From positions 1-64,000 of the forward strand of contig LNFI01000030.1 of assembly GCA_001464615.1 (NCBI GenBank): a stretch of 64,000 nt of DNA. The letters are read 5' to 3'. The notes under the pieces are model-generated. The model was not told the origin of the DNA. It saw only the letters and a list, made by a program, of their open reading frames with translations, and did not search any database. The translations under genes were made by a program, and so were the position numbers. Of this stretch, positions 1 to 64,000 are shown in pieces. Numbering within the stretch: position 1 is the first letter of the stretch; every line of letters starts with the position of its first letter. Source of the stretch: Sphingomonadales bacterium Ga0077557 (GTDB taxonomy: Bacteria; Pseudomonadota; Alphaproteobacteria; Sphingomonadales; Sphingomonadaceae).

Positions 1-17
1 GGGGAGGGGAGAAACAT

Positions 18-476
18 TCAAACGAAGATCTGGCTGATCCATTCGGCGATCATCGCGGGTTTGTCCTCGCCTTCGATCTCGACCGTGAACTCGTTGGTCT
101 GCTGCCATTGGCCGGGGCGCTTTTCGATCAGCTCGACCAGTTTGAAACGGCCACGCACGCGCTTGCCCGAGCGGACGGGCTGGAGGAAACGGACTTTGTT
201 GCCGCCGTAATTGACGCCCATCTTCACGCCCTCAATCTTGGGCGCGTCAGTGATCTTGGACGACAGCAGCGGCATCAAGGACAGCGTCAGGAAACCATGC
301 GCGATCGTGCCGCCAAAGGGCGTCATCGCCGCCATTTGCGGGTTCACATGGATAAACTGGTGATCGCCCGTTGCATCAGCGAACTTGTCGATCATCTCCT
401 GGCTGACCTCGACCCAGTCGGAGACCTGCTCGCTGCCCACCCGCGTGGCCATTTCCTGAATGGTGATTGTCGTCAC
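18..476 (-). CDS. MaoC-family dehydratase
   Basis: 152 aa; hot-dog fold motif DATGDHQFIHVNP...GGTIAHGFLTLSL. Confidence 0.9.
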   Translation of the reverse strand: MTTITIQEMATRVGSEQVSDWVEVSQEMIDKFADATGDHQFIHVNPQMAAMTPFGGTIAHGFLTLSLMPLLSSKITDAPKIEGVKMGVNYGGNKVRFLQPVRSGKRVRGRFKLVELIEKRPGQWQQTNEFTVEIEGEDKPAMIAEWISQIFV

Positions 477-572
477 GGCATTTCCCTCCCGAGCAAATCA
501 TCGCATAGCGCGGGGCTCAAATAGGCGCGTCGAGCACCCCTTGCCAAGCCTCGCTAGACCGGAAACCGGAAG

Positions 573-3557
573 ATGACACCTGACGTAGCGTCCGCAGCCC
601 GCAAATCCATGGCCCAACTCCACCGTGCGCCCGAACCCGAAGTTCTAAAGCCGCTATTGGCGCGCGCCGCCGTCACCCCCGACTCGCGAAATCGGATCAT
701 GTCCGAGTCGCTGGGATTGCTGGCGGACCTGCGCGCCGCGCAGGGCAAGGGCTGGGTGAACCAGTTCCTGCAGGAATATCGGCTCAATTCATCAGAAGGC
801 GTGGCGCTGCTGTCGCTGGCCGAGGCGTTCCTGCGCGTGCCCGATCCGGAAACCGCCGATCTGCTGATCGCCGACAAGCTGGGCGATGCCGATTGGCGTG
901 CGCACACCGGCAAGTCCAACTCGACATTGGTCAACTCCGCCACCTGGGGGCTTGTGGTTGGCCGCGCGCTGGTGGGGGAGGGCGACCAGCCCAGCGCGTT
1001 GCGCCGCCTGATTTCGCGCGCCGGCGAACCGTTCGTTCGCCAAGCGGTGGGGGCGGCGATGCGGATGATGGGCGAAATCTTTGTGATGGGCCGCACCATC
1101 GACGAAGCCGCCCGCCGGATGAAAAAGCCCGAGCATAAAGGCTTCACCGCCAGCTTTGACATGCTAGGGGAGGCCGCGCGGACCAAGGCCGATGCCGACC
1201 GCTATTTCCGCGCCTATGTCGACGCGATTGATGCGGTGGGCGCCGATCCGGCGGCGGGGCATTCGATTTCGGTCAAGCTCTCCGCGCTCCACGCGCGTTA
1301 TGAAGTCGCGCAGTGGGATGATTGCGTCCCCGCGCTCACCGAAATGCTGGAGGCATTGGCGGTGCAGGCGGCGGCCAAGGGCATCGCGCTGACCGTCGAT
1401 GCCGAGGAATCCGAGCGGCTGGAGATGAGCCTGGATATCATTGGTACCGTCGCCGGGCTGCCGTCGCTGAAAAGCTGGGACGGCTTCGGCATGGCGGTGC
1501 AGGCTTATGGCAAGCGCGCACGACCGGTGATCGCCTGGGCAGGCGCCCTGGGCCGCGAAATGAACGTCCGCCTCGTCAAGGGCGCCTATTGGGACAGCGA
1601 GATCAAGCGCACGCAGGTGGAGGGCCTCGCCGATTATCCGCTCTTCACCCGCAAGGCCGCGACCGACGTCTCCTACCTCGCCTGCGCGCGCGACATGCTC
1701 GATGCGCCGCGCATTCGCCCCGCCTTTGCCAGCCATAATGCGCTGACAGTGGCGACCATTGTCGAATGGGCGGGGAACAGCCGCGATTTCGAATTCCAGC
1801 GCCTCCACGGCATGGGCGATGGCCTGTATGAGCGCTTGGTGCGCGAACATGGCTATCATTGCCGCATCTATGCGCCGGTGGGAGGGCATCGCGATCTGCT
1901 GGCCTATCTCGTCCGACGGCTGCTGGAGAATGGCGCGAACTCCTCCTTTGTCCACCAGCTGGCCGACGAGCGGCTGAGCGAGGCGGAAATCCTGGCCGAC
2001 CCGGTCGTGAAGATTGCGGGCGTGGGGGGTACGCGGCACCCCAACATTCCGCTGCCTGCTGATCTGTTCGGCGCGCAGCGCAAAAATTCCGCCGGGCTTG
2101 ATCTCGCCGATCAGACGACGCTGGCTCAGACGGTCCAAAATCTCCGCGCCTCCGCGCCTCCGCGTGAACAAGATGATCTCACGCGGAGACGTGGAGACGC
2201 GGAGGAGGCGGTGTGTGCGGCTGCTGCAGCCTTCCCCGCCTGGTCGGCGCGATCGGTTGAGGATCGCTGCGCGATCATGGAGCGCCTCGCCGATCTGCTT
2301 GAGGAGAACCGCGACGCGCTGATGGCCATCTGCGTCGAGGAAGCCTTCAAGACCATCCCCGATGCGCTCGGCGAAGTGCGCGAGGCAGTCGATTTCTGCC
2401 GCTATTACGCCGCCGAGGCGCGCGCCAACCTCCACCCCATCGAGCTGCCGGGCCCGACGGGTGAGCGCAACACGCTCCATCTGGAAGGGCGCGGGGTTTG
2501 GGCCACCATCGCGCCGTGGAACTTCCCGCTGGCGATCTTCCTGGGGCAGACGGTGGCAGCGCTGGTTACCGGCAATACGGTGGTGGCAAAACCGGCACCG
2601 CAGACCCCGCGTATCGCCGCGCGCGCGGTCGAGCTCGCGCATCTGGCAGGCGTGCCGAAAGACGCGCTGATCCTGCTCCCCGGCGGCCCCGAAGTCGGCG
2701 CTGCGCTCACTGCTGATCCCCGCGTGCAAGGTGTCGCCTTCACCGGCTCCACCGCGACCGCGCGCAAGATCGCCCGCAGCCTGCTGGAGGACGACAATCG
2801 CCCCATCGTCCCGCTCATCGCCGAAACCGGCGGCATCAACGCGATGATCGTCGATTCCACCGCGCTGCCCGAACAGGTCGTGGCCGATGTCATCACCAGC
2901 GCCTTCCGCTCGGCCGGGCAGCGTTGCTCGGCACTGCGCCTGCTGCTGCTGCAGGAGGAGATCGCCGATGGCGTCATCGAAATGCTGCAGGGCGCGATGG
3001 ACCTGCTGATCATCGGCGACCCCGGCGATCCGCGCACCGATGTCGGTCCGGTTATCGATCAAGCCGCCTATGACAAACTCATGGCCTATCGCGCGCATCT
3101 CGGCGGCGCGCTGATCAAGTCGATCGCGGTGCCAGCCGCCGGGCTGTTTGTGCCGCCCACGCTCGTCCGGCTCGGCGACATCGACGCGCTCGACCGCGAA
3201 TGGTTTGGCCCCATCCTCCACGTCGCGACCTGGCCCGCGGGCAAGCTCGCCGAGACGGTCGCGCGGGTGAACGCCAAGGGCTATGGCCTGACGATGGGCC
3301 TCCACAGCCGCATCGCCCGCGCGAGCGAACTGGTTGAGGCGCGCGCGGCGGTCGGCAATCTCTACGTCAACCGCTCGATGATCGGCGCGGTGGTCGGTTC
3401 GCAACCCTTTGGCGGCGAGGGCCTGTCTGGCACTGGCCCCAAGGCGGGCGGCCCGCATTATCTCTACCGCTTCTGTGTCGAGCGGGCGGTATCGGTCGAT
3501 ACCACCAGTGCTGGTGGCAATGCGACGTTGTTGAGTTTGGATGAGGGAAGTATTTGA
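573..3557 (+). CDS. putA: Bifunctional proline dehydrogenase / L-glutamate gamma-semialdehyde dehydrogenase (no N-terminal RHH domain)
   Basis: 994 aa; PRODH region (RLVKGAYWDSEIKRTQVEG) followed by ALDH region (PWNFPLAIFLGQ, FTGSTATA, GQRCSALR). Confidence 0.95.
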   Translation: MTPDVASAARKSMAQLHRAPEPEVLKPLLARAAVTPDSRNRIMSESLGLLADLRAAQGKGWVNQFLQEYRLNSSEGVALLSLAEAFLRVPDPETADLLIADKLGDADWRAHTGKSNSTLVNSATWGLVVGRALVGEGDQPSALRRLISRAGEPFVRQAVGAAMRMMGEIFVMGRTIDEAARRMKKPEHKGFTASFDMLGEAARTKADADRYFRAYVDAIDAVGADPAAGHSISVKLSALHARYEVAQWDDCVPALTEMLEALAVQAAAKGIALTVDAEESERLEMSLDIIGTVAGLPSLKSWDGFGMAVQAYGKRARPVIAWAGALGREMNVRLVKGAYWDSEIKRTQVEGLADYPLFTRKAATDVSYLACARDMLDAPRIRPAFASHNALTVATIVEWAGNSRDFEFQRLHGMGDGLYERLVREHGYHCRIYAPVGGHRDLLAYLVRRLLENGANSSFVHQLADERLSEAEILADPVVKIAGVGGTRHPNIPLPADLFGAQRKNSAGLDLADQTTLAQTVQNLRASAPPREQDDLTRRRGDAEEAVCAAAAAFPAWSARSVEDRCAIMERLADLLEENRDALMAICVEEAFKTIPDALGEVREAVDFCRYYAAEARANLHPIELPGPTGERNTLHLEGRGVWATIAPWNFPLAIFLGQTVAALVTGNTVVAKPAPQTPRIAARAVELAHLAGVPKDALILLPGGPEVGAALTADPRVQGVAFTGSTATARKIARSLLEDDNRPIVPLIAETGGINAMIVDSTALPEQVVADVITSAFRSAGQRCSALRLLLLQEEIADGVIEMLQGAMDLLIIGDPGDPRTDVGPVIDQAAYDKLMAYRAHLGGALIKSIAVPAAGLFVPPTLVRLGDIDALDREWFGPILHVATWPAGKLAETVARVNAKGYGLTMGLHSRIARASELVEARAAVGNLYVNRSMIGAVVGSQPFGGEGLSGTGPKAGGPHYLYRFCVERAVSVDTTSAGGNATLLSLDEGSI
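2142..2204. repeat. Intragenic palindromic repeat inside putA, 26-nt arms (23/26 match), 11-nt loop
   Basis: CTCCGCGCCTCCGCGCCTCCGCGTGA / TCACGCGGAGACGTGGAGACGCGGAG; encodes RASAPPREQDDLTRRRGDAEE. Confidence 0.85.
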
Positions 3558-3618
3558 AGAACAGCTTGATGGTTGGGCATTATTCACGTAAATATAATGG
3601 ATTAGAGAGGAGTTGGTG

Positions 3619-4059
3619 ATGCTCGCTGTTCGTTATCTGATTATTTTTGTGATGCTGGCCATCCTGTCGAATAATAGTAGCGCTCGAGAAACGCCCAACC
3701 GGACCAAGGCCGACACGAATGTTGTCGATCTCGTCATTTTGCGCGATGGCAATGTCGTTGCGACGCCCAAACTGGTCATGCGGATCGGCACGACGGCTGT
3801 GCTGACTGTGGCCAAGCATGATGGCTATTCAATAATGAGCGCGCTTGGCCGGGACAGCCGGATCGCGAACGGTCGAAAATTGGATATTGAGCTGTTTTTT
3901 GCCGATGATGGTCGCTGGAAGTCGGCCGGCAAGCCAAGCATTTCCGTTGGCCTGAATGGAAGCGGGCGCTTGATGTGGCGCGACGAAGCAGGCAGCAATT
4001 TGGAAATAAGGGCGGTGATCACCGATATGCCGTCCGACACGATCGGCACGCGATCCTGA
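3619..4059 (+). CDS. Hypothetical exported protein
   Basis: ATG preceded by GAGAGGAG; N-terminal hydrophobic signal-like segment. Confidence 0.65.
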   Translation: MLAVRYLIIFVMLAILSNNSSARETPNRTKADTNVVDLVILRDGNVVATPKLVMRIGTTAVLTVAKHDGYSIMSALGRDSRIANGRKLDIELFFADDGRWKSAGKPSISVGLNGSGRLMWRDEAGSNLEIRAVITDMPSDTIGTRS

Positions 4060-4114
4060 TTTCAGGATAGCCGTTTCGGGCGAAGGGTGGCGACTTGGCA
4101 GCCGGAGGAGAGGC

Positions 4115-5287
4115 CTATGCGCTATCCTTCGGGTCGATCCGCTTCACTGCCTGCACATCGGGATAGGGCAGCACCATCGTCCCGTCCGGCGCTGCCGTAA
4201 AGCTCGTCTGGGTGGGATAGGCAAACGTTATCCCCTCGGCGGCGAAGCGGCGGAGGATCGCTAGCCCGACATCATGGCGGCCTTGATACCAGCTCGTAAA
4301 GTCGGGGCTCAGCGTGTCATATTCCAGCTCGATATCAATCGTGCTGTCGCCAAACCCGACCAGACCGGCCTGGGCAAAGCCATGGCCGAGCGTTTCGACC
4401 TCCTCGCGCAGCATCGCCGGGATGCGGGCAATCACGTCGGCCGGTGTTTGGTAGGTGATGCCCAGCGCGAATTTATGGCGGCGAAACTGGCGCCGCGAAA
4501 TGTTGCGGATTTCCTTTTCCAGCAACTGCTTGTTGGCGATGATGTGCTCCTCGCCTGAGGCGGGCCGGACGCGGGTGGATTTCAGCCCGATCTCTTCGAC
4601 CGTGCCAGTGGTGTCGTCATAGCTGATGACATCGCCCTTGCTGAATGGTCGATCGAAGATGATCGCCAGCGCCGCGAACAAATCAGCGAAAATGCCTTGC
4701 GCCGCCAAGCCAATCGCGATGCCGCCCACGCCAAGCCCGGCCACCAGCCCGGTGATATTGACCCCCAAATTGCCCAGGATGACGATGATCGCGATGCCGA
4801 ACAGCACCACAGTCACGAGCAAGCGGATGATGCCCATCGCATTGGCAATCGTCTCGCCGCTATAATGTTCGCTCTGCGCGCGCTGTTCGATCACCCCAAG
4901 CGTGATTTCGCGCGTCCAGATCGCGACCTGGAAACCAGCGGCGATCGTGAAGAGGAAGTTGATCGTTTGGGCGAGCTCGATCGGCGCATGGGCATAGCCA
5001 TCGACCAGCTTTGCAGCGGTTGCCGCGATGAAGAAATTGGTGGTGCGGCTGGCGGCATGGGCAAAAATCTCCGGCCAGCGCCGACTTGTCTCGCCGGGTT
5101 GATAAAGTCGCCGCACGTAACGCCGCACTGCGTGCAGGCCGATGATGATCAGCGCGCCGACCAGTACAGCAATCGCAATTTGCAGCCAATGCGTCTGAAA
5201 CCATGTCCGGTTGACATCAATCATCGCGTTAAGCTGGGCGCTGACATCGCTCATCTGGATGGTGGGAGGCTTGCGGGGGCTGGTCAT
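4115..5287 (-). CDS. Mechanosensitive ion channel family protein (MscS-like)
   Basis: TM helices plus GLGVGGIAIGLAAQGIFADLFAALAIIFDRPFSKGDVI motif. Confidence 0.92.
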   Translation of the reverse strand: MTSPRKPPTIQMSDVSAQLNAMIDVNRTWFQTHWLQIAIAVLVGALIIIGLHAVRRYVRRLYQPGETSRRWPEIFAHAASRTTNFFIAATAAKLVDGYAHAPIELAQTINFLFTIAAGFQVAIWTREITLGVIEQRAQSEHYSGETIANAMGIIRLLVTVVLFGIAIIVILGNLGVNITGLVAGLGVGGIAIGLAAQGIFADLFAALAIIFDRPFSKGDVISYDDTTGTVEEIGLKSTRVRPASGEEHIIANKQLLEKEIRNISRRQFRRHKFALGITYQTPADVIARIPAMLREEVETLGHGFAQAGLVGFGDSTIDIELEYDTLSPDFTSWYQGRHDVGLAILRRFAAEGITFAYPTQTSFTAAPDGTMVLPYPDVQAVKRIDPKDSA

Positions 5288-5506
5288 CGCTTCTTTCGTG
5301 TGGATCGGCTTGGGGTGTCGCTCAGGGCTTTGCGGTTAAGCCCGCAACGGCTCTAGCATAGTGGGTGGCAGGATCGAGACCGGGGCGGTCGATTGGTGGC
5401 GATCCCGGTCATTTCGAAGAACGCTGCCAATGCACCGCTGACCGCTTCGTTCCGGAACCGCTTCCGGATCAGCGGGTTGATGGCGGACCAGCAGCGGAGA
5501 TTTCCC

Positions 5507-6061
5507 ATGACCGATATCGCTCAAGCGCATGTCCTTATTCTTGCCACTGACGGTTTCGAGCAGTCCGAATTGTTCAGCCCGCGTGAGGCCTTGATGGATG
5601 CCGGGGCGAAGGTGACGCTGGCGTCAATCGGCACTGATCCGATCCAGGGCATGAAGCATGCCGAAAAGGCGGAGACGATTACCCCCGATCTCATGCTGCA
5701 TGATGTCGATGTCGGCGATTATGATGCGCTGGTGCTGCCCGGCGGGGTCACCAATCCCGATACGCTGCGGCTTCAACCAGAGGCGATCACGATCATCCAG
5801 GCCTTTTTCGATGAGGACAAGATAGTGGCGGCGATCTGCCATGCGCCATGGCTGTTGATTGAGGCTGATGTCGTTGACGGACTTCGCGTAGCGAGCTGGC
5901 CGTCGCTGCACACTGATTTGGAAAATGCCGGTGCTGAGGTGGTTGACGCGGCGGTCGTCATCGATGGCAATCTGATCACCAGCCGCAATCCGGACGACCT
6001 GCCCGCCTTTAACGCGGCGCTGATCGAAGCAATCGGCGCACAGGTCCGCGAGCCTGCCTAA
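5507..6061 (+). CDS. DJ-1/PfpI family (type 1 glutamine amidotransferase-like) protein
   Basis: ATDGFEQSEL...DALVLPGGVTNPD...AAICHAPWLL nucleophile elbow; start chosen at MTDIAQ. Confidence 0.93.
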   Translation: MTDIAQAHVLILATDGFEQSELFSPREALMDAGAKVTLASIGTDPIQGMKHAEKAETITPDLMLHDVDVGDYDALVLPGGVTNPDTLRLQPEAITIIQAFFDEDKIVAAICHAPWLLIEADVVDGLRVASWPSLHTDLENAGAEVVDAAVVIDGNLITSRNPDDLPAFNAALIEAIGAQVREPA

Positions 6062-7467
6062 CGCGCTGGCTGGCCTGTGGCGATCGGCAAGACTGGCGAA
6101 TGGGCTGGCGCTTGGGCTGCCCGCTGGCCCTTGCGAAAGGGCTGCCAGACCGCCTCGCTGCGGCGGCGCGCAAGATAGGTGTCCAACCCGATCTGCGCGC
6201 CGATCAGCATATAGATAAAGGGTTGAAACGCGATGCCGACAAAGGCCGCGCCGAGCAGATAAACGATGTGTGCGTTTTGCAGCGCGCTGGCCAATGGCGT
6301 TACCCAGGCTTCGTCAGCACTGGCCTGGCGATATCGCTGGCGCAGCACTTCCATGCGGAACACCCCAGCGATGTTGATCATCAGCCAAAGGGCGAGGCCA
6401 GGATAGCCTTGTTCGCCGAGCATCTCGAAATAGCTGCTGTGATAGGCGCGGGCGCTGTCTTCCTCAGGCGTGCGCACCACGGTGATGTTGTTGCCTGATC
6501 CGACGACTTTTACCGTTTCAAAGCGGAGATGATTCTGGCGATAGGCTTCGAAGCCGCCGCCGAACGGGTGCGTTTTGGCGTAATCGATCGTCCATTTCCA
6601 CACCGCGACCCGGGTGGAGGCGGAGGTATCGGATTGGTGGTTCTGGATTGTCTGCATGCGTTCCAGGAATGATTCCGGCAGGAACGGCAGCGACACGATC
6701 GGCACGACGGCGACCAATGCCAGATACATCAGCCGCCTTTTGGCGTTGCGCAGCATCAGCGCCGCGAGAAGCCCGATGCAGACCAGCCCGGTCCGCGCCG
6801 ATGTGCCGACCGGGATCAGCAGGCAGGCAAAGGCAAGCGCATAGCAGAAGATCTTCACCTTCCAGTCGGGCTTGAAGATCGTGCCATAGGTGGCAAACCA
6901 CAGCACCAGCGGCACGATGCAGACCGCGACTGTCGAGATGATGCTGCCTTCATACAGGCCGCTATTATTCGATACCATCAGGTTCAGCTCGCCATAGCCG
7001 CCGCCCGACGCCAGCGTCTTGATCCCGCCGACGATGACGATTGATCCGGCCGACAGGATCATGAACAGCAATAATGCCTCTATCCTGAGCTTGGTGCGCA
7101 GCGTGAGCGGCAGGAAGATGGCAAAGGCCAGCGCCTTCCACACCCAATCCCATTTCCCCATCGCATCGACCGGGAAATCCGCACTGCGGGTGGTGATCGC
7201 GCAATAGATCAGCATCAGCAGCAACAGGAACTGGCGCGGTGCCAGCCTGGTGTCGCGCTTGTCGTCAAACATCGCCCAGGCGCCGACCGCCGCGATCACG
7301 GCGATCAATGAAATTGGCACGCTGTTGAGCAGCAAATAGGTCAGCCGCTGGGGCGAGACGATGTCGATATAGACATAGGTCAGCACGAACACGAACGGCC
7401 GGCGAAAGCCGAACCCGAACAGCGCGATCAGAAAGGCAATGAAGGCAAGATCACGCACCCGGATCAT
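6058..7467 (-). CDS. Putative O-glycosylation ligase, exosortase A system-associated (Wzy-like)
   Basis: Polytopic protein with RDLAFIAFLIALFGFGFRRPFVFVLTYVYIDIVSPQRL N-terminus and HPFGGGFEAYRQNH. Confidence 0.85.
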   Translation of the reverse strand: MIRVRDLAFIAFLIALFGFGFRRPFVFVLTYVYIDIVSPQRLTYLLLNSVPISLIAVIAAVGAWAMFDDKRDTRLAPRQFLLLLMLIYCAITTRSADFPVDAMGKWDWVWKALAFAIFLPLTLRTKLRIEALLLFMILSAGSIVIVGGIKTLASGGGYGELNLMVSNNSGLYEGSIISTVAVCIVPLVLWFATYGTIFKPDWKVKIFCYALAFACLLIPVGTSARTGLVCIGLLAALMLRNAKRRLMYLALVAVVPIVSLPFLPESFLERMQTIQNHQSDTSASTRVAVWKWTIDYAKTHPFGGGFEAYRQNHLRFETVKVVGSGNNITVVRTPEEDSARAYHSSYFEMLGEQGYPGLALWLMINIAGVFRMEVLRQRYRQASADEAWVTPLASALQNAHIVYLLGAAFVGIAFQPFIYMLIGAQIGLDTYLARRRSEAVWQPFRKGQRAAQAPAHSPVLPIATGQPAR

Positions 7468-7576
7468 CCTCCGGTCGGGCCGACGGCTCGCGATCAAGAT
7501 CGGGGCGGCGCAACAGCAGGAACGCGGCCAGCATCATCAGCCCATGCGTCAGGCCGAGCGCGAAATTGTCGATCAT
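7451..7576 (-). CDS. Small single-TM protein (41 aa) overlapping the ligase start
   Basis: MIDNFALGLTHGLMMLAAFLLLRRPDLDREPSARPEDDPGA; stop overlaps downstream start by 17 nt. Confidence 0.55.
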   Translation of the reverse strand: MIDNFALGLTHGLMMLAAFLLLRRPDLDREPSARPEDDPGA

Positions 7577-7684
7577 GCCCTTTGCCCTGCCTGTAAAAAA
7601 ACCTGCGCTGAGGCGCCTTGGGGCTGGATACGCCGAACCGGGTTGACGGTGCGTTAAACACTGTTGTGGCAAGACAGCCGCGTT

Positions 7685-8923
7685 ATGCGCATTCTTCACA
7701 TCCTTGATCATGGGCTGCCCTTGCAGAGCGGCTATACTTTTCGCACCCGCGCCATTTTGAAGGCGCAGATGGCGCGCGGCTGGCAGGTCGCAGCGGTCAC
7801 TGGCCCGCGCCAGGGCGGCGATACGGCAGACGAGCGCGTTGATGGGATCGACTTTTATCGCACCCCCACGCCCAAGCCCTGGATCAGCCCCTTTGGCGAA
7901 TTGCGCGAGATTAGCGCGTTTTCACGGCGCATTGGTGAGGTGATCAAGCAATTCCAGCCTGACATCCTCCACGCCCATTCGCCCGTCCTCGACGCCCTCG
8001 CTGCGCGCCGCGCCAGCCGCCGCTACCATGTGCCGATGCTCTATGAAATTCGCGCCTTTTGGGAGGATGCGGCCGTCGGCAATGGCACCGGGATTGAGGG
8101 ATCGTGGCGATACCGCGCGACGCGGGCGCTCGAAACGCGGATGGTCAACAAGGTCAATGCCGTCGCGGTGATCTGTGAAGGGTTGCGCAGCGATCTTGTC
8201 GCGCGCGGGGTGCCGCCACAGCGGATCATGATCTCCCCCAATGGCGTTGATCTCACCTTGTTCGGCAAGCCATTGCCCTATGATGCAGCGCTGGCCGATG
8301 ATCTTGGGATCGCCGGTGATGAGGTGATCGGCTTTATCGGCAGCTTTTATGCCTATGAAGGGCTTGCCGATCTGATCGCCGCGATGCCCCGATTGGTTGC
8401 GTCGCGCCCCCGGATGAAGCTGGTGCTGGTCGGCGGCGGCCCGTGCGAAGAAGCGCTGCGCGCGCAGGCTGAGGCCAGCGAGGTCGCCGCGCATATTCAT
8501 TTCGTCGGCCGCGTGCCGCATCAACAGGTCGAGCGTTATTACAGCGTGATCGATGTGCTGGTTTATCCACGCAAGCGCATGCGGCTGACGGATCTGGTGA
8601 CCCCGCTCAAGCCGCTAGAGGCCATGGCGCAAGGCCGACTAGTCGCGGCGTCGGATGTCGGCGGCCACCGCGAACTCATTCGCAACGGCGACACCGGCAG
8701 CCTGTTTCCGCCTGACAACCCCAAGGAAATGGCCCGCGCCATCGCGGCGCTGTTTGCCGATCGCGATGCCTGGCCAGCGCGCCGGGCGCGGGCGCGCGCC
8801 TTTGTCGAAGCGGAACGCAACTGGGCGAATAATGTCGCGCGTTATGCTCCTGTTTACCAAAAACTAATCGAATCCGCCGATAGATTGGCACCATGGTCGC
8901 ACAATCCCGTCGTCAACGTCTGA
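7685..8923 (+). CDS. Glycosyltransferase family 4, exosortase A system-associated type
   Basis: MRILHILDHGLPLQSGYTFRTRAIL N-terminus, GT4 fold motifs; adjacent to exosortase-type ligase. Confidence 0.88.
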   Translation: MRILHILDHGLPLQSGYTFRTRAILKAQMARGWQVAAVTGPRQGGDTADERVDGIDFYRTPTPKPWISPFGELREISAFSRRIGEVIKQFQPDILHAHSPVLDALAARRASRRYHVPMLYEIRAFWEDAAVGNGTGIEGSWRYRATRALETRMVNKVNAVAVICEGLRSDLVARGVPPQRIMISPNGVDLTLFGKPLPYDAALADDLGIAGDEVIGFIGSFYAYEGLADLIAAMPRLVASRPRMKLVLVGGGPCEEALRAQAEASEVAAHIHFVGRVPHQQVERYYSVIDVLVYPRKRMRLTDLVTPLKPLEAMAQGRLVAASDVGGHRELIRNGDTGSLFPPDNPKEMARAIAALFADRDAWPARRARARAFVEAERNWANNVARYAPVYQKLIESADRLAPWSHNPVVNV

Positions 8924-9774
8924 CCCTTCCTGTTGCGCCGCTTGCCGGTGCGCTGGTGGGGATCATGACCGCCGCGATGTTCGCGCTCGTGCCGGGCGAT
9001 ATGCTCGGCCGGTTGATCTTGCGCACGGGTATTGCCGCGATCATTCCTGCCGCCGAACCGCCATTAGGCTTTACCGCCCGGCTGGTCCTGATCTTGATGT
9101 GTGGCGGCGGCGCGGCGTTGGTCAGCTGGTTTGCCGTGTTCCTGATCACGGGATCGCGCACGATCATGTTTGGCAGCGATGTTGCGTCGACCGACGACGC
9201 TGATCCTGATCAAGAGGCACCGGTGCTGCGTCGTGCCGATGCCCATCCCGATGCGCCGTCGCGTCGTCCAGTCTTTGCCAATCGCGACCTGGGGACGCCC
9301 TTTCTGGATGTCCGCGCCCGGCACTTGGTCGCGGACGATGCACCAGCTCCGGATAGCGACTTCGCTCAAGCGCCGTTGCCGCTGCGGCGCGAAACGTTGG
9401 ACCTTCCCGACGATCTTGATCAATTGCTCTCGGTCTTTGATCCGGGTGCCATGCCGCCTAGCGCCGCACCGGCGCCGCCTGTCTCCGCTCCGGTTCCCCC
9501 GCGTCAGCAGATTTTCGCGCCGACCGAGCGCTTTGAAACATTTGAACTAACGCCGATGGTGCGCCCAACGCCCGGTGACCCGGCGCCGCCGGCCACTGAA
9601 CCACGGACACCGCGCGACACGCAGGCAACGATTGCCGCGCTGCTCGAACGGCTCGAACGCGGCGTAACCACCCGCGCGGACCGCGCACCCGTGCCAGATG
9701 TCAGCCGAATGAAGCGCGATGAGGGGTTACAGGAAACCCTGGTGTCCCTGCGCCGGATGGCAACCCGCGATTGA
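8893..9774 (+). CDS. Hypothetical membrane protein with Pro-rich cytosolic region
   Basis: Two N-terminal hydrophobic segments; overlaps preceding GT by 31 nt. Confidence 0.7.
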   Translation: MVAQSRRQRLTLPVAPLAGALVGIMTAAMFALVPGDMLGRLILRTGIAAIIPAAEPPLGFTARLVLILMCGGGAALVSWFAVFLITGSRTIMFGSDVASTDDADPDQEAPVLRRADAHPDAPSRRPVFANRDLGTPFLDVRARHLVADDAPAPDSDFAQAPLPLRRETLDLPDDLDQLLSVFDPGAMPPSAAPAPPVSAPVPPRQQIFAPTERFETFELTPMVRPTPGDPAPPATEPRTPRDTQATIAALLERLERGVTTRADRAPVPDVSRMKRDEGLQETLVSLRRMATRD

Positions 9775-9787
9775 TCGGCTCGCGCCA

Positions 9788-10102
9788 TTACCGCGTTTCA
9801 ACCGTCAGTATTTCCAGATCGGCTTCCACGCGACCCGCGCTTTTGCGTGTGGCGCTGATGGCGAGATCGGCGACCAGATGTCCGCTGATCGCGAATTCGG
9901 CGTCGGCCAAGCCGCCTAACCAGCGCTCGATCGCTGGGTTGAGCGGGGCGGCCAGCGTGATCTGATGCCTTGCACCGACAAAGGTGGCGCTGGCCCATTG
10001 ATCCCAATCAGCCGTTACTATTTCCACCGGGCAGTCAGCGCGCCTGGCCTGTTGGGCGATGGCGCGGGTTAGCGCAGTGCCGATATCGGGGCCGCGGCTC
10101 AT
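9788..10102 (-). CDS. Hypothetical protein (104 aa), second gene of SOS-box operon
   Basis: ATGA-type overlap (10099-10102) with upstream 62-aa gene. Confidence 0.7.
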   Translation of the reverse strand: MSRGPDIGTALTRAIAQQARRADCPVEIVTADWDQWASATFVGARHQITLAAPLNPAIERWLGGLADAEFAISGHLVADLAISATRKSAGRVEADLEILTVETR

Positions 10103-10287
10103 GATCGGGCCTGATCGGCAAGCGTGGCAATCGCGGCCTCGATCCGGGCCGCCGTGCGCTCACGCGGCTCGCGGCCGCGCCGCATATCTTCCACCAGCCG
10201 TGGATCGTTGACGGCAAGCCGACCGAATTTGGTGGGCGGCATCGCCGATTGCCGCAGGAACCGCTCCACTTTCAACAACATAGACAT
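10099..10287 (-). CDS. Small HTH-like protein (62 aa)
   Basis: MPPTKFGRLAVNDPRLVEDMRRGREPRERTAARIEAAI; SD GGGAG upstream. Confidence 0.7.
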   Translation of the reverse strand: MSMLLKVERFLRQSAMPPTKFGRLAVNDPRLVEDMRRGREPRERTAARIEAAIATLADQARS

Positions 10288-10312
10288 GGCAATCTCCCGA
10301 GTCTTTGATAAT

Positions 10313-10327
10313 GTTCATTGTTTGTTC
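10313..10327. promoter_or_regulatory. Candidate LexA/SOS box GTTC-N7-GTTC
   Basis: GTTCATTGTTTGTTC exact match to alphaproteobacterial SOS box form. Confidence 0.75.
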
Positions 10328-10345
10328 TCACATTTCCAACTTGTC

Positions 10346-10365
10346 TAGGAAAAATCCTACGCGTA
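10346..10365. promoter_or_regulatory. Overlapping palindromes TAGGA-N4-TCCTA and TACGCGTA just upstream of S24 gene
   Basis: Perfect dyads 11-30 nt upstream of ATG at 10376. Confidence 0.55.
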
Positions 10366-10375
10366 GTGTTCGGCG

Positions 10376-11008
10376 ATGGATCAGGCGGAAGTTCGTGCCG
10401 CTTTGGCGGCTCTGGCGCTGGCGCGCGGCGAAAGCCTGGCCGCTTTGTCGCGGCTGATTGGGCGCAACGCCGCCTATCTTCAGCAATTTGTGACGCGCGG
10501 ATCGCCGCGCGCGCTGCATGAGCAGGACCGGCGCGTGCTTGCGGCTTATCTTGGCGTAGCGGAGGCGGTGCTGGGTGCGCCGATTTCAGCCCCAGCGACG
10601 GGGGCGCTGGTCCGCGTGCCGCGCATTGATGCGGTCGCGCTGGCCGGGCCGGGTGGATTGCTGGAGGGTGATCGCGCCTTGGCGGGCGAAGCGATTGATC
10701 CCGCGCTGCTGCGCCAATGGGGTGTGGAGCCTGCCAGCCTTTCGATCATCACTGCGCGCGGTGAATCCATGCTGCCGACGATTGCCGACGGTGATGACAT
10801 GTGGGTTGATCGCGCCGATGTGCAGCCCAGCGCGCGCGGCGGAATCTATGTCGTGCGGTTGGCGGCAGGTCTGGTGGTGAAGCGGCTGGTGCCGCGCGGC
10901 GGCGGCCTGCTGGTCACCAGCGACAACCCCGACTTTCCGCCGTTTGTAGCGGATCCGGAGATGGAGGTTATCGGCCGGGTCGTCCGGCTCACGCGCCTGC
11001 TGAAATAG
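10376..11008 (+). CDS. S24 family peptidase, LexA/CI-like transcriptional regulator
   Basis: HTH-like N-terminus, GESMLPTI (Ser) and GLVVKRLV (Lys) dyad, candidate Ala-Gly cleavage VALAGPGG. Confidence 0.85.
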   Translation: MDQAEVRAALAALALARGESLAALSRLIGRNAAYLQQFVTRGSPRALHEQDRRVLAAYLGVAEAVLGAPISAPATGALVRVPRIDAVALAGPGGLLEGDRALAGEAIDPALLRQWGVEPASLSIITARGESMLPTIADGDDMWVDRADVQPSARGGIYVVRLAAGLVVKRLVPRGGGLLVTSDNPDFPPFVADPEMEVIGRVVRLTRLLK

Positions 11009-11023
11009 TGATAATCGGGCAGT

Positions 11024-11197
11024 TCAGCGGCGGTCGCGCAGCCAGATGAGGATCGCCAGGATAACGCCGACGCCGATGCCGACGAACAGCCCGCGCGTCG
11101 ATTCGCCGAAAAAAGCGCCACCAAAGGCGCCAACCATGGCGCCGATCGCAATCAGGAAGCCGCCAGCGGCGGGGGTGCGGGAAGGGGAATCGCTCAT
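11024..11197 (-). CDS. Small two-TM hypothetical protein
   Basis: MSDSPSRTPAAGGFLIAIGAMVGAFGGAFFGESTRGLFVGIGVGVILAILIWLRDRR. Confidence 0.6.
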   Translation of the reverse strand: MSDSPSRTPAAGGFLIAIGAMVGAFGGAFFGESTRGLFVGIGVGVILAILIWLRDRR

Positions 11198-11315
11198 CAA
11201 CTTGCCCTGCCATGGGATGGCACCGCACGCCAGTGGAACGATAGCGTAATTACCGACGCTGTGTTTACCATTGCCCGTAATCGTCCCGCCAGCTTTGCTT
11301 GTTATTCGCTTGGCC

Positions 11316-11564
11316 ATGGCGTTTCCCCGATTTGATCACTCTGATGAGGCTGCCCCGCCCATCCCCTATCTCCATGATCGCGGCGCCGTTGATGCTGCGG
11401 CCGACCTGATTCTGCGCTTCGGCGATGATGCCGGTTTTGAGGCGGCGGCCTTGGCGGAGCGCAGCCGCAATCTGGGCAATGCCATTGGCTTTTGCCGCTG
11501 GCGGCAGATTGAGCGGCTGATTGTGTTGCTCGCAACCGGGCGCTCCTTTGGCACGGTTCACTGA
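11316..11564 (+). CDS. Conserved hypothetical protein (82 aa)
   Basis: MAFPRFDHSDEAAPPIPYLHDRGAVDAAADLILRFGDDAGFEAAALAERSR. Confidence 0.65.
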   Translation: MAFPRFDHSDEAAPPIPYLHDRGAVDAAADLILRFGDDAGFEAAALAERSRNLGNAIGFCRWRQIERLIVLLATGRSFGTVH

Positions 11565-11663
11565 CGAATCCTGCGGCACAACGAGCCCAGCTTGCGTTGA
11601 ATTTCGTTACGCCCCCGGTGGGCAAAGCTGTCCCTTCCAGGTTGCGGGCGCTAGAGCGGCGCG

Positions 11664-13667
11664 ATGCTATGGCATAGTCAATTAGGTGGTACACGACGAG
11701 GCAGGATGGCTTTTGCAGCGCTGATGGCGATTGTGATGCCACACGCTGTTCAGGCACAGGACGTGCCGGCATCAACTCGCCCAGCACCCATGCAGGACTC
11801 CACGGGTCAGGTGCCGGCATCCAATGACATGCTTGATCCGGGGTCACCAATGGCACCCCTGCCCGATATTGGCGTGGCATGGCCAGACCTGGCTGCCACC
11901 ACCGAAGCGACCGATACCGACAGCACCAAAACCGATATCGCTGATCTGACCGGCTATAGTTACCGGATCGACGGCATCGATGCGGTCGCCGATGCGGTGT
12001 TCAAGGCGCGGTTCGATGCGCTTTCGACGCTGCGCATTCATCGCGGCGAACCCTCCAATGCCGCGCAGATCGAACGGCGGGCGCGTGAAGATGCAGCGCT
12101 GTTGCAAACGCTGTTACGCGGCGCAGGCTATTATGATGCGGAAATCAGCAACAGCCTGGAGACGCAGGGCGGCGAGCCACTGGTAGTGCTGACCGTTGTT
12201 CCTGGGCCGCAATATCGTTTCGATACGGTCACGTTGCCCGGACTGGCTGCCGCCGGGGATCAGGCAGCGCCGCTGCGCAAGGAGTTCGGCGTCGCTGCCA
12301 ATGATCCTGTCGATGCCGACGCCATCTCGGTCGGCGAGGCGACCGTTCGGGCGCGGATTGGCGAGAAGGGCTTTCCCTTTGCCAAGATCGACAAGCCAGA
12401 AATTGTCATCGACCACGCCACCCAGACGGCAACGCTGGAAATGCGCGTTGAACCGGGTGGCGCGCGGATCTTTGGCCGGGTCGTTACGCCACCCAATACA
12501 TTGATGAATGCCCGGCACATTGAAAAAATCGCGCGGTTCAAGGCGGGCGACTCTTTTGACGAAAGCCAACTCGACGATCTCCGCCGTGCCTTGATCCAGA
12601 CGGGTATCGTCTCGTCGGCTGAAGTGAAGCCGGTGGAGGGCAAGGCGCCCGGCACAGTGGATATCGATGTCACCTTGCTCCCCGCGCCGCTGCGTACCAT
12701 TGCGGGCGAAATCGGTTATGGCACTGGTGAAGGCGTGCGCGCGGCGGCGAACTGGACGCACCGAAACCTGTTTCCGCCCGAAGGCGCATTCACCGCGCGG
12801 GCGGTTGCCGGTACGCAGGAGCAATCGGGCGGCGTCATCTTCCGTCGCAACAATTTTGAAGGGCGCGATCGTGTGCTGACCGCGCAGCTCATCGCCTCCA
12901 ACGTCAATCGCGCTGCTTTTCAGGCCACAACCTATTCGTTGAGCGGCAGCCTGGAGCGCCAGACGACGATCTTCTTTCAAAAGGCCTGGACCTGGTCGAT
13001 CGGTGCCGAACTGGCAGCATCGGACGAACGCGACGTGATTGTTGCAACGGGCGTGGCCCGACGCCGGACCTTCTTCATCGCCGATTTGCCGGTCAGCCTA
13101 AATTATGACGGGTCAGACGATCTGCTCAACCCGACCAAGGGGTTCCGGCTCGGTGGGCGGGTATCGCCCGAGCTGTCGCTGCAGGGCAGTGCTTTTGGCT
13201 ATGCGCGCGTCCAGCTCGACGCCAGCGCCTATCAGGCGCTTGGTGATCGGGTGGTGATTGCGGGCCGAGTCCGATTGGGCACGATCGCGGGTGCGCCGCG
13301 TGATGCGATTGCGCCGTCGCGGCGCTTTTATGCCGGCGGCGGCGCTTCGGTGCGCGGCTATGGCTTTCAGGCGATCGGCCCGCGCGATCCGAACAACGAT
13401 CCCATTGGTGGCCGCAGTCTCAACGAATTTTCAATCGAGGCGCGCATCAAGGCCTTTGGGCCGTTCGGGCTCGTCCCGTTTTTCGATGCGGGGAACATCT
13501 ATACTGCTGACTTGCCGCGATTCACCGCGCTGCAATTTGGGGCGGGGCTTGGCCTGCGTTATTATTCGAACTTCGGGCCGATCCGTATTGATGTCGGCAC
13601 ACCGCTCAACCCGCAACGCGGCGATCCGCGCGTGGCCGTTTATGTATCGCTGGGGCAGGCTTTTTGA
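11664..13667 (+). CDS. tamA: TamA, BamA-family outer membrane assembly factor
   Basis: POTRA-like repeats then beta-barrel; GGGASVRGYGFQ...GRSLNEFSIEAR; followed by tamB. Confidence 0.92.
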   Translation: MLWHSQLGGTRRGRMAFAALMAIVMPHAVQAQDVPASTRPAPMQDSTGQVPASNDMLDPGSPMAPLPDIGVAWPDLAATTEATDTDSTKTDIADLTGYSYRIDGIDAVADAVFKARFDALSTLRIHRGEPSNAAQIERRAREDAALLQTLLRGAGYYDAEISNSLETQGGEPLVVLTVVPGPQYRFDTVTLPGLAAAGDQAAPLRKEFGVAANDPVDADAISVGEATVRARIGEKGFPFAKIDKPEIVIDHATQTATLEMRVEPGGARIFGRVVTPPNTLMNARHIEKIARFKAGDSFDESQLDDLRRALIQTGIVSSAEVKPVEGKAPGTVDIDVTLLPAPLRTIAGEIGYGTGEGVRAAANWTHRNLFPPEGAFTARAVAGTQEQSGGVIFRRNNFEGRDRVLTAQLIASNVNRAAFQATTYSLSGSLERQTTIFFQKAWTWSIGAELAASDERDVIVATGVARRRTFFIADLPVSLNYDGSDDLLNPTKGFRLGGRVSPELSLQGSAFGYARVQLDASAYQALGDRVVIAGRVRLGTIAGAPRDAIAPSRRFYAGGGASVRGYGFQAIGPRDPNNDPIGGRSLNEFSIEARIKAFGPFGLVPFFDAGNIYTADLPRFTALQFGAGLGLRYYSNFGPIRIDVGTPLNPQRGDPRVAVYVSLGQAF

Positions 13668-16600
13668 CCGAGGCTGACGATCAGCCCGCGCCGCGCGCGG
13701 GAGTAGCGCGGGTCTGGCGATGGCTTGGCGGCCTGATCGCTGGGCTCGTCGTGCTGTCGCTGGCCGGGCTGGCGCTGCTTGATTCAAGCATCGGTCACCG
13801 CTTCCTTGCCGATCAGGTTGGCGCGCTGCGGCCATCGAACGGGCTGCGCTATTCGGTCGGCAGGATCGACGGATCGGTTTTCGGCGACGCAACGCTGATT
13901 GATGTACGCGTGCGCGATCCAAAAGGGCTGGTGCTGGTGGTGCCGCGCGCCGCGATCAGTTGGGTGCCGCTCGCCTGGCTGTCAAACCGGCTGGAGATCA
14001 AACGACTGACGATCCCTGAGGCCAAGCTGGTGAAGCTGCCAGAAACAGTGCGGACCGGCAAACCAAGCCCGGCGCTGCCCAGCTTTGATATCCTGATCGG
14101 GATGCTGCGGATTGATCGGCTGGCGATTGACCGCCGCGTTACGGGCACGGCGCGGATGGGAAGCCTCGCTGGGCGCGCGGATATTCATGATGGCCGCGCG
14201 CTAATCGATCTGCGTGCGCTGGTCGAAGGCAGCGATCGATTGCTGCTCAAACTCGATGCCGAGCCGGATCGCGATCGCTTCGATATCGATCTGCACGCTG
14301 AAGGCGCTGCCGACGGTATGCTCGCCAAGCTTGCCCGCCTGACCAAGCCGATCAAGGCCCGGATCGCGGGCCAGGGGCGCTGGTCGCGCTGGCGCGGCAC
14401 GGCGTTGTTCGATGTCGGCGGCAAGCGTGTTGTCGATCTCGCGCTGGGCAACCAGGCGGGGCGCTATACACTGTCGGGTGCGCTGACGCCGTCGCGCGTA
14501 TCGACCGACAAATTCGTCCGGCTCGCCTTGCCGCAGATCATGATCAACGGCGCGGCGACATTGGTGGCGCGACAGCTTGATGGCCAATTGACGCTGCGAT
14601 CGTCGGCACTGGCGATCGACATGGATGGCGGGCTTGATCTTGCCGACAGCGCTTTCCGCAAGCTGCAGATCCGCACCCGGTTGCTGCAGCCCGCTGCCTT
14701 GCTCACTCGGATGGTCGGTCGCGCGGTTGAGCTGCGGGCGATCCTGGATGGCAGCTTTGCCAGCGCGGCGTTTGATTATCGGCTCTCGGCCGATTTCGTG
14801 TCGTTCGGCAAGGAAGGCTTCAACAAGGTCGTTGCCGCCGGCAAGGGGCGGTTGGGCAAGCAACCCGTGGTGGTGCCGATCCATCTGAACGTCGCTGAAG
14901 TCAGCGGAATCGACAAGGTTGCTGGCGAGATTTTGCGCAACCTGACGCTGGACGGCAAGCTGCTGGTCTCGGCCGCACTGATCAACGGCGCTGATCTTCA
15001 GTTCAAATCGGACAAGTTGAACGGCAGTTTGAACCTGCTCGTCGATCTCAAAAATGGTCGCTTCGATGTTGGGATTCAGGGCGCGCTGGGCCGATTCACT
15101 ATTCCTGGGCTCGGCATCGTCGATGTGGTGTCGACGCTGAACGTGGTCCCCGATCCGAATGGCAAGGGCGCACGCATCCTGGGCAAAGCCAGCGTGCAGA
15201 TGATCCGGCTCGACAATGAATTTTTCCGGTCCTTGGCCGGTGGCTTGCCCCGGCTGACCGCCAATCTTGAACAATCGACGGATGGCATCCTGCATTTCAG
15301 TAATCTGGTCCTGACCGCGCCCGATATCCGGATCGTTGGCAATGGCTATCGCCGTCGCGACGGCAGCTTTTATTTCGACGGGAGCGGCAACCAGCACAGT
15401 TATGGCCCGCTGACGCTGAAGCTTGATGGCCGAATCGAACGCCCCACGCTCGACATCACGCTTGCCCGTCCCAATGAGACGCTGGGCCTGCGCCAGGTCC
15501 GCGCCCATCTTGATCCGACGCCGGCGGGATATCGGCTCACCGCATCCGGCGGATCAACGCTGGGTGACTTCGATTTGCGCGGTGGGCTCGATCTGCCCAA
15601 GGGCGGACGCGCGACGATCGTGATCGATGCGCTTGATGCCGGTGGCATCAAGGCAAGCGGATCGTTGCTGGCGGCCGATGGCGGCTTTGATGGCACGCTG
15701 AATGTCGGCGGCGGGGGCGGGGTGACCGGCGTGATCAGCTTTGCGCCGATTGAGCGGGTACAGCGGATAGAGGTGCATCTCGATGCCGCCAATGCGCAGG
15801 TTTTGGGCAATGCGGTGCTGCGGCGCGGCAGGCTCGATCTGGTTACGATGCTTGATCCCAAGGGCGCGACGGTTGAGGCAAGCGCCAAGGGTACAGGGCT
15901 TCGTCGTGGCTCGCTTGGGCTGGCGCGATTTGACGGCACAGCGTCGCTGCGCGGCGGTGTCGGCACGATCAAAGCGGCGATTGCCGGGTCGCGTGGTCGC
16001 GCCTTCGACATTCGCGGCGAGGCCGATGTGACCGCTGACCGCTATCGGATCACCGCTGCGGGGACGATTGATCGGCGACCGATCAAGCTGCTGAGCCCGG
16101 CGGTGGTGACGCGATCCGGCGATGGCTGGCGGCTTGCGCCGACCCGGCTGGATTTTGCGGGCGGCACTGCCGAAATTGGCGGCCAGTTCTCCAGTGATTC
16201 GGCGGCGATAGACGCTACCGTTTCACGACTGCCGATGACCATTCTTGATATCGTCTATCCGGGCCTTGGCCTGGCGGGCAGCGCATCGGGAAAGCTCAGC
16301 TATGCCGACGGCGGCGGCGCGGCGCCGGTGGGCAAGATGGACATGACGGTACGCGGGCTCAGCAGGTCGGGGCTGGTGCTGTCTTCCAAGCCGATCGACC
16401 TGGGGGTCGCGGGAGTCTTGCATGCCAATAATGCCGCCTTGCGGGCGGTGATGGAAAGCGGCGGCAAGACGATCGGGCGGGCGCAGGCGCGGCTGTCGCC
16501 GCTTGGCGCAGGCAGCTTGCGCGCCCGGCTCGCCAATGCCCAGCTGTTCGCCCAAGTCCGCTATGACGGCCCCGCCGATACCCTGTGGCGGTTGACCGGC

Positions 16601-17830
16601 ATTGAATTGTTTGATCTGTCCGGCCCGATCGCAATCGGTGCCGATCTGGGCGGCAGGGTCAATGATCCGCGCATACGGGGGGTGGTGCGCGCAAAGGGCG
16701 CGCGGATTGAAAGCGCGACCACCGGCACCGTGCTGACCGGGGTCGAGGCGACCGGCACCTTCAACGGATCGCAACTGAGCTTCAGCAATTTTGCCGCCGA
16801 TGCGGGCAAGGGCGGGCGGGTGACGGGCAGTGGCAGCTTTGATTTCGCTGACGTCAACGGTTTCGGCATTGATCTGAAGTTGCAAACTGACAAGGCGGTG
16901 ATGATCAATCGCGACGATATCGCCGCGACGGTCACCGGGCCGATGACAATTCATTCAAGCGGCGCTGGCGGGGTGATTGCTGGCGATCTGGTGCTCAACG
17001 CCAGCCGCTATCGGCTTGGCCAGGCGGTTTCCGCCACAGCGGTGCCGCAGCTCAACATCAGGGAGATCAACCTGCCCGATGATACGGGCATTGAGGATAG
17101 CCGACAGCGCGCACCATGGACGCTCGATGTGCGCGCCCGCGCCAGCAATGGGCTGCGCGTCAATGGGCTGGGGCTGACCAGCGAATGGACGGCTGATCTG
17201 CAGATTGGTGGTGCGCCAGACAATCCCGCCATCGCTGGCCGAGCGGACATCATCCGGGGCACCTATGAATTTTCTGGCCGTCAGTTTGACATCGACCGTG
17301 GCGTGATCCGCTTTGCCGGGGAAACGCCGGCCAATCCGGTGATCGACATATCGGCTAATGCCGACAGCACGGGCCTGTCGGCATCAATTCAGGTGACTGG
17401 CCCCGCGACCCGTCCGGAGATCAACTTTTCAAGCGTCCCCGCGCTGCCGCAGGACGAACTCCTGTCGCGGCTATTGTTCGGCACGTCGATCACCAACTTG
17501 TCGGCGCCCGAAGCCCTGCAGCTCGCCGCCGCCGTTGCCTCGCTGCAGGGGCGCGGCGATGGGCTCAATCCGATCAACGCGCTGCGCCGCGTCGCCGGGC
17601 TTGATCGGTTGCGGATTCTGCCGGCTGATACCAGCCTTGGCCGGACGGGATCATCCGTGGCCGCCGGTAAATTCATTACGCGCAAGCTTTATGCGGAAAT
17701 CATCAGTGACGGGGCGGGGTATTCAGCAACGCAGGTCGAATTCCGGGTGACGCGCTGGCTGTCGATCCTGTCGACCATTTCGACGATCGGGCGGCAGAGC
17801 GTCAACGTCCGCGTGTCCAAGGACTATTGA
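13664..17830 (+). CDS. tamB: TamB translocation/assembly module (DUF490)
   Basis: 1388 aa, N-terminal TM, C-terminal YEFSGRQFDIDRGVIRFAGETPANPVIDISA...PQDELLSRLLFG; TTG start overlapping tamA stop. Confidence 0.92.
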   Translation: MTEADDQPAPRAGVARVWRWLGGLIAGLVVLSLAGLALLDSSIGHRFLADQVGALRPSNGLRYSVGRIDGSVFGDATLIDVRVRDPKGLVLVVPRAAISWVPLAWLSNRLEIKRLTIPEAKLVKLPETVRTGKPSPALPSFDILIGMLRIDRLAIDRRVTGTARMGSLAGRADIHDGRALIDLRALVEGSDRLLLKLDAEPDRDRFDIDLHAEGAADGMLAKLARLTKPIKARIAGQGRWSRWRGTALFDVGGKRVVDLALGNQAGRYTLSGALTPSRVSTDKFVRLALPQIMINGAATLVARQLDGQLTLRSSALAIDMDGGLDLADSAFRKLQIRTRLLQPAALLTRMVGRAVELRAILDGSFASAAFDYRLSADFVSFGKEGFNKVVAAGKGRLGKQPVVVPIHLNVAEVSGIDKVAGEILRNLTLDGKLLVSAALINGADLQFKSDKLNGSLNLLVDLKNGRFDVGIQGALGRFTIPGLGIVDVVSTLNVVPDPNGKGARILGKASVQMIRLDNEFFRSLAGGLPRLTANLEQSTDGILHFSNLVLTAPDIRIVGNGYRRRDGSFYFDGSGNQHSYGPLTLKLDGRIERPTLDITLARPNETLGLRQVRAHLDPTPAGYRLTASGGSTLGDFDLRGGLDLPKGGRATIVIDALDAGGIKASGSLLAADGGFDGTLNVGGGGGVTGVISFAPIERVQRIEVHLDAANAQVLGNAVLRRGRLDLVTMLDPKGATVEASAKGTGLRRGSLGLARFDGTASLRGGVGTIKAAIAGSRGRAFDIRGEADVTADRYRITAAGTIDRRPIKLLSPAVVTRSGDGWRLAPTRLDFAGGTAEIGGQFSSDSAAIDATVSRLPMTILDIVYPGLGLAGSASGKLSYADGGGAAPVGKMDMTVRGLSRSGLVLSSKPIDLGVAGVLHANNAALRAVMESGGKTIGRAQARLSPLGAGSLRARLANAQLFAQVRYDGPADTLWRLTGIELFDLSGPIAIGADLGGRVNDPRIRGVVRAKGARIESATTGTVLTGVEATGTFNGSQLSFSNFAADAGKGGRVTGSGSFDFADVNGFGIDLKLQTDKAVMINRDDIAATVTGPMTIHSSGAGGVIAGDLVLNASRYRLGQAVSATAVPQLNIREINLPDDTGIEDSRQRAPWTLDVRARASNGLRVNGLGLTSEWTADLQIGGAPDNPAIAGRADIIRGTYEFSGRQFDIDRGVIRFAGETPANPVIDISANADSTGLSASIQVTGPATRPEINFSSVPALPQDELLSRLLFGTSITNLSAPEALQLAAAVASLQGRGDGLNPINALRRVAGLDRLRILPADTSLGRTGSSVAAGKFITRKLYAEIISDGAGYSATQVEFRVTRWLSILSTISTIGRQSVNVRVSKDY

Positions 17831-17842
17831 GCTGACGTCCTT

Positions 17843-17995
17843 AGAGTGTGATGACGTTAGGTTAATTGAACCCCACACCCGTTCGGCCCCGGATCAGGTC
17901 CGGGGGAAGTCGAAGCCCACGCGATACGCATACCCTTCGACTTCGCTCAGGGCGAACGGGGTATGGGTTGATCCAATTCGGAGTCATCACACGCT
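17843..17995. repeat. Palindromic repeat element copy 1 in convergent junction (contains nested second palindrome)
   Basis: Shares TGATGACGTTAGG..., AAGTCGAAGCCCACGCG, CCCTTCGACTTCGCTCAGGGCGAACGGGGT with copy at 39227. Confidence 0.85.
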
Positions 17996-18829
17996 AACGG
18001 CCGCCCCGACCGCAGTCGCCAGGCGGGCGGGCACCTCCGGATCGAGATCGGGATAGAGATCGGGTTCGATCGCCTCCAGCTCCATCAACGCCAATGTGCC
18101 ATCGGCCAGCCGGATCAGATCGACCCGTGCATAAAGCGGCGCGGCGGGCAGGGCGGCGAGCGCATGCCGGGCAATCGCCATCGCCTCTACGCTGGGATCA
18201 AGCGGGGTGAAGACCCCGCCAAATTGCGGCTGCACGCGAAAATCGCCGGGCTTGGCAACCTTGCGCGCGGCATTGCTGAAGGCACCGCCAATGAAGATCA
18301 GCGACAATTCGCCCTCATCGCCAACCGCCGGGATCAGCGGCTGGATAATCGCCTGGGGCAGAAGATCCACTGAGCCGCCACGTGCGATCCGCGTGGTGCG
18401 ATAGCTGCCGCCCGAGATTTGCGGCTTCACTACCAATTCAGCCACGCCAAACGCATCAAACGCGGCATCGACGCTGGCCTGATCGGCATCGCCGAACCAG
18501 CTCGGCACGATTGGCACCGCATCCGCCGACAATGCCGACAAATAGGTTTTGCGGGTATTCCAGCCGAGCAGCGCGGGTGGATTGAGCAGCAACCGATCGG
18601 CGGGCCATGCCGCCAGCATCGCCTGCCAGGCCGCCACCCGGTGGTGATAGCCCCAGGCAAACAAGGCGAGCGCCGCCGCGCCGTCGCCCGGCCCCAAATC
18701 CCAGGGCCGGGGCGCGATCATCAGCCCGGCATCAGCAAAGGCCTGCGTATAAGGCAGCAGCGTTTCCGCTGCCATTTCGGCATAGGGATCGCCCGCCACC
18801 GGCATCAACATATCGATGATCACCGGCAT
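17987..18829 (-). CDS. ATP-grasp domain protein
   Basis: VVKPQISGGSYRT..., YARVDLIRLADGTLALMELEAIEPDLY. Confidence 0.8.
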   Translation of the reverse strand: MPVIIDMLMPVAGDPYAEMAAETLLPYTQAFADAGLMIAPRPWDLGPGDGAAALALFAWGYHHRVAAWQAMLAAWPADRLLLNPPALLGWNTRKTYLSALSADAVPIVPSWFGDADQASVDAAFDAFGVAELVVKPQISGGSYRTTRIARGGSVDLLPQAIIQPLIPAVGDEGELSLIFIGGAFSNAARKVAKPGDFRVQPQFGGVFTPLDPSVEAMAIARHALAALPAAPLYARVDLIRLADGTLALMELEAIEPDLYPDLDPEVPARLATAVGAAVSV

Positions 18830-18841
18830 GGCGGATAGCGA

Positions 18842-20266
18842 TCAGGCAGGCTCGCCGACGATGGTCTTCACTTCCATGAAATCGGTCAGGCCATATTTGC
18901 CATTTTCGCGGCCATTGCCCGATTGCTTATAGCCACCGAACGGGGCGTTGCCATCGGGGCTCCAGCCGTTGATCGTGACCAGCCCGGCGCGCAGTTTCGG
19001 TGCGACCTTTGCCGCCGCCGCCGGATCGCCCGAGATCGTCGCGGACAGGCCATAAGGTGTGTCGTTGGCGATCCGGATGCCCTCTTCCAGCGTGCCATAG
19101 CTGGTGATCGTGGCGACGGGGCCGAAGGTTTCCTCCTGCGCGATTTTCATGTCGGGGGTGACATCGGCAAACAGCGTCGGCTTGATATAATAGCCCGAAT
19201 TGCGGCCATCCGGACGCCCAACCCCGCCGGTTACCAAGGTCGCGCCTTCGTCGATCGCTGACTGGATCAGCCCCTGGATCTTGTCGAACTGCGCCTTGTT
19301 GACGACCGGGCCGATATGCGCGCCCATTTCGGCGGGGTCACCGACGGTTGTCGCCTCGAACATCGCCTTCGCGACGGCGACCGCACCGGCGGTCTGCGAT
19401 GTGTGGACGAGCAGCCGGGTAGGCGCGATGCAGCTCTGCCCTGAATTGGCGAGCACGCCCATCAAAGTCGGCGGCAGCACGGCCTGCAAGTCAGCGCCCT
19501 CCAGCACCAGATTGGGGGCCTTGCCGCCCAGTTCCTGATGCACCCGCTTGACGGTGGCAGCGGCGGCCTGGGCCACGGCGATGCCCGCGCGGGTCGATCC
19601 GGTAAAGCTCACCATATCGACATCGCGGTGGCTGGACAGCGCCGCGCCAACGCCGGGACCGTCGCCATTGACGAGGTTGAACACGCCCGCCGGCACCCCC
19701 GCCTTATCGAGGATTTCGGCCAGGATCATCGCACAGCCCGGTGCTTCTTCGGACGGCTTCAGCACGATGGTATCGCCAGCAGCGATCGCAGGCGCGACCT
19801 TGGCGGTGATCTGATTGAGCGGCCAGTTCCACGGCGTGATCATCGCGACGACGCCCAAAGCCTCATGCACGACGCGCGCCCGGCCCAGCCGTTCCTCGAA
19901 GGGGAATTCGTTCAGTGCTTTCAGCGTCGAGATGAAATGGCCAAGGCCTGCGGGCACCTGGGCGGCGCTGGCAAAGCCGATCGGCGCGCCCATTTCCTCG
20001 CTCACCGCCTTGGCAAGATCGGGCATGCGCGCTTTATATTCCTCGATGATGCGGGTCAGCAGTGCGGCGCGTTCTGCGACCGTGGTCTGCGACCAGCCGT
20101 CAAACGCGGCACGCGCAGCGGCGACGGCCTTATCGACATCGGCCTGGGTGCCGAGCGTGATTTCGGTGCATGCCGCTTCGGTCGCGGGGTTAATGACGTG
20201 ATGGACCGTGCCGCCTTCGCTCTCGACCCAGGCGCCGTTGATATAGTGTTTCAGATAGCTGTGCAT
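18842..20266 (-). CDS. Aldehyde dehydrogenase family protein
   Basis: PWNWPLNQI, FTGSTRAG, QELGGKAPNLV, GQSCIAPTR; start chosen at MHSYLKHY. Confidence 0.93.
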   Translation of the reverse strand: MHSYLKHYINGAWVESEGGTVHHVINPATEAACTEITLGTQADVDKAVAAARAAFDGWSQTTVAERAALLTRIIEEYKARMPDLAKAVSEEMGAPIGFASAAQVPAGLGHFISTLKALNEFPFEERLGRARVVHEALGVVAMITPWNWPLNQITAKVAPAIAAGDTIVLKPSEEAPGCAMILAEILDKAGVPAGVFNLVNGDGPGVGAALSSHRDVDMVSFTGSTRAGIAVAQAAAATVKRVHQELGGKAPNLVLEGADLQAVLPPTLMGVLANSGQSCIAPTRLLVHTSQTAGAVAVAKAMFEATTVGDPAEMGAHIGPVVNKAQFDKIQGLIQSAIDEGATLVTGGVGRPDGRNSGYYIKPTLFADVTPDMKIAQEETFGPVATITSYGTLEEGIRIANDTPYGLSATISGDPAAAAKVAPKLRAGLVTINGWSPDGNAPFGGYKQSGNGRENGKYGLTDFMEVKTIVGEPA

Positions 20267-20366
20267 GGCTTGCTCTCCACTGGGTCTGCGACGTTTCGCG
20301 ATCATCTTATCGCCGCGAGGGATGCCAGCGAGGGCGGTGGGTTGCAAGGTGAAACGGGGGAGGTGG

Positions 20367-23300
20367 TCACGCTTTGCCGAAGCGGGGGACCTGATAATCG
20401 GGGCGGAGCCAGCGAATCTGGCCTGCCGCTTCGTCCGTGGCACGTTCGGCGTTGAGCGCGACGAGGCGGGCGACGATCTCGGGCGCGGGCAGCGGGTGCG
20501 GCCAGCCATAGGCAGCGGCGACGGCGGCGTCGATCTGATCATGCAGCCGCGCGACGATGCCGGCGCGGGCGGCGCGGGCGCGGTCCTGATCGGCATGGCT
20601 CAGCGGCGCGCCGCTCGCGAGCTTGGCGCGCAGATTGTAGATTTCGGTCATCGTCAGCTTGGGGACTTCGGCGAGCGCTGCCTTGCGGGTGGCGTCGAGT
20701 TCCTCGGCAAGCTCGGCGATGATGCGGCGCTGGTCTGGCGTGGCATCGGGGAAGGGGAAGGGGTCGAACACCTTGGATTTCACATAGACGCTATCGTTGC
20801 CCATGCCGATCCAGCCGCCGGTGACAAGCGCCCATTCGACATGCTGTGTCGAGGACAGCACGCCGAGATGGAAGGCGTCGGCGGTGCCAATTACGAGCAG
20901 CTTGTTATCGGGCAGGATCGTCGCGTCGAGGAACTGGAAGATGCGGTGCTTGGCGGTTTCGACGGTGGCGATGTAGCGGGGCAGGCCGTCGAGCGCGGGG
21001 CGCATTTCCTGTCTGGGTTTGCCGTGTAGCCACCACATTCTTGCGTAGGCTTTGGCGTCGGCCGTGGGCGACCTGACTGCCTGGGCTTCCCGCTGGGGGC
21101 GAATAGTGGCGTCAAGATGCTGATAGACTTCGGGAAAGCGGGTTCGGACGTCCTTTTCGGTCAGGCCGAACAGATCGATCACCAGTGCGCCGCGCGAATT
21201 CTGGAGCAGATCGCGCCCGTTGCGATAGGGGCGGATATACGCCTCCAATCCGGGACGCTTGCCCAGCCCGAGCGCTTCGGCTTCGGCAGGCGACACGATG
21301 AACCCTGCGCCGTGCAGCTTGACGCCGGGTGACGACAGACCTTCATTGGCCAGCAGCGGCACAACGCTGGTTACGTCGCTCCCCACCGTCAGATCGGCAT
21401 TGATCCGCCCCGGCGTCTCGACCGTCAGGATCATCGGATCGTCGGTTTCCAGCCCCGATTCCTGCGTGACGCTCACCAGCGTGCCGGGCTGGTCACCCCG
21501 CCCGGCAACTGTCATCGCGATCCGCACGGCTGCGGCATCCTTGGTCGCGCGCGTCCAGGGGTGATCGGGGATGGCGTAAAGCAGGGTGAGGCCACTAAGC
21601 CCCTCCCCTTTAGGGGAGGGGATGGGGGTGGGGGCTGTCAGTCTCACCGAGTCGGCGCTTGGGGAGAGCCCCCACCCCAACCCCTCCCCTGAAGGGGAGG
21701 GGCTTACACCGTTCGCGTCGCCAGTGGGGATGGCCCCCTCCGTCGGCTGCGCCGCCACCTCCCCGTGCCGGGGAGGATTGAGATACCCCTCGATCACGCG
21801 CCTGCTGAACGTCTGGGTGATGCTGTTGGTCGTCACGAAGCCGAAGCGGTGCAGGCGGGTGCCAGTTGTCGTCAGGATATGCGCGGCGTGATCCCACCAG
21901 TGCATCACGAAATCGGCGGAAGGGGGCACGCGCGGATTGGCCTTCCACAGCGCCTCGGCATAGTCGCCGCCAAGCTGGGCGCGAATATCCTTGCCGCCAA
22001 TAAAGGGCGGATTGCCGACGATGAAATCAGCCTCGGGCCAATCGGGCACGGCGGGGTTCGCCACATCGGGCTCGCCCGTCGGGGTACGGCGCAGCACCGC
22101 GTCAAAGCCGCCATGCCGCCCGCCATTGATGTTCGACAGCGTCGGCAGCACCGGATCGCCGATGGCGTCGGGGTGGTTGGCCAGCCGGTGGCGCAGCCAG
22201 CCGATCCACAGCACCAGTTCGGCAATCACCGCCGCGCGCGGATTGAGTTCGAGCCCGAGCAATTGATTGGGGTGAACAGCGGGCGCAATCGGATCGCCCA
22301 GTTCGGTGGCGAGCTGGATCACTTCGCTTTCGAGCTGAAGCAGCAATTCCATCGCGACGTACAGAAAATTCCCGGTGCCGCACGCCGGATCGAGGATGCG
22401 AAGTTGGGTGAGCCGCGTGTGGAAGGCGCGCAGATCAGCGAGCGCGGCGGCACGGTCTCCCGTATCGGCATGGGCGCGCGCGGCATCGCGCGCGGCGGCC
22501 CATTCGGCGGACAGCACCTCACCAATGGTGACGCTCACCAGCCGCTGGACATAGGGGCGCGGCGTATAATGCGCGCCAAGCTTCGCCCGCTCGCTGGTGG
22601 TGAGCACTTGTTCGAGCAGCGTGCCGAAAATTGCGGGTTCGACCGATCGCCAATCCTGCCGGGCTGCCACAAACAGCTCGCCCTTGAATTCGGCGGGCAG
22701 ATCGAACACCTGCGCGGTGCTGAACAAATTGCCGTTGAAATGGCGCACGGTTGCGTCGCCAAAGCTCCAGAAGCGATCATGTTCGTCGCCCCGGTTCATC
22801 CGGCTCCACAGATCGGCCAGGCCGCTGCGCCACCACTGATCGGACTTGGCGCGGGCTTCATCGAGGAAATTCTGGAAGCTTTTCTCGGGTAGTAGCCCGA
22901 CATCCTCGGCGAACATGCAGAACAGCACGCGCATCAGGAACAGCGACGTATCCTCGATCCCGCGGGCGAGTTCGTCGTCGCTGCGACCGGGGCGCTGGGC
23001 GCGGTGGTTGGTCTCGAGCGCTTCAGCGACGCGGCTCAGCCGCTGGGCGATATCGCGGGTGACTTCGACCGCACGGGCGCGCGGGTCGACGCTCGCCGGA
23101 TCGGTCCAGATACCGCGCAGCAGTGCCTGGACCTTGGGGTCGGTCAGCTGCTCCAGCGTGATCCGGTAATTCTGCTGATCGGGGAAGAATCCGTAACCGC
23201 GCCCGTCGCCGGTCCAGTCGAAATAAAGTTCGAAGGCACGGCCAATATCCGCAACGATCAGGAAGGGCGGTGATTTGTGGATGCCGCCGGGCAGGCCAAG

Positions 23301-23717
23301 CGAATAGCGCTCCGCCTGCACGCGCGCATCGGCCATCAGCCGGTCATATTTGGGCGGGCGTTTGCCGGTCGCATCGACATGGCCGATGACATGGCCGAAC
23401 AGGTCGGTCACAGCCTCCACCGGTGCCGACACGGGCTCGGGCGGCAGCGTTTCGCCGGGCTTGATCTGGCTCTGCTTGGCTTCAAGGATGAAATGCCCGC
23501 GCTTGTACAGATCGATGCGGTGCGTGCCCTTTTTGCCAAAGGCGGCTTCGGATTTTACCGGCGCTTCGAACTGGTAATCGCCAAGCCCCGCGCCCTTGGG
23601 GTGGGGCAGCGGCAGATCAAGCGCCGTGCAGAATTCGGTGAAGAACATCTGGTAGTTGGCGCGCTCTGCACCGCCTTCCTGCCCCAGCCACCGGGCGATA
23701 AACACAGATAATTCCAT
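20367..23717 (-). CDS. Class I SAM-dependent DNA methyltransferase, type IIG/MmeI-like with N-terminal PD-(D/E)XK-like segment
   Basis: HRIDLYKRGHFILEAKQ; motif I ILDPACGTGNFLYVAMELL; motif IV FIVGNPPFIGGKD; C-terminal TRD-like region. Confidence 0.85.
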   Translation of the reverse strand: MELSVFIARWLGQEGGAERANYQMFFTEFCTALDLPLPHPKGAGLGDYQFEAPVKSEAAFGKKGTHRIDLYKRGHFILEAKQSQIKPGETLPPEPVSAPVEAVTDLFGHVIGHVDATGKRPPKYDRLMADARVQAERYSLGLPGGIHKSPPFLIVADIGRAFELYFDWTGDGRGYGFFPDQQNYRITLEQLTDPKVQALLRGIWTDPASVDPRARAVEVTRDIAQRLSRVAEALETNHRAQRPGRSDDELARGIEDTSLFLMRVLFCMFAEDVGLLPEKSFQNFLDEARAKSDQWWRSGLADLWSRMNRGDEHDRFWSFGDATVRHFNGNLFSTAQVFDLPAEFKGELFVAARQDWRSVEPAIFGTLLEQVLTTSERAKLGAHYTPRPYVQRLVSVTIGEVLSAEWAAARDAARAHADTGDRAAALADLRAFHTRLTQLRILDPACGTGNFLYVAMELLLQLESEVIQLATELGDPIAPAVHPNQLLGLELNPRAAVIAELVLWIGWLRHRLANHPDAIGDPVLPTLSNINGGRHGGFDAVLRRTPTGEPDVANPAVPDWPEADFIVGNPPFIGGKDIRAQLGGDYAEALWKANPRVPPSADFVMHWWDHAAHILTTTGTRLHRFGFVTTNSITQTFSRRVIEGYLNPPRHGEVAAQPTEGAIPTGDANGVSPSPSGEGLGWGLSPSADSVRLTAPTPIPSPKGEGLSGLTLLYAIPDHPWTRATKDAAAVRIAMTVAGRGDQPGTLVSVTQESGLETDDPMILTVETPGRINADLTVGSDVTSVVPLLANEGLSSPGVKLHGAGFIVSPAEAEALGLGKRPGLEAYIRPYRNGRDLLQNSRGALVIDLFGLTEKDVRTRFPEVYQHLDATIRPQREAQAVRSPTADAKAYARMWWLHGKPRQEMRPALDGLPRYIATVETAKHRIFQFLDATILPDNKLLVIGTADAFHLGVLSSTQHVEWALVTGGWIGMGNDSVYVKSKVFDPFPFPDATPDQRRIIAELAEELDATRKAALAEVPKLTMTEIYNLRAKLASGAPLSHADQDRARAARAGIVARLHDQIDAAVAAAYGWPHPLPAPEIVARLVALNAERATDEAAGQIRWLRPDYQVPRFGKA
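21597..21777. repeat. Composite of inverted GC-rich repeat units inside the methylase coding frame
   Basis: AAGCCCCTCCCCTTTAGGGGAGGGGATGGGGGTGGGGGCT inverted against AGCCCCCACCCCAACCCCTCCCCTGAAGGGGAGGGGCTT, then CCCCCTCCGTCGGCTGCGCCGCCACCTCCCCGTGCCGGGGAGG. Confidence 0.88.
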
Positions 23718-23780
23718 CGGCCTGTCCTGCCCGCGCGCACCGCAAAAGGAAAGGGGCGGGGGCCGCGCCCTTGGCTCTCT

Positions 23781-24458
23781 CTATCCGTCAAACCCCACAA
23801 ACACCGCCGCTTCATCAACCGTCTTGCGCGTTGAGACCACCGCATTGGCGGGAAAGCTGTCGTCGGGCCAGCCAAGCGCGATGCTCTTCATGATCACCTG
23901 ATCATCGGCAATGCCCGCATGCTCGCGCACCACGGGCGATTGCATGATCCCCTGGCTGTTGATCACCGTGCCCAGCCCACGCGACCAGGCGGCGTTGACC
24001 AGCGCCGTCGCAACCGCGCCGCAATCAAACGGGGTGTCGTCACTGCCGTCGAGGACCTTGTCATAAGTGATGATGACGCAGACGGGCGCGTCAAACTGGC
24101 GGAAACCGCGCAGCACCCAATCCTGGCGCATCGCCTGATCATCGCGGGCGATGCCCATTGCGGAGAAGAGCTGCTTGGCGACGCCGATCTGCCGGTCGCG
24201 GTGCTGGCCCGCAAACGCCTGGCCCGTCCGGAACTCGCGCGATTGCGGGACGCCGGCCAGCGTCCTTTCAGTATTGCCCGCACGAATGCGATCCAGCGGT
24301 TCGCCGGTGATGACGTAGAAATTCCACGGCTGCGTATTCATTGATGACGGCGCCCGCATGGCAATGGCCAGAATTTCCTCAATCAGCGCGCGAGGGACGG
24401 GATCGGGCTTGTACCCGCGGATGCTGCGGCGGCCGAGCATGACGTCGTCAAATTGCAT
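23781..24458 (-). CDS. Nitroreductase family protein
   Basis: MLGRRSIRGYKPDPVP...RAPSSMNTQPW. Confidence 0.92.
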   Translation of the reverse strand: MQFDDVMLGRRSIRGYKPDPVPRALIEEILAIAMRAPSSMNTQPWNFYVITGEPLDRIRAGNTERTLAGVPQSREFRTGQAFAGQHRDRQIGVAKQLFSAMGIARDDQAMRQDWVLRGFRQFDAPVCVIITYDKVLDGSDDTPFDCGAVATALVNAAWSRGLGTVINSQGIMQSPVVREHAGIADDQVIMKSIALGWPDDSFPANAVVSTRKTVDEAAVFVGFDG

Positions 24459-24528
24459 GGGGGCTCCTGAAAAGGGTTGCGGCGGGCAGGCGTAGCGAAT
24501 TGGGCGGCAGAGGGAAGCCCCAACGCAA

Positions 24529-24560
24529 AGCGCCCGGGATGTTCCCACCCCGGGCGCTTC
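24529..24560 (-). terminator. Hairpin downstream of glnA (11-bp perfect stem)
   Basis: AAGCGCCCGGG ... CCCGGGCGCTT. Confidence 0.7.
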
Positions 24561-24583
24561 GGCTTTTGTCGTGATCGCGTGGA

Positions 24584-25996
24584 TTACGAGCTGTAATACA
24601 TGTCATATTCAACCGGGCTCGGCGTCATTTCCCAACGGGCGACGTCAGCGCGCTTGATCTCGATATAGGCTTCGATCTGATCCTTGGAGAACACATCGCC
24701 CTTGAGCAGATAGTCCATGTCCGCCTCCAGGCTGTCGAGCGCCTCCCGCAGCGAACCACACACCGTCGGGACCAGCTCGAGCTCGGCGGGCGGCAGGTCG
24801 TACAGGTTCTTGTCCATCGGCTCGCCCGGATGGATGCGGTTCTGGATGCCGTCCAGCCCCGCCATCAGCAGCGCCGAATAGCAGAGATACGGGTTGGCGA
24901 GCGCGTCCGGGAAGCGGAACTCGACGCGCTTGGCCTTGCTGCCCGTGCCATAAGGAATGCGGCACGACGCCGAACGGTTGCGGCTCGAATAGGCCAGCAG
25001 CACCGGCGCTTCATAACCCGGTACCAGCCGCTTGTAGCTGTTGGTCGACGGGTTGGTGAAGGCGTTCAGCGACTTGGCGTGCTTGATGACACCGCCAATG
25101 AAATACAGGCACATGTCGCTGAGGCCGGCATAGCCATTGCCCGCAAAAAGCGGCTGGCCCTTTTCCCAGATCGAGATGTGGGTGTGCATGCCCGACCCAT
25201 TATCTTCCTTGATCGGCTTCGGCATGAAGGTTGCGGTCTTGCCATAAGCGTGTGCGACCTGGTGGACGACGTACTTGTAGATCTGCATCCGGTCCGCCGT
25301 GGTGACGAGCGTGCCGAAGGTCAGGCCAAGCTCATGCTGCGCGGCGGCGACTTCGTGGTGATGCTTGTCGCATGGCAGGCCCATCTCGATCATCGTCGAG
25401 ACCATCTCGCCACGGATGTCCACGGCGCTATCGACCGGCGCAACCGGGAAATAGCCGCCCTTGGCGCGGGGGCGATGGCCCAGATTGCCGCCCTCATATT
25501 CGCGGCCGGTGTTGCCGGGCAGTTCGATATCGTCGATCTTGTAATAGCTTGTCGAATAGCTGTTTTCGAAGCGAACATCGTCGAACATGAAGAATTCGGC
25601 TTCGGGGCCGACATAGACGGTGTCGCCGATGCCGGTCGTCAGCAAATACTGCTCGGCACGCTTGGCGGTCGATCGCGGATCGCGGGCATAGAGCGCGCCG
25701 GTCGATGGTTCGACGACGTCGCAGAACAGGATCATCATCGGCGTGGCCGAGAATGGATCGACATAAACCGCGTCAAGATCCGGCTTGAGGATCATGTCCG
25801 ATTCGTTGATCGCCTTCCAGCCCTCGATCGAGGACCCGTCGAACATCAGGCCGTCGGTCAGCTCGTCCTCGCCGATCACTGACGAGACCATCGTCAGATG
25901 CTGCCACTTGCCCTTGGGATCGGTAAAGCGAAGATCGACCCACTCAATCTCGTCGTCCTTGATCATTTTCAGGATTTTGCCGGCGTCGTTGGCCAT
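24584..25996 (-). CDS. glnA: Type I glutamine synthetase
   Basis: 470 aa; [27 protein letters not shown]-type motif, adenylylation region LYDLPPAE. Confidence 0.98.
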
Positions 25997-26089
25997 TGGT
26001 CTTGCCCTTTCGAATTAAATTGTCTCACCGGCGAACCGGAGAATCATGTTGCGGCGCAATGCGTACTTTTCACATAATGCTGCGCTGCG

Positions 26090-26636
<547 letters not shown>

Positions 26637-26640
<4 letters not shown>

Positions 26641-27488
26641 CGACCAAATTGCGCCAATCCTTGCTCGGCTTTTTTGGGGCGGCTTCGCTGGTCGCGGTTC
26701 TGGCTGGATGCTGGACGGCGGCTGATGCCGGGGTGGCGATCGGGGTATGGGGCCGCATGATCGCGGCCTGGCTGGTCGGCTTGGTCATAGCGATCGCCAT
26801 GGGTTGGTCTGGATCGCGCGGCGAGCAGCGCCTGGCGGGCATCGCGCCGCTTATCGTGACCGTCATTGCCCTGTTGCTGCTGGCGGCATGCTTTGCTGAT
26901 CCGGGGTTGCAGGGCGTCCATCGCTGGATTGTCGTTGGTGCGATTCGGATCAATGCGGCGGCGATCGTCCTGCCGCTGATGATTGTGGTGCTGGGCCAAC
27001 GGGTATGGGGCCCCATCGCCATGATCGCCGTCCTGCTGTTGCTGGTGGCGCAGCCCGATGCGTCGCAGGCAAGCGGCTTTGCCGTCGCTGCAATCATTTT
27101 GCTGCTGGCGGGCAAGCGCACGCCGGGGGCGTTGGCATCAGTCGCGGTCGTGGCCGTACTGGGCATGATCGCCTGGTCCCGCCCGGATCCATTGATAAGC
27201 GTTGCCGAGGTTGAAGGCATTATCGGCCTGGCATGGCAACGGGCGCCGGTGGTTGCGGCCGTCGCGGTCGTGGCGCTCACGCTCGCGACAGCCGCGCCGA
27301 TCTTAAGCGGTTTTCGGTCGAATCGGGCCACGGCTCTGGCGCTCGCAGCCTATCTGGCAGGTACCGCCATCGCCCCAGCGATCGGGGCCTTCCCGGTGCC
27401 GCTGGTCGGCATGTCAATGAGCCCGATTATCGGCTTCTGGTTGGGCATCGGGGCACTCGGCGCACAGCGTCAGGCTTCTCGGCCCTAA
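26637..27488 (+). CDS. Polytopic hypothetical membrane protein
   Basis: 283 aa, ~8 hydrophobic segments. Confidence 0.7.
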
Positions 27489-28348
27489 ACGTCCTGGCCC
27501 CGCGCGTCCTGGCCCCGAGCTAAATAAGGCGGCTGATGCAGCCCCTTTGGACTCGTGGTGAAAATCTCGCAGCCGTCTTCGGTGATGCCGATCGAATGTT
27601 CGAATTGGGCGGAGAGCGATCGGTCGCGCGTCACCGCCGTCCAGCCATCGTCGAGCATTTTTACATCGGGGCGGCCGATATTGATCATCGGTTCGATCGT
27701 GAAGAACATGCCGGGGCGCAATTCCGGTCCAGTGCCGGGGCGACCGACATGGACGACTTCGGGCGCGTCATGAAACAGGCGGCCGACGCCGTGACCACAG
27801 AAATCGCGCACAACGCCATAACGATGCCGCTCGGCATGCGCCTGAATGGCATAGCCAACATCGCCGAGCGTGTTGCCGGGGCGGGCCTTTTCGATGCCGA
27901 GCATCAGGCATTCATAGGTGACGTCGACCAGCCTTCTGGCCTTTAAGGGGACGTCGCCAACCAGATACATGCGGCTCGAATCACCGTGCCAGCCGTCAAG
28001 CAACGGGGTCACGTCGATATTGACGATGTCGCCGTCCTTCAGCGTCTTTTCGCTGGGAATGCCGTGGCAGACGACATGATTGATCGAGATGCAGCAGCTA
28101 TGGGTATAGCCGCGATAGCCAATCGTTGCGGGGACGCCGCCACCCGCCATGATGAACGTGCGGACAAGATCGTCGATCGCCGCCGTGGTCACGCCGGGCA
28201 CGACATGCGGCACGAGCATGTCGAGCGTTTCGGCGGCGAGGCGGCCGGCCCGGCGCATGCCTTCAAAGCCAGATGAATCATGCAGCTTGATCGCGCCGGT
28301 GCGCGTCATCGGTGCCTGGGCGGTTACATTTTCGTAGACAGTCATCAT
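27485..28348 (-). CDS. map: Type I methionyl aminopeptidase
   Basis: GYRGYTHSCCISINHVVCHGIP, FCGHGVGRLFHDAPEV, EPMINIG. Confidence 0.96.
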   Translation of the reverse strand: MMTVYENVTAQAPMTRTGAIKLHDSSGFEGMRRAGRLAAETLDMLVPHVVPGVTTAAIDDLVRTFIMAGGGVPATIGYRGYTHSCCISINHVVCHGIPSEKTLKDGDIVNIDVTPLLDGWHGDSSRMYLVGDVPLKARRLVDVTYECLMLGIEKARPGNTLGDVGYAIQAHAERHRYGVVRDFCGHGVGRLFHDAPEVVHVGRPGTGPELRPGMFFTIEPMINIGRPDVKMLDDGWTAVTRDRSLSAQFEHSIGITEDGCEIFTTSPKGLHQPPYLARGQDARGQDV

Positions 28349-28409
28349 TTCAATATAGCGTGATCGTGCAGGCTTTGCGAGGGGGGCGGGGTTACGCTAT
28401 GCGGCGCGG

Positions 28410-29177
28410 ATGACCATTGCCGCCACCCCCCGCATCTGGACTGCCGCCCTTGTCGTGATTGGCGACGAAATCCTGTCGGGGCGCACCCAGGACAAAAATG
28501 TCGCGCAGATTGCCGCCTGGCTGAACGTCCAGGGCATTCGCCTGGCCGAAGTGCGCGTGGTGGCAGACAAAACCGACGCGATTGTCGAGGCGGTCAATAT
28601 CCTGCGCGCGCGCAATGATTATCTGTTCACGACCGGCGGCATCGGGCCGACGCATGACGACATCACGGTCGATGCGATAGCCGAAGCACTGGGGGTGGCG
28701 GTGGTGCATCACCCGCGCGCGCTTGCCGTGCTCAATCGCTATTATGAAACGCGCGGTGGGTTGACCGAGGCGCGCAAGCGGATGGCGCGGGTGCCAGACG
28801 GCGCCGATCTGATCGAAAACCGCATGTCGGGCGCGCCGGGTATTCGTATTGGCAACATCTTCGTGATGGCCGGCGTCCCGCACATCACCGCCGGCATGCT
28901 CGATGCGCTGACTGGCACCCTGGAAGGCGGCCTGCCCGTCCTGTCGCGAACGATTGGCTGCTGGGTCGCCGAAAGCGAAGTGTCTGACATTTTGCGCGAG
29001 GCCGAACGCAGCCATGATGGCGTGGCGATCGGCAGCTATCCGTTTTTTCGCGAAGGCCGGGTCGGCGCAAATTTTGTCGTGCGCGCGACTGATCAGGTGC
29101 TGGTCGATGGCTGTGTCGGCGCGCTGACCGATACGCTGGTGGCGAGCGGCTGGGTGGTGACCGAGGGCGGCATTTAG
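28410..29177 (+). CDS. Molybdopterin-binding / CinA N-terminal domain-like protein
   Basis: VVIGDEILSGRTQDKNVAQIA...FTTGGIGPTHDDIT. Confidence 0.88.
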   Translation: MTIAATPRIWTAALVVIGDEILSGRTQDKNVAQIAAWLNVQGIRLAEVRVVADKTDAIVEAVNILRARNDYLFTTGGIGPTHDDITVDAIAEALGVAVVHHPRALAVLNRYYETRGGLTEARKRMARVPDGADLIENRMSGAPGIRIGNIFVMAGVPHITAGMLDALTGTLEGGLPVLSRTIGCWVAESEVSDILREAERSHDGVAIGSYPFFREGRVGANFVVRATDQVLVDGCVGALTDTLVASGWVVTEGGI

Positions 29178-29230
29178 CCAGTAGCCTGCTTCGCGCTGCG
29201 CCCGGGTTCGGTGCGATGCCCCAAAGGCGC

Positions 29231-29362
29231 CTATCCGCGAAGCGCCACTGACCCGAGGGTCCGAATATCCAATAGATCATTGATCCCCGGGCGCGGCCCT
29301 CGATTATAAGAGTCCATCGTCAGTAGGGCCATGAGGACATCATTGTTCATTGAATTGTTCAT
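29231..29362 (-). CDS. Small ORF (43 aa), possible truncated remnant, coupled to lipoprotein gene by ATGA overlap
   Basis: MNNSMNNDVLMALLTMDSYNRGPRPGINDLLDIRTLGSVALRG. Confidence 0.45.
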   Translation of the reverse strand: MNNSMNNDVLMALLTMDSYNRGPRPGINDLLDIRTLGSVALRG

Positions 29363-30117
29363 TTATCATGCTCCTTGACGAAGTCACTAAAGGCGATGCG
29401 CTGGGCAAATGTTGGGGTCGTGGTAGGTTCGAAATCATCGTCAAGGCTTTTTGGCGTAGCGCTATCGAGCCAGGGCAATCGCGCCAAAATGCCTGACGTT
29501 ACGGGATCGTCGGTGCGTTCGGCGGTGATGCGCCGCAGTTTAACCCCCGCGCCAAAACTCGCCGAGAGATCGTCCGGATTGATCTTCTCGACCGATTTGG
29601 GATCGGCGAGATCGCGGAAGCGGACCATCATCGGCCAGGCGCTTGGCGGGTCGCCGGGTTGGTGCCTTGATCCAATCCTGTCCCGATAATCGCGAGGGAT
29701 CACCTGAGCACCGGCAAGCGCGAGCGCCGCCTTGAAGCGGATGTCGAAGTCCAGGTGGCTTGAATTTGGTAAGCCACGAGTCGTAGCAAGCGGTACCTGC
29801 GGCGCGGCGAGAAACAACACCGTCGACGCCCAGTCTATCAACAGGGTACCGCGGCTGCCGAGATCGACGACAACTGCTTCGCCGCGAACGGAGTGGATAA
29901 CCTGACCCGGGTTCGGGATGCTATACCGTCCCGAGATGCGCGTTGTCACCTCAATCACGCTCGACCCTGTTCGCAAGCCCTCTGGCGTGTCGACCTCCAC
30001 CGTTAGCCGATAGCGGTAGGTGGGATAGCGATTGCCAAAAGCCTCACCGCAACCCGACAGGATCGCAAGCACCGATCCCGCGAGCATCATCTTTGCGACT
30101 TTTCTTCGGTTCATCAT
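29359..30117 (-). CDS. Hypothetical lipoprotein
   Basis: Lipobox LAILSGCGEAF. Confidence 0.75.
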   Translation of the reverse strand: MMNRRKVAKMMLAGSVLAILSGCGEAFGNRYPTYRYRLTVEVDTPEGLRTGSSVIEVTTRISGRYSIPNPGQVIHSVRGEAVVVDLGSRGTLLIDWASTVLFLAAPQVPLATTRGLPNSSHLDFDIRFKAALALAGAQVIPRDYRDRIGSRHQPGDPPSAWPMMVRFRDLADPKSVEKINPDDLSASFGAGVKLRRITAERTDDPVTSGILARLPWLDSATPKSLDDDFEPTTTPTFAQRIAFSDFVKEHDK

Positions 30118-30616
30118 CTTGCAAAACCTACAATCAAATAAATGTCTGAATCATGATTATGATCATATTATAAAGAAAATATAATGACTTAGGTTTTTTG
30201 CCAACGGCGGTTTAAATTCACCATTTTTGGCGTCAAATCAGCATTCATGGTTAATGTATTGCGCTGGCCTATCTGGTCTTCGAAGACTGACCTGTCCGTC
30301 ATCTGGAAAAATAGCGGAGTTTCGGGGATGGTCGGTCGTTTGCCCAGCCGGCATGGTCATGGCATCCGACCGGCCTTTGGTCGCCGTGACACATGTTGCA
30401 GGGCGCGGGTGTAGAGCGTTACGAGCCGCCGTTCCCCTATGACGGTGGTGAGATCGAAATCGCCGGAACTATTTGGCCCTCCATGGCGGCGCGCCAGGCC
30501 CTACGCACAATCCCCCTGAAACAAGCGGCCTCAGCCTTGGCGCGTGGAACTTGTCGGGTCGGCGAGCATTGAGGATCTGGGCCGCTTTCAAACACCGCCA
30601 TCTGCTGACAACCAGT

Positions 30617-30630
30617 TTGACCGAAATCAA
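30617..30630. promoter_or_regulatory. FNR/FixK-type box upstream of ccoN
   Basis: TTGACCGAAATCAA (TTGA-N6-TCAA), 56 nt upstream of ATG. Confidence 0.75.
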
Positions 30631-30686
30631 GGGACCGCTCGGTTCGCCCGTCCATAGCGGCATTGTCCAAAGGGAAGGGACCAGGG

Positions 30687-32327
30687 ATGGATTCGATAGT
30701 TGCTCGGGCGGGGATATGGATGATCCTTGCCCTATTTGCCGCCAGTTGTGCGATGCTCGCCGTCGATTGGGGGTTTGCCGTTCATATGGGCATCGCCGCG
30801 ACGGCGGCGCTGATTACCGCTTTTGTGTCGATTCATCGCGCCGGGGACAGCGCACCGCGTGCCGTCGATACCAGCCGCTATTATGACGAGGTGATCCGCT
30901 GGGGGGTGATCGCCACTGCCTTTTGGGGCGTGGTGGGGTTTGCCGCCGGGCTGTTCATCGCGCTGCAGCTCACCTTTCCGCTGCTCAATTTCCCGACGGA
31001 GTTCACCACCTTTGGGCGGTTGCGCCCGCTGCACACCTCAGCGGTGATTTTTGCGTTTGGCGGCAATGCGCTGATCTGTTCAAGTTTCTACATCGTCCAG
31101 CGCACCTGCCGGGCGCGGTTGTTCATGCCCGCGCTCGCCCGCTTCGTGTTCTGGGGGTACCAACTCTTCATCGTGCTGGCCGCCACCGGCTATCTGATGG
31201 GCGTGACTGAGGGCCGCGAATATGCCGAGCCCGAATGGTATGTCGATCTCTGGCTGACGCTCGTCTGGGTCAGCTATCTGGTCGTGTTCGCCGGTACGAT
31301 CCTGAAGCGGTCTGAACCACATATCTATGTCGCCAACTGGTTCTTCCTGGCGTTCATCATCACCATTGCGATGCTGCATCTGGTCAACAACCTGTCGATG
31401 CCGGTGTCGTTCCTGGGCTCCAAATCCTATTCGGCCTTTGCCGGGGTGCAGGATGCGCTGACCCAGTGGTGGTACGGCCACAACGCGGTCGGCTTTTTCC
31501 TGACCGCCGGGTTCCTGGGCATGATGTATTATTTCGTGCCCAAACAGGCCGAGCGGCCGATCTACAGCTATCGCCTGTCGATCGTTCACTTCTGGTCGCT
31601 GATCTTCCTCTATATCTGGGCGGGTCCGCACCACTTGCATTACACCGCGCTGCCCGATTGGGCGCAGACATTGGGCATGGTCTTTTCGATCATGCTGTGG
31701 ATGCCGAGCTGGGGCGGCATGATCAACGGGCTGATGACGCTCAACGGCGCCTGGGACAAAATCCGCACTGATCCCATCATCCGCATGATGGTCGCCAGCC
31801 TCGCCTTTTACGGGATGAGCACCTTCGAAGGGCCGATGATGTCGGTGAAGGCCGTCAACTCGCTGTCGCATTACACCAACTGGACGATCGGCCATGTCCA
31901 TTCGGGTGCGCTCGGCTGGAACGGGATGATCACCTTCGCAGCGCTCTATTTCATGACGCCGCGGCTATGGGGCCGAACCCGGCTCTATTCGCTCCGGATG
32001 GTCAATTGGCACTTCTGGCTCGCGACGCTGGGGATCGTGCTTTACACCGCATCGATGTGGGTGGCGGGCATCACCCAGGGCTTGTTGTGGCGCGAATATG
32101 GGGCGGACGGCTTTCTCGTCTATTCCTTCGCCGAAGTCGTCCAGGCGCTGCATCCCTATTATCTGATCCGCGCGGCAGGCGGCCTGCTCTACCTCAGCGG
32201 GGGCGTGGTGATGATCGTCAATCTCTGGATGACGATCGCCGGCAAGCTCCGCGACGAGGCGCCGCTCACCCAAACACCGTTCGATGCGAGCCGGGACCAT
32301 CCGCTCGCCCCGTTCGCCGCCAGATAA
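30687..32327 (+). CDS. ccoN: cbb3-type cytochrome c oxidase subunit I
   Basis: Heme-copper oxidase helices, [25 protein letters not shown]. Confidence 0.97.
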
Positions 32328-32339
32328 GGGACTAAACCC

Positions 32340-33077
32340 ATGGCAAGCTCCATCTTCGAACGCCACAAGGTCATCGAACGGCACGTCACGCTGCTTGGCG
32401 TTCTGGCACTGGTCACCGTCGCAATCGGCGGCATTGTCGAGATCGCGCCGCTGTTCTGGATTCAGTCGACCGTCGTCAAGGTTGACGGGGTCAGGCCCTA
32501 TACCCCGCTCGAACTCGCCGGCCGCGACGTGTATGTGCGGGAGGGATGCTATGGCTGCCACAGCCAGATGATCCGCCCGTTCCGCGACGAGACCGAGCGG
32601 TACGGCCATTACAGCCTAGCCGCGGAAAGCATGTATGATCACCCGTTCCAATGGGGATCTGAGCGCACCGGGCCCGATCTGGCGCGCACCGGCGGGCGTT
32701 ATTCGGACGGCTGGCATGTCCAGCATCTGACGGACCCGCAATCGGTGGTGCCTGAATCGATCATGCCGCCTTATGCCTTCCTCGCCACGCGCGAGATCGA
32801 CGGGAAGTCGATGGCCGCGCACCTCGTCGCGCTGCGGCGGGTCGGGGTTCCCTATAGCGATGAAGCGATCAAACAGGCCGCTGCCGATTTCGAGACGCAG
32901 GCGACCGGCGAGGGCGACACCGCCGCGTTCGTCAAACGTTATCCCAAGGCGCAGGCCCGCGATTACGATGGCGATCCCAAGCGCGTGACCGAGATGGATG
33001 CGCTGATCGCCTATCTCCAGGGCCTGGGCAATCAGATCGATTTCAAATCGGCCGAAGCACAGGAGCAGGCCAAATGA
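32340..33077 (+). CDS. ccoO: cbb3-type cytochrome c oxidase subunit II
   Basis: [18 protein letters not shown] heme c motif. Confidence 0.97.
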
Positions 33078-33238
33078 TCTATGAAAATTTGCGCCAGTTC
33101 GCTGACAGTTGGGGCTTGGTGGCGACGGTGGTCCTGTTCCTGACGTTGGTCGGCTGGACCTTCCTGCCCCGCGCCCGCGACGCGCATGCCCGCGCCGCCG
33201 TGATGATCCTGGAAGATGAGGAGCAGCCCCATGGCTGA
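33074..33238 (+). CDS. ccoQ: cbb3 oxidase subunit CcoQ (54 aa)
   Basis: [54 protein letters not shown]; between ccoO and ccoP. Confidence 0.9.
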
Positions 33239-34166
33239 CGATAAACAGCGGATCGACGCTGCGACGGGGACCGGCTTTGTCGGCCATGAATGGGATGGGA
33301 TCGAAGAACTCGACACGCCGATGCCGCGCTGGTGGCTGTTCATTCTGTACGCCACGATCGTTTTCGCGGTCATCTGTGTGATCCTCTATCCAGCGATCCC
33401 GATGGCGACCAGCGCCACCCCAGGGGTGCTCGGCTGGTCCAGCCGGGGTGAGTTCCGGAAGGAACTGGCGGCTGAACAAAAGCGGATGGGGCCGATGCTG
33501 GCGCGGATCGACAGCACGCCGGTTGAACAAATTCTGGCGCATCCTGATCTGCTTCGCGCGGCCGAAGAAGGCGGGCGCGCCGCGTTCAAGATCAATTGTG
33601 TGCAGTGCCACGGTTCAGGGGCGGCGGGGAGCAAGGGCTATCCCAATCTCAATGATGATGACTGGCTATGGGGCGGCGATCTTGCCACGCTGGAGCAGAC
33701 GCTGCTCCACGGTATCCGCCATCCCGGCGACGATGCGACGCGGATGTCGCAAATGCCCGCCTTTGGCCGCGACGGCATCCTGACCGCGCCGCAGATTGAG
33801 CAGGTCGTGTCCTATGTCCGCGCGGTTTCTCGCCAGGAGCCAATGAGCGCGAGTGCGCGGGCAGGCGGGGCGCTGTTCGCGGCCAATTGCGCGGTCTGTC
33901 ACGGCGACAATGCCAAGGGCAATCGTGCGTTTGGCGCGCCGAATCTCATCGACGCTATCTGGCTCTATGGGGGTGACCGTACCAACTTGACCGAGACGAT
34001 CACCAATGCTCGTTATGGCATCATGCCGGCCTGGAATACCCGGCTCGATCCGGTGACGATCAAGATGCTTGCAACCTATGTCCATTCGCTGGGTGGTGGC
34101 GAGGCGAACCCCGCGCCGCCGGCCCCGCCGCCCATCCAGCAGACGGCCGCCAATGTCAGACCCTAA
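33231..34166 (+). CDS. ccoP: cbb3-type cytochrome c oxidase subunit III (diheme)
   Basis: Two CXXCH: CVQCHGSG, CAVCHGDN. Confidence 0.96.
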   Translation: MADDKQRIDAATGTGFVGHEWDGIEELDTPMPRWWLFILYATIVFAVICVILYPAIPMATSATPGVLGWSSRGEFRKELAAEQKRMGPMLARIDSTPVEQILAHPDLLRAAEEGGRAAFKINCVQCHGSGAAGSKGYPNLNDDDWLWGGDLATLEQTLLHGIRHPGDDATRMSQMPAFGRDGILTAPQIEQVVSYVRAVSRQEPMSASARAGGALFAANCAVCHGDNAKGNRAFGAPNLIDAIWLYGGDRTNLTETITNARYGIMPAWNTRLDPVTIKMLATYVHSLGGGEANPAPPAPPPIQQTAANVRP

Positions 34167-35640
34167 AGACCTGATCGAGCAGGAGCGTTTCTTCGAAGCA
34201 CGCCGCAAGGTCTTCCCCAAGGCCGTCAACGGGCCGTTCCGGCGGCTCAAATGGGGGATCATGGCGGTCACGCTGGCGATCTATTATCTAACGCCCTGGA
34301 TCCGGTGGGACCGCGGCCCCTATGCCCCGCATCAGGCGGCCTTGGTCGATATCGCGCATCGCCGCTTCTATTTGTTCTCGATCGAGATCTGGCCCAACGA
34401 ATTCTACTATGTCACCGGCATGCTGGTGATGGCGGGGATCGGGTTGTTCCTCGTCACCTCGGCGGTCGGGCGCGCCTGGTGTGGCTATGCCTGCCCGCAA
34501 ACGGTGTGGACCGATCTGTTCGTCCATGTCGAACGGCTGATCGAGGGGGATCGCAACGCGCAGTTCCGGCTCGAAAAATCGGGCTGGACCCCGGCCAAGA
34601 TCGGCAAACGCCTCGCCAAGCACAGCATCTGGCTGCTGATCGCGCTGGCGACAGGGGGCGCGTGGATCTTCTATTTCGCCGATGCGCCGACCCTAGCTTA
34701 CCAGATCTTCACCGGCACCGCGCCGTTCGTCGCCTATGCAACCGTCGGCATTCTGACCTTCACCACCTATACGCTTGGCGGGCTGATGCGCGAGCAGGTG
34801 TGCATTTACATGTGCCCCTGGCCGCGCATCCAGGCGGCGCTGATGGACGAACAGTCGCTCGGCGTCACCTATAAGGCCTGGCGCGGCGAGCCACGCACGC
34901 ATGGGTTGAAACGGACCCACGACTTGACCGAACTCGCCGCCAATCCGGACGCGCGGGTCGGCGACTGTATCGACTGCAATGCCTGTGTCGCGGTCTGCCC
35001 GACCGGCATCGATATTCGCGAAGGGCCGCAGATCGGCTGCATCACTTGCGGCCTGTGCATTGATGCTTGTGACGAGGTGATGGCCAAGGTCGGCCGCCCG
35101 CCGCGCCTGATCGGCTATACCAGCGACGCCGATGAGCGGATCGCCAGGGCAGGGGGCACCCCCAAGCCACCGATGAAACGCGTGCTGCGCCCGCGTACGA
35201 TCATCTATTCGCTGATCTGGGGCGGGATCGGGCTTGGCATGTTGTTCGTGCTCGGCAACCGCGCTCGGCTTGATCTGTCGGTCGCGCAGAGCCGCAATCC
35301 GGAATGGGTGCGGCTGTCGGATGGCACGATCCGCAACAGCTACACCGTGAAGCTGCGCAACATGGAAAACCGCCCGCGCGATTTCGCGGTCTCGCTAGAG
35401 GGGCTGCCGCAGGGCGTAATCTGGGTCGAATCCGGAAATCGCAAGACGGCGACCCGATCGATCAACGTCCATGTCGATGCCGATCAGGTGCGCCCGGTGC
35501 AGCTGTTCGTCGCGGCCCCCGCACAGCGCGAGGAACATACTGATATCGCGATCCGCCTGCGCGGGCTCGACGGCGAAGGCGGCAGCGTGATTGACGGCAC
35601 CCGCTTTGGCAGCCCCGAAACCGAGGAGCACCAAGAATGA
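34153..35640 (+). CDS. ccoG: Cytochrome c oxidase accessory protein CcoG (RdxA/FixG)
   Basis: CIDCNACVAVCPTGIDIREGPQIGCITCGLCIDAC ferredoxin motifs plus TMs. Confidence 0.96.
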   Translation: MSDPKDLIEQERFFEARRKVFPKAVNGPFRRLKWGIMAVTLAIYYLTPWIRWDRGPYAPHQAALVDIAHRRFYLFSIEIWPNEFYYVTGMLVMAGIGLFLVTSAVGRAWCGYACPQTVWTDLFVHVERLIEGDRNAQFRLEKSGWTPAKIGKRLAKHSIWLLIALATGGAWIFYFADAPTLAYQIFTGTAPFVAYATVGILTFTTYTLGGLMREQVCIYMCPWPRIQAALMDEQSLGVTYKAWRGEPRTHGLKRTHDLTELAANPDARVGDCIDCNACVAVCPTGIDIREGPQIGCITCGLCIDACDEVMAKVGRPPRLIGYTSDADERIARAGGTPKPPMKRVLRPRTIIYSLIWGGIGLGMLFVLGNRARLDLSVAQSRNPEWVRLSDGTIRNSYTVKLRNMENRPRDFAVSLEGLPQGVIWVESGNRKTATRSINVHVDADQVRPVQLFVAAPAQREEHTDIAIRLRGLDGEGGSVIDGTRFGSPETEEHQE

Positions 35641-36092
35641 CTCGCCCCTTCACTGGCTGGCACATGGCAGCGATCATGATCAGCTTTTTCGGGCTTATCC
35701 TCGCCGTCAATGCCATCATGGCGCGCTATGCGATCGGCACTTTTGGCGGCGTGGTCGTGGAAAACAGCTATGTCGCCAGCCAGCGCTATAATGGCTGGCT
35801 GAAGGACGCTGCGGCGCAAAAGGCGCTGGGGTGGCATGCGGTGCCGCGTGTCGATGCGCAAGGGCGGCTTCATATTGTGGCAACCGACGCATCGGGCCAG
35901 CAGCTTGACGGGCGCGTGATCGTTGTCGCCCGCCATCCGCTGGGCCGCGTGCCTGATCAACGGATCGCGCTCCACCGGACCGCCACCGATCATGTCGCTG
36001 ACCAGGCGCTGCGAAGCGGGCGCTGGCTGCTCCATATCGAGCTGATATCCGCTGGGCATCAGGCGCGCTTTGAAGATGAAGTGCAGGCATGA
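35637..36092 (+). CDS. ccoH: FixH/CcoH family protein
   Basis: Position in operon; FTGWHMAAIMISFFGLILAVNAIMARYAIGTFGGVVVENSYVASQ. Confidence 0.92.
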   Translation: MTRPFTGWHMAAIMISFFGLILAVNAIMARYAIGTFGGVVVENSYVASQRYNGWLKDAAAQKALGWHAVPRVDAQGRLHIVATDASGQQLDGRVIVVARHPLGRVPDQRIALHRTATDHVADQALRSGRWLLHIELISAGHQARFEDEVQA

Positions 36093-38221
36093 CCGCCGCC
36101 ATGCCCATCGTCGCTGATCGCGCGGCGAGCGAATCGCGCTTCATCGTTGAGGGCATGCATTGCGCGGCCTGCATCGCCCGGATCGAAGGCGCGCTTGGCA
36201 GGCTTGAGGGCGTTGTCCAGGCGCGGGTCAATTTCGGGGCCAAGTTGGTGCGCGTGGTGCATGTGCCCGACCTGGCCGACGCGGCGATCGAAGGCGCGAT
36301 CACCGAGCTTGGCTTCAAGACGCACCGCGCCAGCGCGCAGGACACGCAGCCCGGGCGCGAGGAAAGCCGCCGCCTGACCAAAGCGCTTGCTGTGGCGGGC
36401 TTTGCGGCGATGAACGTCATGCTCTTGTCGGTCTCCAACTGGTCCGGCGCGGAAGGGGCGACGCGCGACCTGTTCCACTGGCTGTCCGCGCTGATCGCCA
36501 TCCCCGCGATCGTCTATGCGGGTCGGCCCTTTTTCAGCAGCGCGTGGCGGGTGCTGAAGCACGGCCATACCAATATGGACGTGCCAATCTCGATCGGCGT
36601 GGTGCTGACCACCGCGATGAGCCTCTACGAAACCGCAGCCAGCGGGCCGCACGCCTATTTTGATGGTGCGCTGATGCTGTTGTTCTTCCTGCTCGCCGGG
36701 CGATTGCTCGACAGCATGATGCGCGCCAAGGCGGAGGATGGCGTCGCGGCGTTGCTCCGCCGTGTGCCGGGCCAGGCGCAAGTGCTGCGCCCCGATGGCA
36801 CCACTGAAATGCGGCTGGCGAGCGAGATTGCGCCCGGCATGCGCGTGCTGGTGGCAGCGGGCGAGCGCATCGGCGTCGACGGCACGATCCAGGCGGGCGA
36901 GGCGCATGTCGATCGCGCGCTGGTGTCGGGCGAAAGCGTGCCTGAACATATGGTGCCGGGCGACAAGGTCCTCGCGGGCACGATCTGCCTCGATGCGCCG
37001 CTCACCATCCGTGTGACCGCAGTCGGCATGGATACGGTGATCGCCGATATCGCCCGGCTCATGGAAAATGCGGGCCAAGGCAAGTCGCGCTATGTCCGCA
37101 TCGCCGATCGCGCCGCGCGGCTCTATGCGCCTGCCGTCCACAGCCTGGCGGCGCTCAGCTTTATCGGCTGGATGCTGGCCGGGGCCGGGCTGCACCAGTC
37201 AGTGATTATTGCGGTGGCAGTGCTGATCATCACCTGCCCTTGCGCGCTCGGGCTGGCGGTGCCGATCGCGCAGGTCGTGGCGGCGGGATCGCTGATGCGC
37301 GCCGGGATATTGATCAAGGACGGGTCAGCACTCGAACGCCTCGCCGAAGCCGACACAGTGTTGTTCGACAAGACCGGCACCGTGACGCTGGCCAAGCTGG
37401 AGCCGATATCGGGCATGCCCGAAGGCGCCGCCGAACGCGCAGCGCTGATGGCGCTCGCCCAGGCCAGCCGCCATCCGCTGTCGGTGGCAGTGCAAGAAGC
37501 ATTGGCGGGCGTGACAGCCGCCCCGGCGAGTGCGCTGGTGGAGCATGCCGGGCTCGGTGTCGAAGCCATGATCGGTGGCGAGCAGGCACGCCTAGGCAGC
37601 GCCGATTGGGTCGGTGCCGACGCCACCGGCACGCAGGTCGCCACGGTATTCCGCTGGGGTAATCGCCCGCCGCATATCATCGCCTTCGCCGATGCGATGC
37701 GCGCCGATGCGCCAGCGGTGATGGCGCGGCTCAAGGCAATGGGTTTCGCCCCGCAGCTCTTGTCGGGCGACCGGGCCGAGCCGGTGGCGGCGCTCGCCCG
37801 ACACTTGGGCATTATGGGCGTGGCGAAGCTGTCGCCTGCCGATAAATTCGCCTTCATTGAACGCCAGGCCGCGCTCGGCAAGCGCGTGCTGATGGTCGGC
37901 GACGGCCTCAACGACGGCCCCGCGCTCAAACGCGCGCATGTCGCGATGGCCCCTGCCACTGCCAGCGATGTCGGCCAGCTCGCCGCCGATCTCGTCTTTT
38001 TCGGTGACAAACTGGGCGCGGTGCCGATCGCGATCGTCGCCGCGCGCCAGACAATGGCGGTAGTGCGGCAGAATTTCGTGCTGGCGATCGGCTATAATGT
38101 CCTGGCGGTGCCGCTGGCGATGGCCGGGCTGGTCACCCCGCTGATTGCCGCGCTGGCGATGTCGGGCTCATCGCTGGTCGTGGTCGCCAACGCGTTGCGG
38201 CTGCGCGGGGCCGCGAAGTGA
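36089..38221 (+). CDS. ccoI: Cu-translocating P-type ATPase CcoI/FixI
   Basis: GMHCAACIARIEG, TCPCALGLAVP, DKTGTVT, MVGDGLNDGPAL. Confidence 0.96.
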   Translation: MTAAMPIVADRAASESRFIVEGMHCAACIARIEGALGRLEGVVQARVNFGAKLVRVVHVPDLADAAIEGAITELGFKTHRASAQDTQPGREESRRLTKALAVAGFAAMNVMLLSVSNWSGAEGATRDLFHWLSALIAIPAIVYAGRPFFSSAWRVLKHGHTNMDVPISIGVVLTTAMSLYETAASGPHAYFDGALMLLFFLLAGRLLDSMMRAKAEDGVAALLRRVPGQAQVLRPDGTTEMRLASEIAPGMRVLVAAGERIGVDGTIQAGEAHVDRALVSGESVPEHMVPGDKVLAGTICLDAPLTIRVTAVGMDTVIADIARLMENAGQGKSRYVRIADRAARLYAPAVHSLAALSFIGWMLAGAGLHQSVIIAVAVLIITCPCALGLAVPIAQVVAAGSLMRAGILIKDGSALERLAEADTVLFDKTGTVTLAKLEPISGMPEGAAERAALMALAQASRHPLSVAVQEALAGVTAAPASALVEHAGLGVEAMIGGEQARLGSADWVGADATGTQVATVFRWGNRPPHIIAFADAMRADAPAVMARLKAMGFAPQLLSGDRAEPVAALARHLGIMGVAKLSPADKFAFIERQAALGKRVLMVGDGLNDGPALKRAHVAMAPATASDVGQLAADLVFFGDKLGAVPIAIVAARQTMAVVRQNFVLAIGYNVLAVPLAMAGLVTPLIAALAMSGSSLVVVANALRLRGAAK

Positions 38222-38367
38222 CGATCCTCGCGCTACTGCTGCCCGTCGCGCTTGGGCTTGGGCTGCTGGGGCTGGCGGCATTCTTTTGGGCGGCACGATC
38301 GGGTCAGTTCGAGGATTTGGATGGGGCGGCGCTCAGGATTTTGAATGATGATGAGGATGGGGAGTAA
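38218..38367 (+). CDS. ccoS: cbb3 oxidase assembly protein CcoS (49 aa)
   Basis: MTILALLLPVALGLGLLGLAAFFWAARSGQFEDLDGAALRILNDDEDGE; GTG start overlapping ccoI stop. Confidence 0.93.
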   Translation: MTILALLLPVALGLGLLGLAAFFWAARSGQFEDLDGAALRILNDDEDGE

Positions 38368-38486
38368 GCGCGGGGCGGCGGGCGATGGTGGATTATTGAC
38401 TGCCGGCTTTCCGGATTGCATTTGGGGTAAGCAGACCGCCATTCGGACGATTGATTGCAGCGGCTTTGCGGCTTAATTCTGCCACC

Positions 38487-39026
38487 ATGGCTGTGTCCCA
38501 CCAAGTTACCCTGCGCCCTGCGACCGTTGCCGATGCGCCTATGCTGGCGCGGTGGGATCGTGAGCCGCATGTCATCGCCTGTTCCAGCGACGACCCGGAA
38601 GATGAGGTCGCCTTCGGTGGCATCGCATGGGCCGAGGAGATCGCCGATTCGGCCTATGACAGCCATTATCTGATCGCCGAGGTCGAGGGTGTGCCGGTCG
38701 GGGTCATGCAGGTCTGCGATCCCCATACGGAGCGGACGCATTACTGGGGCGAGATTGAGCAGGGGTTGAGGGCCATCGACATCTGGATCGGCCCTAAGGA
38801 GTGGCTGGGTCGGGGGGTGGGCACGCAAATGATGACCCAGATGATCGACCGCTGCTTCGCCGAGCCAGACGTCACTGGTATCGTCATCGATCCACTGAAC
38901 TCCAATACAGGCGCACACAGATTCTATCGGAGGCTGGGGTTTACGGTGGTGGGACAACGAATGTTTGATGAAGACGACTGCCTGGTCATGCGGCTGGAGA
39001 AGGCAGATTGGCCAGTCCGCGCATGA
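38487..39026 (+). CDS. GNAT acetyltransferase, AAC(6')-like
   Basis: IEQGLRAIDIWIGPKEWLGRGVGTQMM...DPLNSNTGAHRFYRRLGF. Confidence 0.8.
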   Translation: MAVSHQVTLRPATVADAPMLARWDREPHVIACSSDDPEDEVAFGGIAWAEEIADSAYDSHYLIAEVEGVPVGVMQVCDPHTERTHYWGEIEQGLRAIDIWIGPKEWLGRGVGTQMMTQMIDRCFAEPDVTGIVIDPLNSNTGAHRFYRRLGFTVVGQRMFDEDDCLVMRLEKADWPVRA

Positions 39027-39175
39027 CCTTAAGGGATTCGCCCTTCTCCTTGCTGTCGCCGAACGCCGATTGCTCAGCGAATGGCAGGTTTCAAGCAACC
39101 GAAAATTCGCGCTGTTCGGCTGGGATTGGGGCGACGCTTGCCACCTAGTGCGATCCCAACCATCAGCCCCACAAA

Positions 39176-39203
39176 AAGGGGCGAGCATCGCTGCCCGCCC
39201 CTT
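39176..39203 (+). terminator. Hairpin downstream of GNAT gene
   Basis: AAGGGGCG AGCATCGCTGCC CGCCCCTT. Confidence 0.65.
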
Positions 39204-39226
39204 GGTGCCTTGATCCGGCTCGTACC

Positions 39227-39369
39227 TAGAGCCTGATGACGTTAGGTCGCTTCAACCATATACCCGTTCGGGCTGAGCGAAGTCGAAGCCCACGCGCTTC
39301 GCATGCCCTTCGACTTCGCTCAGGGCGAACGGGGTTTGGGTTAGTCCAATCCAAAGTCATGAGACTCTA
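39227..39369. repeat. Palindromic repeat element copy 2 in convergent junction
   Basis: TAGAGCCTGATGAC ... GTCATGAGACTCTA termini; inner CCCGTTCGGGCTGAGCGAAGTCGAAGCCC / CCCTTCGACTTCGCTCAGGGCGAACGGG. Confidence 0.85.
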
Positions 39370-40050
39370 AAGCCGAATACCAAACCCCACCCCGACAACA
39401 ATCGGGCTGATCCGCGTCTTCACCGTCTGCGTGCCGAGCGCGGTGGTGGTGAGCGTCGCGCGGGGGTCCATATTGATATATTTGGCGTCGATGTTCAGGA
39501 AGAATTTCTTGTTCAGATCAATATCGACCCCGCCCTGCAGCGCATAACCGACACTGTCATTGATGTGCACGCGCGTCGGCCCCACCGCCGCGACCAGCCC
39601 TGGTGTGGCCTTTTCATTCCAGAACACGGTGTAGTTAATGCCCGCGCCGACATAGGGCCGGATCTTGCCCTTGGAATTGAAGTGATATTGCGCGGTCAGC
39701 GTTGGTGGCAGCACCCAGGTGTTGACGACATTGCCAATGCCCGATGTCACACCCGCCTTGCCATGCGCCGAGTGCCGGGTGGTGGCGGCGATCAGCTCAA
39801 AGCCGATATTGTCGGTCGCCATCCAGGTGACATCGACTTCGGGCGCGAATGAATCGCCAACGGTCAGCCGATCATTGGGAAGAGTGGGGAGAATGCCGTC
39901 GGAGGTGCCGGTAGGGTTCACCCAGATACCACGGACGCGCAGCAGCACGTCGTGCGCTTTCAGCCCTTCGCCTTCGCGGGCGAGCGCTGGCGTGGCGGTC
40001 AGCCCGGCGCCGACCACCGCGAGGGCGATCAATGTTCCGGAGATTTTCAT
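39367..40050 (-). CDS. OmpW family outer membrane protein
   Basis: Signal peptide, VRGIWVNPTGTSD..., GAGINYTVFWNEK, VGVGFGIRL C-terminus. Confidence 0.9.
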   Translation of the reverse strand: MKISGTLIALAVVGAGLTATPALAREGEGLKAHDVLLRVRGIWVNPTGTSDGILPTLPNDRLTVGDSFAPEVDVTWMATDNIGFELIAATTRHSAHGKAGVTSGIGNVVNTWVLPPTLTAQYHFNSKGKIRPYVGAGINYTVFWNEKATPGLVAAVGPTRVHINDSVGYALQGGVDIDLNKKFFLNIDAKYINMDPRATLTTTALGTQTVKTRISPIVVGVGFGIRL

Positions 40051-40108
40051 GATGTGTTCCCTTGGTTGGTGATGGGGGCGGCTCTGCGCCCTGCCCAAGT
40101 GAAGGTCT

Positions 40109-40122
40109 TTGACCGCGATCAA
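40109..40122. promoter_or_regulatory. FNR/FixK-type box between ompW and hemN
   Basis: TTGACCGCGATCAA (TTGA-N6-TCAA). Confidence 0.75.
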
Positions 40123-40156
40123 TTCGCGTGGATGCATCGGATGCAATCACACTTGC

Positions 40157-41479
40157 ATGTGGCCTTATTATCCCGATCTGCTCGCAACGCCGGTGCCCCG
40201 CTACACCAGCTTCCCCACCGCCGCTGAGTTCGACAATGCCGTCGGCCCGCCGCACATGGCGCAAGCACTGGCGACCGTTGGCGCGGACGAGGCGATCTCG
40301 CTCTATCTGCACATCCCCTATTGCAGTGAACTGTGCTGGTATTGCGGGTGCAACACCGGGGCGGCCAATCGCACCCAGCGGGTGCAGGCCTATCTGGTCC
40401 GGCTGATCGAGGAGATCGAGCTGGTCGGCAAGGCGCTGGGAGGGCGGGGCAGGGTGCGGCGCATCGCCTGGGGCGGGGGCAGCCCCAACGCACTTGACCC
40501 ACAAGATTTCGACACGCTGATGCTGCGCTTGTCGCAAGCCTTTCGGCTCGACGATCCCGTGATGTCGGTGGAGATTGATCCGCGCGGGTTCGATTGGCGC
40601 TGGGCGGCGGCGCTGGGGCGCAACGGGGTCACGCGCGTCAGCCTGGGCGTGCAGACCTTTGATGCTGATATTCAGGCCGCAATTGGCCGCATCCAACCGG
40701 TGGAGATGATCGCCTGCACCGTGGCGCAGCTGCGCGCGGCGGGGGTGAACTCGATCAACTTCGATCTGATGTACGGCCTCCCGTTTCAGACCGTCGTCAA
40801 ACTGGCCGCGACGATCGATACCGCGCTTGAACTCCAGCCCGATCGGCTGGCGGTATTTGGCTATGCGCACGTCCCCCATCTGATCGCGCGCCAGCGCCAG
40901 ATTGACGATTCAGCGCTGCCCGATTCGCTCTCTCGCTTCGCTCAGGCCGAGTTTGCCTATGAACGGCTGACGCGCGATGGCTATCAGCCGATCGGCTTTG
41001 ATCATTTTGCCTTGCCGGGCGATGCACTGGCGGCGGCGATGGTGGCGGGCAAGCTGCGCCGCAATTTCCAGGGCTTTACCGAAGATCCTGCGGATATCCT
41101 GATCGGGCTTGGCGCGTCGGCGATCAGCCAGTTTCCCGGCTGGTTGCTGCAGAATGAGAAAAACGCCGGTCGCTATCACCTGCGCATCGCCAATGGCCAG
41201 TTCGCGACCGAACGTGGCTGGGTACGCTCCCGGCGCGATCAGGCGATTGGGACCGGGATCGAACAGCTCTTATGCCAGGGGTCAGCCGATCTCAGCACCT
41301 TACCCGATCGGTCTGTGGCCGAACACCGGCTGGCATGTTATGTCGATGCAGGGCTGGCCGAATGGCGCGACCATCGCCTTGTCATCCGAACAAAGGGCTT
41401 GCCTTATGCGCGAACCATCGCCGCTGCGCTCGACCCGTACCGCCACGACTCTGCCACGCGCTTCAGCAGTGCGATCTAA
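40157..41479 (+). CDS. hemN: Oxygen-independent coproporphyrinogen III oxidase
   Basis: Radical SAM CSELCWYCGC; NFDLMYGLPFQT. Confidence 0.95.
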   Translation: MWPYYPDLLATPVPRYTSFPTAAEFDNAVGPPHMAQALATVGADEAISLYLHIPYCSELCWYCGCNTGAANRTQRVQAYLVRLIEEIELVGKALGGRGRVRRIAWGGGSPNALDPQDFDTLMLRLSQAFRLDDPVMSVEIDPRGFDWRWAAALGRNGVTRVSLGVQTFDADIQAAIGRIQPVEMIACTVAQLRAAGVNSINFDLMYGLPFQTVVKLAATIDTALELQPDRLAVFGYAHVPHLIARQRQIDDSALPDSLSRFAQAEFAYERLTRDGYQPIGFDHFALPGDALAAAMVAGKLRRNFQGFTEDPADILIGLGASAISQFPGWLLQNEKNAGRYHLRIANGQFATERGWVRSRRDQAIGTGIEQLLCQGSADLSTLPDRSVAEHRLACYVDAGLAEWRDHRLVIRTKGLPYARTIAAALDPYRHDSATRFSSAI

Positions 41480-41711
41480 CCAGCGGCGCGGTGGGTCGCT
41501 GGCGATCATGGCGGTTGTCGGCCTGAGCCTCGCCGGTGTGCCGGGGGTGGGTGCAGCGGCCGCGCCAGAGGCGATGTTCATCGCGGTTTGCGGCGATCCA
41601 GCGCACCTTATCCCGATTCCGATCAAGCGCGATGATGGCCAAAAACGCCATTGTCCCATGGGTTGCCACGCCGCGTGCGCCCGGCGCGCCTTTACTGACG
41701 AGGAAGAATAG
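41406..41711 (+). CDS. Cys-rich hypothetical protein overlapping hemN 3' end
   Basis: 101 aa; VCGDP...HCPMGCHAAC; overlaps hemN by 74 nt in another frame. Confidence 0.55.
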   Translation: MREPSPLRSTRTATTLPRASAVRSNQRRGGSLAIMAVVGLSLAGVPGVGAAAAPEAMFIAVCGDPAHLIPIPIKRDDGQKRHCPMGCHAACARRAFTDEEE

Positions 41712-41801
41712 CTGGCCTGGCTCTTGACGGGCCGCCTCCCAAAGCCGCTATGTGCCCTGCGCCAGTGGCAAATTTTCTATGGCGTCGGATAGGAGCTCCC
41801 T

Positions 41802-42512
41802 TTGTCGCCGCGCGTCTGTACCGAATGTGCCGTTCGTGATCGTGCGCTCTGTGGCGCGCTCAGCGACGATGAATTGGTGGCGCTTAACAGCATCGGCCAG
41901 CGGCGCAAGGTTGCGCGCGGGGAAACGGTGATCTGGTCGGGCGACGAAAGCGTGATCTGCGCCAATCTGCTCGACGGGGTGATGAAGCTGTCAGCATCGA
42001 CCAGCGATGGCCGCGAACAGACGGTCGGGCTGCTCTATCCGGCTGATTTTGTCGGTCGGCTGTTCGGCGATCAGGCTGGATTTACCGTCACTGCGCTGAC
42101 TGATGCCGAACTTTGCGTGTTCCCGCGCGGTCAGTTTGAAACCGTGCTGCATGATCATGTCCGGATGGAGCGATTGCTGCTGCAAAGGACCTTTTCCGCG
42201 CTGGAAGACGCCCGTGGCCGCATGCTGACGCTGGCACGCCGCACCGCTGAGGAACGCGTCGCCGGTTTCCTGCTCGACATGGCGGACCGTGTCGGCAGCG
42301 CCGGTTGCCGGGCGACTGACGACGGCCCGGTGACGTTCGATCTCCCGCTGACGCGCGGTCAAATCGCTGAATTGCTGGGCCTGACGATTGAAACGGTGAG
42401 CCGCCAACTCACGCGGATGAAAGCTGCCGGGCTGATCGCGCTCCCGGGGCTGCGCGCCATCACGATCCGCGACCGCGCCGCGCTCGAAGCCCGCGCCGAG
42501 GCCACAGCCTAA
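41802..42512 (+). CDS. Crp/Fnr family regulator, [4Fe-4S] FNR type
   Basis: N-terminal CTECAVRDRALC, internal Cys in ALTDAELCVFP, recognition helix ETVSRQLTRMK. Confidence 0.92.
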   Translation: MSPRVCTECAVRDRALCGALSDDELVALNSIGQRRKVARGETVIWSGDESVICANLLDGVMKLSASTSDGREQTVGLLYPADFVGRLFGDQAGFTVTALTDAELCVFPRGQFETVLHDHVRMERLLLQRTFSALEDARGRMLTLARRTAEERVAGFLLDMADRVGSAGCRATDDGPVTFDLPLTRGQIAELLGLTIETVSRQLTRMKAAGLIALPGLRAITIRDRAALEARAEATA

Positions 42513-42543
42513 TCAATCTTCAAAAGTTGACGAACGCTGATGG

Positions 42544-42617
42544 TGGAGCGGGTGAAGGGAATCGAACCCTCGTCGTAAGCTTGGGAAGCTTCTGCTCTGC
42601 CATTGAGCTACACCCGC
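42544..42617 (-). tRNA. tRNA-Gly(CCC), CCA encoded
   Basis: GCGGGTGTAGCTCAATGGCAGAGCAGAAGCTTCCCAAGCTTACGACGAGGGTTCGATTCCCTTCACCCGCTCCA on minus strand. Confidence 0.95.
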
Positions 42618-42808
42618 AATACCGTGAAAAATAATGTTTTTTCAGGCAATGCCCCCATGTCGGCTAAAGGGCCGCCTTAGGGCTCCGCTCCCCTGCACGA
42701 GGACGCGGGGAAGGTCAATATTCTGGCGGCGCTTCTGCGTCCTGCACAATAGAGCTGAATTGGCGCACCGGCGTCGGCGAATGCCGCCGGGGGGAGCCTT
42801 GGTTGCTG

Positions 42809-42912
42809 GATTCGCCGCCACCCCGCGCCGGGGCGGAACCGGGCTTGAATCGACTCATTTGGCGCGACTCGTGCTGACTCCTAGGTTTTTATAGACGCGA
42901 GTCTGGGGATTC
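42809..42912. promoter_or_regulatory. Cluster of seven GANTC (CcrM-type) sites upstream of SET gene
   Basis: GANTC at 42809, 42847, 42852, 42866, 42876, 42899, 42908. Confidence 0.7.
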
Positions 42913-42945
42913 GATATTGATCGGTTAACCATAACGGTAACGGAT

Positions 42946-44106
42946 ATGACGATCGCGCTCTGGTTTCTGCTTGCCGTCCTGGCCAATTTCGCAGGCTATG
43001 CCCTGTACCTGACGGGGCTGAAGCGCGAACTTGTCCAGCCCAATCGCGCGTCCTGGCTGATTTGGAGCGCGGCGATTCTGGTGGAGGCGAGCACCTATGC
43101 CGCCGTTAATCCCGGCGCGGCGCAGAGCATCGTCTTTCTGGTATCGGCGGCGGCCTGTATCATCGTCACGATCGGCATTTGGCAGCGTTCGGCATGGAGC
43201 GCGCCGACCCGCAGCGAAACGATTTGCATGGCCGCTTGCCTCGCCTCACTGCTGCTGTGGGCGATGTTCAGTTCGGCCTTCTGGGCGCATATGCTGGTGG
43301 TGGCGGCCGTGCCGATCAGCTTCTGGCCGACCTGGGAAAGCGTGCAGCAAGACCGGGCACGCGAGCGATCACCGGCTTGGGGGCTGTGGACGGTGGGTGA
43401 TCTGGCCACGCTGATTGTGGCGACCCGCTCCGGCAATGTCGAAGTCGGCAGCTATGCCTATATCTTGGTCGAATTGCTCTGCCATGCCAGCGTGTGGTTC
43501 ATGATCGGCCTGGCCACGATCAACCCGATCCGCTCGCTCGGTTTCCGCAACGGGCGCTTTTATGTGCTCGATAAATATCGCCCCGCCGCCAATTTGTTCT
43601 CGGTGGGGGAGACGCATTTGGGCAAGGCGGTGTTTGCCGCCACCAATTTTGCTGAAGGCGAACAGATTGTGAAATTCACTGGTCGGCGGTTCCGCGCAGA
43701 CCAGGTGCCCAGCCTGATGCGCGGCGTCAGCGATCGCTTCGTCCAGGTCACGCCTGATCATTATATGGGACCATCGGGGCGGATCGATGATCTGATCAAC
43801 CATAGCTGCTCGCCCAATGCCGGGCTGCGCTTTACCGACGATGGCGTCTATCTTGTCGCCATTCAGCCGATCGCGCCGGGCGATGAGATCAGCTGGGATT
43901 ATTCGACCACGCTCACCCAGAGCAACTGGCACATGATCTGCCAGTGCCGCAGCGACGATTGCCGTCGGGTCATCGGCAATTTCGAAACGCTGACGCCCGA
44001 ACGGCAGGAATGGTTCCGCGCGCGTAATCTGGTCGCGCCCTATCTGCGGCGGCGCGATGATGTGCCGCCGGTGGCACCGCCGGTGGTGAGGGTAAAACAG
44101 GGCTGA
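42946..44106 (+). CDS. Polytopic membrane protein with C-terminal SET and post-SET domain
   Basis: ~6-7 TM segments then GKAVFAATNFAEGE, DDLINHSCSPNAGL, APGDEISWDYS, CQCRSDDCRRVIGNF. Confidence 0.9.
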   Translation: MTIALWFLLAVLANFAGYALYLTGLKRELVQPNRASWLIWSAAILVEASTYAAVNPGAAQSIVFLVSAAACIIVTIGIWQRSAWSAPTRSETICMAACLASLLLWAMFSSAFWAHMLVVAAVPISFWPTWESVQQDRARERSPAWGLWTVGDLATLIVATRSGNVEVGSYAYILVELLCHASVWFMIGLATINPIRSLGFRNGRFYVLDKYRPAANLFSVGETHLGKAVFAATNFAEGEQIVKFTGRRFRADQVPSLMRGVSDRFVQVTPDHYMGPSGRIDDLINHSCSPNAGLRFTDDGVYLVAIQPIAPGDEISWDYSTTLTQSNWHMICQCRSDDCRRVIGNFETLTPERQEWFRARNLVAPYLRRRDDVPPVAPPVVRVKQG

Positions 44107-44152
44107 ACGGGACGAGCGGCGACCGGAGGGGTACGGCCGCCGCCCGCATCGC

Positions 44153-45280
44153 TCAGGCGATTTCGACCAACTGGCCCACTGTCGCCAGATCCGTCAGGAA
44201 TGGATCGGTGCCGACGGATTCGGGACCGAAGCCAAAAGCGGCAGCACCGCTAAGGCCAGCTCCCGCCGATGGGGCGACAAAGAAGCTCAAATCATCGAAC
44301 CCGAAATAGTCGCTGGTGCCAGCATTGCCGTCATTGGCGTTGAATTCCAGCCGATGAAGCCCGGCAAATTCGCCATTGAGGAAGTCGAACTGATCGGCAC
44401 TGCCGAAATTGGCCGTAATCGTGCGTTCGCTGACCAATTGCGTACCCGCTTCATCGGCATAACCGCGGATCGTGATGTCGAGCCCAGCGCGGAACGTCGC
44501 CGAAAAATTGCCGCCCAAAAAGCTGAACTGGCTCGCGTTGGTAATGACAACCGGCGATCCGGCCGGATTGCCCTCATAGCCTGCAACTTCGTTGTTATTG
44601 GCTTCGGCGATAAAGGCCAGGTTCGGTCCAGAGCTCGTTGTATAGCCAGGGATTGCGCCATCGGGCTGGTAAACGCCGGTTTCCGAAAAGACGAAGCCCT
44701 GATAGCTGCCAAGCGGCGCTTCGCCGCCCGGGGTGAGCGTGATGTCGTCGAAGTTCAGAACGACATTGGCGGTGTCGCTGAACGTTAGATTGTCGATGCC
44801 GAAATAATCGAAGGTCGCGTCATTGCCATCATTGGCGTTGAATTCAACGCGCTGTGCGCCAAGAAACGTGCCGAAATCGAGCGCGCCAAGGAAGGAGACA
44901 TTCTGTTGTTCGGCAGGCCCGACCGTGACGATTTTCTGGCCGATCACATGGGCACCCGCTTCATCGGCGTACGCACGGACGGTAACGGTCAGCCCCGGCC
45001 GAAACGCCGAAGACAGATTGAGCGATTCCAGGGTGAACGCATCGGCGCGGATCATGGTGAGGGGAGTGCCGCGGGCAGCGTTTTCATAACCGGCGATTTC
45101 GCTATTACCGGCCTCTGCGATGAACAGGAGATTCTGCCCCGACGTCGCGACATAGCCTGCTATCGCGCCATCGGGATTGTAGATCCCGGCCTGCAGCCAG
45201 TTGAAGCCGCCAAAGCCATTGGCAAGTGGCTGTTCGCCGCCTTCGGCCAAGGTGATATCGTCAAAGTTTAGCGTAGGCAT
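44153..45280 (-). CDS. Protein made of two tandem ~175-aa beta-rich repeats, no signal peptide
   Basis: Repeats LNFDDITL..GGE.PL......Y.PDGAI.GY...SG.NL.FIAEA...E.AGYE ... EFNANDGN..T.DYFG.D.L.F. Confidence 0.75.
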   Translation of the reverse strand: MPTLNFDDITLAEGGEQPLANGFGGFNWLQAGIYNPDGAIAGYVATSGQNLLFIAEAGNSEIAGYENAARGTPLTMIRADAFTLESLNLSSAFRPGLTVTVRAYADEAGAHVIGQKIVTVGPAEQQNVSFLGALDFGTFLGAQRVEFNANDGNDATFDYFGIDNLTFSDTANVVLNFDDITLTPGGEAPLGSYQGFVFSETGVYQPDGAIPGYTTSSGPNLAFIAEANNNEVAGYEGNPAGSPVVITNASQFSFLGGNFSATFRAGLDITIRGYADEAGTQLVSERTITANFGSADQFDFLNGEFAGLHRLEFNANDGNAGTSDYFGFDDLSFFVAPSAGAGLSGAAAFGFGPESVGTDPFLTDLATVGQLVEIA

Positions 45281-45636
45281 GATCTAGTCCCTTCAAGACT
45301 TTGTGAGTCGTGATCGAACACGCAGTTTAAAGGCGATCGACAGTTATACTAAAAACCCCAATTTTAAGGAAATTTAGTTCACCTAAAATTGAAGATAACT
45401 CTGCGAATTGATTGATAATAGGACAGCAAGGATCTGTTGCTATCCTAGGCAATCAATTTGCGTGTTTAGTCTTTCAACGTCGTGCTCGGTCACGATCGTC
45501 AAATTGTGCCATATTCGTAAATGAGTTTGGATTGAACGGCGCCAGCGCGCGTTTAACCACAGGGACCGCACGGCTATGGGGCAAAATCAGACGCCGTCAC
45601 CGCACGCTGAAACGGGTAGCTACGCCGTGACCGCGA

Positions 45637-47499
45637 TCAGGCGGCGAGCGCGCTTCTTGCCGCCACCGCAGGCGCTGCCTTCAGCGTCAGAATCGCGACC
45701 GCGCCATGCCCCTTGCCCTGGCTTTCAAGCGCCAGCCCGCCTTCCATGGCGTTCATCGAATTGGCGCACCAGTGCAGACCCAGTCCGCCTGATTTGTGGG
45801 CGCGGGTGGAAAAGCCGCGTTGGAACAGCGTCGCGCCAATCTCTGGCGAAAAGCCTTCACCATCATCATGGATTTCGATGCGCAGCTTGTCATCGATTTC
45901 GCTGACGGCGACGCGGATGCTGCCGCTGCCAGCGCCACGGGCGACGATTGATTCGGCGGCATTGCCAAACAAATTGCCGATCACCTGGCTCAGGATCAGC
46001 CGGTTGGCCATGACGGGCCAGGGCTGGGCGGGGAAGCTGAACGCGATCGAGACATCGCTGGAATAGCGCGCAATCGCGGCATTCTGGGTGATGATTTCAG
46101 TGACATCGCACGGCGCGAGCGGCGGGCGTTCATGTGCCTGTGCCTGCTGGGTGCCGATGATTTCAAGCACGTGATGCATGGCCTCGCGCCCGGCCTGGAG
46201 CTGGCGGCGGCGTTCGGCGCGGTCGCTGGCCTCGGCATCGACGGCGGCGGCGACAAAGGCAGCGAGTTTTTGACGGCGCGCGGCCGGGATATCCTCGCGC
46301 GCCAATTCGCCCACCGCACGGTCGATGATCGCGCGGTCGGTAACGGGCTCGTCGGCGATGCCCCGCGACAGGATCGTGCTGATCGGGTTCAGCGCGTTGC
46401 GGACATTGTGCATCACCGCGACAGCGCTTTCGCTGCGGCCAAGCGCAAAGCTCTGCACTTCAAGCTGCTCGCGCAGATCCTTTAGCTGTTGCAGCATGAG
46501 ATTGAAGCTGCGGCCAAGCGACCCGATCTCATCCCGCCGCCCATCCTCATCAAGCAGGCCCAGCGCGCCCGATGCGGTGACGACTTGCATGTGCCGCTCA
46601 ACCCGGTGCAGCGGCGCCAGCACCAGCCGGGCGATCATCCGGCGCAGCACCATCAGCAGGACCAGCAACAACACGGTCGATCCGGCAATCGCGAGCAACA
46701 GCATGCGCTGACCAAGGATGGAAACATCGCGGGGTACATTGAAGCTGACATTGGCGACCGCGCGCCGGTCTGCGCCAATGATCGGCACGGCGATCGTCAT
46801 ATTCTTGTCGCCGGGGCTAATCGTTTCCGCGTTTGACATGTTGGACAGATCAAGCCGCGCCTTCAGCTGCAGCAAGGTCGACAATTGCGCTGACGTGAAT
46901 TGCCTGACCATCATCACATAGCCACGCGGCGCGCCCGTGCCATCGCTGCGCCTGACCTTGGCAACGCCGACGGCGGCGACAATCGGCCCAAGCCGGGTAT
47001 AAAAGGCTGCCGAACTGCGACCGCCCAGTGCCTTGTTGAAATCAATCTGGCCGATGCGTTCGATCAATTTACGCCGCATCGCGGGCTGATCAGTCTGCGC
47101 GCCAAGATCGAGCCAGCGCGCGATGACGATCCGGCCGTCATTGCCGATATAGGCCATGCCGTTGACGTCGAGATTCGACATGGCGAGCGTGGAAAAGGAT
47201 TCCTGTTCGAACTTGGCCGTTGGCTGGCCCATATAATCATAGCTGGAATTCCAGTCGCCATAATCGCGAACGGCGGTTTCCACCTTTGAGATATATTCAG
47301 CGAGCGCGGCGCGGGTCCGTTCGACATGCGCGCCGACCGATGCACCCTCAAGCTGGTTGAAGCTGGGCGTGATGACGCTGGCAAGCAACAGCGTGATCGC
47401 CAGCGATCCGAGCAGGCCGACCGTCGTCAAAATCAGCAGGAGTTTCGCGCCAAGCGAGCCTGGCGCGCGGATCGTCCACCCGAACATTGCGACGGTCAT
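45637..47499 (-). CDS. Sensor histidine kinase with CHASE4-like periplasmic domain and HAMP
   Basis: N-terminal TM, VRDYGDWNSSYDYM, HAMP region, VMHNVRNALNPIST H-box, HDDGEGFSPE, GGLGLHWCAN. Confidence 0.87.
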   Translation of the reverse strand: MTVAMFGWTIRAPGSLGAKLLLILTTVGLLGSLAITLLLASVITPSFNQLEGASVGAHVERTRAALAEYISKVETAVRDYGDWNSSYDYMGQPTAKFEQESFSTLAMSNLDVNGMAYIGNDGRIVIARWLDLGAQTDQPAMRRKLIERIGQIDFNKALGGRSSAAFYTRLGPIVAAVGVAKVRRSDGTGAPRGYVMMVRQFTSAQLSTLLQLKARLDLSNMSNAETISPGDKNMTIAVPIIGADRRAVANVSFNVPRDVSILGQRMLLLAIAGSTVLLLVLLMVLRRMIARLVLAPLHRVERHMQVVTASGALGLLDEDGRRDEIGSLGRSFNLMLQQLKDLREQLEVQSFALGRSESAVAVMHNVRNALNPISTILSRGIADEPVTDRAIIDRAVGELAREDIPAARRQKLAAFVAAAVDAEASDRAERRRQLQAGREAMHHVLEIIGTQQAQAHERPPLAPCDVTEIITQNAAIARYSSDVSIAFSFPAQPWPVMANRLILSQVIGNLFGNAAESIVARGAGSGSIRVAVSEIDDKLRIEIHDDGEGFSPEIGATLFQRGFSTRAHKSGGLGLHWCANSMNAMEGGLALESQGKGHGAVAILTLKAAPAVAARSALAA

Positions 47500-49415
47500 C
47501 AGCCGTGTGTCCCGTTCCCTGCCTGGTAGAGTGCGGGGCCATCGCCGGGATCATCCTTGCCCTCGATGAAGCGATCTTCGGCCATGCGGCGGGCGTCGAT
47601 CGCATCGATTGGCCGGGAGAAGAAATAGCCTTGCAGATGCGATGCGCCAGCCAGGCGGAGCGCCTGCACCTGGGCGTCGGTCTCGACACCCTCGGCGATG
47701 ACGCCAAGCCCCAATGCGCGGCCGAGATGGATGATCGAATGGACGATTGCAGCGCTTTCGCGCTCGCGGCCCATGCCATCGATGAAGCTGCGATCGATCT
47801 TCAGGCAATCAAGCGCGAATTTGCGAATGTTGTAGAGGCTGGAATAGCCCGTGCCGAAATCGTCGAGCGCGATGCGGAAGCCCATTTGGCGCAGCTTGTA
47901 GAGCGTATCGGCGGCGCGATCGGCATCGTCGAAAATCGCCGTTTCGGTGATTTCGATCTGGAAGCGTGCGGGCGACACCCCAGCGTGCTGGACGCGTTCC
48001 ATGACGCGCGCGACAAAATTCTGCCGACGGAATTGGCGCGGTGAGAAATTGACCGAGACATATTGGTCGGGCCAGTTTTTCACCTCTTGAAGCGACTGAT
48101 CAATGACCCAGTCGCCAAGCTCATGGATCAAATTGCTTTCTTCGGCGATCGGGATGAACATGCCGGGCGAAATCGGCCCATATTCAGGGCTGTTCCAGCG
48201 CAGCAGCGCTTCGAAGCCAATCACTTCCAGCCCTTCGCGCGAGACGATCGGCTGGTAGACGAGTTTGAGCTCACCCCCGGCAATCGCCTTGCTTAACCCA
48301 CTTTCGATCTGGCGGCGGAAGCGGATGCTCTCATCCATCGATTCGTCGAACGGCCGCACCACACCGCGACCAGCGCGCTTGGATTCGTTAAGGGCAAGAT
48401 CAGCGCGACGCATCACGTCAACCGGGTCGCGCACGGGTTCCGCCTCAGTAACCACCACGCCCATCGACGCGCTCGCCTGGATCGAATGGCCAAATACTTT
48501 GAGCGTGACCGAACAGGCGCGCAGCATCAGCTCGCACGCCATCACCGCAGCTTCTTCGCCGGGTGTATCGAACAGGATGCCGAATTCGTCGCCGCCCAGT
48601 CGCGCGACCAGGCCGCCTTCGGGCACCGATGCCGCGAGCAGCTGATAGACGGAGCGGATCATTTCATCGCCGGCCAGATGGCCAAGTGTGTCGTTGACCA
48701 GCTTGAAACGATCGAGATCGAGCATTGCCGTCGCAAAACGCTCCTTGCCGCGCGAGCGTTCAGTGAGCGCGCGGAGGAAAGCGAGGCGGTTGGGGGCCTC
48801 AGTCAGCGAATCATGATTGGCGATATGGACGGCATGGCTTTCATTGGCCGCGAGTTCCGCGCCCTTTTGTTCCAGCATCACAACCTGATCGGCGAGCTGC
48901 TGGCGTGCGGCGGCAAGCTCGATATCAAGCTGCCAGCGCCCGGCGAGTGCGGTGGCGGTCTGCACCACCTCAGCGACTTCGAAGGGTTTGGCGATGTAGA
49001 AAATCTTGTCGGTTGGCCCAGCGGCCTTGGAAATCTCGATCGGCGAGAAATCCGAATAGCCTGTGACGATGACGATATTGATATTGGGATCAAGCTTGCG
49101 GATCCGCGTGGCGGTTTCCTTGCCATCAATCCCCGGCGGCATGCGCACGTCGATAAAGGCGACCGCATAGGGTTTGCCCTCGGCCAGCGCGGTTTCCAGC
49201 GCGGCGACCCCGTCCAGGCCCTGCATGGCATGGGTCAGCTCAAACGCCATGGCGCTATCATCGGCGCTCGGCGTAGAGTCGCCCTCATCATCGTCGCCGA
49301 ACAATTCGGCGGCCATCGCCGTCAGCGCGGCGCCGTCGCCGCTCTGCTTGGGCGCAAAACTTTGGCGATATGACTCATGCATCGCCGGTTCGTCGTCTAT
49401 AACTAATATGCGCAC
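47499..49415 (-). CDS. Response regulator with REC, GGDEF and EAL domains
   Basis: VIDDEPAMHES, FIDVRMPPGIDG, ARLGGDEFGIL, VIGFEALLRW, ALDDFGTGYSSL. Confidence 0.94.
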   Translation of the reverse strand: MRILVIDDEPAMHESYRQSFAPKQSGDGAALTAMAAELFGDDDEGDSTPSADDSAMAFELTHAMQGLDGVAALETALAEGKPYAVAFIDVRMPPGIDGKETATRIRKLDPNINIVIVTGYSDFSPIEISKAAGPTDKIFYIAKPFEVAEVVQTATALAGRWQLDIELAAARQQLADQVVMLEQKGAELAANESHAVHIANHDSLTEAPNRLAFLRALTERSRGKERFATAMLDLDRFKLVNDTLGHLAGDEMIRSVYQLLAASVPEGGLVARLGGDEFGILFDTPGEEAAVMACELMLRACSVTLKVFGHSIQASASMGVVVTEAEPVRDPVDVMRRADLALNESKRAGRGVVRPFDESMDESIRFRRQIESGLSKAIAGGELKLVYQPIVSREGLEVIGFEALLRWNSPEYGPISPGMFIPIAEESNLIHELGDWVIDQSLQEVKNWPDQYVSVNFSPRQFRRQNFVARVMERVQHAGVSPARFQIEITETAIFDDADRAADTLYKLRQMGFRIALDDFGTGYSSLYNIRKFALDCLKIDRSFIDGMGRERESAAIVHSIIHLGRALGLGVIAEGVETDAQVQALRLAGASHLQGYFFSRPIDAIDARRMAEDRFIEGKDDPGDGPALYQAGNGTHG

Positions 49416-49458
49416 CGGGCACCCCCGCTTTTGGATGCCCTGACCATGCCCGGCCCAT

Positions 49459-49475
49459 GGTTAAAGAAGCGTTAG
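49459..49475 (-). promoter_or_regulatory. Candidate CtrA box upstream of REC-GGDEF-EAL gene
   Basis: Minus strand CTAA-CGCTTCT-TTAACC, one mismatch to TTAA-N7-TTAAC. Confidence 0.5.
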
Positions 49476-49485
49476 CGGATGGGGA

Positions 49486-51309
49486 TCATTCGACGGTGAC
49501 GCTCTTCGCCAGATTGCGCGGCTGATCGACATCGGTGCCCTTGAAAACAGCGACATGATAAGCAAGCAACTGCACCGGCACCGCATAGACCAGCGGCGCG
49601 ATCAGCGGGTGGACCTTGGGCATTTCGATCGTCGCGATCGTGTTTTCGCCCGCCTGGGCTATCCCGTCCGCGTCGGAGATCAGCACCACCTGTGCGCCGC
49701 GCGCCTGCGCCTCCTGCATATTGCTCACGGTCTTGTCGAATAGCGGGCCAGAGGGCGCGAGCACGATCAACGGCACATTATCGTCAATCAGCGCGATCGG
49801 GCCGTGTTTCATTTCGCCTGAGGCATAGCCCTCGGCATGGATATAGCTGATCTCCTTCAGCTTCAGTGCACCTTCCAATGCCATCGGATATTCCGGCCCG
49901 CGCCCCAGATACAGCACATCGCGCGCGGCGGCGATCTTGGGCGCCATCGCCTCGATTTCTTCGTCATGGCCAAGCGCGTGGTTCATCGCGGCCGGCACCT
50001 CGCGCAAGTGCCGGACGATTTCATGCTCCAGGTCTTCGGTCAGCAGCCCCTTGGCGCGCGCCAGATTGATGGCGAGCGCTGCCATCACCGCAAGCTGGCA
50101 CGTAAAGGCCTTGGTCGACGCGACGCCGATTTCCGGCCCAGCATGGGTTGGTAGCAAAAGATCGACCTCGCGCGCCATGGAGCTGGTCGGCACGTTGATG
50201 ATCCCCGCGGTCGTCAGCCCGGCCGATTTCATGTGGCGCAGCGCGGCGAGCGTATCGGCGGTCTCGCCGCTTTGGGAGATGACGATGCCGAGCATATCGG
50301 GGGTAAGGACCGGATCGCGGTAGCGGAATTCGCTGGCGACATCGGCCTCCACGGGCACGCGCGCAAACTGTTCGATCCAATATTTGCCGATCATGCCGAC
50401 ATAGCTGGCCGTGCCGCACGCCACGATGGCGACGCGCTCGATCTTGGCGAGATCGAACTCCATATCGGGCAGGGCAACCTGCTCTTCTACAGGCCGCAAA
50501 TAGCTGCGCAGCGTCTGGGCAACCACAACCGGCTGCTCGTAGATTTCCTTGAGCATGAAGTGGCGATAATTGCCCTTGTCGATCAACTGGCCCGAAGCGC
50601 CCGAATTGACGATCGGGCGGGTGACGGGCTGGTTGTCGCGATCGAACACCTCAACCTTGGCGCGCGTAATGACGACCCAGTCGCCCTCTTCAAGATAGGC
50701 AATCCGCTGGGTCAGCGGGGCGAGCGCGAGCGCGTCCGAGCCGAGATAATTCTCGCCATCCCCATAGCCCACCGTCAGCGGCGCACCGAGCCGCGCACCG
50801 ATCAGCAAATCGGGCTCAGACTTGAACATCACGCCCAGCGCAAAGGCCCCGTGCAGGCGCGGCAGGACATTGGCGACCGCTTCGCGCGGCGGCACCCCGC
50901 GTTCGATCTCGCGCGCGATCAGATGCGCGACGACTTCGGTATCGGTCTGGCTGAGAAACTGGCGGCCATCGGCGATCAGCTCTTCGCGCAGCGGCTTGAA
51001 ATTCTCGATGATGCCATTGTGGACCAGCACCACATCATCAACAATGTGCGGGTGGGCGTTGTCCTCGGTCGGCGCGCCATGCGTCGCCCAGCGGGTATGC
51101 GCGATGCCGGCCGCACCGGGCAGCGGGTCCTCGGCCAGCCGGGCGGCGAGATTGATCAGCTTGCCTTTGGCGCGGCGGCGATCGAACACACCGTCATGCA
51201 CCGTGCAGATACCCGCTGAATCATAACCGCGATATTCGAGCCGCTTCAGCCCATCGAGCAAGCGATCGGCAACGGGGCCTTGGCCGAGAATTCCAACGAT
51301 ACCGCACAT
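49486..51309 (-). CDS. glmS: Glutamine-fructose-6-phosphate aminotransferase
   Basis: MCGIVGILGQ, full length with C-terminal LAKSVTVE. Confidence 0.98.
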   Translation of the reverse strand: MCGIVGILGQGPVADRLLDGLKRLEYRGYDSAGICTVHDGVFDRRRAKGKLINLAARLAEDPLPGAAGIAHTRWATHGAPTEDNAHPHIVDDVVLVHNGIIENFKPLREELIADGRQFLSQTDTEVVAHLIAREIERGVPPREAVANVLPRLHGAFALGVMFKSEPDLLIGARLGAPLTVGYGDGENYLGSDALALAPLTQRIAYLEEGDWVVITRAKVEVFDRDNQPVTRPIVNSGASGQLIDKGNYRHFMLKEIYEQPVVVAQTLRSYLRPVEEQVALPDMEFDLAKIERVAIVACGTASYVGMIGKYWIEQFARVPVEADVASEFRYRDPVLTPDMLGIVISQSGETADTLAALRHMKSAGLTTAGIINVPTSSMAREVDLLLPTHAGPEIGVASTKAFTCQLAVMAALAINLARAKGLLTEDLEHEIVRHLREVPAAMNHALGHDEEIEAMAPKIAAARDVLYLGRGPEYPMALEGALKLKEISYIHAEGYASGEMKHGPIALIDDNVPLIVLAPSGPLFDKTVSNMQEAQARGAQVVLISDADGIAQAGENTIATIEMPKVHPLIAPLVYAVPVQLLAYHVAVFKGTDVDQPRNLAKSVTVE

Positions 51310-51322
51310 AATTGATCTTTCG

Positions 51323-51688
51323 CTAGATCGTGTAGGGAACCCGGATTCCGGGCATGTCGGCCGGGAAATCCTTCGTGTTGCGCGTAATCAGCACCGCGCC
51401 GTTGACCTGCGACGTGGCAAGAATCATCGAATCGAGCAGCTTCATGCGCATCCGGTAGCGGATTTCCGCTGCCGCCGCAGCAATGCGACCATCAAGCTCG
51501 ACGATTTCGAACGGCGCGATCAACTGGCGGATATGATCGCGCGTCTCTATCGGCTCGCCGGCAAGGATTTCCGTCCAGACGATCCGGCTGATCCGTTGCC
51601 GTGCATAAAGCGACAATTCGGCGATCGCTTCAGGTCGGGCCCGCAACCAGTCAATGAGGATATTGGTATCGAAGAACGGCGGCTCCAT
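51323..51688 (-). CDS. PIN-domain toxin (VapC-like)
   Basis: FFDTNILIDWLR...LLDSMILATSQVNGAVLITRNTKDF; frame starts at MEPPFFDTN. Confidence 0.9.
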   Translation of the reverse strand: MEPPFFDTNILIDWLRARPEAIAELSLYARQRISRIVWTEILAGEPIETRDHIRQLIAPFEIVELDGRIAAAAAEIRYRMRMKLLDSMILATSQVNGAVLITRNTKDFPADMPGIRVPYTI

Positions 51689-51693
51689 GCTGA

Positions 51694-51924
51694 TTAGTCG
51701 GGCGATCGGTCTTCGCGCATTGCCCGCTGATAGTCGATTGAATCGCCGATATCCGTCCGGTCCTTCCAATAACCCGCACCGCGCGCGATCCAGTCGCTGC
51801 CGATTTCGGCGCGGTAATTGGCGACAGCCTCGCGAACAATCGCGGTCCGCGACTTGCCCTGTTCGGCCGCGCGACGATCCAACCAGGCGATGTCTTCTTC
51901 GGGGATATCGACCAGCGTGCGCAT
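51694..51924 (-). CDS. Ribbon-helix-helix antitoxin (VapB-like)
   Basis: MRTLVDIPEEDIAWLDRRAAEQGKSRTAIVREAVANY. Confidence 0.88.
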   Translation of the reverse strand: MRTLVDIPEEDIAWLDRRAAEQGKSRTAIVREAVANYRAEIGSDWIARGAGYWKDRTDIGDSIDYQRAMREDRSPD

Positions 51925-51930
51925 GGGCGT

Positions 51931-51951
51931 ATGATATCATTGCGTGATATC
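51931..51951. promoter_or_regulatory. Candidate VapB operator
   Basis: ATGATATCAT perfect palindrome followed by TGATATC. Confidence 0.5.
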
Positions 51952-51979
51952 GCGTCAAGTCAGGCGAGATATACCAAGA

Positions 51980-53332
51980 TCAAGCGCGGCGTTTTGCCGT
52001 CATCGCGGCGCGAAACCGCGTTGCCCAGCCGGGCCTGGCTTCCTGCTTGGCGCGCGCGATGGCAAGGGCGTCGGCCTCGACATCGCCCGTGATCACTGAT
52101 CCCGCGCCGACAATCGCACCCGCGCCGATCGATACGGGGGCAACCAGTGCGCTGTTTGATCCGATAAAGGCGCCTTCGCCAATCTCGGTCTTGTATTTGA
52201 AAAAGCCGTCATAATTGCAGGTGATTGTCCCCGCGCCGATATTAGCGCCCGGCCCGACCACGGTATCGCCCAGATAAGTGAGGTGGCTGGCCTTTGCCCC
52301 CGCCCCCAGCACGGTTTTCTTCATCTCGACGAAATTGCCGATCTTTGACTTCTCGCCAAGCACCGAGCCGGGACGGAGCCGGGCGAACGGGCCAACTTCC
52401 GCGCCTGCGCCGATAGTCGCGCCGGTGATATGGCAAAAGGCGTGAATGATCGCGCCATCAGCGATCTGCACGCCGGGGCCGAAAAACACATTCGGCTCAA
52501 TCACCACGTCGCGGCCGATCTGCGTATCATGCGCGAACCACACGGTTTCGGGCGCGATCAGCGTTGCTCCTTCGGCCATTGCCCGGCTGCGGCGCTCGGC
52601 TTGCCAATAGCCATCGACAGCGGCGAGTTCGGCGCGGCTGTTGACCCCGGCGACTTCCCAGGCGGCGGTCTCGATCACGGCGGAGGCGAGACCTTCCGCC
52701 GCAGCGATGTTGACGATGTCGACCAGATAATATTCGCCCGCGGCATTGGCGCACCCGACCTGATCGAGCAGCGCGAACAGCCGGTCGCTGCGCGCGGCCA
52801 TCAGCCCGCTATTGCACAGCCGCTCGGCGCGCTCTTCAGGCGATGCGTCCTTGTGCTCGACCATTTTCAGGATGCGGCCAGAATCATCGGCGATCACGCG
52901 GCCATAAGCGGCAGTGTCATCGGGCCGGAAGCCAAGCACCACCACAGCCGGGGCATCGGGCGCACGCAGCCGATCGATCATGCGCTGCATCGTGGCGGCG
53001 CTGACCAGCGGAACATCGCCGTACAGGATCAGCACGTCGCCCGCAAAACCATCGAGCGCGTCGCGGGCCTGGAGCACAGCATGCCCCGTGCCCTTTTGCT
53101 CGGCCTGCAGCGCGGTCGAGGCACCGATTGGGGCAACCGCCGCCTCCACTTGCTCACGCCCGGCACCCGTCACGACAACGGTTTGCTCGGGGGGCAGTGC
53201 GGCGACGCTATCCAGCAGGTGCAGCAGCATCGGCTGCCCCGCAATCGGGTGTAGCACCTTGTGGAGATCGGATTTCATGCGCGTCCCCTTACCGGCGGCA
53301 AGGATGATGGCGGCGATTGGTCGCTGGGTCAT
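51980..53332 (-). CDS. glmU: Bifunctional N-acetylglucosamine-1-phosphate uridyltransferase / glucosamine-1-phosphate acetyltransferase
   Basis: AAIILAAGKGTRMKSDLHKVLHPIAGQPML; C-terminal hexapeptide repeats. Confidence 0.98.
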   Translation of the reverse strand: MTQRPIAAIILAAGKGTRMKSDLHKVLHPIAGQPMLLHLLDSVAALPPEQTVVVTGAGREQVEAAVAPIGASTALQAEQKGTGHAVLQARDALDGFAGDVLILYGDVPLVSAATMQRMIDRLRAPDAPAVVVLGFRPDDTAAYGRVIADDSGRILKMVEHKDASPEERAERLCNSGLMAARSDRLFALLDQVGCANAAGEYYLVDIVNIAAAEGLASAVIETAAWEVAGVNSRAELAAVDGYWQAERRSRAMAEGATLIAPETVWFAHDTQIGRDVVIEPNVFFGPGVQIADGAIIHAFCHITGATIGAGAEVGPFARLRPGSVLGEKSKIGNFVEMKKTVLGAGAKASHLTYLGDTVVGPGANIGAGTITCNYDGFFKYKTEIGEGAFIGSNSALVAPVSIGAGAIVGAGSVITGDVEADALAIARAKQEARPGWATRFRAAMTAKRRA

Positions 53333-53418
53333 CTGGCTCCCTCGGGCGCAAGCCCAATCTCGTACCCCCTGCCATGATTGTGTTGCCAATTCCATAGCGA
53401 TGCTGGCAGGCGGGGCGG

Positions 53419-54162
53419 ATGAGCGCAGATAGTTCTTCTCCCCCTAATTTTCCGTTTGCGCCCCCGTTCGATCCCCCGTTCGATCCCCCGTTCGATCCCC
53501 CGTTCGATATTGTCGGCTTTGACCTGGACGGCACCTTGCTCGACACGAGTGGCGATCTCACGGCGGCGGTCAATCATGCGCTTGGGCTGGCGGGACGGCC
53601 GCCGCTCACCATCGCGCAAGTGAAGACGATGATCGGCGGTGGCGGTGCTGCAATGCTGCGGTTGGCACTGGAGCAAAGTGGCGGTTGCCCGCCCGAAGAT
53701 TTTGCTGGCTATCACCGGGAATTGCTTACCCATTATGACGCGCACATCGCTGATCTGACCCAGCCCTATCCCGGATTGATCGACGCGCTGGATGCGCTGG
53801 CGGCGAAAAGCGTGACGCTCGCCGTCGCCACTAACAAGGGGGAAGGGCGGGCGGTAAAGCTGCTCGGCCTGATGGGCATGCTGGAGCGTTTCGCCTGCGT
53901 GATCGGTGGCGATACGCTGGGGCCGGGCAAGGCCAAGCCGTCACCCGCGCCGATTATCGAAATGATTGCGCGCTGCGGTGGGGGCAGGGCGGCCTTTGTC
54001 GGCGATTCGATCTTTGACGTAACAGCCGCAAAGGCAGCGGGCATCCCCGCTATCGCCGTCAGCTTCGGCTTTCTGAACGGCCCGGTTGAGGCGCTGGGCG
54101 CGGATGCGGTGGTTGATCATTATGATGATCTGCTGCCCGCGCTTGCCCGGCTCGGCGGCTGA
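53419..54162 (+). CDS. gph: HAD-family phosphoglycolate phosphatase-like
   Basis: GFDLDGTLLDTSGDL...VATNKGEGRAVKLL...FVGDSIFD. Confidence 0.88.
   Translation: MSADSSSPPNFPFAPPFDPPFDPPFDPPFDIVGFDLDGTLLDTSGDLTAAVNHALGLAGRPPLTIAQVKTMIGGGGAAMLRLALEQSGGCPPEDFAGYHRELLTHYDAHIADLTQPYPGLIDALDALAAKSVTLAVATNKGEGRAVKLLGLMGMLERFACVIGGDTLGPGKAKPSPAPIIEMIARCGGGRAAFVGDSIFDVTAAKAAGIPAIAVSFGFLNGPVEALGADAVVDHYDDLLPALARLGG
53461..53508 (+). repeat. Perfect 4x 12-bp tandem repeat (CCCCCGTTCGAT) coding PPFD x4
   Basis: cccccgttcgat at 53461, 53473, 53485, 53497. Confidence 0.97.
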
Positions 54163-54171
54163 TTGCCGTCG

Positions 54172-54741
54172 ATGTCGACGCTTGAACTGATCGCCTTTGT
54201 GCTGGGCGTCATTAATGTGACGCTGGTGGTGCGCCGCAGCGTGTGGAATTACCCGTTCGGGCTGGTGATGGTGGTACTCTATGGGCGGCTGTTCTTCGAT
54301 GCCAAGCTCTACAGCGATGCTCTGCTGCAAGTCTTCTTCTTCGTGGTGCAGCTATACGGCTGGTGGGCGTGGTCAAGCGTGTCGGCCAATGCGGGCACGG
54401 TGCTGATCGATCGGCTTGGCACGCGTGCACGGCTTGGTTGGGCGGCTGGCTGCGCAGCGGCGATTATCGTCTGGAGCAGCCTTGTATCGCATTATACCGA
54501 TGCGTCGCTGCCCTGGTGGGACGCGAGCGCGGCGATTTTGAGCGTTGCCGCCCAGATCATGATGTCGCGGCGCTTGATCGAGAATTGGGTCTTGTGGATC
54601 GCGGTCGATATCCTGTCGATCGGGCTTTATGCCGCCAAGGGATTGTGGCTGACGATGCTGCTCTATGCGGTGTTTTTGGGGCTGGCGATTTGGGGGCTGA
54701 TCGGATGGCAGCATGATGCCAAGCAGCAGGCGGCGGCGTGA
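54172..54741 (+). CDS. pnuC: PnuC-family nicotinamide mononucleotide/riboside transporter
   Basis: NVTLVVRRSVWNYPFGLVMVVLYGRLFFDAKLYSDALLQVFFFVVQLYGWWAW. Confidence 0.93.
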   Translation: MSTLELIAFVLGVINVTLVVRRSVWNYPFGLVMVVLYGRLFFDAKLYSDALLQVFFFVVQLYGWWAWSSVSANAGTVLIDRLGTRARLGWAAGCAAAIIVWSSLVSHYTDASLPWWDASAAILSVAAQIMMSRRLIENWVLWIAVDILSIGLYAAKGLWLTMLLYAVFLGLAIWGLIGWQHDAKQQAAA

Positions 54742-55271
54742 CGCGAGCCCCGGTCATCTGTTTGCACGGGCCCGAGAGCACCGGCAAATCGACGATGCTC
54801 GCGCCGCTCGCCGCCCGGCTGTCGGCAGCGATCGTGCCCGAATATGGCCGCGAATTTGCTGAGGCGCATGGCACGGATTTCAGCATGGCCGATCTGGTGA
54901 CGATCGCGCAGACGCATGACAGGATGACGCAAGCGGCCATTAAGCGTGGCGCGGCTTTCGTGCTGCTCGATACCGATCCGCTGATGACGGCGGTGTGGGG
55001 CGACATGCTGTTTGGCCAGCGCGATCCCTGGTTCGATCATTGGACCGGGGTCGCCGATCTCTATTTGCTGCTCGATATCGATCTGCCCTGGGTCGATGAT
55101 GGGACCCGGATGTTCGGTTCAGCGATTGAGCGACGGCGCTTTTTTGATCTGTCGCGCGCAGAACTGGAGCGGCGCGGCGTCGCCTGGGCGCTGGTCGGCG
55201 GGCAGGGGGATGATCGGCTGGCCAATGCGCTGGCGGCGATCGCGTCGGCGGGGTTCGATCTGGCGCCTTGA
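54738..55271 (+). CDS. NadR-like ATPase / ribosylnicotinamide kinase
   Basis: HGPESTGKSTML P-loop, VPEYGREFAE; ATGA overlap with pnuC. Confidence 0.88.
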   Translation: MTRAPVICLHGPESTGKSTMLAPLAARLSAAIVPEYGREFAEAHGTDFSMADLVTIAQTHDRMTQAAIKRGAAFVLLDTDPLMTAVWGDMLFGQRDPWFDHWTGVADLYLLLDIDLPWVDDGTRMFGSAIERRRFFDLSRAELERRGVAWALVGGQGDDRLANALAAIASAGFDLAP

Positions 55272-55277
55272 TCGCCC

Positions 55278-55310
55278 AAAAAAAAGGGGAGCGCCCGGCG
55301 CCCCCCTTTT
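55278..55310. terminator. Bidirectional hairpin terminator
   Basis: AAAAAAAAGGGGAGCGCCCGGCGCCCCCCTTTT between convergent genes. Confidence 0.8.
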
Positions 55311-55334
55311 CGACCTGCTGTTCCTTGGCAGCGC

Positions 55335-56324
55335 CTATTGCGACGGCGCGAGCTTGGTGTTGAGCACCCAGCCGACATTGTCATTCTCGTCAGCGACTTC
55401 CCACCATAGGCCGTTCTGGTTGCCGGTCGGATACAGAATCGACCCCGCTGGCAGCGTGCGGATCGCCTTGGCCGATGCCACCGGGCTGACGCGCATGGCG
55501 ACCGGGGCCTGGGCGGTGAAGGTCTTTTTCGGCGCGGCCTGCGCCGTTCCCTCGTCGCCTGGGCGAACATAGCCCAGTTCATCGACCATCTTCGCATAGG
55601 CCTGGATGAAGGCGAGCGTCACGATCCGGCCGATATCGGTATTTTCATACCCGCCACCAATCCCGCCAGCGCCAAACCCGCCGACGCCGAACAGGCCGCC
55701 AACCGCAAAGCTAGTGTCCCGCTTGGCGGCATAGCCTTCTGTCACCGCCAAGGTCTCAGTGGTGCGCACATTGGTGAGCGACAGCACGGTATTGGCTTCG
55801 GACTTGCGCGATTTGATGCCGCCAAGCAGCCCGCCTATCGGCCCGCCGATGATCGCGCCGGCCACGGCACCCGCCGCGTTGCCGCTGACATCGCTGTTCG
55901 CGCCCTGAATCTCAGCCACCAGCACATAATCAGCGGCCTTGATCTGGCCCTGGCCAACATTCGATCCGCGCTGCAGGCCAAGGCCGCCGCCAATCGCGCG
56001 TTCCTGCGCCGCCGCATCAAGCCCAGCACCGCGATCGACAATGTTGAAGCAGCCCGAACGCTGGACCAGCACGCGCAGCAGCCGTGCCGGCGGGGCAAGG
56101 CTGTTCTGCGTCCAGCCCGACGAATCCTGGCCATCGACGATTGAAACCGTGCCGTGCTTGGTCGCGCAGCGCGGCACGTCATTCATCGCTGCCTGCTGGA
56201 GCTGTTGGCCTTTGGAAGCGCTCGCCTGCCGGGGCGGCTTCTGCGCAAAAACGGGTGCCGTCGCCATCGGTGCCGCAGCGACAGCGAGCATCGCCGCGCC
56301 GGAAAGAAGCTTCCTGCCAATCAT
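55335..56324 (-). CDS. CsgG/HfaB-family protein with C-terminal SH3-like domain
   Basis: Signal peptide, LVQRSGCFNIVDRGAGLDAAAQER...ADYVLVAEI; C-terminal MRVSPVASAKAIRTLPAGSILYPTGNQNGLWWEVADENDNVGWVL. Confidence 0.82.
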   Translation of the reverse strand: MIGRKLLSGAAMLAVAAAPMATAPVFAQKPPRQASASKGQQLQQAAMNDVPRCATKHGTVSIVDGQDSSGWTQNSLAPPARLLRVLVQRSGCFNIVDRGAGLDAAAQERAIGGGLGLQRGSNVGQGQIKAADYVLVAEIQGANSDVSGNAAGAVAGAIIGGPIGGLLGGIKSRKSEANTVLSLTNVRTTETLAVTEGYAAKRDTSFAVGGLFGVGGFGAGGIGGGYENTDIGRIVTLAFIQAYAKMVDELGYVRPGDEGTAQAAPKKTFTAQAPVAMRVSPVASAKAIRTLPAGSILYPTGNQNGLWWEVADENDNVGWVLNTKLAPSQ

Positions 56325-56469
56325 CTTACATCCCCCAAGGACTGAGTCGTTCAGTCACGGATACCCCTTCCCGATAGCCAGTGGAACGACAAATGACGCC
56401 AAGCGTGCTTGTCGCCGTGGTGCCGGTGGCTATGGTTGCTTTGCATTTCCTATCTCAAGGCGCGCTGCC

Positions 56470-57375
56470 ATGGCTGACTCATCGATCGCTATCCCCTCAT
56501 GGACTCCGCCCGCCGACAGCGGCATTGCCATTCGCTGGCAACAGGCAGGCGACCTATCCTTCGAGCTGGCCGAAGCGGGAAGTGGGGACCGCTTGGCGCT
56601 TTGCCTGCACGGCTTTCCCGAGCTGCACTACAGTTGGCGCTTCCAGATTCCGTTGCTGGTGGAACGCGGCTGGCGGGTCTGGGCGCCCAATCTGCGCGGC
56701 TATGGCGGCACTGACCGGCCCGAGGGGGTGGACGCCTATCATATCGACCGGCTGCTGGGCGATGTCGCCGCGCTGATCGACGCGAGTGGTGCGCGCGAAG
56801 TGCTGCTGATCGCGCATGATTGGGGCGCCATCATCGCCTGGCAATTCGCGATCCGCAAAATTCGTCCGCTGGTCGGGCTCGTCATCATGAATGTGCCGCA
56901 CCCGATGCCCTTCAAGCGCGAATTGCGCAAATGGGCGCAATTGCGCGCGAGCTGGTATGTGTTTTTCTTCCAACTGCCGGGCCTGCCCGAATGGGCCTTT
57001 GGCCGAAACCGCGCCCGCATCATCCGCCGCGCCTTTGTCGGCATGGCGGTGGACAAGAGCCGCTTCCCGAAAGAGGTGACCGATATCTATGCCGATGCGG
57101 CCATGCGCCCCGGCGCGCTGACCGCGATGATCAATTACTACCGCGCGGCCTTCCGCTCGGTCAGCGGCATGACGGCGGGGACCGGCAAGGTGGATGTGCC
57201 CACGCTCATGATCTGGGGTGAGGAAGACACTGCGCTGACGATCGGCTGTGTCGATGGCACGGAGGACTATGTCAGCGATTTCCGCCTCGAACGCCTGCCC
57301 GGCGTTTCGCACTGGGTGCAGCAGGAAGCGCCGGAAAAGGTGAACGCGATTCTGGCGGACTGGCTTGATCGCTGA
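56470..57375 (+). CDS. Alpha/beta hydrolase (epoxide hydrolase-like)
   Basis: LALCLHGFPELHYSWRFQ...LIAHDWGAIIAWQFA...GVSHWVQQEAPEKVN. Confidence 0.92.
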   Translation: MADSSIAIPSWTPPADSGIAIRWQQAGDLSFELAEAGSGDRLALCLHGFPELHYSWRFQIPLLVERGWRVWAPNLRGYGGTDRPEGVDAYHIDRLLGDVAALIDASGAREVLLIAHDWGAIIAWQFAIRKIRPLVGLVIMNVPHPMPFKRELRKWAQLRASWYVFFFQLPGLPEWAFGRNRARIIRRAFVGMAVDKSRFPKEVTDIYADAAMRPGALTAMINYYRAAFRSVSGMTAGTGKVDVPTLMIWGEEDTALTIGCVDGTEDYVSDFRLERLPGVSHWVQQEAPEKVNAILADWLDR

Positions 57376-57440
57376 GGCATCACCAATTGCCAGCACAGGC
57401 CAATGTGCGTAGATGTACACATCCGTTTCAGGAAGCCTTT

Positions 57441-57698
57441 ATGTCCAGCATGACGATGACGATCCGCGTGCCGACCGACGTCAGTGACAAGCTCGCGCGC
57501 CTGGCCAAGGGCACACGCCGCAGCCGATCCTTCCTGGCTGCAGAAGCGGTTGCAGCCTATGTTGACCGCGAATTGTCAATCATCGATGGGATAGAACAGG
57601 GCATAGCCGACGTGGCAGCCAGGCGGGTGGTGCCGCATGATATCGCGATGGACCGGGTTGACGCCGTCATCGCCAAAGCGCGCGCCGATCGCGCGTGA
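57441..57698 (+). CDS. RHH antitoxin (ParD/CopG-like)
   Basis: TIRVPTDVSDKLARLAKGTRRSRSFLAAEAVAAYVDRE. Confidence 0.87.
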   Translation: MSSMTMTIRVPTDVSDKLARLAKGTRRSRSFLAAEAVAAYVDRELSIIDGIEQGIADVAARRVVPHDIAMDRVDAVIAKARADRA

Positions 57699-57997
57699 CG
57701 CGAACGGTCGATTGGGCCGAAAGTGCGCTGAGCGACCTGCTCGACCAAATCACCTTCATTGCCGCCGATGATCCCAACGCTGCAGATCGCGTTGCGCAGG
57801 CCATTCGGGCGACGGGCGCGGCGCTTGGCGATTTTGCAACCGGCCATCCGGGGCGGGTGTCGGGCACTTACGAGAAATCAGTACGCGGGCTCCCTTATAT
57901 GATTGCTTATGCGATCGGCTCGGACGGCAAGAAAATCCAAATCCTTCGCGTGATCCACACTGCACGGGATTGGCCGGTTGGCGGTTGGCCGCAATGA
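57695..57997 (+). CDS. RelE/ParE family toxin
   Basis: VDWAESALSDLLDQITFIA...GLPYMIAYAI...ILRVIHTARDWP; ATGA-type overlap with antitoxin. Confidence 0.9.
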   Translation: MTRTVDWAESALSDLLDQITFIAADDPNAADRVAQAIRATGAALGDFATGHPGRVSGTYEKSVRGLPYMIAYAIGSDGKKIQILRVIHTARDWPVGGWPQ

Positions 57998-58065
57998 CGC
58001 CGCCCTAGATCCGTTATGCTGATCGCTTTGCCCTTTTCGCACAGCGCTGCTAGGGCGCGGACATT

Positions 58066-59877
58066 ATGGCAACTCCGCTCGACCGCATCCGCAATTTCTC
58101 CATCATCGCGCATATCGATCACGGCAAGTCCACGCTTGCCGATCGCCTCATCCAGCAGACCGGCGGGCTGACTGCCCGCGAAATGTCGGAACAGGTTCTC
58201 GATAATATGGATATCGAGAAAGAGCGCGGCATCACCATCAAGGCGCAGACCGTCCGGCTGCAATATGTCGCCAAGGACGGGTTGGAATATGTCCTTAACC
58301 TAATGGACACGCCCGGCCACGTCGATTTCGCCTATGAGGTTAGTCGGAGCCTTGCGGCGTGCGAGGGTGCGCTGTTGGTGGTGGACGCAGCGCAGGGCGT
58401 GGAAGCCCAGACACTCGCCAATGTCTATCAGTCGATCGAGCATGATCACGAGATCGTGCCCGTCATCAACAAGATCGATCTGCCCGCCGCCGAACCCGAA
58501 AAGGTCCGCGCGGAGATCGAGGAAGTAATTGGCCTCGATGCCTCCAACGCGGTGCTGACCAGCGCCAAGTCTGGCATTGGCATAGCCGATGTGCTCGAGG
58601 CGATTGTCACCCGCATCCCGCCGCCCAAGGGCGATGCCGATGCACCGCTCAAGGCAATGCTCATCGATAGCTGGTATGACCCGTATCTCGGCGTCGTCAT
58701 TCTTGTCCGCGTGATGGCGGGCACGCTGAAAAAGGGACAGCTCGTCAAGTTTATGGCGACCGGCACCCAGCATCTGATCGACCGAGTCGGCTGTTTCCGG
58801 CCCAAGATCGAGCAGCTGACCGAGCTTGGCGTTGGCGAAATCGGCTTCATCACCGCCCAGATCAAGGAAGTCGCGCAAACCGCCGTCGGCGACACCATCA
58901 CCGACGTAAAACGCCCCGCGCTGGAGGCGCTGCCGGGCTTCAAGCTCGTCCAGCCAGTGGTGTTTTGCGGGCTGTTCCCGGTCGACGCCAACGACTTCGA
59001 CAAATTGCGGGAGAGCATTTCCAAGCTCCGCCTCAACGATGCCAGCTTCAGCTTCGAGATGGAATCGAGCGCCGCGCTTGGCTTCGGCTTCCGCTGCGGG
59101 TTCCTCGGGCTGCTCCATCTGGAAATCATCCAGGAGCGGCTGACCCGCGAATATGACCTCGACCTGATCACCACCGCGCCATCGGTGATCTACAAGATCA
59201 ACCTGACCTATGGCGGCGGCGAAATCGAACTCCACAACCCCGCCGACATGCCCGATCCGACCAAGATCGAAAGCATTTCGGAGCCTTGGATCGAGGCGGT
59301 GATCTATTGCCCCGACGAATATCTCGGCTCGATCCTGAAGCTCTGCCAGGACCGGCGCGGCATCCAGAAAAACCTCACTTATGTCGGTGGTCGCGCGCAG
59401 GTGACCTATGAACTGCCGCTCAACGAAGTCGTGTTCGATTTCTACGACCGGCTGAAGTCGATCTCACGCGGCTATGCCAGCTTCGACTATCACCAGATCG
59501 GCTACCGCGAGGGTGACCTCGTCAAGATGAGCATCATGGTCAATTCGGAGGCCGTCGATGCACTCAGCATGATCGTCCACCGTGGCACGGCGGAAAGCCG
59601 GGGCAGGGGCATGTGCGAGCGGCTGAAGGACCTGATCCCGCGCCATCTGTTCAAAATCCCGATCCAGGCGGCAATCGGCGGCAAGGTTATTGCCCGCGAG
59701 ACGATCGCGGCACTCCGCAAGGACGTGACCGCCAAATGCTATGGCGGCGACGCCAGCCGCAAACGCAAGCTGCTCGACAAGCAGAAAGAGGGCAAGAAGC
59801 GGATGCGCGAATATGGTTCGGTCAGCATCCCGCAAGAGGCGTTTATCGCGGCGTTGCGGATGGGGGATGAGGGGTAG
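58066..59877 (+). CDS. lepA: Elongation factor 4
   Basis: [22 protein letters not shown]; 603 aa. Confidence 0.98.
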
Positions 59878-59884
59878 CGCGCGG

Positions 59885-61204
59885 TTACAATGTCAGCGTC
59901 ATTTCCGTGAATCCGTAATTGGTGTCGCCCGTCGCGGGCGCATCTGCGGCTTCGGTCAGGAATCCGCCTTTGAACAACTGCGTATAGCCCGCCGATAGCC
60001 GCACGCGTTTGGGAACCAACCAGTATCGCGCCCGCATGTCGATTTGCGTGCCCGCATAGCGCCCCGCTCGACCCGCCGGATCGCGCACGCCGGTGGCGCC
60101 GAAGCTGTCGCGCGGTTCGGCCAGCCAGAGCGGGCGGGCAGCGAGATAGCCGTCCCAGCGCTTGCCGGGGCTGACTTCAGCGCGTGCCTCGACGCTGATC
60201 AGATTTTGGCGGCTTATGGCGCCATAGAGGCTGGTCGGGCCGAATTCGAACACCCGCGCGCCAAACAGCGTGTCGAAGCGGGTGTATTGCCCCCCCGGGC
60301 GGTCGCCGCTGCCATAATCGACCGCAATGGCCAGGCGCGGCTTCCAGGGCGATTGAAACGTCTCGCCGATATGACCATGCACCGCCCAGGCGAAGACGGG
60401 CAGGGCGGTGACGTCGCTCGCGGCGGTGGTGGCATGCGTGGTGCCGCCTTGCCAGATGCCCTCCACCTCGAAATCGACTTGGCCCGGCGCTGGCCGTCGC
60501 ACCACGCGCACGCCGGGTACCCATAGTCGCCGGTCGCGGGTCAGGATGCCGGGCGCATCATGTTCAGCAAGCCGATAAAGATAGGCTTCTATTGCGGTCC
60601 CGTTGATCGGGCGGCTGGTGAAGATGCCGCCGAAAAACTGCACGCTGATCGATTCCCGGTCGAGCGCGACGCCCGCTGACCTTATGCCATCGCGGTCGTC
60701 CGGCAGGCGTGATTGCGGTACTGTCCAGAACAGTGTGGCCGTGTCGCCCGCCTTTGACCTCAGGTCGAAGCGCGCACCCGTGAAGGCATTGGTGGTGTTG
60801 CGATAGACCGACCGCGCGACCAGCCGCCGCGACCCGAGATCGAGCGTGAAGCGACCAAACTGCCCCTGGAAATGGTCGCTGAAATCGGTCTTGAGATACG
60901 CCTGGACGGGCTCCAGCGCGTTGACCTCGGTCGTGGCTATCGACGATAGCGTTCGCTGGAAATAGCTGCGGCTGTCGAACAATTCGCCGCCGATCACCAA
61001 AGGTCCGGCATCATAATCGGCGGCAACGATGGTCCGCAGCAGCAACGCGGTATCGTCGGCGGGGGTGTTGGGGCGAAATTGGCCATCGATCGCCTCGACT
61101 CGGGCACGGATCGACAAGTCGATGGTCAGCGCGCCGTCCTTGGCGGCAGCGGGAATGGTGGTGCAGCCAGCCAGCAGTGCCGATGTCCAAATCCACCACC
61201 GCAT
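59885..61204 (-). CDS. Alginate export-family outer membrane porin
   Basis: MRWWIWTSALLAGCTT..., LGSRRLVARSVYRNTTNAFTG, beta-barrel pattern. Confidence 0.8.
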   Translation of the reverse strand: MRWWIWTSALLAGCTTIPAAAKDGALTIDLSIRARVEAIDGQFRPNTPADDTALLLRTIVAADYDAGPLVIGGELFDSRSYFQRTLSSIATTEVNALEPVQAYLKTDFSDHFQGQFGRFTLDLGSRRLVARSVYRNTTNAFTGARFDLRSKAGDTATLFWTVPQSRLPDDRDGIRSAGVALDRESISVQFFGGIFTSRPINGTAIEAYLYRLAEHDAPGILTRDRRLWVPGVRVVRRPAPGQVDFEVEGIWQGGTTHATTAASDVTALPVFAWAVHGHIGETFQSPWKPRLAIAVDYGSGDRPGGQYTRFDTLFGARVFEFGPTSLYGAISRQNLISVEARAEVSPGKRWDGYLAARPLWLAEPRDSFGATGVRDPAGRAGRYAGTQIDMRARYWLVPKRVRLSAGYTQLFKGGFLTEAADAPATGDTNYGFTEMTLTL

Positions 61205-61289
61205 CTTTCGTTTCCCCGGTCCTCGCATGGGCTGGTCTCGCTCACCAAGTGCTATATACGATGGGGAATAGCAACGGGAGTTGGTCGAC

Positions 61290-62057
61290 GTGCGCAGGCT
61301 GATCAAATTCGTAGTGATAATGACATTGGTCGGGACTGGCGCGCCTGCGATGGCAGCAGATCGAATCGCCCCCCTGATCCTCGCTGCTGCCTCGCTGCAG
61401 GAATCGATGAGCGCCGCAGCCGATGCCTGGGCGCGCCGGGGGCACCCGCGCCCGCTCATCTCTTTCGCCGCGTCGTCAGCCTTGGCGCGACAGGTCGCTG
61501 CGGGCGCCCCTGCCGACCTGTTTGTGTCGGCCGATGAGACTTGGATGGACGATCTCGCCAAGCGATCGCTGATCGTACCGACAACGCGGGTGTCGTTCCT
61601 CGGCAATCGCTTAGTGATCGTGGCGCCTGCAGCGAGCAAGGCCCGCCTAGATTTCCGTAATCCCGCTCGGCTGGTCGCAACCCTTGCGGCGGGGCCGCTG
61701 GCGATGGCCGACACCGACGCTGTCCCAGCGGGCAAATATGGTCGCGCCGCGCTGCAGAAGCTGGGCGTCTGGAACGCGGTGTCGCCCAGGGTCGTGCGTG
61801 CTGAAAATGTCCGCGCGGCGCTGGCGCTGGTTGAACGCGGTGTCGCCCCACTCGGAATTATCTATGCGACCGATGCCAGAGCATCGAAGGCGGTGCGCGT
61901 GGTCGCTGTATTTCCAACCAACAGCTATCCAGCGATCAGCTATCCTGTCGCGCGCCTAAAGGCGTCGACCAATCCGGAAGGGGAGGGCTTTCGCCGCTTC
62001 CTGGCTTCGCGCGAGGGAAAGGCCATTTTCGTACGCTATGGTTTCAGCGTACGCTGA
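61290..62057 (+). CDS. modA: Molybdate ABC transporter substrate-binding protein
   Basis: LAAASLQESMSAAADAW...FAASSALARQVAAGAPADLFVSADETWMD; GTG or upstream TTG start. Confidence 0.93.
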   Translation: MRRLIKFVVIMTLVGTGAPAMAADRIAPLILAAASLQESMSAAADAWARRGHPRPLISFAASSALARQVAAGAPADLFVSADETWMDDLAKRSLIVPTTRVSFLGNRLVIVAPAASKARLDFRNPARLVATLAAGPLAMADTDAVPAGKYGRAALQKLGVWNAVSPRVVRAENVRAALALVERGVAPLGIIYATDARASKAVRVVAVFPTNSYPAISYPVARLKASTNPEGEGFRRFLASREGKAIFVRYGFSVR

Positions 62058-62061
62058 CGCG

Positions 62062-62751
62062 ATGTTGTCTGCCGCTGATTGGGCCATCATCTGGCTAACG
62101 TTACAGGTTGGCGGCGTGGCGATGGCTGCCATGCTGCCAATCGCGTTCGCGCTTGCCTGGATTTTGGCGCGCACCAGTTTTCCGGGCAAAATTATCCTTG
62201 ATGGCATTGTGCATTTGCCGCTGGTGCTGCCGCCAGTGGTGACTGGCTGGTTGCTGCTGCTGGCCTTTGCGCCCAACGGGCCGATTGGCGGCTGGTTGCA
62301 GGCATGGTTCGGGATCAGCGTGTTGTTTCGGTGGACCGGGGCGGCGATTGCCGCTGGCGTGATGGCACTGCCGCTGATGGTGCGCGCGATGCGGCTGTCG
62401 ATCGAGGCCGTTGACCAGCGGCTCGAAAGCGCGGCGCGGACCTTGGGGGCAGGGCGCTGGCATGCTTTCCGCACGATCACGTTGCCGCTCAGCATGCCGG
62501 GCATCCTGGCCGGGCTAGTGCTGGGTTTCGCGCGATCGATCGGCGAGTTTGGTGCGACGATCACCTTTGTCTCCAACGTGCCGGGCCAGACGCAAACCCT
62601 GCCGCTGGCCATTTATGGCGCGCTCCAATTGCCAGATGGCGAGGCGGTGGTCGTCCGCCTTGCGCTGGTATCCGTGGCCTTGTCGCTGGCGGCACTGGTC
62701 GGGTCAGAGCTGTTGGCGCGGCGCAGCGGGCGGGGGCTGCATGTCCTTTGA
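62062..62751 (+). CDS. modB: Molybdate ABC transporter permease
   Basis: LPLVLPPVVTGWLLLL...RSIGEFGATITFVSNVPGQTQTLP. Confidence 0.95.
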   Translation: MLSAADWAIIWLTLQVGGVAMAAMLPIAFALAWILARTSFPGKIILDGIVHLPLVLPPVVTGWLLLLAFAPNGPIGGWLQAWFGISVLFRWTGAAIAAGVMALPLMVRAMRLSIEAVDQRLESAARTLGAGRWHAFRTITLPLSMPGILAGLVLGFARSIGEFGATITFVSNVPGQTQTLPLAIYGALQLPDGEAVVVRLALVSVALSLAALVGSELLARRSGRGLHVL

Positions 62752-63361
62752 TGTCGATATCACGGCGCGGGTCGGCGATACCGATGTCGCGGTCCGGCTG
62801 ATGCCAGTGGATGGGCTGACGATCTTGTTCGGCCCGTCGGGGGTCGGCAAAACCAGCGTGCTCAACATGATCGCCGGCCTGCGGCGCCCCGATCGCGGGC
62901 ACGTGGTTGTTGCCGGAAGCCGCTTATTCGACGCCGCCTGCGGCATTGATCGTCCCGTGCCCGAACGCCGTGCAGGCTATGTCTTTCAGGAACCGCGCCT
63001 CTTCCCGCATCTGCGCGTGGGGGCCAATCTGCTTTATGGGCAAGCGCTCGCCCCGGTTGCGGATCACTGGATTGACCTGCCGACGGTGACGGCTTTTTTG
63101 GGCATTGGCCATCTGCTTGATCGCTGGCCGCGCAGCTTGTCGGGCGGCGAAGCGCGGCGGGTGGCGATTGGGCGGGCGCTGCTGGCCGCGCCGCGCTTTT
63201 TGTTGCTCGACGAGCCGCTGTCGTCGCTCGATCGGCCGCGTCGAGAAGAAGTGATGACCGCGATTGAGCATATCCGCGACGTGCTCAAACTGCCAATCCT
63301 GATGGTCACGCATGATCACCAGGAAGCCGAACGGCTCGGTACCCAGATTATCGAAATGTAA
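62741..63361 (+). CDS. modC: Molybdate ABC transporter ATP-binding protein (short, no obvious Mop domain)
   Basis: FGPSGVGKTSVLNMIAG, SLSGGEARRVAIGRALLAAPRFLLLDEP. Confidence 0.93.
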   Translation: MSFDVDITARVGDTDVAVRLMPVDGLTILFGPSGVGKTSVLNMIAGLRRPDRGHVVVAGSRLFDAACGIDRPVPERRAGYVFQEPRLFPHLRVGANLLYGQALAPVADHWIDLPTVTAFLGIGHLLDRWPRSLSGGEARRVAIGRALLAAPRFLLLDEPLSSLDRPRREEVMTAIEHIRDVLKLPILMVTHDHQEAERLGTQIIEM

Positions 63362-63369
63362 CCAACGAA

Positions 63370-63443
63370 AAGGGGCCGCCGCCCCAGAACCAGGGACCCA
63401 TGCGGGGGCATGGTTCACTGGTTCTTTTTGGGCGACGGCCCGC
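63370..63443. terminator. Long bidirectional stem-loop between convergent genes
   Basis: GGGGCCGCCGCCCCAGAACCAG...CTGGTTCTTTTTGGGCGACGGCCCG with inner CCATGC/GCATGG. Confidence 0.8.
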
Positions 63444-63461
63444 CAGGAGGCGATTAACCGA

Positions 63462-64000
63462 TTAGAAGCCCAATCGCGCCTGCACGCCAACAATCCGTGG
63501 TTCGTTGATGAAGCCCGTCAGGTTGTTGAAATCAATCGCGCTGACACTGCGGATCTGGTTGGTGACGTTGCGCACAAAGACGCCGACATCAAGCTTGTTG
63601 TCGAGCTTATAGCCCAGTTTCAGGCCGCCCTCGAGCAACGAGCGCCCGCGGAACTCGACTGCCTCATACAGGAAATAGTTGATTGAGCTGCGGAAGGCCC
63701 AGTCCGTGAAGAGATAGACTTCACCGCTGCCCACCGGCACAGCATAACGCCCCGTCCAGTTGACAACAAAGCGCGGCGCCTGGGGCAGATCATTGCCGTT
63801 GATCCGGGCAAGACCAGCAACGACAGGATCAGTTGGAGTGCAGACCCCCGATCCGCATGGCGCGACGCCAATCGTCGGATCGCGCAATTCGGTGAAGTTG
63901 TAGCTGCCGCTCGCCGTCAGCACCAACGCGGGGATGGGGCGTGCCTCGAACTCCGCTTCAACGCCGTACCCCACCGCATTGGCGGCAGACAGCAACCGCG
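63462..64000 (-). CDS. TonB-dependent receptor, C-terminal part (truncated by window end)
   Basis: ASGSYNFTELRDPT..., YKLDNKLDVGVFVRNVTNQ..., C-terminal VGVQARLGF. Confidence 0.85.
   Translation of the reverse strand, partial: RLLSAANAVGYGVEAEFEARPIPALVLTASGSYNFTELRDPTIGVAPCGSGVCTPTDPVVAGLARINGNDLPQAPRFVVNWTGRYAVPVGSGEVYLFTDWAFRSSINYFLYEAVEFRGRSLLEGGLKLGYKLDNKLDVGVFVRNVTNQIRSVSAIDFNNLTGFINEPRIVGVQARLGF

Follow-up and report, generated by a model that had tools for sequence, protein, structure and literature searches.

Discussion of bacterial SET proteins centres on effectors that are secreted to act on host chromatin and on soluble orphan enzymes. SET lysine methyltransferases (PF00856) such as MLL/KMT2, SETD8 and NSD, and in bacteria for example Chlamydia NUE, share one fold and the motifs NHSCxPN, DY and CxCx4C; transmembrane forms are unmentioned in a review of the bacterial SET proteins (PMC3980110). 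One bacterial SET protein, the methionine S-methyltransferase BurB (PDB 9l4t, 9l4v), has 172 aa, lacks a membrane part and works in DMSP synthesis: its substrate is free methionine, and the variants Y124F and S88A retain >60% activity (PMC12542666). Among membrane proteins, the PQ-loop/SWEET/KDEL-receptor superfamily is built on a 3+1+3 seven-helix fold with an internal duplication. In signalling, the Pseudomonas IsmP-ImcA module for c-di-GMP brings a CHASE4 sensor together with GGDEF/EAL enzymes in the membrane (PMC10904736).

Here we describe a gene from a window of 64,000 nucleotides (the whole stretch of DNA that was analysed) of the Sphingomonadales bacterium Ga0077557, whose product, 7TM-SET, combines features of these systems. 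It has the fold and motifs of the SET lysine methyltransferases and, judging by these, SAM chemistry would likewise be expected, but it differs from them in being covalently joined to a seven-helix membrane domain. BurB is close to it in fold and profile, yet 7TM-SET is membrane-embedded and encoded beside signalling genes. The membrane domain shares the fold, the duplication and PQ-loop profile similarity with the PQ-loop superfamily; in contrast to its members, it is unmatched by the Pfam models and is fused to an enzyme. Unlike in IsmP-ImcA, a methyltransferase gene accompanies the CHASE4/c-di-GMP module here. CheR-type adaptation methyltransferases of chemosensory and Wsp pathways also attach a methyltransferase to a membrane signalling pathway, but this is an analogy only, CheR being a Rossmann-fold glutamate methyltransferase and 7TM-SET a SET fold in the membrane. 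Each on its own, the SET type of enzyme and the fold of the membrane part are known; their combination is undescribed in the open-access literature searched. We found no description there of any Sphingomonas SET enzyme with a membrane part or of a link between SET and c-di-GMP, a search in which subscription papers could be missed. The features of the locus are collected in the table.

Table. Features of the 7TM-SET locus (window positions; residues numbered along 7TM-SET)
Feature	Position	Strand	Basis or remark
7TM-SET fusion gene, 386 aa from ATG	42946..44106	+	ORF; Pfam SET; fusion shared by 80 full-length relatives
7TM domain, aa 1-197	42946..43536	+	AF2 helices; Foldseek; PQ-loop profile matches in both halves
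7TM motifs			P32-N33..S36-W37; F126-W-P128..S132..P143-W145..W148
SET domain, aa 226-319	43621..43902	+	PF00856; source-genome search; Foldseek
SET residues			G226..V229; F244-T-G246; N285-HSC-PN291; W317-DYSTT
Putative post-SET zinc motif C332-x-C334-x4-C339-R, aa 332-343	43939..43974	+	Conservation in 46 homologues
Duplicated-domain protein, 375 aa	44153..45280	-	Between the 7TM-SET and kinase genes in this lineage
CHASE4-HAMP-HATPase sensor histidine kinase, 620 aa	45637..47499	-	Pfam; convergent with 7TM-SET
REC-GGDEF-EAL response regulator, 638 aa	47499..49415	-	Pfam, sequence; conserved with the kinase

The SET identity, which the original prediction had read from motifs, was borne out by sequence and structure comparisons. 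In a Pfam scan of the 386-aa protein, PF00856 matched aa 226-319 with 47.9 bits (E 2e-12), more than twice the curated cut-off of 22.4 bits, and a search of the source genome returned this SET domain as its only one. When the PDB was searched by sequence, the SET and post-SET stretch matched MLL1, ASH1L, NSD and BurB, and a profile from 46 sequences raised this match to E 1.4e-13, with BurB at E 5e-11. An AlphaFold model of the full-length protein, built from 46 sequences, showed an all-beta domain after seven TM helices with a pLDDT of about 85-97, and Foldseek matched the modelled SET region to the SET domains of MLL1/MLL3, SETD8, NSD and BurB in the PDB. Neither PHROGs nor NCBIfam returned a name for either domain, and the N-terminal half is also unnamed by Pfam. 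The post-SET cysteine motif was likewise intact as predicted: C332, C334 and C339 (CxCx4C), together with C288, which lies within NHSC at the position of the putative fourth zinc ligand, were invariant in 46 aligned homologues except one with masked bases. This one locus (L124) is the only one without CxCx4C, and masked sequence is the cause. The C-terminal pseudoknot of a SET methyltransferase and a zinc bound at C288/C332/C334/C339 are putative here; the four residues are conserved and the domain is modelled at high pLDDT. As motifs of a SET methyltransferase we took GxxxFA, NHSCxPN and E-I-xx-DY; the SAM-binding/catalytic motifs NHxCxPN and EIxxDYST were invariant in alignment A4 and kept in a second, distant TM-SET subfamily within Sphingomonadaceae (about 25-28% identical). 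As far as its sequence tells, the 386-aa protein has a complete SET domain and a post-SET motif of the Zn type.

The substrate of such a domain is less easily read. Among the lysine-channel positions, Y319 is kept and the others are F244, W317 and R264 or F265, in a loop where the profile alignment is weak; as the channel Tyr of MLL1 aligns with Arg264 or Phe265 there, a lysine substrate is not assured. Nor do the conserved SET residues settle lysine specificity, because BurB, a close structural neighbour and among the best structural matches of the SET domain, methylates free methionine. SET enzymes can therefore S-methylate free Met (PMC12542666), and as Tyr124 and Ser88 of BurB are non-catalytic, intact SET motifs alone are no proof of lysine methylation. 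This points to an alternative in which a BurB-like SET domain methylates a free metabolite (a thioether such as methionine, for example, or an amine) that is transported or bound by the SWEET-like domain, and the nearby sensor does no more than react to the same physiological state. Against it, MLL-type protein methyltransferases scored above BurB in the profile search, and the gene neighbourhood described below also bears on it.

The joining of the two domains was examined by using the TM part alone as query against named genomes, SET being left out. This returned 102 relatives, of which 80 were kept, nearly all titled Sphingomonas or Sphingomonadaceae, and at 80/80 kept loci SET followed the TM part in the same uninterrupted frame. 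Comparison with seven homologues gave dN/dS values of 0.02-0.28 across the TM part, linker, SET domain and tail. As the frame is single at every kept locus and dN/dS is low in every segment, the fusion is real, conserved and under purifying selection. Separate translation products of the TM and SET regions, which had been considered from the outset, are thereby ruled out, be they two genes or a frameshift artefact; the protein is one product. As a side observation, L117, a record titled Arthrobacter sp. TPD3018, has a Sphingomonas-type 7TM-SET locus, and its label is probably wrong.

The membrane part had been predicted to cross the membrane with about 6-7 segments; its polytopic nature stands, and the AlphaFold model settles the count at seven helices (aa 2-26, 34-54, 59-81, 89-107, 111-135 (kinked), 144-162 and 167-192). 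A TM-only AF2 model, of moderate confidence (pLDDT 73, pTM 0.64), found the KDEL receptor as its best Foldseek match (probability 1.00, TM-score 0.62), with a eukaryotic SWEET lower in the list and weaker; all matches of this model lay above E 0.001. A profile of the TM family aligned with bacterial SemiSWEET-type PQ-loop proteins once in each half, with scores of 28.6 and 27.1, compared with a median of 10.5 in 200 column shuffles, all but one of which scored <18; we take the single outlier (1/200, score 133.7) as a program artefact. The two halves also matched each other (profile score 30.0 versus a shuffle maximum of 19.4), indicating an internal duplication. Searched by sequence with the same TM profile, the PDB gave chance matches only. 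As the Pfam PQ-loop, MtN3_slv and ER_lumen_recept models did not match the TM part even at E<1, the likeness to the superfamily is one by fold, outside its Pfam families. In these models, the TM part is a 3+1+3 fold of the PQ-loop/SWEET/KDELR type, like a superfamily member by fold, and a PQ-loop likeness that had begun as a guess is now backed by fold and profile comparison. The same likeness counts for a small-molecule substrate, since the PQ-loop proteins of the SWEET family transport solutes (PMC3281891). In the homologue alignment, K+R in the loops amounted to 3.1, 2.7, 3.2 and 3.3 on the SET side and to 0.07, 0.7 and 1.0 on the opposite side. As the positive charges sit in the SET-side loops, the positive-inside rule predicts an N-terminus outside, a C-terminus inside and a SET domain facing the cytoplasm, which is where SAM is. 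A host-directed secreted effector is unlikely, given a seven-helix inner-membrane protein with a predicted cytoplasmic SET domain.

Profile searches of class and phylum samples revealed many stand-alone proteins of ~200 aa that have the same TM motifs without SET. By these motifs, the TM part is a member of an unnamed family whose other members mostly stand alone at ~200 aa. The solo proteins (~195-200 aa, PQ-loop/SWEET type; loci L031-L056 and L060-L075, e.g. L197:5297-5905) carry the motifs TKPHxFSWxxWG and FYPTFRKSYxxPxEE and are widespread in Pseudomonadota. Solo members tested had no above-threshold Pfam match, and scans of one member against NCBIfam and PHROGs likewise gave none. Their genes are generally not near GGDEF or SET genes, with L197 as the sole exception: at L197:5297-7176 a solo 7TM gene and a GGDEF gene converge, separated by about 24 bp, a layout that resembles the SET-fusion arrangement and is absent at the other solo loci. 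In SET trees, both TM-SET subfamilies grouped against solo soluble SET proteins (support 98/99). The TM tree placed the solo protein L027 beside subfamily 2, and a single clade of fusions was unrejected (p-AU 0.35). One fusion event for both subfamilies would be the simplest reading of these trees, not a proven one. L027, a TM-only protein of Sphingomonadaceae, may have lost SET or be an unfused ancestor.

The genes beside 7TM-SET encode a CHASE4 kinase with the phospho-acceptor motif VMHNVRNALNPI and a REC-GGDEF-EAL protein with intact GGDEF and EAL motifs, whose gene lies on the strand of the kinase gene and shares one base with it. At 59/80 loci, the 7TM-SET gene lies tail-to-tail with this two-gene unit within 10 kb, often with a gap of 0-150 bp or an overlap of a few bases, and the convergent order of 7TM-SET and kinase recurs in three genera. 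The 21 further loci divide into 5 that run off the contig within 4 kb and 16 whose genomes all have the kinase elsewhere. The 375-aa protein encoded in between, with an internal tandem duplication and a sub-threshold DUF7371 as its sole Pfam match, is present at 4/80 loci, and its gene is probably outside the unit. No other window neighbour was conserved beside 7TM-SET at comparable frequency across the 80 loci. In subfamily 2, the neighbour, here in divergent orientation, is a single CHASE4-GGDEF-EAL gene at 3/3 loci with flanking sequence (Pfam was run on two of these; the third shares 94% identity with one of the two). As the source genome has one CHASE4 and 11 GGDEF domains, it is very unlikely that chance placed CHASE4/GGDEF-EAL next to both subfamilies.

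Because this pairing is conserved, we favour a signalling partner over the generic membrane or membrane-proximal substrate of the original prediction. A general lysine methyltransferase with many envelope substrates, paired with the sensor genes by history, would be compatible with an intact SET domain, membrane anchoring and the separation of gene and kinase in 16 genomes; as those 16 still have the kinase and a partner of this type recurs in the distant subfamily, we regard it as highly improbable. The neighbourhood also weighs against methylation of a free metabolite, as both subfamilies have signalling rather than metabolic genes as their conserved neighbours, and no other gene of the window is kept beside 7TM-SET at a similar frequency; we consider that alternative unlikely.

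We also compared the occurrence of both genes across whole genomes. Among 301 family genomes, the 7 with a group-1 7TM-SET were exactly those with the kinase at at least 45% identity. In a further same-genus test, the kinase was present in 3/3 SET-positive and in 2/4 newly sampled SET-negative genomes. These two, G1114 (L213) and G1087, overturn the strict all-or-none co-occurrence seen in the 301 genomes and leave a one-way rule: the group-1 7TM-SET gene was never without the kinase (26/26 whole genomes tested). As both have the kinase and lack the SET gene, the SET protein is not essential to the kinase. Being of the same genus, G1114 and G1087 offer natural comparison strains in which the module is present and the methyltransferase is not. 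No lysine in kinase or regulator discriminated by tracking 7TM-SET presence; two SET-less homologues of the kinase deviate at K72 and K340, whereas a third does not.

Overall, we consider it somewhat probable that 7TM-SET is a membrane-embedded SET methyltransferase serving as a modifying accessory of the CHASE4/c-di-GMP module, which suggests that protein methylation tunes a c-di-GMP signalling pathway. In this model, 7TM-SET would be an integral-membrane, SAM-dependent methyltransferase whose seven-helix bundle holds SET and post-SET on the cytoplasmic face. The CHASE4 histidine kinase would sense an envelope signal and pass phosphate to the REC-GGDEF-EAL enzyme, which would set c-di-GMP. 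7TM-SET would then most likely methylate a lysine on the kinase, the regulator or a further member of their membrane complex, adjusting the output of the modified partner, and the 7TM part may serve either as anchor and dock for the enzyme or as a sensor that gates it in response to a small ligand. That 7TM-SET is catalytically active, that its substrate is a lysine or a protein, and which substrate this would be, is what we infer here. A multi-protein membrane module is plausible, as in Pseudomonas contact with a CHASE4 protein in the membrane regulates a diguanylate cyclase (PMC10904736). Against the model, 7TM-SET is convergent with its partners and shares no operon with them, and in a minority of genomes it no longer lies beside them. 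Contact of this kind and the genetic linkage to the sensor/c-di-GMP module would also fit a 7TM receptor whose SET domain is a non-catalytic scaffold, binding SAM/SAH as a metabolic signal and regulating the module by contact. However, the catalytic-site positions N285, H286, D318 and Y319 are invariant in 46 diverse homologues and likewise in the distant subfamily, which exceeds the needs of a binding scaffold and makes this distinctly improbable. The most specific version of the accessory model, a KDELR/SWEET-like receptor whose cytoplasmic SET methylates lysine on the CHASE4 kinase or the c-di-GMP enzyme, we put forward only tentatively.

A native, conserved, membrane-embedded SET protein in free-living bacteria that is genetically tied to c-di-GMP signalling offers a concrete test of intrabacterial SET methylation. 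The locus also makes a KDELR/SWEET-type fold testable as a bacterial signalling receptor and flags an unnamed 7TM family that is widespread in Pseudomonadota. If the receptor model is true, lysine methylation would be an adaptation mark on second-messenger signalling, a CheR-like role played by an unrelated enzyme fold.
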